From positions 1-33,120 of the forward strand of contig JAFQDM010000034.1 in assembly GCA_017416065.1 (NCBI GenBank): a stretch of 33,120 nucleotides of DNA, in the 5' to 3' direction. Under the pieces are notes generated by a model. That model did not search any database. It was not told the origin of the DNA and worked only from the letters and a program-made list of their open reading frames with translations. Numbering within the stretch: the stretch's first letter is position 1; every line of letters starts with the position of its first letter. This document shows, one piece after another, positions 1-33,120 of this stretch. The translations under genes were made by a program, and so were the position numbers. This DNA is from Ruminococcus sp. (lineage in GTDB: Bacteria > Bacillota > Clostridia > Oscillospirales > Acutalibacteraceae).

Positions 1-41
1 CCTTCTGTTTTTGTCGTGCAGTTGCCAGACCGCACTTTCAT

Positions 42-66
42 TATACCAGAAGGTGGTATTTTTTTA
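42..66 (+). terminator. Rho-independent terminator of an upstream + strand gene
   Basis: ATACCA (43-48) and TGGTAT (54-59) form a 6-bp stem around a five-base loop, followed directly by a run of seven T on the + strand. This suggests that a rightward gene ends just before the window. Its coding sequence is not visible here. Confidence 0.6.
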
Positions 67-90
67 TACTCATCGCTAAAGCTTTTTTGA

Positions 91-115
91 ACCCCCGATA
101 CAATCGGGGGTTTTC
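91..115 (+). terminator. GC-rich hairpin, probable terminator
   Basis: CCCCCGAT (92-99) pairs with ATCGGGGG (103-110) around a three-base loop, with TTTT following on the + strand. It may be a second, backup terminator for the gene left of the window. The T-run is short, so the orientation is less certain than that of the hairpin at 42-66. Confidence 0.5.
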
Positions 116-121
116 GTTTAA

Positions 122-160
122 CAAAAAATCGCACCCCACTCGGATTTGAGTGGGGTGCGA
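122..160 (-). terminator. Terminator of the CotH/CBM gene
   Basis: A 12-bp inverted repeat (129-140 with 149-160, core GCACCCCACT/AGTGGGGTGC) is followed on the - strand by TTTTTTGT. It lies 55 bp past the stop codon of the large leftward gene and is a textbook intrinsic terminator for it. Confidence 0.85.
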
Positions 161-215
161 CCCTATCTAATTATTTATAAAGAGCAAAGTCTTTAATGGT
201 AATCAGAAATAAGGA

Positions 216-3200
216 TTACTCCTTAGTTGCTTCAATAATATCGGAGTAAACAGTCTGGATCTGACCTTCTGCATCTCTGTACTGAACATAAGCTCTCGCA
301 ACCCATGTCTGGCCGGAGAATACGTTGGACTTAGACCATGTGTATGTGTTTACGGGGATATTGTTTGTAGCGTTGGGGCTTCTGTCGTATACGTTGCTGT
401 CTGTTGTACCTGCAACGAGAGTTGCCTCGTTGAAGTTATCCTTGTTAACAGCTACGAGACCAGCCTTAACGAAGGTGTAGCCCTCAGGACAGTACCAGCT
501 GTATGTGAATACTGCCTTGTTTGCTGCAGCCTGTGCCTCATAGTCGATGGAGTCGAGAGATACGAGGATCTGGTACTCGATCTCTGCATCCTGTGCTACG
601 AATACTGCTGTAAGCTCGATGTCGCTGGAGGGGAAGAAGCTGTACTCTGCGTTGTAGCTCTTAACGTTGCCGTCACCGTCTACCCAGTAAGCGAACTTCT
701 GGCCAGACTCTGCAGCGTTAGCCTTAACAGTTACCTGGTTGTTTGCAGGATATGTGCCTGTGCCTGAACCGCCGTTAACGGTTACCTGTACGGGAACGAT
801 AGCCTTTGTCCAGGTTGCGAGAACTGTTACGTCCTGACCAGCTGCGATAGCTGCCTGGATGTCTGCCTCTGTCATGTTCCAACCTGCGAAGTCGAAACCA
901 ACCTGAGTGGGAGCCTCGGGGAACTGGATTGCATCTGCTGCAGCATAGTACTGGGCATCAAGAACACGGCCGAAGTTACCTGCCTTGTCGTTCTTGAATG
1001 TTACCATCTGAACGCCGTCAACAGCTACGATGTACATAGCCTTGAAGAAATCGTTACCGGAAGCTACGAATGTGTAGGAGAGGTCGGAGGTGAGGATAAC
1101 ACCGGACATGGGGTTAACCCAACCAACGAATGTTGCATCGGAGGATGCGTTTGCAGTAACTGTGATAGTTGCGCCCTTGGGAGCCATAGTGTTCATGTAA
1201 GATACACCCTGAGGTCTTGCTGCGCCGCCGTCAACAGAAATTGTGAAGCCTGTGCCGCCTGCGATATCAATCTTAACGATACCTGTTGTAGAAGGAGCAA
1301 CGGGAGTTGCGATCTTCTTGTAAGTAGCCTTAACTGTGATATCCTTAGTTACATAGTCAAAGTCTGTATCCCAAGCCTTAAACTCGTAACCATCAACTGC
1401 GGGAGCCTCGGGAGCTGTAGCAGCCTCACCGTACTTAACGGTCTCAACCTTGAGCTCGTTGCCATCCTTATCTGTGAATGTTACTGTGAACTCCATAACT
1501 GCGGGCTCAGAAACAACCTCAGATGTGATAACAAGTACGTTTACGTTGTTCTTAACGTTTGCGATTGTGTATGCACCGTCAACAGCCTCGAGGAGCTTCA
1601 TGTCAACGATAACTGCAGAAACCTTGAAGCCTTCTGCTGCCTCGATTGTGAATGTGTAATCCTCACCGTGCTTTGCAACATCGGGAGCAGTAACTGTGAA
1701 GTCACCAGTGTTGAATGTTACTGTGTAGGAAATGTCTGCTGTAGCAGTAACCTTACCTGTCTCAGCATTGAATGTGAAGGTGTAAACACCGCCAACAGTC
1801 TTGATCTTACAGTTGCCGGCGCCATCCTTGAATGTCCAGCCTTCGCCCTCTGTTACGTTCTCAATTGTGCTTGTGTTACCAAGCCACTTACCGAATGCGT
1901 TAACGATGAACTCATATGTGCCAGCCTCGATTGTAACATCGGAAACTGTGAAGATCTTGCCTGTCTCATCAGCAGTCATCTCGATGCCCTTCCAATCATT
2001 GAAGGAACCAACGAGATATACTTCGTCAGATGTTGCCTCGTCCAGAGTTGCATCGCCCTCTGTGTATGTGAATGTGCCGAGGAGCCACTTGTCAAAGTCT
2101 GCGTCGCCCTCTGTCTTAACCTGCTCAGAGGGATAGTAGCCGATGTTTGCCTCTACTGTGTCGAGTGCAACGTCAACTGTCTGGAATGCGTTGCCCTCGT
2201 CGCCCTTAGTCATACCGTTGAAGAGGAAGCCCTCTGTGCCAGCGGGAATAACTACTGTGTAGATATCCTGACCATAAGCGTTTGTGCCTACGAGCTGCAT
2301 TGCATCGCCGGGCCATGCCTTAGATGCGCCTGCGCCGCCCCATGTGTAAACGTTAACATTTGCCCAGTTGTTGCTGTTTGTGAAGTATACTACTGTATCC
2401 TCTGCAACGTTGGGAAGTGTGGGAGTAGTTGCATTTACGTCGAACTCTGTCCATGTACCGGAGATATCAGACCAACCTGCATCAAGAACGAACATGTTCT
2501 TTGTGAGGTCTGTTGTCATATTGATATCAGCTGTCTGGTTCCAGATCTTCTTGGTTGTATCTGTATCAGAGTTCCAGCCAAGCTCTGTGGAAGCAGGATT
2601 TCTTCTTGTGAAGATAAGACCTGTTGTGTCAGCAGGAACCTCTGCTGTGTAGATGCCCTCTGTCTCAGTAGCGGTCAATGTTGCCCAGCCGTAGTCACCG
2701 TCTGCGTTCCAGTAGTATGCTGCGAACCATGCATCTGCTGCGGGCCAGTCATTGTTAATCTTGAGATAGATTGTTGTGTTAGTTGTTGTGTCGCCTGTTG
2801 CAGGCTCTGTTGCATCGCCTGTTGCGGGCTCTGTAGCCTCGTCTGTTGCAGGCTGTGTAGCCTCAGAAGATGCAGCAGCTGTTGTTGTGGGATCAACGGG
2901 AGCAACGTACTCGTAGGAGCCTACGAATGTGCCGTCTGTCTCGTTCCAATCCATGTAGTAGCCGCGACCGTCTGCGATCTCGGTAATGTCAGGAGACTGA
3001 GTCTCTGCGCCGTTGTCCTTACCTGCGAAGAGCATACCTGTTGCATCTGCAGGAATTGTAGCCTTGTAGATATCCTGACCCATATCGTTTGTCTCAACGA
3101 AGGTCATGGGATTACCGGGCCATGCAGGAGTTGCCTCGAATGCACTGCCCCAGAAGTAAACAGTAACGTCTGTCCACATCCATGCGTTGGAGAAGTAAAC

Positions 3201-6200
3201 AGTGATGTACTCGGGATCAACAGGTGTGCCAGTTGTTGCAGTTGTAGCATCTGTTGTATCGGGAGTTGTTGTTGTCTCGCCTGTTGCGGGCTCTGTTGTG
3301 TCGCCGCCCTCGATGGGAGCATACATGTAAGAACCGCAGGGCTTAGTATTTGTTGCGCTGTCATATGTCATGTAGTAGCAGATACCGTCAACGATGCCTG
3401 TCGTGATGTCTGCAGACTGGTCTGCGCCATAGCCGCCGGTGCCGTTGAATACGATACCCTCAACATCAGCGGGCATAATTACAGAGTATCTGTCGTAGCC
3501 GTCTGCTGTTGTGTCAACATATGTCATAGTGATACCGGGCCACTCTGTGCCTGCACCTGTTGTGCCGCCCCAGAAGTGAACCTTAGCATCAGGCCAGCCC
3601 CAGTTGTTCTCAAAGTATACAGTGATGTAGCCCTCGGGAATTACCTGCTCTGCCTCGCCGAACTGTGCGGAGATCCAGTTGATTCTGGAGAGCATCCAGT
3701 CAGCAGCGTAGTTAGCCTGACCCTCAAGAGTAGTCTCATCATAAGACTTAGTAGAGGTTGTGAATGTGTTAGCCTCTGCATCGTAATCATACATTACGAG
3801 AGTCTTGTGGGGAGAGATCCAAGTGTTGTTTGTGTTGTTGGAGAGCTGCCATCCGCCGTAGGAGTAGTTCCATGCGCCGGACTTTGCAAGACTTGCAAGG
3901 TAACCCTCTGCAGACTGGAGTCTGCCGTTTGCTGCCTCTGCCTCGCCTGCGAGAACAGCTGCTGTGTCAGCAAAGTCTGCTGCCCAAACATCCTTAACGA
4001 TGTCCATGAATGTCTTGCCATCAACTGTAGAAGTCATGTAGCAAGCCTGGGAGAATACGCTTCTGCCGCCTGTGAAGTCAGCATCAAAGTGCATGAGCTC
4101 CTTAGCGTACCAGCCGTCAGGTCTTGTAAGGTCAAGAGCCTTGCCTGCATCGTCGTGTCTCTCTGCAATGCTTACGGAGTTACCGAGAGCATTGTCATAG
4201 TCCCAAACGGGAGACATGTAGAAGATTTCGTTGTCGCTGTCATATACGAAGTAGCAGCTTGTAACACCGGAATCCAGGTTCTTTGCAACTTCGTTTACGA
4301 GGTATGCTCTTGCAAAGTCGTTGATGTCAACGAGAGTTGCAAGTGTAGCAAGGTCGTTGCCATAGAGAGCATCCTCAACTGCCTGATACTTGAGCCTCAT
4401 GAAAGCAACCTGCTCCTCAGCGGGCTCATCAGGAGTCTTGTGAGTCATAACCTGACCACGAGTTGTTGTGAATGTAAGGTCGCCTGCGTTTGCAGCGTTT
4501 GTTGCTGTGTCAAGCTCAAGGATGAAGTCGAAGTTCTCCTTGGGATATGCGATTGTATCGCCTGTCTCTTCGTCGATTACATCCTCAACCTCAGGCTCTG
4601 TGAGGTCGGGCATAACTGTGTTCTTGCCCATCTCGATCTTCTGAGTGAGCTGATAGGAACCCTTGTAGTCGCCGTTTACGAACCAGTCAACGAAACGGGA
4701 GTCACATGCATAGTGCATGTTAACCTCGTTTGCAAGGTCGTATACGAGACGGTTTCTGAGCAGTGAGCTATCCTGTGCGTTTGCAAGGAGAGACCACTTC
4801 TTACCCTTCATGCCATCAACTGTGATGTTCTCATCATATGTGATGTTGAAAGGCTTCTTAGCCAGCTGCCATGTGGAGTTACCACGGCCCTTGAGCTTCT
4901 TAACTGTTGTTTCTTCCTCATCAACGCCTGTTGCATCTGCTACAGCACCAGCAAGTTTACCAGTCTCCTGGTTCTTTGTGCCGCTTGTCATGAATGCATA
5001 GAGGTCAAATGTAGCATCTTCCTCTGTCTTAACGCCAGCGTCGTTCTTAGTTGTCATGCCGTCTGCGGAGTTGATGTAGAGTGCACCCTCTGCGTCGGAC
5101 TTCATAACTTTAAGAGTCTGGGTTGTTGCACCGCCGCAAATAATAGCTGTGCCGTCTGTGTAAGGAACAGTTGCGTACTCGCCTGCGGGAATAACTACGC
5201 CGTTAACGAGAACGTCAGCTGCGTATGTGTTGAGGATTACAACCTCTGTATCAGAAGCAGAAGCGGGGAGGTAGAAGTAACGTGTGCCGTTAACCTCATC
5301 CCAACGCTGCCATGCGTTTGTGCCTGCAACCTCTGTGCCTGCATAAGCATAGAGACCGTCAGCCTTCTGATAGGGAAGTGTGTATGTGTTGTCCTCTACG
5401 GGAGTAGAGGAATCAACTGTAGCCTCATAACCCATGAGGTAAACAGTTGTTGTAGCATAAGTCTCAGAGTAAACCTTGTTTGCACCTGTGCCTGCATAAG
5501 CCCAGAGGTTTACTGCAACTGCTGCTGTTTCATCTGCAGCAGGAGCTGTAACAGAAGCAAGAGCGGAGATTCCACCCTCTGCCAAATCTGTCTTAGTTGT
5601 TGTATTGATGCCGTAAGCAAGGCCCTTAGCATCAGCAGCGATTGTGCCGCTAACGATTACGTTTGTTGCAGCTTCGGGAGCTACCAGGTAAGGATCAGCC
5701 TCTGTACCTGTGCCGCCGAGTGTGCCGTTAACTGTAACTGTGGGAGCTGCAGGAGCTGCAGGAGCGTCAACTACAAGAGTAGGATCGTTGTAGAAGCTCC
5801 AGGAACCTGAAGCGTTGTTCCACTGACCGGAAGCGGGTGCCCAGCAGTTAACGGAAGAGCCTGACCATGTAAGATCCTGAGACTGGTCCCACTTGCTATC
5901 CCAGCTGAGAGCTGTAGCAGAGGGGTTCATACGACAGAAGATAATGTTCTTCCATGTACCAGCAGGAACTGTCATCTTGTAAACTGTTGCAGATGTGTCT
6001 GCAACTTTTTCCATCTTTACCCATGTGTTTGCGCTATCCCAAAGATATGCAGCAAACCATGCGCTTGACTGTGTCCAGTTAGAGTTGGGCTTGAGGTAAA
6101 GAACTGTGCCGGCAGGAATTGTAGCGCCTGTCTCAGCCTTCTCTACGTCAGCTGCAGAAGCTGTGAAGCCAACTGTAACCAGAGAAAGTACCATCATAAC

Positions 6201-6248
6201 TGCAAGAACTACTGAAAGAAGTCTTGCAGCAAGTTTAGATGTTCTCAT
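216..6248 (-). CDS. Giant secreted CotH-domain protein with CBM26-like starch-binding modules
   Basis: A 2010-residue exported protein. The ATG at 6248 is chosen because AAGGAGGA sits 8 bases upstream and a signal peptide follows (basic start, hydrophobic core at about 10-30, cleavage near ASA-AD at 31-34). The frame stays open further upstream but has no ribosome site there. Modules in order: an aromatic-rich carbohydrate-binding-like domain (about 47-152); Ala/Thr-rich region; a CotH kinase-like domain (about 450-860) with GRGNSTW at 454-460, LRNRL at 497-501 and PVWDYDNALGN at 680-690; two CBM26-like modules with a W-x-G-G...WPG signature (about 873-976 and 1014-1114) joined by Thr/Pro/Glu linkers; a second copy of the N-terminal type (1158-1268); a third CBM26-like module (1285-1396); a CBM48/E-set-like domain with VGSFNDWKG (1408-1508); InlB-like and other beta repeats (1586-1885); and an unrecognised 120-residue end. 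I see no dockerin, LPXTG or C-terminal membrane anchor. It probably binds starch or another glucan outside the cell. What the CotH domain acts on is unknown. Confidence 0.9.
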   Translation of the reverse strand: MRTSKLAARLLSVVLAVMMVLSLVTVGFTASAADVEKAETGATIPAGTVLYLKPNSNWTQSSAWFAAYLWDSANTWVKMEKVADTSATVYKMTVPAGTWKNIIFCRMNPSATALSWDSKWDQSQDLTWSGSSVNCWAPASGQWNNASGSWSFYNDPTLVVDAPAAPAAPTVTVNGTLGGTGTEADPYLVAPEAATNVIVSGTIAADAKGLAYGINTTTKTDLAEGGISALASVTAPAADETAAVAVNLWAYAGTGANKVYSETYATTTVYLMGYEATVDSSTPVEDNTYTLPYQKADGLYAYAGTEVAGTNAWQRWDEVNGTRYFYLPASASDTEVVILNTYAADVLVNGVVIPAGEYATVPYTDGTAIICGGATTQTLKVMKSDAEGALYINSADGMTTKNDAGVKTEEDATFDLYAFMTSGTKNQETGKLAGAVADATGVDEEETTVKKLKGRGNSTWQLAKKPFNITYDENITVDGMKGKKWSLLANAQDSSLLRNRLVYDLANEVNMHYACDSRFVDWFVNGDYKGSYQLTQKIEMGKNTVMPDLTEPEVEDVIDEETGDTIAYPKENFDFILELDTATNAANAGDLTFTTTRGQVMTHKTPDEPAEEQVAFMRLKYQAVEDALYGNDLATLATLVDINDFARAYLVNEVAKNLDSGVTSCYFVYDSDNEIFYMSPVWDYDNALGNSVSIAERHDDAGKALDLTRPDGWYAKELMHFDADFTGGRSVFSQACYMTSTVDGKTFMDIVKDVWAADFADTAAVLAGEAEAANGRLQSAEGYLASLAKSGAWNYSYGGWQLSNNTNNTWISPHKTLVMYDYDAEANTFTTSTKSYDETTLEGQANYAADWMLSRINWISAQFGEAEQVIPEGYITVYFENNWGWPDAKVHFWGGTTGAGTEWPGITMTYVDTTADGYDRYSVIMPADVEGIVFNGTGGYGADQSADITTGIVDGICYYMTYDSATNTKPCGSYMYAPIEGGDTTEPATGETTTTPDTTDATTATTGTPVDPEYITVYFSNAWMWTDVTVYFWGSAFEATPAWPGNPMTFVETNDMGQDIYKATIPADATGMLFAGKDNGAETQSPDITEIADGRGYYMDWNETDGTFVGSYEYVAPVDPTTTAAASSEATQPATDEATEPATGDATEPATGDTTTNTTIYLKINNDWPAADAWFAAYYWNADGDYGWATLTATETEGIYTAEVPADTTGLIFTRRNPASTELGWNSDTDTTKKIWNQTADINMTTDLTKNMFVLDAGWSDISGTWTEFDVNATTPTLPNVAEDTVVYFTNSNNWANVNVYTWGGAGASKAWPGDAMQLVGTNAYGQDIYTVVIPAGTEGFLFNGMTKGDEGNAFQTVDVALDTVEANIGYYPSEQVKTEGDADFDKWLLGTFTYTEGDATLDEATSDEVYLVGSFNDWKGIEMTADETGKIFTVSDVTIEAGTYEFIVNAFGKWLGNTSTIENVTEGEGWTFKDGAGNCKIKTVGGVYTFTFNAETGKVTATADISYTVTFNTGDFTVTAPDVAKHGEDYTFTIEAAEGFKVSAVIVDMKLLEAVDGAYTIANVKNNVNVLVITSEVVSEPAVMEFTVTFTDKDGNELKVETVKYGEAATAPEAPAVDGYEFKAWDTDFDYVTKDITVKATYKKIATPVAPSTTGIVKIDIAGGTGFTISVDGGAARPQGVSYMNTMAPKGATITVTANASSDATFVGWVNPMSGVILTSDLSYTFVASGNDFFKAMYIVAVDGVQMVTFKNDKAGNFGRVLDAQYYAAADAIQFPEAPTQVGFDFAGWNMTEADIQAAIAAGQDVTVLATWTKAIVPVQVTVNGGSGTGTYPANNQVTVKANAAESGQKFAYWVDGDGNVKSYNAEYSFFPSSDIELTAVFVAQDAEIEYQILVSLDSIDYEAQAAANKAVFTYSWYCPEGYTFVKAGLVAVNKDNFNEATLVAGTTDSNVYDRSPNATNNIPVNTYTWSKSNVFSGQTWVARAYVQYRDAEGQIQTVYSDIIEATKE

Positions 6249-6309
6249 CGATTTTTTCCTCCTTAAAGAATTGAAAGTTTGTTTAATTATTTGTGAAATG
6301 CCATTAGTC

Positions 6310-6425
6310 TTTGCCTTCCGCCTGACCACCCCGGAAGGTTTCGGACAACCTAAACAATACGCAAGGTACAAGGTGTACTCCGCGAAGCACGGGAGGACTC
6401 CCGACTTCGTGCATTGCTTAGGCTG
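6310..6425 (-). promoter_or_regulatory. Structured 5' leader RNA of the CotH/CBM gene
   Basis: The - strand leader holds a long-range 10-bp stem (6413-6422 with 6349-6358, one G-U pair) enclosing a nested hairpin (6383-6387 with 6405-6409, and GGGAG/CTCCC at 6391-6402) and a GTAC...GTAC hairpin (6366-6378). It is followed by a perfect 7-bp stem (6314-6320 with 6332-6338). All lie between the predicted promoter and the ribosome site. I do not recognise a known riboswitch class. Confidence 0.45.
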
Positions 6426-6578
6426 CCAGATAAAGCCTCGGCATTATCTACCTGAATTAATATATATAAATAGTATATAAGACGGATGCTGCCGCCCGAT
6501 ACGTATTTCAGAAGGAAATCTGCAAAACAGCAAGACATAAAAACACAGTTATACAATTTTGCTATTTTACTATTATCA

Positions 6579-6606
6579 ATTATAACATCATTTGTAAATT
6601 TTACAA
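6579..6606 (-). promoter_or_regulatory. Probable sigma A promoter of the CotH/CBM gene
   Basis: On the - strand, TTGTAA (6606-6601) and TATAAT (6584-6579) are separated by 16 bases. Transcription would start near 6572, giving a leader of about 320 bases. The DNA here is very AT-rich, so chance matches are possible. Confidence 0.5.
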
Positions 6607-6657
6607 CATTTTTGTAAGAATAAAACCTACCAAAAATAACATATTTCTTTTGTACAT

Positions 6658-6673
6658 CTCGTCAATTGACGAG
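6658..6673. promoter_or_regulatory. Perfect 16-bp palindrome, candidate operator
   Basis: CTCGTCAATTGACGAG reads identically on both strands. It lies about 93 bp upstream of the predicted start of CotH/CBM transcription in otherwise AT-rich DNA, where an upstream activator could bind. The regulator is unknown. Confidence 0.4.
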
Positions 6674-6792
6674 TATATTTTGCACAAATAATAGGAATTT
6701 GCCATCATTCATAAAATTTGTACTTCTATTTTTTGACAACGAAAGCAATAAAAAGCCGTGTTTAGCACAGTAAATTGATTGGATGCAGTTTT

Positions 6793-6845
6793 AAGCCTCC
6801 CTCCTGAGGGAGGTGGCATTTGCATAGCAAATGACGGTGGGAGTT
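6793..6845. repeat. Modular hairpin repeat unit with GCCTCCCTCCTGAGGGAGGTG arm, copy 1
   Basis: A conserved hairpin arm (GCCTCCC...GGGAGGTG) is followed by a variable palindrome (CATTTGC ATA GCAAATG) and then a GGGAG end. A second copy at about 7054-7107 has the same outer parts but a different inner palindrome. Confidence 0.7.
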
Positions 6846-6848
6846 CAT

Positions 6849-6950
6849 TTAAGCTTTCTTGCAAGCTTTACATCATTTTGTGCACAGCACAAACATCATT
6901 GTGAGCTATCACACATCATTTCAAGCCGCAAGGCTGAACATCATTTCACA
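6849..6950. repeat. Mosaic hairpin array with ATGATGT spacers
   Basis: Four copies of ACATCATT (6870, 6893, 6913, 6938; ATGATGT on the - strand) occur at 20-25 bp steps. Each gap holds a different short palindrome: AAGCTT...AAGCTT, TTGTGC...GCACAA, GTGA...TCAC, and TCAAGCC...GGCTGA. The spacers are conserved and the palindromes are not. The spacing is too short and the units too variable for CRISPR. Confidence 0.75.
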
Positions 6951-6962
6951 ACCCCCCTGATA

Positions 6963-7048
6963 GCCTACGGCTATTTATAGTTTACGAGCACAAGTGCTCT
7001 ACACCTCATCAGTCACCTTCGGTGACAGCTTCTCCTCAAGGAGAAGCC
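6963..7048. repeat. 86-bp dispersed repeat, copy 1
   Basis: This stretch begins GCCTACGGC and contains GTCACC-TTC-GGTGAC and CTTCTCC...GGAGAAG hairpins. It matches 17515-17601 over its full length with only scattered differences, several of them compensatory within stems. It is non-coding and lies between genes. Confidence 0.8.
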
Positions 7049-7052
7049 TTTT

Positions 7053-7107
7053 AAGCCTCCCTCCTGAGGGAGGTGTATTTTGGCTTCAGCCGAAATACAG
7101 AAGGAGT
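7053..7107. repeat. Modular hairpin repeat unit, copy 2 (swapped inner palindrome)
   Basis: It has the same GCCTCCCTCCTGAGGGAGGTG arm as at 6795, but the inner palindrome is now ATTTTGGC TTCA GCCGAAAT, followed by GGAGTTT. Comparing the two copies shows that the inner stem is exchangeable. Confidence 0.7.
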
Positions 7108-7138
7108 TTATGCTCTGTATTCGTTAAGGAGTATATTA

Positions 7139-7208
7139 CTCCCTCAGTCACCTTCGGTGACAGCTCCCTCACGAGGGAGCCTTTTATGCCTTCCCCTTGG
7201 AGGAAGCC
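7139..7208. repeat. Two-hairpin dispersed repeat abutting sigF
   Basis: CCCTCAGTCACCTTCGGTGAC is followed by CAGCTCCCTC ACGA GGGAGC and then a further palindrome GCCTTCCCC...GGAGGAAGCC. It ends at the sigF stop codon, so it may also serve as the 3' end of the spoIIA transcript. Related units are at 7004-7048, 17556-17601, 21176-21224 and, inverted, 22802-22852. Confidence 0.65.
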
Positions 7209-7868
7209 TTATTGATCTAACTTCTCACGAAGCAGAGTGAGGATCTTCTTTTCTCTGCGACTGACCTGCACCTGGGTCATACCCAGAGCCTGCGCTGTAG
7301 CGCTCTGAGTCTGCCCTGCGAAAAACCGCAACCGTATGAGCTCTCTGTCCTTTTGCTCCAGGGATTCCATTGCCTGATAGAGGGAGAGCTTCTCCGTAAA
7401 AGCCTCCTCCCCTGATTCCTGCACGATATCCAGCTCCTTGGAGTCCTCCTCCTGAGAAGCGTAAGAAAGGGACAATGGTATCTGCGCACAATCTATAGCC
7501 TCCGTGACCTGCTGCACAGACAAGCAGAGCCTGTCCGCAAGCTCGGATATCCGTGGCTCTCTGTCCTTTTCCCGCACAAAGGCCTCCCTCTCCCTGCTTA
7601 CCTTGAGCGAGAGCTCCCTCAGGCTTCGGCTGACTTTGACTGCTCCTGAATCGCGGAATATCCGCTTTATCTCCCCAAGGATAACGGGCACTGCGTAGGT
7701 GGAGAATTTGTAGCCTAAGCTTTCGTCAAAATTGCGAGCCGCCTTTACAAGCCCCACGCATCCCTCGGAGTAAAGCTCCTCGTACTCCACCCCCTTGCCT
7801 GCAAACCGCCTTGCACAGGCGTGCACAAGGGCTGTGTTTCCCTCTACGAGCTTATCTGCGGCTGTCAT
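7209..7868 (-). CDS. sigF: RNA polymerase sporulation sigma factor sigma F
   Basis: A 219-residue sigma-70 family factor and the last gene of the spoIIA operon. Sigma F is the first forespore-specific sigma factor and is held inactive by SpoIIAB. Region 2 is clear (YEELYSEGCVGLVKAARNF, then the KFSTYA and GEIKR stretch). Region 3 follows the SRSLRE segment, and region 4 has LRFF and a C-terminal helix-turn-helix (QVQVSRREKKIL). The length fits SigF/SigG. The identity as SigF rather than SigG rests on position: the gene overlaps spoIIAB by 17 bp and follows spoIIAA. No sigG lies alongside. Confidence 0.93.
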   Translation of the reverse strand: MTAADKLVEGNTALVHACARRFAGKGVEYEELYSEGCVGLVKAARNFDESLGYKFSTYAVPVILGEIKRIFRDSGAVKVSRSLRELSLKVSREREAFVREKDREPRISELADRLCLSVQQVTEAIDCAQIPLSLSYASQEEDSKELDIVQESGEEAFTEKLSLYQAMESLEQKDRELIRLRFFAGQTQSATAQALGMTQVQVSRREKKILTLLREKLDQ

Positions 7869-8301
7869 TGCGGCCTCTGCGGATTATGGCTTTCTCCAGG
7901 GTCACCGTGGTGCCCTTGCCCTCTTTTGAGCGAACGCTCACCTTGTCCATAAAGCTCTGCATCACAGCAAAGCCCAGCCCTGCCCTGTCCTCTCCTCCTG
8001 TGGTAAAGAGAGGCTCCATTGCCCTGGGCACGTTTTCTATTCCGCAGCCTTTGTCCCGTATTCTGATTATAACTCTGCCTGTATCCGTGATCTGAGCATG
8101 TATGTACACAGTACCCGAAGCATCTCCGTAAGCGTGAACGATAACGTTCGTGACTGCCTCTGATACGGCGGTTTTTATGTCTGAAAGCTCCGAGACCGTA
8201 GGGTCAAGGCTCATCACAAAAGCCGCCACCGCACTGCGTGCAAAGCCTTCATTGATGCTCCTTGACTCAAAGGAGAGCTTCATCTCATTTTGAATATTCA
8301 T
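7852..8301 (-). CDS. spoIIAB: Anti-sigma F factor / serine kinase SpoIIAB
   Basis: A 149-residue GHKL-type ATPase that binds sigma F and phosphorylates SpoIIAA. The N-box SEAVTNVIVHAY (47-58), the G1 box DKGCGI (83-88) and the G2 box AGLGFAVM (107-114) are all present, so kinase activity should be intact. Its ATG overlaps the spoIIAA stop by one base (TAATG), and its own end overlaps sigF by 17 bp, indicating translational coupling that keeps the three proteins in proportion. The length matches the family. Confidence 0.96.
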   Translation of the reverse strand: MNIQNEMKLSFESRSINEGFARSAVAAFVMSLDPTVSELSDIKTAVSEAVTNVIVHAYGDASGTVYIHAQITDTGRVIIRIRDKGCGIENVPRAMEPLFTTGGEDRAGLGFAVMQSFMDKVSVRSKEGKGTTVTLEKAIIRRGRNDSRR

Positions 8302-8600
8302 TACATTACCCCCAATCTTTCAAGTCCCGAAAGACGAAACACCCTGCTGATATTTTCAGGTACGTTCACAACCTGCAATCTGCCTCCCAAAAGGGACATC
8401 TGCCTGTATCTGCCCATAACAAGTCCCACTCCTGAGCTGTCCATAAATCTGACATCCTCAAAATCCAGTTTCAAAAGCGCAGGTCGCTCCTGCTCAGCAC
8501 GGGCATCGATCTGCTTGCGTATTTCTGAGCATTTGTGGTGGTCAAGCTCTCCGGTCAGGAAAACCGTCAGGTTTTTTTCATCACTTTGCATTTTAAGCAT
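8301..8600 (-). CDS. spoIIAA: Anti-anti-sigma F factor SpoIIAA
   Basis: A 99-residue STAS-domain protein and first gene of the spoIIA operon. Unphosphorylated SpoIIAA binds SpoIIAB and frees sigma F in the forespore. The phospho-acceptor motif MDSSGVGL is at 53-60, with Ser55/Ser56 at the position modified by SpoIIAB in Bacillus. The ATG at 8600 has GGGAAG upstream; an ATG three codons later is possible. The usual sigma H promoter could not be identified with confidence. Confidence 0.95.
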   Translation of the reverse strand: MLKMQSDEKNLTVFLTGELDHHKCSEIRKQIDARAEQERPALLKLDFEDVRFMDSSGVGLVMGRYRQMSLLGGRLQVVNVPENISRVFRLSGLERLGVM

Positions 8601-8618
8601 TTTTTCACTTCCCGAATA

Positions 8619-8657
8619 AAAATAAAATAGCCCATACCTATTGTAATAAGTATGGGC
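8619..8657 (-). terminator. Terminator between folC and spoIIA
   Basis: GCCCATAC (8630-8637) pairs with GTATGGGC (8650-8657), and the - strand continues TATTTTATTTTTA. It ends the leftward holB-to-folC transcription before spoIIA, so spoIIA probably has its own promoter within the same short gap. Confidence 0.7.
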
Positions 8658-8696
8658 ATTAAAAGCTTTGGTTATTCTGTTGTCGCAAAATAGGCT

Positions 8697-9989
8697 TTAT
8701 TGACCGTCTGCGCAGTATCTGAGAGCATAGGGTCGGATCTGACCTGCAAGGTAGAGTGAGCCGCACACGCACAGATGCACCCCCTTCTTCTTTGCAAGCT
8801 CAAAGGCTTTCAGCAAAGCCTTTTGCACGTCGTCACAAGGGGTTACGTTCTCAAAGTGCTCCCTTGCCGTCTGAGCCATCTGTGCAGAGCTCATTGCACG
8901 GGGATTATCTATGGGCACCGTGTACACGGCATCAAAAAGCCCCTCGATGTATAGGAGAGAGGATCTGCTGTCTTTATCTGCGAGCATACCTATCACAAGC
9001 ACTCCCTTTTTGTTCGGGAAAAAGCTTTTTACCCCCTGAGCAAAGGCGCGCATACCGTCAGGATTGTGAGCACCGTCTATAACTACTGCAGGGTCTGAGC
9101 TGATAACCTCAAAGCGGGCGGGGTGCCTTGCACTCTCTACACCCTCCTTTATACTCTGCAGGGTAACGCGGTCAAGGGTATCCCTTAAAAGCTCCAGGGC
9201 ACACAAGGCGGTCTTCAGATTCTGAACCTGGTGGTTGCCTGCAAGGGGCAACAGGATCTGCTGACCCTTATACTCAAAAGGAGTTCCTTTGAGTGAACCC
9301 TCCGCAGTATTTACAGGCAGAGCATCTGAAAAACTAAGCGGCACGCCCTTTTCTTTGCAGACCCTTCTTATCACCTCATCGGTCTCTGTGAGGCTGTGGG
9401 TTGCCGCAACCCTTGTGCCCTCCTTGATGATGCCGCATTTTTCATAGGCTATCTTCTCCGGAGTATCTCCAAGCACGTCCGTATGGTCAAGAGACAGGCT
9501 GGTGAGCACACAGCACAGAGGGGGATTGATCACGTTTGTGGAGTCAAGGCGACCGCCGAGGCCTACCTCAAGCACAACCACCTCACAGCCTGCGCGCCTG
9601 AAGCACTCAAAGCCCACGGCTGTTACAAACTCGAACTCTGTGATGATGATATCCTGAGCGTTTAATTTTTCTACAAAAGAAAATGCATACTCTGCAACCT
9701 GCGCAAGCTCCCCGTGAGAAACGGGGATATTATTGATCTGTATCCGTTCGCAGAAATCCGTAATGTACGGAGAGGTGAAAAGTCCTGTTTTGTAGCCTGA
9801 TGCCTTCAGCACAGAGGACAGAATTGCACAGACAGAGCCCTTGCCGTTGGTGCCTGCCACGTGGATGAACTCAAGCTCATCCTGAGGGTTGCCCATCATT
9901 TGAAGGAGCATTCTGACCCTGTCAAGCCCCGGACGGGAGCCGAATTTGTTCAGAGCGTGGATCCTCTCCAGAATTTCACTGTATCCCAT
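8697..9989 (-). CDS. folC: Folylpolyglutamate synthase / dihydrofolate synthase
   Basis: A 430-residue Mur-ligase-family enzyme that adds glutamate to dihydropteroate or to folates with ATP, making and retaining folate in the cell. The P-loop GTNGKGS is at 46-52. The Mur-type central domain (VVLEVGLGGRLDSTN) and the C-terminal domain entry (VIDGAHNPDG) are clear. Its ATG overlaps the rsmI stop by one base (TAATG), so the two are co-translated. No other folate gene lies nearby; its link with rsmI looks like operon packing rather than a shared pathway. Confidence 0.96.
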   Translation of the reverse strand: MGYSEILERIHALNKFGSRPGLDRVRMLLQMMGNPQDELEFIHVAGTNGKGSVCAILSSVLKASGYKTGLFTSPYITDFCERIQINNIPVSHGELAQVAEYAFSFVEKLNAQDIIITEFEFVTAVGFECFRRAGCEVVVLEVGLGGRLDSTNVINPPLCCVLTSLSLDHTDVLGDTPEKIAYEKCGIIKEGTRVAATHSLTETDEVIRRVCKEKGVPLSFSDALPVNTAEGSLKGTPFEYKGQQILLPLAGNHQVQNLKTALCALELLRDTLDRVTLQSIKEGVESARHPARFEVISSDPAVVIDGAHNPDGMRAFAQGVKSFFPNKKGVLVIGMLADKDSRSSLLYIEGLFDAVYTVPIDNPRAMSSAQMAQTAREHFENVTPCDDVQKALLKAFELAKKKGVHLCVCGSLYLAGQIRPYALRYCADGQ

Positions 9990-10825
9990 TATATCAATTC
10001 CCTGTAAATATCGTTCTTTTTAAGCCCCGTGGCTAAGGCGGCATCCTTTGCCGCTTGGGTAGGCTTTGCGCCGTCTTCTATCATTTTCCTTGCCATCTCT
10101 ACCGCTTCTGAAAGAGTAAATTCCTGCTTGCACTCAAGGCTTCCTCCCTCAAGTATGAGCACCATCTCTCCCTTAAGGGAGCCGTCGGCATAGACCTCTG
10201 CCGCTTCCCTCGTGTTGGTGCGGATGACCTCCTCGTGGAGCTTTGTGATCTCCCTTACTATGGTAAGCTTTCTTTCTCCAAAGGCTGAATACAGATCCCT
10301 GAGGGTATTGGGAAGCTTGTGGGGCGCTTCGTAGAAGATCATGGTGCGTCTTTCTGTCTGCAGGGCTTCCAGATGCTCTTTTCTGCTTTTTTTGTTAACA
10401 GAGAGAAATCCCTCAAAAGTAAACCTGCCCGTAGAAAGTCCGGACACGCAAAGTGCCGAAATAACAGCAGAGGGTCCCGGCACCACTCGGGTGGGGATGC
10501 CAAGCTCTGCGCATTGACGCACAAGCTCCTCTCCCGGGTCAGAGATGCAGGGCATTCCCGCATCCGTCACCACGGCACAGCTCTCACCCTTGAGTATTCT
10601 TTGGCAGATAAGCTCACCTCTCTGCTGTTTGTTGTGCTCAAAGTAGCTTATCATGGGCTTTTTTATTCCCAGGTGGTTGAGAAGCTTCACCGTGACCCTT
10701 GTATCCTCTGCGGCAATGAAGTCCACCTCCTCCAGAGTCTGTGCGGCTCTGGGGCTTAAGTCAGACAGGTTGCCGATGGGAGTTCCCACCACGTATAAAA
10801 TTCCTTTATTTTCTGTATTTTCCAT
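9989..10825 (-). CDS. rsmI: 16S rRNA (cytidine-1402 2'-O)-methyltransferase RsmI
   Basis: A 278-residue tetrapyrrole-methylase-fold protein. RsmI methylates the ribose of C1402 in the ribosomal P site using S-adenosylmethionine. Family motifs are VGTPIGNLSDLS near the N-terminus, AEDTR, VTDAGMPCISDPG and VVPGPSA. The length is typical. It lies one base after the stop of the trmN6-like gene, the same neighbour order as yabB-yabC in Bacillus. Confidence 0.96.
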   Translation of the reverse strand: MENTENKGILYVVGTPIGNLSDLSPRAAQTLEEVDFIAAEDTRVTVKLLNHLGIKKPMISYFEHNKQQRGELICQRILKGESCAVVTDAGMPCISDPGEELVRQCAELGIPTRVVPGPSAVISALCVSGLSTGRFTFEGFLSVNKKSRKEHLEALQTERRTMIFYEAPHKLPNTLRDLYSAFGERKLTIVREITKLHEEVIRTNTREAAEVYADGSLKGEMVLILEGGSLECKQEFTLSEAVEMARKMIEDGAKPTQAAKDAALATGLKKNDIYRELI

Positions 10826-10826
10826 A

Positions 10827-11576
10827 TTATTTACTCCCTGCTCCCTCTTTGTAGCATCCGTAAATATCGTTCATTTCTTTGGTAAAGCCGCCGCTTTCCT
10901 CCTCCACAACAAGCACAGGCTCCACCACAAGGTTGCCCTGCTTTGCGCCGCGCTTACCCTCAAGGAGGAAAAGCTTGGGAGCCTTTGAAAGCTTACCCTG
11001 CACAAGCCTGAGGCGCTTTGGCTCCACGTCGTATCTGCGCATAAGCTCCATGGCATCCGTGAGCCGTTCGGGACGCTGGCAGATGCACAGCCTGCCCGAA
11101 AACTGCAGAAGCTTTGCACCCACGGCAATAACGTCCTCCAGGGTGCAGCCCTGCTCGTGCCGAGCAAAGAGCTCGTGCTCCTCTGCACTTCTGACTCCGC
11201 CACCCGAAAGCTTGTATGGAGGGTTGCAGGTCACAAGGTCAAAGGCGCCAAAGGGCACCTTACCACGGAGATCTTTGAGGTCTGCGCAAACGGGGGTTAT
11301 TATTTCCGCAAAAGAATTATGCTGTACACTTCTGCTCAGCATATCTGCTCCCTGCGGGAAAATCTCCACAGCGTACACCTGCTTTGGAGGATTATGCCGC
11401 ATCCACAGCATGGGTATTGTGCCGCAGCCTGTGCACAGGTCCACCGCTTTGTCTGTTTTTTTGTGCCTTGCAAAATCCGCAAGGAGGATGGTATCCGTTG
11501 TAAAATGAAAATCATCACTTACAATGATCTCCACGCCATTGCCCAAGGGTTCAAAACGTTCGTCCTCTTTGAGCAT
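10827..11576 (-). CDS. trmN6: tRNA1(Val) A37 N6-methyltransferase family protein
   Basis: A 249-residue class I methyltransferase (YabB/TrmN6 family). The start at 11576 has GGAGGT upstream; the longer open frame to 11621 lacks a ribosome site. The SAM-binding motif VDLCTGCGTIPMLW and the N6-adenine methylase catalytic motif NPPY are both present. The family methylates A37 of tRNA-Val in E. coli; the exact target in Firmicutes is less certain. It lies directly before rsmI, as in Bacillus. Confidence 0.88.
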   Translation of the reverse strand: MLKEDERFEPLGNGVEIIVSDDFHFTTDTILLADFARHKKTDKAVDLCTGCGTIPMLWMRHNPPKQVYAVEIFPQGADMLSRSVQHNSFAEIITPVCADLKDLRGKVPFGAFDLVTCNPPYKLSGGGVRSAEEHELFARHEQGCTLEDVIAVGAKLLQFSGRLCICQRPERLTDAMELMRRYDVEPKRLRLVQGKLSKAPKLFLLEGKRGAKQGNLVVEPVLVVEEESGGFTKEMNDIYGCYKEGAGSK

Positions 11577-11616
11577 TGCGGCACCTCCGATCGTAAAAAT
11601 CCGTATATAGAAGAAC

Positions 11617-11649
11617 AGCACCCCAAAACGGAAGACCGTGCGGGGTGCA
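11617..11649 (-). terminator. Hairpin after the ferredoxin gene, probable terminator
   Basis: GCACCCC (11618-11624) pairs with GGGGTGC (11642-11648), and an inner ACGG-AAGA-CCGT hairpin stacks inside. On the - strand only a weak T-rich tract (TGTTCTTCT) follows. It may attenuate rather than fully stop transcription into trmN6. Confidence 0.45.
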
Positions 11650-11669
11650 GTTACATTTCTCTGTGAGAA

Positions 11670-11840
11670 TTACTCTGCCTGGGGAGCATCTACGGGGCAA
11701 ACATCTGCGCAAGCACCGCAATCTGCACAAGCATCAGCGTCGATAACATACTTGCCGTCGCCCTCGGAGATAGCACCGCAGGGGCACTCGTCTGCGCATG
11801 CGCCGCAGGAAATGCAGTCATCGTTGATAATATATGCCAT
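11670..11840 (-). CDS. Small 2[4Fe-4S] ferredoxin
   Basis: A 56-residue protein starting at 11840 with AAGGAGG 8 bases upstream. Two complete CxxCxxCxxxCP motifs (residues 9-20 and 37-48) bind two [4Fe-4S] clusters, and the length and symmetry are those of clostridial low-potential ferredoxins used for electron transfer in fermentation. The - strand frame is short and easily missed. It sits between ricT and the trmN6-like gene, where Bacillus carries yabA. It appears to have its own promoter, so it is probably an insertion into the block rather than a functional partner. Confidence 0.95.
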   Translation of the reverse strand: MAYIINDDCISCGACADECPCGAISEGDGKYVIDADACADCGACADVCPVDAPQAE

Positions 11841-11873
11841 GTCAGAAACCTCCTTGATTTATTTTCGACTACT

Positions 11874-11901
11874 ATTGTAGCACAAATTTTCAAAAAAGCA
11901 A
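11874..11901 (-). promoter_or_regulatory. Possible promoter of the ferredoxin gene
   Basis: On the - strand, TTGCTT (11901-11896) and TACAAT (11879-11874) are spaced by 16 bases, about 34 bases before the ATG. The match to sigma A consensus is moderate. Confidence 0.4.
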
Positions 11902-11996
11902 TTACTTCTGCACATTTTTCTTAAATTCCCTTGAATTTTTAATAAAATGCAGAAAACCTTGCATAATTTGTTGCATAAAAGGAAAAACCTCGGGTA

Positions 11997-12863
11997 TTAC
12001 TCCAGACCCTTGAGCTCCTCAAGCTCCTTTTTGTCCACACGGATGTGTCCGTCTTTAATTATACGCACATCCTTCACCTTAAATGACTGGGGAGCCGCCT
12101 CGGGGGGAGTATTGTCCATCTTGACCTTGAGGGTGCCTGTAAGCAGAGAGACCTCCACAACAGTACCCTTGCCCTGAGGAGTTTTGACTATAGCACCGTA
12201 CTTGGGAGTATTCCTGAGCAGGTCCGTGTATGCCTCCTGCTCGTATTTAAGGCAGCACATAAGTCTGCCGCAGGTGCCGGATATCTTAACAGGAGAGAGA
12301 GAAAGCCCCTGCTCCTTTGCCATTTTGATGGAAACAGGCTGAAACTCGCCCAGAAACCTTGAGCAGCAGAATTCCTTGCCGCACACGCCAAGTCCGCCCA
12401 GCATCTTTGCCTCATCACGAACGCCTATCTGCCTGAGCTCGATCCTTGTTCTGAACACGGATGCAAGGTCCTTGACCAGAGCTCTGAAGTCCACTCTGCC
12501 GTCTGCAGTAAAGTAGAAGAGCACCTTGCTGCCGTCAAAGGTATATTCCACGTTCACAAGCTTCATCTCCAGCTTGTGCTCCGCGATCTTCTTCTCTGCA
12601 ATAGAGAAGGCACGCTCCTCAAGCTCATGGTTTTTCTCAAGCTTTTTAAGGTCTGCCTCTGTAGCTCTGCGGATGATGCTCTTTAAGGGATGCACTATCT
12701 CCTCCTCTGCAACCTGCTTGTTGCCTGAGGCAATCTCTCCGCACTCTACCCCTCGGGCAGTCTCTACGATTACCATTTCTCCCGCTTTGTAGGTATCCTC
12801 ACCGGGATCAAAGAAATATATCTTGCCCACTTCCTTGAAGCGGACTCCAACTACGTTGCACAT
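11997..12863 (-). CDS. ricT: RicT/YaaT-type PSP1 domain Fe-S protein
   Basis: A 288-residue PSP1-domain protein. The start at 12863 has AGGAGG upstream and overlaps the end of holB by 13 bp. Six cysteines in two clusters (Cys161, 166, 167 in VCGKEFCC and Cys198, 203, 204 in TCGRLMCC) match the iron-sulfur ligands of RicT. In Bacillus RicT works with RicA and RicF to direct RNase Y mRNA processing and affects sporulation and competence. The holB-ricT order is conserved. RicA and RicF are not in this window. Confidence 0.92.
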   Translation of the reverse strand: MCNVVGVRFKEVGKIYFFDPGEDTYKAGEMVIVETARGVECGEIASGNKQVAEEEIVHPLKSIIRRATEADLKKLEKNHELEERAFSIAEKKIAEHKLEMKLVNVEYTFDGSKVLFYFTADGRVDFRALVKDLASVFRTRIELRQIGVRDEAKMLGGLGVCGKEFCCSRFLGEFQPVSIKMAKEQGLSLSPVKISGTCGRLMCCLKYEQEAYTDLLRNTPKYGAIVKTPQGKGTVVEVSLLTGTLKVKMDNTPPEAAPQSFKVKDVRIIKDGHIRVDKKELEELKGLE

Positions 12864-13717
12864 GATGTTATCCTCCTGTATTCTCCGCAAAGCCAGGTTG
12901 AAAGCAGAGTAAGCCCCACGTTGCGGTTCACTTTGCTTATGGCATCGCTTGTGGCATCCATAAGCGCGATAAGTTTTGATTTTGTAAGCTTCTTTGAAAG
13001 CACTCGGCAGACCTGATCCTCTTCTGCTCTCGGCGCATTCACAGACAAGGAGAGTGCGTCGCACAGCATACTGCGCACCACGGGAAGTATCTCCAGAGCC
13101 TTTGCCCTGGTGCTGAGCACCGCCGTTGCCTTCAGAAGCTCCAGCTCGTTTGTATCAACAATTCCTTTAAGGATATTGACTGCATCTTCGTAAATTTCGG
13201 CACTGATACTGACATCGTTCTCAAGGGTGAGTGCCGTGCACCTTGAGAGTATAGTCTGAGGCAGAGCCTTGAGACTTTCTGCCGTAAGCAGGAAGAGTAT
13301 GTTCTGAGCAGGCTCCTCCAGGGTTTTAAGGAAGGCATTGAGCGCCTCCTGATTCATCCGCTTGTCTGCATCGGTAAGGATGTACACCTTTCTGTCTGCA
13401 TCATTGGGGATTACAATGCTGTCGCGGGTGATGTTTCTTATTTCATCAACAGAGATGGAGTCGGTCTTGCCCGTGCCCTTTGCGGTGTACACGTCAATGT
13501 GATTACCGCTTTTGACCTTTATGCATGCAGAGCACTCGGTGCAGGGCTTGTCTGCCTCTTTGCACACTGCCCACATACACAAAAACCGTACGAACTCCTC
13601 TCTGGAGGCATGGCTTCCGCCTGTTATCACCAGAGCATGGGGCATTCTGCGGCTTTGCTCCATTGAAGAAAGCTGGCCTTTGAGCTCTTCTCTGAGAGAA
13701 ATTGCAGAAAAATTCAA
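12851..13717 (-). CDS. holB: DNA polymerase III delta' subunit
   Basis: A 288-residue clamp-loader AAA+ protein. Delta' is the stator that, with delta and gamma/tau, loads the sliding clamp. The degenerate P-loop (ITGGSHASRE, no GKT) is normal for delta'. A four-cysteine zinc module (Cys52, 59, 62, 65), the EEPAQNILF stretch and the SRC motif (158-160, the arginine finger) are present. The start is TTG at 13717, with GGAGG 9 bases upstream; the nearer ATG is out of frame and stops after one codon. The gene is followed by ricT with overlap. Confidence 0.92.
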   Translation of the reverse strand: MNFSAISLREELKGQLSSMEQSRRMPHALVITGGSHASREEFVRFLCMWAVCKEADKPCTECSACIKVKSGNHIDVYTAKGTGKTDSISVDEIRNITRDSIVIPNDADRKVYILTDADKRMNQEALNAFLKTLEEPAQNILFLLTAESLKALPQTILSRCTALTLENDVSISAEIYEDAVNILKGIVDTNELELLKATAVLSTRAKALEILPVVRSMLCDALSLSVNAPRAEEDQVCRVLSKKLTKSKLIALMDATSDAISKVNRNVGLTLLSTWLCGEYRRITSCAT

Positions 13718-13791
13718 AACATCCCACCTCCTCGGACCTGTTGCCGAATGTTATTGTATCATAAAATAAAAATAATTTCTACTGAAAAATC

Positions 13792-14262
13792 TTAACTGTT
13801 TTTTGAAAGGCAATTTATAAGGATTCCCTTGTCATTAATATCCACCAGCGCATAGGTGCCTCCCCAGCCCTTAAGGGAGCCCGGATTGAGCATATACAGC
13901 CCGTCGTCGTAAATTTCCGTCTGCACGTGAGTGTGGCCGAATAGTACCATATCTGCCCCTTGCTCACGGGCAGACAGGGACAGAGCGTACAGGTCGCTCT
14001 TTACGTTATAAAGATGACCGTGGGTAACAAATATCTTCTTGCCCTCAAGGGTGATGCTCTCTGCATATGGGACATCTGTGCAAAAATCGCAGTTACCACG
14101 CACGCTTATGAACATTTTGGAGGGAAACAGATGGGCGACCTCCTGCACGTCGCTTGCGCCGTCACCGCAATGAATGACCACCTGAGCCGTGCTGTTGGTG
14201 CGCAAAAGCTCCAAGAGGCTGTGCACGTCCCCGTGGGTATCGGAAACAACTAAAATTCGCAT
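13792..14262 (-). CDS. YfcE-family metallophosphoesterase
   Basis: A 156-residue calcineurin-like phosphoesterase. The ATG at 14262 is preferred because GGAAAGG precedes it; an in-frame ATG six codons upstream has no ribosome site. Metal-binding motifs in order: SDTHG at the N-terminus, HCGD, RGNCD, THGH and GHTH, giving the full two-metal centre. The family hydrolyses phosphodiesters (YfcE, MJ0936); the natural substrate is unknown. It diverges from the small-gene operon at 14322, sharing a 59-bp promoter region. Confidence 0.88.
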   Translation of the reverse strand: MRILVVSDTHGDVHSLLELLRTNSTAQVVIHCGDGASDVQEVAHLFPSKMFISVRGNCDFCTDVPYAESITLEGKKIFVTHGHLYNVKSDLYALSLSAREQGADMVLFGHTHVQTEIYDDGLYMLNPGSLKGWGGTYALVDINDKGILINCLSKNS

Positions 14263-14321
14263 ATTCTGCCTTTCCGTCATATTATGGTAATGACCGTCAT
14301 AGTATAAAGGGAGGTGTTATC

Positions 14322-14561
14322 ATGGCAAGTTCTGACAACAAAAATGAGATAATGCAGGAGCTTTCAAAGAAGCTGGGGTCTTCCCCCGCAGAGCTTGAAA
14401 ACTCTGCAAAAAGCGGAAACATTGAGGGTATCATCAAAAAACTGAACCCTGCTCAGCAGGCAAAGGTTAGAAGTCTGCTGGAAAACCCCGAGGAAACGCG
14501 AAAGCTTATGGAGAATCCTCAGGTGCAGGCACTGCTGAGAAAGCTTAAGGGCAATGGCTGA
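14322..14561 (+). CDS. Small helical protein of unknown function (operon gene 1)
   Basis: A 79-residue soluble, charged, probably all-helical protein. GGGAGGT lies 8 bases before the ATG. It has no Cys, Trp or membrane segment. The C-terminal half resembles repeated short helices (SLLENPEETRKLMENPQVQALLRK cut at ENPEE / ENPQV). The gene overlaps the next by 8 bp, so the two are translationally coupled. I recognise no characterised family. Similar small proteins seem common in related clostridia, but this is from memory and unverified. Confidence 0.82.
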   Translation: MASSDNKNEIMQELSKKLGSSPAELENSAKSGNIEGIIKKLNPAQQAKVRSLLENPEETRKLMENPQVQALLRKLKGNG

Positions 14562-14967
14562 CCTGGAAAACGCCCTGTCGGGGATACTCTCTGACCCCAA
14601 TGCCATGATGAAGATAAAAGCCTTGGGAGAGCAGCTGGGGCTTGCAGGAAATTCTGTGCCGTCTGATGCCGCTGAGCAGGCAACAAATGACCGCAATAAC
14701 ACGTCCCACGTTGCATCTGAAAGCACTCACAGTACGAGCGGCTCTCCTTTGGAGCTGCTCACAAAGGCAGACCCTGCCATGCTCTCAAGGCTTGCGGGCT
14801 TTCTGCCCTTGCTCAACAATATGAACACCCAGGACGAAACCACGGCACTGCTCTGTGCTCTGCGCCCCTTCCTGAGCAACGAGCGCAGACGGCGCCTTGA
14901 CGATGCAGAAAAGATCCTCAGGGTTATGAGGGTACTGCCCTTTATCCGCAAATCAGGGTTATTTTGA
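14554..14967 (+). CDS. Unknown helical protein (operon gene 2)
   Basis: A 137-residue protein in three parts: an N-terminal helical stretch (DLENALSGILSDP...GEQLGLAG), a Ser/Thr/Asn-rich linker (about 35-65), and a C-terminal region of amphipathic helices with LLCALRPFLSNERRRRLDD and LRVMRVLPFI. No signal peptide or clear membrane span is present. It starts inside the end of gene 1 (8-bp overlap) and ends 14 bp before gene 3. The function is unknown. The basic, leucine-rich C-terminus could bind a partner or a membrane face. Confidence 0.8.
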   Translation: MADLENALSGILSDPNAMMKIKALGEQLGLAGNSVPSDAAEQATNDRNNTSHVASESTHSTSGSPLELLTKADPAMLSRLAGFLPLLNNMNTQDETTALLCALRPFLSNERRRRLDDAEKILRVMRVLPFIRKSGLF

Positions 14968-14981
14968 ACAGGAGGGAGTCT

Positions 14982-15284
14982 ATGGACACAATGCAAGCAG
15001 AGGCTATGCGCCGTGTAAGGGAGATGCACTCGCCGTCATCCTCCCAAAAGGAAGGAAGCATCCCACGGACTGCCCCAAGAGAGGCTCAAGGAGCCCCACG
15101 TCAAAAGGAGCATACTCCCCCTGCACCTGTGCCGCGCGAAGAATCGGAAGCTCCCATCATGCAGGGAAATCCACTCTTTGCAGACAAGGAAAAATTCCTG
15201 ATCCTGGCACTTATTATGATTCTTTCTTCAGAGGAGCAGAGTGACCCTATGCTCACCCTGGCTCTGCTGTACTTAATAATCTGA
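14982..15284 (+). CDS. Small protein with a C-terminal hydrophobic segment, unknown function (operon gene 3)
   Basis: A 100-residue protein. The ATG at 14982 has AGGAGGGA upstream; the frame also runs from a TTG at 14964. The N-terminal two-thirds is polar and Pro/Glu/Arg-rich, probably disordered. The last 35 residues contain two short hydrophobic stretches (KFLILALIMILS and LTLALLYLII) separated by an acidic turn, suggesting a membrane hairpin or a tail anchor. It is the last gene of the three-gene operon and converges on proA. Confidence 0.8.
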   Translation: MDTMQAEAMRRVREMHSPSSSQKEGSIPRTAPREAQGAPRQKEHTPPAPVPREESEAPIMQGNPLFADKEKFLILALIMILSSEEQSDPMLTLALLYLII

Positions 15285-15320
15285 ATTCAAGTTACGTAAA
15301 AAAACTTAAAAGCTCAGGGC

Positions 15321-16565
15321 TTATCTGATCTGTCCCGAGCCCTTAACAATAAACTTCATGCTGGTGAGCTCGTTGATGCCCATGGGGCCTCTGGCATGGA
15401 GTTTTTGCGTTGAAATGCCGATCTCGGCACCCAGACCGAACTCTCCGCCGTCTGTAAAGCGGGTGGAAGCATTCACGTAAACTGCAGCGGCATCTACCTG
15501 TTTTGTAAACTTCTCTGCATTTGTGAAGTTATCCGTCACAATGCATTCGCTGTGGCCTGTGGAGTGCTGTGCAATATGAGAGATCGCCTCGTCTATGCTG
15601 TCCACTACCTTAACTGCAAGTATATAATCAAGGAACTCCTTGTAGTAGTCCTCCTCAGTTGCATCCGTAACGCAGTCGCCCAGGATGGCCTTTGTTCTGC
15701 CGCATCCGCGGATCTCCACGTTCATTTTGTCAAGCTCTGCCTTCATTTGGGGCAGGGCTTTTTCTGCCACGGCAGAGTGTACGAGCACGGTCTCTATTGC
15801 ATTGCACACAGAGGGGCGTGAGGTCTTTGCGTTGAATATAATGTCTGTTGCCATCTGAAGATCTGCAAACTCATCCACGTAAACATGGCAGTTGCCTGTG
15901 CCTGTTTCAATAACGGGCACCTTTGCATTCTCAACGGTGGCCTTGATAAGCCCTGCTCCGCCGCGGGGAATGAGCACGTCAAGGTAGTCGGTCAGTCCCA
16001 TAAGCTCAATAGAGCTCTGCCTTGTGGTGTCTGCAATAAGCTGAATGCTGTCTTTGGGAAGACCTGCGGACTCTACAGCCTCTCTCATAACCTGTGCCAC
16101 CGCCATATTGGAGTTTATGGCCTCCTTGCCGCCGCGCAGTATCACCGCGTTGCCTGATTTAAGGCACAGAGCCGCCGCGTCAGCGGTAACGTTGGGACGA
16201 GCCTCGTAGATGATGCCGATAACTCCAAGGGGAACCCTCACCTTGGTAACCTGCAGGCCGTTGGGCATAACGCTGCCGGACATAACGGTGCCGATGGGGT
16301 CTGCGAATGCGGCAACCTGCCTTGCACCCTGAGCCATAGAGCTTACTCTCTGCTCACTCAGCGCCAGTCTGTCAAGGAGAGAGGTGCTCATTCCTGCATC
16401 TCTGCCTGCCTGCAAATCTTTTTCATTCTCTGCAAGGATAAATTCACAGTTTGCCTCCAAGGCATCTGCAAGAGCGTTGAGAGCCTTTGTTCTCAGCATA
16501 CTGTCAGAGGATGCCAGCACTCTTGCGGCAGCCTTTGCTTTTTTTCCCATTTCTAAAACTGTCAT
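15321..16565 (-). CDS. proA: Glutamate-5-semialdehyde dehydrogenase (gamma-glutamyl phosphate reductase)
   Basis: A 414-residue aldehyde-dehydrogenase-family enzyme that reduces gamma-glutamyl phosphate with NADPH, the second step of proline synthesis. The catalytic cysteine is Cys254 in RPSVCNAIET, and EARPNVTADA and the IPRGGAGLI segment are family hallmarks. The length is normal. It starts 34 bp after proB, with AAAGGAG before the ATG, so the two form an operon. No proC is in the window. Confidence 0.97.
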   Translation of the reverse strand: MTVLEMGKKAKAAARVLASSDSMLRTKALNALADALEANCEFILAENEKDLQAGRDAGMSTSLLDRLALSEQRVSSMAQGARQVAAFADPIGTVMSGSVMPNGLQVTKVRVPLGVIGIIYEARPNVTADAAALCLKSGNAVILRGGKEAINSNMAVAQVMREAVESAGLPKDSIQLIADTTRQSSIELMGLTDYLDVLIPRGGAGLIKATVENAKVPVIETGTGNCHVYVDEFADLQMATDIIFNAKTSRPSVCNAIETVLVHSAVAEKALPQMKAELDKMNVEIRGCGRTKAILGDCVTDATEEDYYKEFLDYILAVKVVDSIDEAISHIAQHSTGHSECIVTDNFTNAEKFTKQVDAAAVYVNASTRFTDGGEFGLGAEIGISTQKLHARGPMGINELTSMKFIVKGSGQIR

Positions 16566-16599
16566 AATATATGATCTCCTTTTGAAGCTTTACTAAAGT

Positions 16600-17394
16600 T
16601 TATTTATTTGCACAGAAAAGTGTGCCCACGCTTTTGCCGTCTGTTACCTCATAGATACGCTCAGGGTCATCCCCTGCAATAACGTAGCAGTCAATGCCCA
16701 CTTCCGTTACGTACTTTGCCGCCATAACCTTGGTGGTCATACCCCCTGTGCCGCGGTTGGAGCCTGAGCCTCCTGCCATCTGCTCTATCTCCTGCGTTAT
16801 CTTCTCTACCCTCTCTATGCGCTTTGCATCCTTGTTCTTTCTGGGGTCTGAGTCGTAGAGCCCGTCAATGTCTGTGAGGATCACAAGTCCGTCTGCAGAC
16901 ACAAGCTTTGCAACTATGGCAGAGAGCATATCGTTATCGCCGAAGTTGTGTCCCTCCAGCTCGTCAATAGCCACCGTGTCATTCTCGTTCACAATGGGGA
17001 TGATTCCCATAGAAAGCAGAGTGTTGAAGGTATTGAGCACGTTCTCTTTTCTGTGCTCAGAGTCCACTGCGTCGCGGGTCAGGAGCACCTGAGCCACCAT
17101 ATTGTTGTATTCGCCGAAGAGCTTGTCGTACATAAACATAAGCTCGCACTGACCAACTGCCGCCAACGCCTGCTTTTCCTTGGTGGCGGTGGGCTTTTCG
17201 GGCAGACCCAGCTTGCCCATACCAACACCTATGGCACCTGAGGAAACAAGTATGATCTCCCTGCCCTGGTTATGCAGGTCAGAGAGCACCTTGCAGAGCG
17301 TGTCGATTCGCCTGAGATTGGCCTTGCCGTTTTCATATGTAAGGGTGGAGGTACCCACCTTGATAACTATTCTTTTCAGGTTCACAGTATACAT
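16600..17394 (-). CDS. proB: Glutamate 5-kinase
   Basis: A 264-residue amino-acid-kinase-fold enzyme that phosphorylates glutamate, the committed step of proline synthesis and the usual point of proline feedback control. KVGTSTL, VSSGAIGVGMGKLGL, NENDTVA and the GTGGMTTK nucleotide loop are present. The C-terminal PUA domain of the E. coli type is absent, as in many Firmicutes. The start is uncertain: ATG at 17394 abuts AGGGG, while GTG three codons later (17385) has that site at a good 9-base spacing. Confidence 0.95.
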   Translation of the reverse strand: MYTVNLKRIVIKVGTSTLTYENGKANLRRIDTLCKVLSDLHNQGREIILVSSGAIGVGMGKLGLPEKPTATKEKQALAAVGQCELMFMYDKLFGEYNNMVAQVLLTRDAVDSEHRKENVLNTFNTLLSMGIIPIVNENDTVAIDELEGHNFGDNDMLSAIVAKLVSADGLVILTDIDGLYDSDPRKNKDAKRIERVEKITQEIEQMAGGSGSNRGTGGMTTKVMAAKYVTEVGIDCYVIAGDDPERIYEVTDGKSVGTLFCANK

Positions 17395-17420
17395 CCCCTA
17401 TTTTAAACTTAAATCAAGTT

Positions 17421-17450
17421 ATTATAACATACATATATATGCAACTGCAA
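17421..17450 (-). promoter_or_regulatory. Probable promoter of proBA
   Basis: On the - strand, TTGCAG (17450-17445), 18 bases, then TATAAT (17426-17421). Transcription would start about 20 bases before proB. The -10 is perfect; the -35 is fair. Confidence 0.5.
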
Positions 17451-17514
17451 GTGTTTTATTGTATTAAATTCCAAAAGGTTTTAACGGATGGATTCTTTTG
17501 CTTTTTCTTGGTAC

Positions 17515-17601
17515 GCCTACGGCTATTTGCAGTTTACGAGCATAAACGCTCTACACCTCATCAGTCACCTGCGGTGACAGCTTCCCCTCTGAGGGGAAGC
17601 C
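17515..17601. repeat. 87-bp dispersed repeat, copy 2
   Basis: This matches 6963-7048 end to end in the same orientation. Differences include TTC to TGC in the first hairpin loop and CTTCTCC/GGAGAAG to CTTCCCC/GGGGAAG, a compensatory change that keeps the stem. The rest of the 327-bp gap between the dockerin gene and proB (17395-17721) holds the proB promoter and the dockerin terminator. Confidence 0.8.
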
Positions 17602-17639
17602 TCGATTGTTCTTCCTATTTCTTCTTGCCTCTTACTTAA

Positions 17640-17673
17640 GAAAAATCGCTCCCCTTGCAAACGCAAAGGGAGC
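17640..17673 (-). terminator. Terminator of the dockerin gene
   Basis: GCTCCC...GGGAGC (17648-17673) with an inner GC/GC pair forms an 11-bp imperfect stem, followed on the - strand by ATTTTTCTT. It lies about 48 bp past the stop of the leftward gene. Confidence 0.75.
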
Positions 17674-17721
17674 AATACTTTTCTGTTCAGTTTTAAGCTC
17701 TGTTTTAAGCCTTTTGCAGAC

Positions 17722-19902
17722 TTATGCCATTTCGCCGATGCTAAGGCCTGTGTCCATTCCTGCGGCGAACTTCTGGATAGCGGTTGCATCCTTGATGTTC
17801 ACCTTACCGTTGCCGTCTGCGTCTGCTGCTGCCTCCTGTGTTGCATCAAGAGTTATAAGGGAAGCGATGGCCTTCTGAATAGCGGTTGCATCCTTAACGT
17901 TGATCTTTTCGTCAGAGTTTGCATCGCCTATCATATACTCACCGTCTACGGGAACATCTGAATCTGCAAGGATCTTTACGGGAACCTCTGCCTCACAGCC
18001 CAGGTACTCAATGTACATTACGTACTCTCCTCCTGCTGTCCAGGGCTCTTTATACTGATTATCGTAGGTGTAAAGAGGATATATGCCGTGTTCGTACTCG
18101 TAGAGTCTCTCGTTTATATTTATCTCCTCACTTGTACCGTCCTTGTAATAAACCGTGACGGTATCCGAATCGGAGAATTCCATCTCTGTGTAGTAGAACT
18201 GTTCATCCATGTCATCGTAATATCCGTTTGTGCCTTCATAGATCTCAAAGGGATAGCCGTTGTACTCTATGCGGTCAACAGGATTTTCAATGATATTCAA
18301 ATAATAATCCTCTGCACCCTCGTCGCAGGTTATCCTAATATAATCATCGTCACCGAAAGTCATATCTATCTTAGAGCCGCAAATTCTGCTGTAGATATCA
18401 TCCAATGCTTCGATTTTCTTCTGCTCTTTTGAGCCGTCTGAGAAAGTAAACTCCAGCTCCATTCCCTCGGGGAAGAAGGAATCGAACTCGGCACCCTCAT
18501 ATACATAGTTTATGTCGGGTTCCTTAACAAGCTCTATGTCTGTAACATATTTCTCTGCAGGCTCCATAACAACGTCAAAAACACATTCCCCATTCTCAAA
18601 TACGGATATCTCCAGAATGTAGGTTTCGCCTGCCTCCAGATAGCTCTTGAGGAAGAAGTTTTCGTCCTCCTCGTTCAGACCGTTGTTTGCGTAACCATAC
18701 CACCAGTCTTCAGCATCTTTAAGCAATCCGTGGGTATCATATTCACCCGTGCTGTAGAACTGATAATAGCCGCTTGCATCAGGAGTGAATTTAACGGTGG
18801 TGGATTCTTCATCGTTTACGGTTACCTCAATAATTTCTGCTTCCTCGCCTATGATGGGAAGGATGTAGTCGGGATCGTCGTTTCCGTCGTCATTGCCGTC
18901 GTCGCCATTATCAGGCAGAGAGCCCTCGGGGACTATCTCAACGGGAACCTCTGCATAGAAACCCAGGTAACTAAGGGTTACAATATTGTCTGCGCCTGCA
19001 GTCCAAGGGGTCTCAAACTGGTCGTCATAATAATAAACGGGGTACATACCGGGCTCGTAGGTATAAACTCTCTCGTTTATATTTATCTCTTCGCTTGTGC
19101 CGTCCTTGTAGCAAACCTTGAAGGTATCCTCGTCACTAAAGCCGTAATAGTAATAGAAAACATCCTCGTAAAGCTCACCGTCTACATTTTCTTCCACAAC
19201 AAGGGGAGCGCCCGTGTACTCAATGCTTTCAACAGGGTTTTCTACCACGTTCATCTCTACCTTTGCGTATGCATCGTCGCAGTAGATCTCAAAATATCCC
19301 TCATCAATGCTGTAATCATCAAAGGTGAGCACAGAGCCCAAAATGTTATCCGGAAGAGCAGCAGGGTCATAAACGTATTCAGTCTTCGTGCCGTCAGAGA
19401 GGGTAGCCTCCAGCTCTATTCCTTCAACCCAGAAGCTGTCATACTCAGAGCCCTCGATAATAAAATCTACGTCGGGCATTTTAGTAAGCTTAACTTCCGT
19501 TACAAAGAAATCAGCAGGCTCTACGATAACCTGAAAAGAGGCTTCATACTCTGAATAAACATCCACTTCCAGCTCATACTGTTCTCCTGCCTCAAGATAC
19601 CACTTCATATCAAAGTTCAGCTGTGCTTCTGAGTAATCCTCAAAATACGCAAGCTCTTCGTAATCATCATAGGATGAGTCATAGCGTAACAGATCACAGT
19701 AAGTGTCAAATTCGCCTGTGCTGTAGATACGATAGTAGCCGCTTTCCTCTACTGCCAAGGGGATGCTGACCTCCTCGTACTCGTTAATAGTAACAGTTTC
19801 CTTCAGTATTGCAGTATCTGCAGAAACCGCCATCACGGGAAGTGCGGATACGAGCATTAATACAGCAATAATAATGCTCAGCGCTTTTTTGAACTTTTTC
19901 AT
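17722..19902 (-). CDS. Secreted dockerin protein with a duplicated beta-sandwich architecture
   Basis: A 726-residue exported, very acidic protein (many Asp, Glu, Tyr). AAGGAGGA precedes the ATG and a signal peptide spans about 1-28 (cut near VSA-DT). Two similar halves (about 31-324 and 354-645) each start with a PPC-like sandwich (SGYYRIYSTGEFDTY / SGYYQFYSTGEYDTH), continue with an Ig-like part (PDVDFIIEGSEYDSF / PDINYVYEGAEFDSF) and share DGTSEEININER and the PWTAG...YLG end. A Gly/Asp/Asn linker (about 331-343) joins them. The C-terminus is a two-repeat dockerin (659-680 and 693-714), each repeat with a calcium loop and DATAIQK, so it should dock on a cohesin scaffold. No catalytic motif is visible; a binding or adhesion role is likely. 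Confidence 0.9.
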   Translation of the reverse strand: MKKFKKALSIIIAVLMLVSALPVMAVSADTAILKETVTINEYEEVSIPLAVEESGYYRIYSTGEFDTYCDLLRYDSSYDDYEELAYFEDYSEAQLNFDMKWYLEAGEQYELEVDVYSEYEASFQVIVEPADFFVTEVKLTKMPDVDFIIEGSEYDSFWVEGIELEATLSDGTKTEYVYDPAALPDNILGSVLTFDDYSIDEGYFEIYCDDAYAKVEMNVVENPVESIEYTGAPLVVEENVDGELYEDVFYYYYGFSDEDTFKVCYKDGTSEEININERVYTYEPGMYPVYYYDDQFETPWTAGADNIVTLSYLGFYAEVPVEIVPEGSLPDNGDDGNDDGNDDPDYILPIIGEEAEIIEVTVNDEESTTVKFTPDASGYYQFYSTGEYDTHGLLKDAEDWWYGYANNGLNEEDENFFLKSYLEAGETYILEISVFENGECVFDVVMEPAEKYVTDIELVKEPDINYVYEGAEFDSFFPEGMELEFTFSDGSKEQKKIEALDDIYSRICGSKIDMTFGDDDYIRITCDEGAEDYYLNIIENPVDRIEYNGYPFEIYEGTNGYYDDMDEQFYYTEMEFSDSDTVTVYYKDGTSEEININERLYEYEHGIYPLYTYDNQYKEPWTAGGEYVMYIEYLGCEAEVPVKILADSDVPVDGEYMIGDANSDEKINVKDATAIQKAIASLITLDATQEAAADADGNGKVNIKDATAIQKFAAGMDTGLSIGEMA

Positions 19903-19917
19903 AAATTTTCCTCCTTA

Positions 19918-19959
19918 AAAAGAAAATGAGTGTATAATATCCACAAAGATATTATACAC
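19918..19959 (-). terminator. Palindrome: probable terminator of the kinase gene, overlapping the dockerin promoter
   Basis: GTGTATAATATC (19930-19941) and GATATTATACAC (19948-19959) form a perfect 12-bp inverted repeat with a six-base loop. On the - strand it is followed by TCATTTTCTTTTT, so it can end pyridoxamine kinase transcription. One arm also contains the -10 box of the next gene. Confidence 0.55.
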
Positions 19960-19979
19960 CCATACGTTGTAAATTTCAA
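19951..19979 (-). promoter_or_regulatory. Promoter of the dockerin gene
   Basis: On the - strand, TTGAAA (19979-19974), 17 bases, TATAAT (19956-19951): a near-perfect sigma A promoter. The start of transcription falls near the loop of the 12-bp palindrome, so a regulator binding that palindrome would cover the -10. Confidence 0.65.
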
Positions 19980-19982
19980 CCT

Positions 19983-20843
19983 TTATTTTGATAAAGTGTT
20001 ACCCCTTGCATACTTAATGCAGAAATCCGCCAGGCAGTTCTCAAACTTCACTCCGTACCAGTGGTTTTCCTTGTCGTCAACAGTTGCCTTGATGCACTGC
20101 ACGGTGAAATCCGTTGCAATTTTTGCCGCCTGAGCAAAGTCGTAGCCCTTAACGTAAGCCGCCGTAAAGGAGCTTGCCCAAACGTCACCCGTTCCGTGGA
20201 ACATACTCTCTATTCTTTCTCCCGCATAGTAGCTGTATTCCCCGGACGCGGCATCGTAGCAGGCAATGCCCAGGCGCTTTTCGTCAAAGCTGATACCCGT
20301 GAGGATTATCTTCTTTGCACCTAAGGAGGCAAGCTCACAAAGGAGCTCCTTCACGTACTCCTCCGTGTACCCCTCTCCCACGTACTCTCTGCCCAGAAGG
20401 AAGGCGGCCTCCGTCAGGTTGGGGGTTATAACGTCTGCATATGCGCACAGCTTTGCCATACTCTCTGCAAACTCCTCTGTAAAGTTTGTGTAGAGCCTGC
20501 CGTGGTCACCGAGCACGGGGTCGATGATGACCGTTGTGGCCTCGGTCTTGAAGTCGCGGATAAAATGCTCCACAAGCTCTATCTGGCGCAAAGAACCCAG
20601 GTACCCTGAGTATATGCAGTCAAATTCCTCTGCACGCTGTTTCCAATGCTGTGTGATGGGAGCAAACTCCTCCGTCAGGTCGCAGAAGGTAAAGCCCTCA
20701 AAGGCTGTGTGAGAAGAAAGCACCGCCGTAGGCAGCACCACAGTCTCTATCCCCAAAGAGGAGATGATGGGAAGCGCCACCGTAAGGGAGCATTTGCCCA
20801 TACATGATATATCGTTGATTGCAACCGCACGTTTTTGTTTCAT
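19983..20843 (-). CDS. Pyridoxamine/pyridoxal kinase (PfkB/ribokinase family)
   Basis: A 286-residue kinase of the PdxY/PdxK family that phosphorylates B6 vitamers for cofactor salvage. The N-terminal AINDISCMGKCSLTVALPI segment, the DPVLGDHGRLY stretch and the MFHGTGDVWASS anion-hole and catalytic Asp motif support it. AAGGTG precedes the ATG. It is transcribed alone; no other B6 gene is near. Which vitamer it prefers cannot be read from sequence. Confidence 0.88.
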   Translation of the reverse strand: MKQKRAVAINDISCMGKCSLTVALPIISSLGIETVVLPTAVLSSHTAFEGFTFCDLTEEFAPITQHWKQRAEEFDCIYSGYLGSLRQIELVEHFIRDFKTEATTVIIDPVLGDHGRLYTNFTEEFAESMAKLCAYADVITPNLTEAAFLLGREYVGEGYTEEYVKELLCELASLGAKKIILTGISFDEKRLGIACYDAASGEYSYYAGERIESMFHGTGDVWASSFTAAYVKGYDFAQAAKIATDFTVQCIKATVDDKENHWYGVKFENCLADFCIKYARGNTLSK

Positions 20844-20895
20844 AAATTTTCACCTTGATCCGGGGTATAATCAAAATACGTAAAATACATCTAAG

Positions 20896-20923
20896 ATTAT
20901 AGCACAAAGGCAGATTATTTCAA
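20896..20923 (-). promoter_or_regulatory. Promoter of the pyridoxamine kinase gene
   Basis: On the - strand, TTGAAA (20923-20918), 16 bases, TATAAT (20901-20896), about 53 bases before the ATG. Confidence 0.6.
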
Positions 20924-20982
20924 CCCAAATTATTTACAAATTAAGTAGGATATATTATACTAAAATTTATAATACTTTTTAA

Positions 20983-21166
20983 GAGGCTATGCCTCAACTA
21001 AGTTTGCCCGAAGGGGCAAGTAAAATTATCTTCCATAGTGAAGTTGTCCTGCGGACAGCGAAGTTTGCTTCGCAAGTGAGCTGTGCAAACTTAACTTCAC
21101 TTTTTCCAAAAAAATTCACTGTGGGTTACTGCAACTTCACTTCAAATCAAAGATTTGAAACTTCAC
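20983..21166. repeat. Mosaic hairpin array with GTGAAGTT/AACTTCAC spacers
   Basis: GTGAAGTT occurs at 21038 and AACTTCAC at 21093, 21133 and 21159, in both orientations. Between and beside them lie unrelated palindromes: GAGGC...GCCTC (20983-20995), TTGCCC...GGGCAA (21004-21019), GTCC...GGAC (21046-21056), GCGAAG...CTTCGC (21058-21073) and TTCAAAT...ATTTGAA (21141-21159). The construction resembles 6849-6950 but with a different spacer. No gene is seen in this gap apart from the start of the hflX leader. Confidence 0.7.
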
Positions 21167-21175
21167 CTTTTTACT

Positions 21176-21224
21176 CCCTCAGTCTTTGCCTTACGGCAAA
21201 TCCGGCTCCCCCGGAGGAGGAGCC
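21176..21224. repeat. Two-hairpin dispersed repeat (TTTGCC version)
   Basis: CCCTCAGTC, then TTTGCC TTAC GGCAAA, then CCGGCTCC...GGAGGAGCC. This is the same outline as 7141-7181, with a different first hairpin. It directly follows the array and lies 90 bp before hflX. Confidence 0.65.
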
Positions 21225-21310
21225 TTTTGTGGCCTCCCTTTTTGAGGATGGAGTCAAAAAAGCTCCTTGTGTTAACATCATACAATAAGAACATCCCAAC
21301 AGAGGTAATT

Positions 21311-22564
21311 ATGGAACTTATAGAAACTCAGGAAAAAATCGACAGAGCCCTGCTTGTGTCCGTAGACACAGGGGACTTTGATGCAGAAAGCTCACTCTCA
21401 GAGCTTTTTGAGCTTGTGGAGTCTGCAGGCGCAGAGCCCGTTGCCTCCATAAGCCAGAAGCTGGAGCGACCCGACACCGCCACCTGCGTAGGCTCGGGCA
21501 AGCTTCTGGAGATAAAGGAATACTGCGAGGCTCACGAGATAGACCTTTTGATCTTTGACTGCGAGCTCACCCCCACCCAGATACGCAACATTGAGGCAGA
21601 AACAGACGTAAGGGTTGTAGACCGCACCACCCTCATACTGGATATTTTTTCCCTCAGAGCCCGAAGCAAGGAGGGCAAGCTGCAGGTTGAGCTTGCACAG
21701 CTTAAGTACTCTCTGCCCCGCCTGACCGGCAAGGGCATTGCACTCTCCCGTCTTGGAGGCGGCATCGGCACCAGAGGCCCCGGAGAAACAAAGCTGGAAA
21801 CAGACAGGCGCCATATCCGCCGCCGAATGGAAACCGTCAAGGAACAGCTCAGAGAGGTTGAAAGCCACAGAAACGAGCTGAGGAAAAGACGCGAAAAAAA
21901 CTCAGTTATCACAGTTGCAATAGTAGGCTACACAAACGCAGGCAAATCCACACTTATGAACTACCTGACCCAGGCAGGAGTGCTGGCAGAGAACAAGCTC
22001 TTTGCCACCCTTGACCCCACCTCACGAGCTCTGAAGCTCCCCTCGGGGGTCACGGTCATGCTTATTGACACGGTAGGCTTTGTCAGACGTCTGCCCCACC
22101 ACCTTGTGGAGGCGTTCAAGTCCACTCTGGAGGAGGCGGCACAGGCAGACATCATTCTGAACGTGTGCGACATAAACTCCCCTGAGGCTCATCTGCATCT
22201 GCAGGTCACCCGTGAGCTGCTTCAGGAGCTGGGCTGCACAGATACACCCATTGTGTCCGTGCTCAACAAATGCGACCTGCTTGACTACCACTTTGACGAG
22301 GGAGATTTCTCCTCAAGCGTGAGGATCTCTGCAAAAACCGGTGAGGGTATGGACAGACTGCTTCTGGCAATTGAGGAAAACCTGCCCGTAAGAGTGAAGA
22401 AGGTGAAGCTTTTAGTGCCCTTCTCAGAGGCCGGGCTCATTGCTCAGATACGCAAGACCGCAACCCTTGAAAGCGAGGAATACACAGCAGAGGGCATAGT
22501 TGCAGAAGCTATCATAGACGAAAAGTTCTGGCACAAGGTCAGAGACTTTGTAATTGACGAATAA
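21311..22564 (+). CDS. hflX: Ribosome-associated GTPase HflX
   Basis: A 417-residue GTPase. HflX splits stalled or stress-inactivated 70S ribosomes. The start at 21311 (AGAGGT upstream) gives the normal family N-terminus; the frame extends upstream only into repeat DNA. The HflX domain has the glycine-rich LGGGIGTRGPGETKLE signature. The G domain has GYTNAGKST (about 206-214), DTVGF and NKCD. It is followed 22 bp later by the DUF951 gene and further on by prfA, all translation-related. Confidence 0.95.
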   Translation: MELIETQEKIDRALLVSVDTGDFDAESSLSELFELVESAGAEPVASISQKLERPDTATCVGSGKLLEIKEYCEAHEIDLLIFDCELTPTQIRNIEAETDVRVVDRTTLILDIFSLRARSKEGKLQVELAQLKYSLPRLTGKGIALSRLGGGIGTRGPGETKLETDRRHIRRRMETVKEQLREVESHRNELRKRREKNSVITVAIVGYTNAGKSTLMNYLTQAGVLAENKLFATLDPTSRALKLPSGVTVMLIDTVGFVRRLPHHLVEAFKSTLEEAAQADIILNVCDINSPEAHLHLQVTRELLQELGCTDTPIVSVLNKCDLLDYHFDEGDFSSSVRISAKTGEGMDRLLLAIEENLPVRVKKVKLLVPFSEAGLIAQIRKTATLESEEYTAEGIVAEAIIDEKFWHKVRDFVIDE

Positions 22565-22586
22565 TATAAAAAAAGGAGGCAGACCT

Positions 22587-22775
22587 ATGGACATCAAGGT
22601 CGGAGACAGACTGGAAATGAAGAAGCCCCACCCCTGCGGCTGCAAGGTGTTCACTGTTAACCGCATAGGTATGGATTTTAAGATTCTCTGCACAAACTGC
22701 GGCCACGAGGTTATGCTTCCCCGCGCAAAGGTAGAGAAGAATATACGGAAAATTCTGCCTGCAGAAAATGTTTAG
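22587..22775 (+). CDS. DUF951 family small protein (YyzM-like)
   Basis: A 62-residue protein. AAAGGAGG precedes the ATG at 22587. The family pattern is clear: GDRLEMKKPHPCG, a Cys pair (CGC) and a later CTNCGH, then basic C-terminal KVEKNIRKIL. The cysteines suggest a small zinc ribbon. DUF951 proteins are widespread in Firmicutes; their molecular role is not established. The tight spacing after hflX suggests co-transcription. Confidence 0.9.
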   Translation: MDIKVGDRLEMKKPHPCGCKVFTVNRIGMDFKILCTNCGHEVMLPRAKVEKNIRKILPAENV

Positions 22776-22801
22776 TGAAGGCTCAGAGGAAAGCAAATTA
22801 A

Positions 22802-22852
22802 GGCTCCCTTGTGTAAAGGGAGCTGGATTTGCCGCAAGGCAAAGACTGAGGG
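22802..22852. repeat. Two-hairpin dispersed repeat, inverted copy
   Basis: The reverse complement reads CCCTCAGTC TTTGCC TTGC GGCAAA TCCAGCTCCCTT...AAGGGAGCC, the same unit as 21176-21224 but inverted. The two copies flank hflX-DUF951. A related but more diverged hairpin block (CCTCCC...CGGGGGAGGG) follows at about 22910-22957, and TTCAGGC...GCCTGAA at 22960-22978. Confidence 0.65.
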
Positions 22853-23013
22853 ATTGTTTTTCTGTTTGTAAGATCAGATAGCTTTCATTGTTTTAAGATG
22901 CTTACAATCCTCCCGGCTTCGCATCGCTCAGCCACCCTCCTTTACCGGGGGAGGGCTTGTTCAGGCTTCCTGCCTGAATAATAGCTTAAATACTCCCAAA
23001 GGACTGAATATAA

Positions 23014-24090
23014 TTGTTTGAGAAAATTGAAATATTCATAAAAAGATACGATGAGCTGAGCAAAATGCTCTACGACCCTGCAGTTGCCTGCGATAATGAG
23101 CGCTACACCGCCATTATGAAGGAGCTGCACTCCATTGAGCCCATCGTGAATACATACAAGGAATACAAAAGCACCAACAAAGCCATAGACGATGCCCTGT
23201 CCGTGCTTGCAGACACTCAGGGTGACGAGGAGCTCAGGGATATGGCTCAGCAGGAGCTGGAGGATGCAAAGCACGCCCTGCCCCTACTGGAGCAGGAGCT
23301 GAGAATACTTCTGCTGCCCCGTGACCCCAACGACGAAAAAAACGTTATTGTGGAGATCCGTGCAGGCGCAGGAGGCGAGGAAGCCGCACTTTTCTGCGCT
23401 GTGCTGTACCGTATGTACAGTATGTACGCAGACTCCCGAGGCTACACCCCGGATCTTCTGAATCTCTCTGAAACGGGACTTGGAGGCATTAAGGAGGTCT
23501 CCTTTACCCTGGAGGGTGCAGGCGCTTACTCAAGGCTTAAGTACGAAAGCGGCGTGCACCGTGTTCAGCGTGTGCCCGAAACAGAGTCAGGAGGCAGGAT
23601 ACACACCTCCACGGTGACCGTGGCAGTGCTCCCCGAGGCAGAAGACGTAGAGATAGACATAAATCCTGCAGACCTTAAGATAGACACCTTCCGTTCCTCA
23701 GGCGCAGGAGGTCAGCACATCAACAAGACCTCCTCTGCAATCCGCATCACTCATCTGCCCACAGGCACGGTGGTTGAGTGCCAGGACGAAAGAAGCCAGT
23801 ATAAAAACAAGGATAAAGCCATGAAGGTGCTTCGCTCAAGACTTCTCAGCGCTAAACAGCAGGAGCAATCAGGTGCCATTGCCGCAGAGCGCAAGGCTCA
23901 GGTGGGCACAGGCGACCGTTCAGAGCGTATCCGCACCTATAATTACAGAGAAAACAGAGTCACAGACCACAGAATAGGTCTGACCCTCTACCAGCTTGAC
24001 TCTGTGCTGGGCGGCAACCTTGATGCTGTCATAGACCCCCTCATTGCCGCAGACAGGGCAGAAAAACTCAAAGAAAGCATGGATTCATAA
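23014..24090 (+). CDS. prfA: Peptide chain release factor 1
   Basis: A 358-residue class I release factor that recognises UAA and UAG and triggers peptide release. The GGQ motif lies in SSGAGGQHINKT, and RSYNYRENR-like RTYNYRENRVTDHR follows. The start is TTG at 23014 (MFEKIE is the normal family N-terminus), with only a weak AAAGGA upstream, so initiation may be inefficient. The usual partner prmC (the methylase of the GGQ glutamine) is not adjacent; the stop overlaps the tsaC-coaE start by one base (TAATG). Confidence 0.96.
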   Translation: MFEKIEIFIKRYDELSKMLYDPAVACDNERYTAIMKELHSIEPIVNTYKEYKSTNKAIDDALSVLADTQGDEELRDMAQQELEDAKHALPLLEQELRILLLPRDPNDEKNVIVEIRAGAGGEEAALFCAVLYRMYSMYADSRGYTPDLLNLSETGLGGIKEVSFTLEGAGAYSRLKYESGVHRVQRVPETESGGRIHTSTVTVAVLPEAEDVEIDINPADLKIDTFRSSGAGGQHINKTSSAIRITHLPTGTVVECQDERSQYKNKDKAMKVLRSRLLSAKQQEQSGAIAAERKAQVGTGDRSERIRTYNYRENRVTDHRIGLTLYQLDSVLGGNLDAVIDPLIAADRAEKLKESMDS

Positions 24091-25712
24091 TGAACACAAG
24101 ATTACTGACAAATTCAAAAGAAGATATAAAAGCCGCCGCAGAAATACTCAAAAACGGCGGACTTGCGGCAATCCCCACAGAGACGGTCTACGGCCTTGCC
24201 GCAGATGCTCTGAACGCCTCTGCCGTCAGCAGTATTTTTGAGGCTAAGGGCAGACCCTCAGACAATCCCCTCATCGTGCATATAAGCAGCATTGACGACA
24301 TAGAAAAGTTCGGACTTGTGAGGGAATTCCCAAAGAGTGCAAGGCTTCTGGCCGAAAAATTCTGGCCGGGACCTCTCACCATAGTTATGCCCAAGTCGGA
24401 CCTTGTGCCAAAGGAGACCACGGGAGGACTTGACTCAGTTGCCCTCCGTATGCCCTCCCACCCGGTAGCAAGGGAGATAATAAAGGCAGCAGGCTGTCCT
24501 CTGGCGGCACCCTCTGCAAACCTTTCAGGCAGTCCAAGCCCCACCACGGCACAGCACGTGCTTGCTGATATGCGCGGCAGGATCCCTGCAGTTGTAGAGG
24601 GAGGAAGCTGTGAGGTAGGGCTTGAGAGCACAGTCATCACAGTCTGCACAGAGATCCCCACGGTACTGCGTCCGGGCAAGGTAACCTTGGAGGAGCTCAG
24701 GGACGTGCTGGGTCAGGTCAACCTGAGCCGCGCCGTACTGGAGGAGCTCAAGGAGGGAGAGGAGGCTGCCTCTCCGGGTATGAAGTACAAGCACTACTCC
24801 CCCAAGGCAAGGGTATACCTTGTGAAGGGGTCGGATATGGCCTTCAGTTGTTACGTTAACACAAAAGAGCCCCAGTCCACCGCCGCTTTGTGCTACGATT
24901 CAGACGTAACCGCACTCCATTGCCACACTCTTTCCCTGGGAGATAAGAATGATTTTGAGGCACAGGCACACAACCTGTTTGCCGCTTTGAGAGAAGCAGA
25001 CAGCATAGAGGGTGTAGACACCATCTACGTCCGCTGTCCGGGCACCCAGGGTCTTTCCATGGCGCTCTTTAACCGCCTTATCCGTGCCGCAGGCTTTCAG
25101 GTCATCACCCTGCGTGGTGAGGGATACCGCCTTATAGGCCTCACAGGACCCACAGGCTCGGGCAAATCCCATGCTTCAAGGGTGTTTGCGCAGAAAGGCT
25201 TTGCAGTTGTAAATGCAGATGAGATCGCCCACAAAGCTCTGACCCTGCCCGAATGTATAGAAAAGCTTACCCGTGCCTTTGGCAAAGAAATACTAAGCCC
25301 CGACGGCTCTGTCTGCCGCAAAGCGCTGGGAAGCATTGCCTTTTCCTCAGAGGAAAACACGCAAAAGCTCAATGAGATCACCCACCCCGTTATTGCAGAC
25401 CTGTGCGAGGAGGAGTTTGACCTGCTCTGCAGTGAGGGAGCAAGCTCCATTGTGCTTGATGCTCCCACCCTTATAGAGTCAGGACTGCACAATATATGCG
25501 ACAGGGTAGTCTCCGTCATTTCCCCTGCACAGACAAGGCTTGAGCGCATTATGGCAAGAGACGGCATCACAAGGGAGAAGGCTCTTGAGCGTATGAGTGC
25601 TCAGCAGGATGATGAATTTTACAAGGAACATTCCCAGTATATGCTTACAAACGACACAAGCCTTGAGGACTTCACAGAAAAAGCAGAGAAGCTTGCCGAG
25701 GAGCTTTTATGA
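24090..25712 (+). CDS. Fused threonylcarbamoyl-AMP synthase (TsaC/Sua5) and dephospho-CoA kinase (CoaE)
   Basis: A 540-residue two-enzyme protein. Residues 1-341 are a complete Sua5-type TsaC: PTETVYGLAA (29-38), SANLSG (142-147), the linker motif KYKHYSPKA (232-240) and the Sua5 C-terminal domain ending at NRLIRAAGFQVITL. This half makes threonylcarbamoyl-AMP for tRNA t6A. Residues 346-540 are CoaE, the last step of coenzyme A synthesis: RLIGLTGPTGSGKS (347-360, P-loop), NADEIAHKAL and the DAPTLIESG segment (458-465). Only RGEGY (342-346, 25113-25127) joins them. Both halves look full length and intact. The gene overlaps prfA by 1 bp and the next gene by 4 bp. Confidence 0.93.
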   Translation: MNTRLLTNSKEDIKAAAEILKNGGLAAIPTETVYGLAADALNASAVSSIFEAKGRPSDNPLIVHISSIDDIEKFGLVREFPKSARLLAEKFWPGPLTIVMPKSDLVPKETTGGLDSVALRMPSHPVAREIIKAAGCPLAAPSANLSGSPSPTTAQHVLADMRGRIPAVVEGGSCEVGLESTVITVCTEIPTVLRPGKVTLEELRDVLGQVNLSRAVLEELKEGEEAASPGMKYKHYSPKARVYLVKGSDMAFSCYVNTKEPQSTAALCYDSDVTALHCHTLSLGDKNDFEAQAHNLFAALREADSIEGVDTIYVRCPGTQGLSMALFNRLIRAAGFQVITLRGEGYRLIGLTGPTGSGKSHASRVFAQKGFAVVNADEIAHKALTLPECIEKLTRAFGKEILSPDGSVCRKALGSIAFSSEENTQKLNEITHPVIADLCEEEFDLLCSEGASSIVLDAPTLIESGLHNICDRVVSVISPAQTRLERIMARDGITREKALERMSAQQDDEFYKEHSQYMLTNDTSLEDFTEKAEKLAEELL

Positions 25713-26320
25713 GCAGAGCAAGAAACAGAAAAAAGAAAAAGGGCGGCTGCAGCAAGGGTCTGTTCACCTTCTTTCTGCTGCTTTTGGTGACGGCGGTGCT
25801 TATCTTCTCAGGAGCTGTCTCAAACCTTAAGAACTACATAGAAAAGCAGATGTATCCCCTTGAGTATAAGGAAGAGATACTTCTTGCGGCGGCAAAGTAT
25901 GACTTTGAGCCCGAGTTTCTGTGTGCAGTAATTCACACAGAGAGCAAGTTCAGAGCTCAGGCTCAGTCCTCTGCAGGAGCCGCAGGGCTTATGCAGCTTA
26001 TGCCCGAGACCTTTGCAGAGATCGCAGACAGAAAAGGCGAGGAGCGCACCCGTGAGGATATGCTCATTCCTGAAATAAGCATTGACTACGGAGCCTATTA
26101 TCTGCGGCACCTTGCCGACAGCTTTGACTATAAGGATATATACACAGCCTGCGCCGCCTACAACGCAGGAGCAGGCAACGTAAACCGTTGGCTCACGGAT
26201 ACACAGTACTCCCACGACGGTGTTAGCCTGTACACAACCCCATACAAGGAGACCACAAACTACATAGAACGCATCAAAACTGCACAGGATATGTATCAGA
26301 AGCTGTATTTTGACCAATGA
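25709..26320 (+). CDS. Membrane-anchored lytic transglycosylase (SLT domain)
   Basis: A 203-residue protein with a short basic N-terminus, one membrane segment (about 18-36) and an extracellular Slt70-type catalytic domain. The catalytic glutamate is Glu78 in HTESKF, and GLMQLMP and AAYNAGAGNV are family motifs. It cleaves peptidoglycan glycan strands with formation of an anhydromuramyl end. It overlaps the upstream gene by 4 bp (ATGA), so it is the last gene of the prfA transcript. Confidence 0.93.
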   Translation: MSRARNRKKKKGGCSKGLFTFFLLLLVTAVLIFSGAVSNLKNYIEKQMYPLEYKEEILLAAAKYDFEPEFLCAVIHTESKFRAQAQSSAGAAGLMQLMPETFAEIADRKGEERTREDMLIPEISIDYGAYYLRHLADSFDYKDIYTACAAYNAGAGNVNRWLTDTQYSHDGVSLYTTPYKETTNYIERIKTAQDMYQKLYFDQ

Positions 26321-26333
26321 TCCAAATTCCGCA

Positions 26334-26362
26334 TTGAAAACCCTTCAGCTTTGTGGTAATAT
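26334..26362 (+). promoter_or_regulatory. Promoter of the aminopeptidase gene
   Basis: TTGAAA (26334-26339), 17 bases, TAATAT (26357-26362). It is a strong sigma A match 62 bases before the ATG. Confidence 0.7.
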
Positions 26363-26424
26363 TAAAATAGGAATTAATGCGAAGCATATCGCAACACAAT
26401 ACAAATAATACAGGAGGATATATT

Positions 26425-27822
26425 ATGTCTGAAACAACCAAAGCCAAAGAGCTTAAAGAAAAATTAATGATGACTTCCAAGCCCGGCATCAGCAGGATCT
26501 CTGCCGATGACATTGCGGCTGCAGATGCATTCTGTCAGGGCTACAAGCCATTCCTTGACTACTCCCGCACAGAGCGCGACGCCGTTAAGTTCTCAGTAGA
26601 GCTTGCGCAGAAAGCAGGTTTTGTGGAGTTTGACCCCGAAAAGTCCTACAAAGCAGGCGACAGAGTATACGTTAACAATCGCGACAAGGCGCTTATGCTG
26701 GCAGTTATCGGCACAAAGGGCGTTAAAGAGGGCGCACAGCTTGCAATTGCACACATCGACTCCCCCAGGATCGACCTCAAGCCCAATCCCCTTTACGAGG
26801 CATCAGGCCTTGCACTCTTCAAGACCCACTACTACGGCGGAATCCGCAAGTATCAGTGGCTTGCCATCCCCCTTGCTCTGCACGGAGTTGTGTGCAAGAA
26901 GGACGGCACAAAGGTAGAGATCCGCTTTGGCGACGAGGATTCCGAGCCCTGCCTGTGCATCTCCGACCTGCTCCCCCACCTTGCATATGAGCAGGTTGAA
27001 AAGCCCCTGAAGAAGGCATTTGACGGAGAAGACCTGAACGTTATCGTAGGCTCACGCCCCTTCTGCGACGAGGATGAGGCAGACCTTGTAAAGCTTAACG
27101 TTATGTATCTTCTCAATGAAAAATACGGCATCACAGAGGACGACTTCCTCTCAGCAGAGCTGTGCCTTGTTCCCACCTACAAGACCCGCGACGTTGGCTT
27201 TGACGGCGGACTTATGGGCGGCTACGGACACGACGACAGATGCTGTGCATACCCTGCCCTTATGGCAGCTATTGACGCAAAGGTACCCGAAAAAACAGCC
27301 ATCACCGTGCTGTGTGACAAAGAGGAAACAGGCTCAGACGGCAACACGGGTATGCAGAGCGACTTCCTGCGCTACTTCATAAACGACCTTGCAAAGCAAG
27401 ACGGAGTAGAGGGCTACCACGCTATCTCCAAGTCCAAGTGCCTTTCTGCAGACGTTAACGCAGCATACGACCCCACCTACGCTTCCTGCTTTGAGGCAAA
27501 GAACAGCTCCTACCTTAACGGCGGTGTTGTAATCAGCAAGTACACAGGCCACGGCGGCAAAGGCGGCACCTCCGATGCTTCTGCAGAGTATATGGGCGAG
27601 GTAAGAGCTATGCTCGAGAGCAACAACATCCTCTGGCAGGTAGGTGAGCTGGGCAGAGTAGACCTGGGCGGCGGCGGCACCATTGCAAAGTACGTTGCAA
27701 ATATGAACGTTGACGTGGTAGACCTGGGCGTACCCGTGCTCTCTATGCACGCACCATTTGAGATCATCTCCAAGGTAGATATCTACATGGCTTACCGTGC
27801 ATTCTCCGCATTCTTCGGCTGA
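26425..27822 (+). CDS. M18 family aminopeptidase
   Basis: A 465-residue zinc metallopeptidase. The start at 26425 has AGGAGG upstream; the longer frame lacks one. Metal ligands are visible in AIAHIDSPRIDLKP, GHDDRCC, CDKEETGSDG and, near the C-terminus, SMHAPFEI. The family forms large dodecamers and removes N-terminal residues, often acidic or hydrophobic, from peptides in the cytoplasm. It has its own promoter and terminator and so is a single-gene unit. Confidence 0.94.
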   Translation: MSETTKAKELKEKLMMTSKPGISRISADDIAAADAFCQGYKPFLDYSRTERDAVKFSVELAQKAGFVEFDPEKSYKAGDRVYVNNRDKALMLAVIGTKGVKEGAQLAIAHIDSPRIDLKPNPLYEASGLALFKTHYYGGIRKYQWLAIPLALHGVVCKKDGTKVEIRFGDEDSEPCLCISDLLPHLAYEQVEKPLKKAFDGEDLNVIVGSRPFCDEDEADLVKLNVMYLLNEKYGITEDDFLSAELCLVPTYKTRDVGFDGGLMGGYGHDDRCCAYPALMAAIDAKVPEKTAITVLCDKEETGSDGNTGMQSDFLRYFINDLAKQDGVEGYHAISKSKCLSADVNAAYDPTYASCFEAKNSSYLNGGVVISKYTGHGGKGGTSDASAEYMGEVRAMLESNNILWQVGELGRVDLGGGGTIAKYVANMNVDVVDLGVPVLSMHAPFEIISKVDIYMAYRAFSAFFG

Positions 27823-27839
27823 TAAATTCAATCAAAAAG

Positions 27840-27875
27840 TTTTGGGCGGCATTCCTTATCGGGTGCCGCCCTTTC
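27840..27875 (+). terminator. Terminator of the aminopeptidase gene
   Basis: GGGCGGCA (27844-27851) pairs with TGCCGCCC (27864-27871), followed by TTTCT and preceded by an A-rich tract. Confidence 0.75.
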
Positions 27876-27918
27876 TGCACCCCGCGGGTCTTGAGAGCAA
27901 GCCTCCTTCACATTCTCC

Positions 27919-27947
27919 TTGAAATCCCGCAGGATATATGCTAATAT
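27919..27947 (+). promoter_or_regulatory. Promoter of the DUF1919 gene
   Basis: TTGAAA (27919-27924), 17 bases including a TATATG extension, TAATAT (27942-27947), 40 bases before the ATG. Confidence 0.65.
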
Positions 27948-27987
27948 TTATTTGTATACAGAATCATCAGTGCAAAGGAGAAACACT

Positions 27988-28674
27988 ATGCATACCGATA
28001 CACACATAATCCACGACGGACCCTATCCCCTTCCTTTGAAGCTGTGGCTCAAGCTCAGAAAGACCATCTCTCCCATAGGTCGCAAAAAATTAAACAAAGA
28101 AATGAGAGAAAAGCTTGAGGGCATAGAGTTCTCCATTCTCTGCAACAACTGCCTGGGCGGTCACTTCTACCACGATGCAGGCAGAAGATTCACCACCCCC
28201 ACCATCAACCTTGCTCTGGACGGACCCGACTTCATCCGCTTTCTGGAGGATCCCCAAAGGTATCTTGCAAAAGATCCCGTGTTCATTGATGCAGGCAAAG
28301 CCTTCCCCGTGGGACTTATTGACGACGTAGAGATCTGCTTTGTGCACTACCACTCAGAGAAGGAAGCTCTGGAAACGTGGAACAAGCGCAAGGAAAGGAT
28401 CAACTGGGACAACCTGTTCATTGTATCCACAGACCACGACGGAATGTACCTGCCCGAGATGCTGGAGCGCTTTGACAAGCTCCCCTACAAAAACAAGGTG
28501 ATGTTCACAGCAAAGGACTATCCCCAGTATCCCTGGGCTGTGCAGGTCAAGCAGTTTAAGCACCGCAACAACGTGCGCATTATGACCGCCTTTGCCAATA
28601 TGCGGGGTCAGCGTTACTACGAGACCTGCTTTGACCTGGCAGGCTGGATCCGCGACTGCACAAAGGGCAAATGA
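27988..28674 (+). CDS. DUF1919 family protein
   Basis: A 228-residue cytoplasmic protein. AAAGGAG precedes the ATG at 27988; the frame also extends upstream without a ribosome site. The DUF1919 signature is the SILCNNCLGGHFYH segment (49-62) followed by TTPTINL, then FVHYHSEKEALETWNKRKERI. The family is often found near exopolysaccharide or glycosyltransferase genes and is sometimes annotated as exopolysaccharide biosynthesis, but no such genes are near here. The biochemical function is unknown. Confidence 0.87.
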   Translation: MHTDTHIIHDGPYPLPLKLWLKLRKTISPIGRKKLNKEMREKLEGIEFSILCNNCLGGHFYHDAGRRFTTPTINLALDGPDFIRFLEDPQRYLAKDPVFIDAGKAFPVGLIDDVEICFVHYHSEKEALETWNKRKERINWDNLFIVSTDHDGMYLPEMLERFDKLPYKNKVMFTAKDYPQYPWAVQVKQFKHRNNVRIMTAFANMRGQRYYETCFDLAGWIRDCTKGK

Positions 28675-28726
28675 TCCCACCAAAACAAAAACTTTCTGAA
28701 AGCCGCAAAAAATTTTTAAAAAAGTA

Positions 28727-28755
28727 TTGACATTTCAGTTTCGATGTAATAATAT
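28727..28755 (+). promoter_or_regulatory. Promoter of the T-box operon
   Basis: TTGACA (28727-28732), 17 bases, TAATAT (28750-28755). It is the strongest promoter match in the window. Transcription should start near 28762, just ahead of T-box stem I. Confidence 0.8.
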
Positions 28756-28761
28756 AATTAA

Positions 28762-29046
28762 CAAATTTGAATATCACAAACAACGACTATGATGAAGACG
28801 GTCGGAGCGTGAAGCTATCCAGAGAGTTGTCGGTTGGTGCGAGGCAACAGCAGATCTTTCCAAAGACCTATCACTTCTGAGTCGGAGGACCGAAAGGCGC
28901 AGGCTGAGTAGACTCCTTCCGTAATGCTGCGTAAAGGCAAAGGGCTTGTTCGAGCTCGGTAAGTGACGGATATTTTATCCGTAATTTGAGTGGTACCGCG
29001 GGTTATTTAACTCGTCTCAAAGTTTTTCTTTGAGACGGGTTTTTTG
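28762..29046 (+). promoter_or_regulatory. T-box riboswitch, probable isoleucine (AUC) specifier
   Basis: The T-box proper (GTGGTACCGCGG, about 28990-29001) is followed by a terminator (29013-29022 with 29028-29037, then T7). Stem I folds by hand: CGACT (28784-28788) with AGTCG (28880-28884), a K-turn-like GAT/TGA, GAAG (28794-28797) with CTTC (28874-28877), then GGTC (28800-28803) with GACC (28865-28868). The 3' side of the specifier loop reads TATCA, so the codon before the conserved A is ATC (28870-28872), Ile. AGAGAG and GGTTGGTGCGAG mark the distal part. The bulge UGGU fits a tRNA ending ACCA, hence discriminator A as in tRNA-Ile. Uncharged tRNA should favour antitermination. Confidence 0.92.
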
Positions 29047-29103
29047 TTTTATTCAAATTCGTAACCATTACCCAAACTCATTATCTGAAAGGAGACAGCA
29101 AAA

Positions 29104-31404
29104 ATGGATTACAGTTTGAAAGAGGTCGCAGGCAGAATCAGAGGTCTGCGCGAAGCAAAAGGATACACACAGGAGGAGCTTGCAAAGCTCACCGGCGTAT
29201 CCCTTGAGGATTACAAGGTTCTTGAGGAGGGTGAAACCGACTTCAGCTTCACCTTCATCTACAAATGCGCAAAGGCCTGCGGCGTTGAGGTTGTAGACCT
29301 GCTTGAGGGAACAAGCACCACCCTCAGCTCCTTTGCCATCACAAGAAAGGGCGAGGGACTTAAGATCCTTAAAAAGCACGGTGTTGAGTACAACAACCTG
29401 GCACCCAAGTTCAAAGAAAAGCTGGCAGAGCCTTTCCTTGTTAAGTTCCCCTATCTGCCCGAGGAGCAGGATGCACCCATCAAGCTCAGCTCCCACAAGG
29501 GTCAGGAGTTCGACGTTATCGTCAAGGGCTCACTCAAGGTTCAGGTCGGCAATCATATAGACGTTCTAAACGAGGGCGACTCCATCTTCTACAACAGTAC
29601 CATCCCCCACGGTATGATCGCCGTGAGCGAGGGCGGCTGTGAGTTCCACGCAGTGGTTCTCAACCCTCAGGACGGACAGGTAAGCGAGGAATACCCCGAG
29701 GTTCCCTACACTCGCGCAAAGGCTGTGGAAAAGAAGGAATCAGACACCACCGTTGCAGACAACTTCGTTGAGTCCTTCTATGACGAGCAGGGCGTATTCA
29801 GCGGCATAAAGTTCAAGAACGACGACAAGTTCAACTTTGCTTTTGACTGTGTTGACGCCATTGCCGAAAAGACCCCCGACAAGCTTGCTATGATGTGGGT
29901 CGCAAACGACAAAACAGACAGAAAGTTCACCTTCAGCGATATGAAGAAATACTCTGCAAAAACCGCCAACTACTTTGAGTCCTTAGGCATCAAAAAGGGC
30001 GATACCGTAATGCTTGTGCTCAAAAGGCACTACCAGTTCTGGTTCTGTATGCTTGCTCTGCACAAGATCGGCGCAATTGCCATCCCTGCCACCAACCAGC
30101 TTGTTGAGCACGACTTTGCTTACAGATACAAGGCCGCAAAGGTAAAGGCAATCGTCTGCACCGCAGACGGAGAGGTATCTGCAGAGGCAGAGAAAGCCGC
30201 AGCAGAATTCCCCGGAATGCTCAAGATCCTTGTAGGAGGACAAAAGGAAGGCTGGAACGACTTCAACACAGAGATGGAGCGCTTCAGCACCCACTACTTC
30301 CGCAATGAAAACACCCCCTGCGGCAACGATCCCATGCTGATGCTCTTTACCTCAGGCACAACGGGCTATCCCCGCATTGCAACCCATTCCTACAAATACG
30401 CTCTGGGTCACTATCCCACGGCAAAGCATTGGCACAACGTAAAGCGTGACGGCCTGCACTTCACAATCTCTGACACAGGCTGGGGCAAGGCTCTCTGGGG
30501 CAAGCTCTACGGCCAGTGGCTGTGCGAGGCAGGTGTGTTCACCTATGACTTTGACAGATTCCACTCCGAGGATATCCTGCCCATGTTTGCAAAGTACGGA
30601 ATCACAACCTTCTGTGCTCCCCCCACCATGTACCGCTTCTTCATCAAAGAGGACCTTTCAAAATACGACCTTTCCTCCATCGAGTATGCAACCACTGCAG
30701 GCGAGGCTCTGAACCCTGAGGTATTCAATCAGTTCAAAAAGGCAACGGGACTCACCATCATGGAGGGCTTCGGTCAGACAGAGACCACTCTCTCCATCGC
30801 AAACTTTGTGGGCTCAACTCCCAGGATCGGCTCCATGGGCAGACCCAGCCCCCTCTACGACGTTGCGGTGCTTGACCCCGACGGCAACGAGTGCAAAACA
30901 GGTGACGCAGGCGAGATCTGCATCCGCACAAAGGACGGCGCTCCTTGCGGACTCTTTATCGGCTACTACCTTGACGAGGAAAAGACCAACGAGGTATGGC
31001 ACGACGGCTACTACCACACAGGCGACCAGGCAACCATGGACGAAGACGGCTACCTCTGGTACGTTGGCCGCATAGATGACGTTATCAAGTCCTCAGGCTA
31101 CCGCATCGGACCCTTTGAGATCGAGAGTGTTATCATGGAGCTTCCCTATGTTCTTGAGTGCGCAATCACTCCCGTGCCCGACGAGGTCAGAGGCCAGATA
31201 GTCAAGGCTACCATCGTGCTTGTTAAGGGACAAGAGGGCTCAGACCAGCTCAAAAAAGAGATCCAGGACTACGTCAAGACCCACACAGCACCCTACAAAT
31301 ACCCCAGAATCGTGGAGTTTGTGGATGAGCTTCCCAAGACCATCTCCGGCAAGGTAAGACGTGTGGAGATCCGCAAGAACGACCTGGAGAAAATGAACAA
31401 ATAA
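29104..31404 (+). CDS. XRE helix-turn-helix / cupin / AMP-forming acyl-CoA ligase fusion
   Basis: A 766-residue three-part protein. AAAGGAG precedes the ATG. Residues 7-61 are an XRE-type helix-turn-helix (RIRGLREAKGYTQEELAKLTG); about 105-187 are a cupin (HKGQEFDVIVKG, NEGDSIFYNSTIPHG); about 240-766 are an ANL-superfamily ligase with LFTSGTTGYP (about 413-422), GFGQTETT (about 555), YHTGDQA, GRIDDVIKSSGYRIGP and the catalytic lysine in SGKVRR near the end. It should adenylate a carboxylic acid and pass it to CoA. The overall look is of acetyl/medium-chain acyl-CoA synthetases, but the substrate cannot be read. T-box control by tRNA-Ile suggests a link to isoleucine or its precursors (inference). 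Confidence 0.9.
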   Translation: MDYSLKEVAGRIRGLREAKGYTQEELAKLTGVSLEDYKVLEEGETDFSFTFIYKCAKACGVEVVDLLEGTSTTLSSFAITRKGEGLKILKKHGVEYNNLAPKFKEKLAEPFLVKFPYLPEEQDAPIKLSSHKGQEFDVIVKGSLKVQVGNHIDVLNEGDSIFYNSTIPHGMIAVSEGGCEFHAVVLNPQDGQVSEEYPEVPYTRAKAVEKKESDTTVADNFVESFYDEQGVFSGIKFKNDDKFNFAFDCVDAIAEKTPDKLAMMWVANDKTDRKFTFSDMKKYSAKTANYFESLGIKKGDTVMLVLKRHYQFWFCMLALHKIGAIAIPATNQLVEHDFAYRYKAAKVKAIVCTADGEVSAEAEKAAAEFPGMLKILVGGQKEGWNDFNTEMERFSTHYFRNENTPCGNDPMLMLFTSGTTGYPRIATHSYKYALGHYPTAKHWHNVKRDGLHFTISDTGWGKALWGKLYGQWLCEAGVFTYDFDRFHSEDILPMFAKYGITTFCAPPTMYRFFIKEDLSKYDLSSIEYATTAGEALNPEVFNQFKKATGLTIMEGFGQTETTLSIANFVGSTPRIGSMGRPSPLYDVAVLDPDGNECKTGDAGEICIRTKDGAPCGLFIGYYLDEEKTNEVWHDGYYHTGDQATMDEDGYLWYVGRIDDVIKSSGYRIGPFEIESVIMELPYVLECAITPVPDEVRGQIVKATIVLVKGQEGSDQLKKEIQDYVKTHTAPYKYPRIVEFVDELPKTISGKVRRVEIRKNDLEKMNK

Positions 31405-31444
31405 TCTCCCAATAAGCACTCCGGCATAAAATAAGGTGAGCAAA

Positions 31445-32881
31445 GTGAAAAAGACCTACGTAACTTCTATGCCGAATCACATCGGTGCCTTTTTGAAGGC
31501 GAGCGAATGCTTTTCTGCTTTAGGCATCAACATCACCCGCGTAAGCTACAACAAAGCAGTTGATTCCCACACTTTGTTTATTGACGCAGAAGGCACCGAA
31601 AAACAATTGATGAAAGCCGACAAGGAGCTTAAGGATATCGGCTACCTGCAAAGCAACACAAGCAAAACAAGCATTGTATTAATAGAGTTTTGTCTTGAGG
31701 ATACTCCCGGCAGCGTAACCAGAATCCTGAAGCTCATCAATGAGTTCAATTTCAACATTTCCTACATCAGCTCTCAGGAAAACGGTACGGCTTATCAGCA
31801 TTTCAAAATGGGCTTATACGTCGATGCTCCGGATAAGATCTCCCGATTCTTAAAGGAAGCCGAGAAGCTTTGCAGGGTACGCGTAATAGACTATAACAGC
31901 TCCGAAAAGGTTTACGACAACAGCATTTTTTACAACACCTACGTCTTAGGCTTATCGCAGGTTATGAACTTGTCGGAAGCAGTCAGCCGCGAGCTTTTGG
32001 TGCACGTAAATCTTGCAATGCAGACTCTTGACGAGCAGGGGCTGTCACCGTACCGCACCTTTGACAGCATAAGCAAATTTGCAGAGCTCCTTGGAGCCTT
32101 TAAGGGAAAGAACTTCAGCCCTCGCATCAGTACTCACAGGGTAACGGACAACACGGAGATCATTCTTATTGAGCCTCCCTGCGGCAGCAACACCATCATC
32201 CTAAAAAGCAACGGCAGGGTGCTGTTTGTAGACAGCGGCTATGCCTGCTACAAGGACGAGATGCTTCGCGTGATAAGCAGGCTTTTCCCTGATTTTGACT
32301 CTATGGAAAAGACGGTTCTGGTCACCCATGCAGACGTAGACCACTGCGGACTGCTGCCAATGTTTGATAAGGTGATAGCAAGTGCCAAAACAGCGGCCTG
32401 CCTTGCAAATGAATATGAAGGTAAAAACGGATACAGAGAATCAAACCCTCTCCACAAGCCGTACATAAACATTTGCAAGATCTTAACCTCCTACAAGGCC
32501 CCGGACCCGAAAATCATCGTCTCCCCCTGGAAAAACAGAGAGGACCTGACAGAGCCCCTTACCCAGATTGGATTCTTTGATTTTGAAGAATTGCATTTTG
32601 AGGTATACGAGGGCAAGGGCGGACACCTGCCGGGAGAAATTGTGCTGATAGATTATTCGAACCATATCGCCATCACGGGTGACGTTTACATCAACACCCA
32701 CGGCCTTACCAAGGAACAGGCCGAGTACAACCAATACGCACCCATACTGATGACCTCTGTGGATACAGACCCGACGCTGTGCCTTAAAGAAAGGAATGCA
32801 ATAATGCAAAGGCTCGGCATCGGAAAATGGCAGATCTTCGGCTCTCACGGATTCAAAAAAGACTATTCGGTAAATATATAA
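31445..32881 (+). CDS. ACT-ACT-metallo-beta-lactamase-fold protein
   Basis: A 478-residue protein. The GTG at 31445 is chosen because AAGGTG lies 6 bases before it; an in-frame GTG at 31436 has no ribosome site. Residues about 3-70 and 77-150 are two ACT domains (LEDTPGSVTRILKLINEFNFNI cut: LEDTPGSV is the classical ligand turn), which normally bind amino acids. A helical region follows (about 160-225), then a metallo-beta-lactamase fold (about 235-475) with a near-complete two-metal set: His295, Asp297, Asp299, His300 in THADVDHCG, His394, Asp413 in TGD, and His468 in SHG. Asp297 replaces the usual second His. It lies 40 bp after the ligase, with no terminator between. TTA/TTG leucine codons are far commoner than in the ligase gene. 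The substrate is unknown; a thioester or ester is plausible. Confidence 0.85.
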   Translation: MKKTYVTSMPNHIGAFLKASECFSALGINITRVSYNKAVDSHTLFIDAEGTEKQLMKADKELKDIGYLQSNTSKTSIVLIEFCLEDTPGSVTRILKLINEFNFNISYISSQENGTAYQHFKMGLYVDAPDKISRFLKEAEKLCRVRVIDYNSSEKVYDNSIFYNTYVLGLSQVMNLSEAVSRELLVHVNLAMQTLDEQGLSPYRTFDSISKFAELLGAFKGKNFSPRISTHRVTDNTEIILIEPPCGSNTIILKSNGRVLFVDSGYACYKDEMLRVISRLFPDFDSMEKTVLVTHADVDHCGLLPMFDKVIASAKTAACLANEYEGKNGYRESNPLHKPYINICKILTSYKAPDPKIIVSPWKNREDLTEPLTQIGFFDFEELHFEVYEGKGGHLPGEIVLIDYSNHIAITGDVYINTHGLTKEQAEYNQYAPILMTSVDTDPTLCLKERNAIMQRLGIGKWQIFGSHGFKKDYSVNI

Positions 32882-32907
32882 AAAAGCAAAGCTTTCAAAG
32901 CATAAAC

Positions 32908-32945
32908 TCAGGGCGTGCCTCGTTTCCACAAGGCACGCCCTAAAT
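32908..32945 (+). terminator. Hairpin at the end of the T-box operon
   Basis: AGGGCGTGCCT (32910-32920) pairs perfectly with AGGCACGCCCT (32931-32941). Only AAATTTA follows, so the U-run is weak. It is probably the operon terminator. No gene is seen from here to the window end. Confidence 0.55.
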
Positions 32946-33067
32946 TTATGCCGACTACAGTCAGAACGGATAACCTGCGGCCTGTCTGTTTTAGAGATTA
33001 CTACCCTACCTCGCTTGATGGAACGGGTAGCCGTTGTAAATGCCAATAATCGCTCTCCCTAAAAAAT

Positions 33068-33120
33068 CAATGCATTGCATTGTATATCATCAATTTCGAA
33101 GAAATTGCATATCACCAACA
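33068..33120. repeat. Start of a third mosaic hairpin array (ATATCATC/ATATCACC spacers), cut by the window end
   Basis: ATATCATC (33084-33091) and ATATCACC (33109-33116) flank CAATTTC GAA GAAATTG (33091-33107). Another palindrome, CAATGCATTG, lies just upstream at 33068. The construction is the same as in the arrays at 6849 and 20983, with a different spacer word. Confidence 0.5.

Follow-up and report, generated by a model that had tools for sequence, protein, structure and literature searches.

A tRNA-Ile-type T-box leader ahead of a predicted 2-methylbutyrate:CoA ligase in Ruminococcus sp.

What is a leader RNA with an isoleucine specifier doing ahead of an acyl-CoA ligase, and does the gene that follows the ligase belong to the same system? 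These questions are raised by a locus of Ruminococcus sp. (Acutalibacteraceae; assembly GCA_017416065.1, contig JAFQDM010000034.1, positions 1-33,120 of the forward strand). This whole stretch of 33,120 nucleotides is called the window here, and the features of the locus are collected in Table 1. An earlier note, made from the letters of the window, had proposed that a T-box controls a two-gene unit in which a sensor-fused ligase activates a branched-chain acid toward isoleucine and an ACT-linked hydrolase tunes the flux.

Table 1. Positions of the features of the locus in the window
Feature	Position	Strand	Basis
Promoter-like -35 TTGACA / 17 / -10 TAATAT	28727..28755	+	consensus match only
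T-box leader RNA (RF00230)	28780..29022	+	87.4 bits, E 1.1e-19, covariation
Specifier codon AUC (Ile)	28870..28872	+	covariance alignment; 32/32 close leaders
T-box UGGU, would pair with tRNA acceptor end	28991..28994	+	sequence
Intrinsic terminator-like stem, alternative to antiterminator	29009..29041	+	terminator-like site scan
ANL acyl-CoA ligase of MacsMa type fused to an XRE-cupin part; predicted to use 2-methylbutyrate	29104..31404	+	domains, NCBIfam, 3ETC, alignment
XRE helix-turn-helix domain (HTH_3)	29137..29298	+	domain match
Cupin domain	29485..29655	+	domain match
Gly461 codon; sole ligase-domain position found separating Ile- and Val-T-box ligases	30484..30486	+	alignments
ACT-ACT-MBL protein; accessory, not generally conserved neighbour	31445..32881	+	ORF, Pfam, model, alignments

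The leader RNA

The leader was matched by the full RF00230 model (positions 1-219). The T-box was absent from the list returned by a default Rfam scan of the window because its 87.4 bits fall short of the gathering score of 93, and a scan by E-value recovered it. In the covariance alignment, AUC and the A that follows it (28870-28873) are unpaired positions directly 5' of a CUUC strand, and the specifier that had been read from a hand-made fold is therefore correct. The UGGU sequence would match a tRNA with an A discriminator base. The terminator-like stem has 14 pairs and is the longest of the seven terminator-like sites in the region, where shuffled sequences gave 5.3.

Leaders of close relatives (ligases at least 85% identical) were compared, with 32 of 35 used and three too short. 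AUC is invariant in all 32, and the named structure, comprising stem I, the antiterminator and the other helices, is 97.9% paired across them, while a control in which the structure was slid along the alignment is only 36.6 to 55.9% paired. Pairs in which both sides have changed number 11, compared to 4.4 in shuffles that ignore relatedness, and none of the 500 shuffles reached as high; one pair of the helix next to the specifier is A-U in 21 leaders and G-C in 11. Single-sequence MFE folding of the leader was unremarkable (z -1.0, with 37 of 200 shuffles as good) and did not recover the T-box fold. The leader thus contains a stem I with an unpaired specifier, a UGGN sequence, and an antiterminator with a competing terminator, and on the strength of sequence and covariation we regard this candidate as a real T-box of the tRNA-Ile type, as the earlier note had read it.

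The same note had described a strong promoter. The consensus hexamers are present, but the region holds four promoter-like sites compared to 3.6 in shuffles, and the match is weak evidence when taken alone. Elsewhere in the window, positions 20995-21069 match Gut-1 RNA (RF01706) with 51.6 bits, the gathering score being 50.

The ligase and the branched-acid route

The 766-residue ligase has matches to HTH_3 (residues 12-65), Cupin_2 (128-184), AMP-binding (252-622) and AMP-binding_C (672-750), which bears out the XRE-cupin-ANL architecture described previously. The nearest solved structure is 3ETC (E 3e-204), with identity at 295 of 535 aligned positions (55%) over residues 223-760 of the window protein, that is, the whole catalytic part. 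3ETC is the medium-chain acyl-CoA synthetase of Methanosarcina acetivorans (MacsMa); its preferred substrate is 2-methylbutyrate, a Trp (259) of its acyl pocket is critical, and it has a Gly where acetate enzymes carry a limiting Trp (PMC10455477). Trp443 and Gly557 of the window ligase stand at the places aligned with this Trp and Gly. The best NCBIfam family is MbcS (NF047394), at 450.6 bits against a cut-off of 850, and MbcS is selective for 2-methylbutyrate and isobutyrate (PMC10026030). The window ligase is of the MacsMa/MbcS type, yet outside the MbcS equivalog, and specificity for 2-methylbutyrate is predicted from its sequence.

A ligase hit (E 1e-100 or better) is present in 91 of the 150 family genomes. 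In several of them (G007, G141, G081, and the C23 contig of the window genome) the XRE-cupin and ligase parts are two adjacent genes, which suggests a route by which the fusion arose. A second set, the best 80 of at least 587 relatives, contained 95 ligase ORFs, of which 91 had at least 330 nt of upstream sequence; 85 of these 91 have a T-box, with the specifier AUC in 71 and GUA in 14, and six have none, including the fusion ligase of Ruminococcus flavefaciens SAb67. The two sets overlap partly and their counts are not independent. The T-box counts of the 150-genome set are lower bounds, as mainly XRE-cupin hits and some hits to the ligase part only were taken, and in six cases (G040, G012, G143, G114, G142 and G133) the specifier was assigned by eye and entered in the tally by hand. 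One of its 48 T-box-ligase genomes (G059, UGGA) is, judged by eye, a chance match inside coding sequence.

A tree was made from 73 of 100 ligase rows, leaving out ORFs shorter than 400 residues and partial hits. These 73 consist of 42 with an AUC T-box, 20 with GUA, one with GUC, four whose specifier was missed by the search pattern, and six in which no T-box was seen. The ligases with a Val T-box group into a single clade (22 rows), separate from those with an Ile T-box (SH-aLRT 100 in a quick tree without bootstrap), and this clade includes G133, whose GUA was seen by eye. All 22 genomes with a Val-T-box ligase also carry an Ile-T-box ligase. The Val-specific paralogue is an addition to what the earlier note had seen.

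In many loci the genes follow the order Ile T-box and ligase, Val T-box and ligase, ATPase, vorB, vorA, vorC and ilvE, sometimes with leuA after them. VorB was found in 29 of 87 stretches. Among the best 80 of at least 587 relatives it was found in 16 of the 80 loci, 13 of which also have IlvE, and it lies within 6 kb downstream of all 14 GUA ligases and of 15 AUC ones. A search for nearby 2-oxoacid:ferredoxin oxidoreductases had been proposed along with the isoleucine reading, and VorBAC, a 2-ketoisovalerate:ferredoxin oxidoreductase, often with IlvE, is what is linked to the ligase in relatives. Across the 150 genomes, 77 have both ligase and VorB, 14 ligase only, 10 VorB only and 49 neither (odds ratio 27, p 5e-17, related genomes not being independent), and VorB is present in 45 of the 48 T-box-ligase genomes, the exceptions being G059, G037 and G064.

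In the window genome itself, VorB (537.1 bits, cut-off 399) and IlvE (507.6 bits, cut-off 307) are encoded on contig C23. The candidate run there (L140:1060-12024) consists of a Leu T-box (CUC), a leuA-like gene, a TIM-barrel/ANL fusion, ilvE, a nucleotide-binding protein, vorBAC, an XRE-cupin gene and a second ligase. A leuA-like gene lies within 4.5 kb upstream in 7 of the 34 close loci of the window ligase.

The explanation that we consider very probable is that the leader senses tRNA-Ile and so induces the activation of 2-methylbutyrate, from which isoleucine is made via reductive carboxylation. When isoleucine is short, uncharged tRNA-Ile would pair with the AUC specifier and the UGGU of the leader, and this pairing would stabilise the antiterminator so that RNA polymerase reads into the ligase gene. 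The ligase would then use ATP to convert 2-methylbutyrate from gut fluid to 2-methylbutyryl-CoA, which VorBAC, encoded on the other contig in the run that opens with the Leu T-box, would reductively carboxylate to 3-methyl-2-oxopentanoate. Amination by IlvE would yield isoleucine. The T-box, its specifier and their conservation, the enzyme family, the linkage in relatives and the failure to find IlvB, IlvC and IlvD are observed; the response to tRNA, the substrate of the ligase and the direction of Vor are what we infer from them. The earlier proposal of a branched-acid ligase working toward isoleucine gains comparative support from the identity to MacsMa, the Ile T-box and the linkage to Vor and IlvE.

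Several findings count against this explanation. VorB was found in none of the 34 close loci of the window clade, three of which have almost no downstream DNA, and the Vor of the window genome is on another contig. R. flavefaciens SAb67 and others lack the T-box, and IlvC was found in 17 of the 48 T-box-ligase genomes. There is also a threonine ammonia-lyase, which would be unneeded if isoleucine were made only from branched acids. Its gene, cut by the contig end, is preceded in the window genome by two consecutive T-box matches of 42.5 and 71.1 bits (G000:C25:37730-38164, L119:7731-8165), whose specifiers read by eye as CUC (Leu) and AUC (Ile).

Genes of Ilv enzymes were searched for in the same genomes. 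Of the 48 T-box-ligase genomes, 31 gave no IlvC hit, compared to 34 of the 102 others (p 4e-4), and neither did 19 of the 22 genomes with a Val T-box. The idea that IlvC tracks the ligase family as a whole was dropped: IlvC is present in 47 of 91 genomes with the ligase and in 38 of 59 without it (p 0.13), and only the T-box and Val-T-box subsets track. In six of nine genomes checked, none of the three enzymes IlvB, IlvC and IlvD was found; these six are the window genome, G074 (a congener rated 100% complete), G052, G118, G075 and G064 (71% complete). The other three are G056, which has all of them, G079 with IlvB, and G010 with an IlvD-like match. The window genome is 84.8% complete, and its gene absences are therefore weak evidence by themselves. 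Citramalate synthase was not found in any of the nine genomes at E 1e-60.

These results bear on two other readings of the ligase. A real T-box might instead control a ligase that primes branched-chain fatty acids, with isoleucine shortage serving as a proxy for scarce branched acyl-CoA; MbcS, the top NCBIfam match, feeds branched-chain fatty acids in Staphylococcus aureus (PMC10026030). We consider this very unlikely, as the pairs of Val- and Ile-T-box ligases share a gene run with VorBAC and IlvE, which are unneeded for membrane lipids, and as the absence of IlvC accompanies the Val T-box set. Hardly credible is a catabolic direction, in which branched 2-oxoacids are oxidised by Vor and the ligase takes care of the acyl-CoA side of amino acid fermentation. 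Vor enzymes are able to run in either direction, which would allow it, but induction by uncharged tRNA-Ile would switch on breakdown at times of amino acid shortage, AMP-forming ligases spend ATP, and IlvB, IlvC and IlvD are jointly missing from most of the genomes checked, including the one rated fully complete.

The downstream ACT-MBL gene

The ACT-MBL ORF was called from a GTG at 31436. In six of seven relatives, as judged by eye, GAGGTGA is followed a few bases on by GTG or TTG and then by AAA or AAG, and the GTG at 31445, which is 40 bp past the ligase stop, is therefore the likely start. No terminator-like site was found in the stretch between the two genes, in agreement with the earlier note, and a weak 6-pair site lies just within the ACT-MBL gene (31470-31487).

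An ACT domain (residues 82-145) and an MBL domain (248-417) exceed the Pfam cut-offs, and the MBL fold is supported; the first of the two ACT-like repeats previously described is seen in the secondary structure of the predicted model only. This model has a pLDDT of 72.8 from an alignment of 10 sequences, and its fold matches span several MBL activities. The ACT domain gives a sub-threshold match to ACT_AHAS_ss. Residues H298, D300, D302, H303, H397, D416 and H471 (numbered from the GTG at 31436) are the presumed MBL metal ligands; the MBL part has the motif HADVDH, and His397, Asp416 and His471 are kept in all aligned sequences that reach them. From its sequence the protein is perhaps a metallohydrolase that senses branched-chain amino acids, and hydrolysis of a thioester by the MBL part is a guess.

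The two-gene unit of the earlier note found little support. The ligase and ACT-MBL genes do occur together outside the strain, but ACT-MBL is directly 3' of the ligase in just 7 of the 31 close loci with at least 400 bp of downstream sequence and upstream of it in 1 of 34, and a conserved two-gene system was dropped as a candidate. Among the 150 family genomes, ACT-MBL was found in 11 compared to 91 for the ligase, at E limits that differ; it is directly downstream of the ligase in the window genome and G052, upstream in G064, and otherwise not adjacent to it. Copies elsewhere have other neighbours. A protein search of a plasmid collection returned two records of one archaeal (Methanosphaera) plasmid, on which the ACT-MBL homologue (L020:6001-7395) is 39% identical, and no ligase was seen in the annotated 13 kb, for which the gene table is incomplete.

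ACT-MBL could nevertheless be a needed partner that hydrolyses the thioester or tunes it in response to isoleucine, which would be compatible with the isoleucine route set out above. Its position in the window, in G052 and in the seven close loci would fit such a role, as would the sub-threshold ACT_AHAS_ss match and an MBL fold in which the usual ligand residues are kept. We consider the role unlikely given that most close loci lack the adjacency, that copies elsewhere and the plasmid copy stand in other surroundings, and that a hairpin, read by eye, separates the two genes in L152, L154 and L178. ACT-MBL is probably an optional passenger. The better conserved system is the T-box with the ligase, Vor and IlvE, not the ligase with ACT-MBL.

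Specifier codon, pocket residue and known systems

The ligases of the 22 Val-T-box rows were compared with 31 Ile-T-box ligases from outside the close clade of the window. The two groups are set apart at 13 positions, each with internal agreement above 75% on either side, and 12 of them lie in residues 5-106, which cover the XRE part and what follows it. The only one in the ligase part corresponds to Gly461 of the window ligase. The counterpart of Gly461 in an acetyl-CoA synthetase is the Val of its GWVTG motif, presumably an acyl-pocket residue. In two overlapping sets, Ala is found at this position under GUA or GUC in 14 of 14 and 21 of 21 ligases, and Gly under AUC in 71 of 71 and 39 of 40, the exception being G022 (Ala with AUC). 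Four further rows whose specifier the search pattern had missed agree with this rule by eye. Ligases that lack a T-box have Gly in some cases, Ala in some and Met in some, and the second ligase on C23 has Met. The residue change may have happened just once, where the Val clade branches off, and the counts of codon and residue are therefore not independent.

The bulkier Ala would suit a smaller acid. We think it probable, though with less confidence than we place in the isoleucine route itself, that the specifier names the amino acid that the substrate becomes: AUC with Gly461 would mark 2-methylbutyrate to isoleucine, and GUA with Ala461 isobutyrate to valine, so that the leader codon would predict the specificity of the enzyme and each branched-chain amino acid would have its own tRNA-tuned salvage line within one cell. 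Another T-box of the window genome (G000:C24:39478-39764, L003; 110.9 bits), with a specifier readable as UAC (Tyr), precedes a 545-residue ligase of the ANL family. This ligase may act on aryl acids and serve the salvage of tyrosine, and the correspondence may extend to aromatic acids.

A requirement for branched short-chain acids is long established in rumen and hindgut bacteria, and such acids are given to farm animals in feed. For this need of gut and rumen bacteria the present analysis puts forward candidate genes and a control by tRNA, and it lets the substrate be predicted from the codon of an RNA. It widens the range of gene kinds under T-box control, and it may aid the annotation of ANL ligases, whose substrates resist prediction. 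Among the top open-access papers listed, none joins T-boxes with the acyl-CoA ligases of this route, judged by title and beginning of abstract, and none mentions a T-box together with ferredoxin oxidoreductase, a branched-chain amino acid and a CoA ligase. Terms for acyl-CoA ligase and ferredoxin are absent from the main texts of PMC2494555, PMC3766115, PMC12452182, PMC7778990 and PMC7583486, and an unremarked supplementary listing is possible.

T-boxes and the carboxylation route are each known separately; what is new is the regulon and the correspondence between codon and pocket. The window leader shares stem I, the specifier, UGGN and the antiterminator/terminator pair with the RF00230 leaders of ilv-leu operons, transporters and aminoacyl-tRNA synthetases, whereas the gene under its control codes for an acyl-CoA ligase, with the salvage of a carbon skeleton as its predicted role. 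MacsMa resembles the window ligase over the ligase part and also has a Gly at the place of Gly461, but it is archaeal and its match leaves out the XRE-cupin part. MbcS of S. aureus is the top family match and acts on 2-methylbutyrate and isobutyrate, but it supplies branched fatty acids (PMC10026030), and the window ligase scores well below the cut-off of that family. In rumen fermentation isobutyrate is the precursor of valine and 2-methylbutyrate that of isoleucine, as stated in PMC7356843. In net terms the route proposed here equals this rumen pathway, in which branched-chain volatile fatty acids are carboxylated on the way to amino acids, and differs in that candidate genes and a tRNA-dependent control are now assigned to it.
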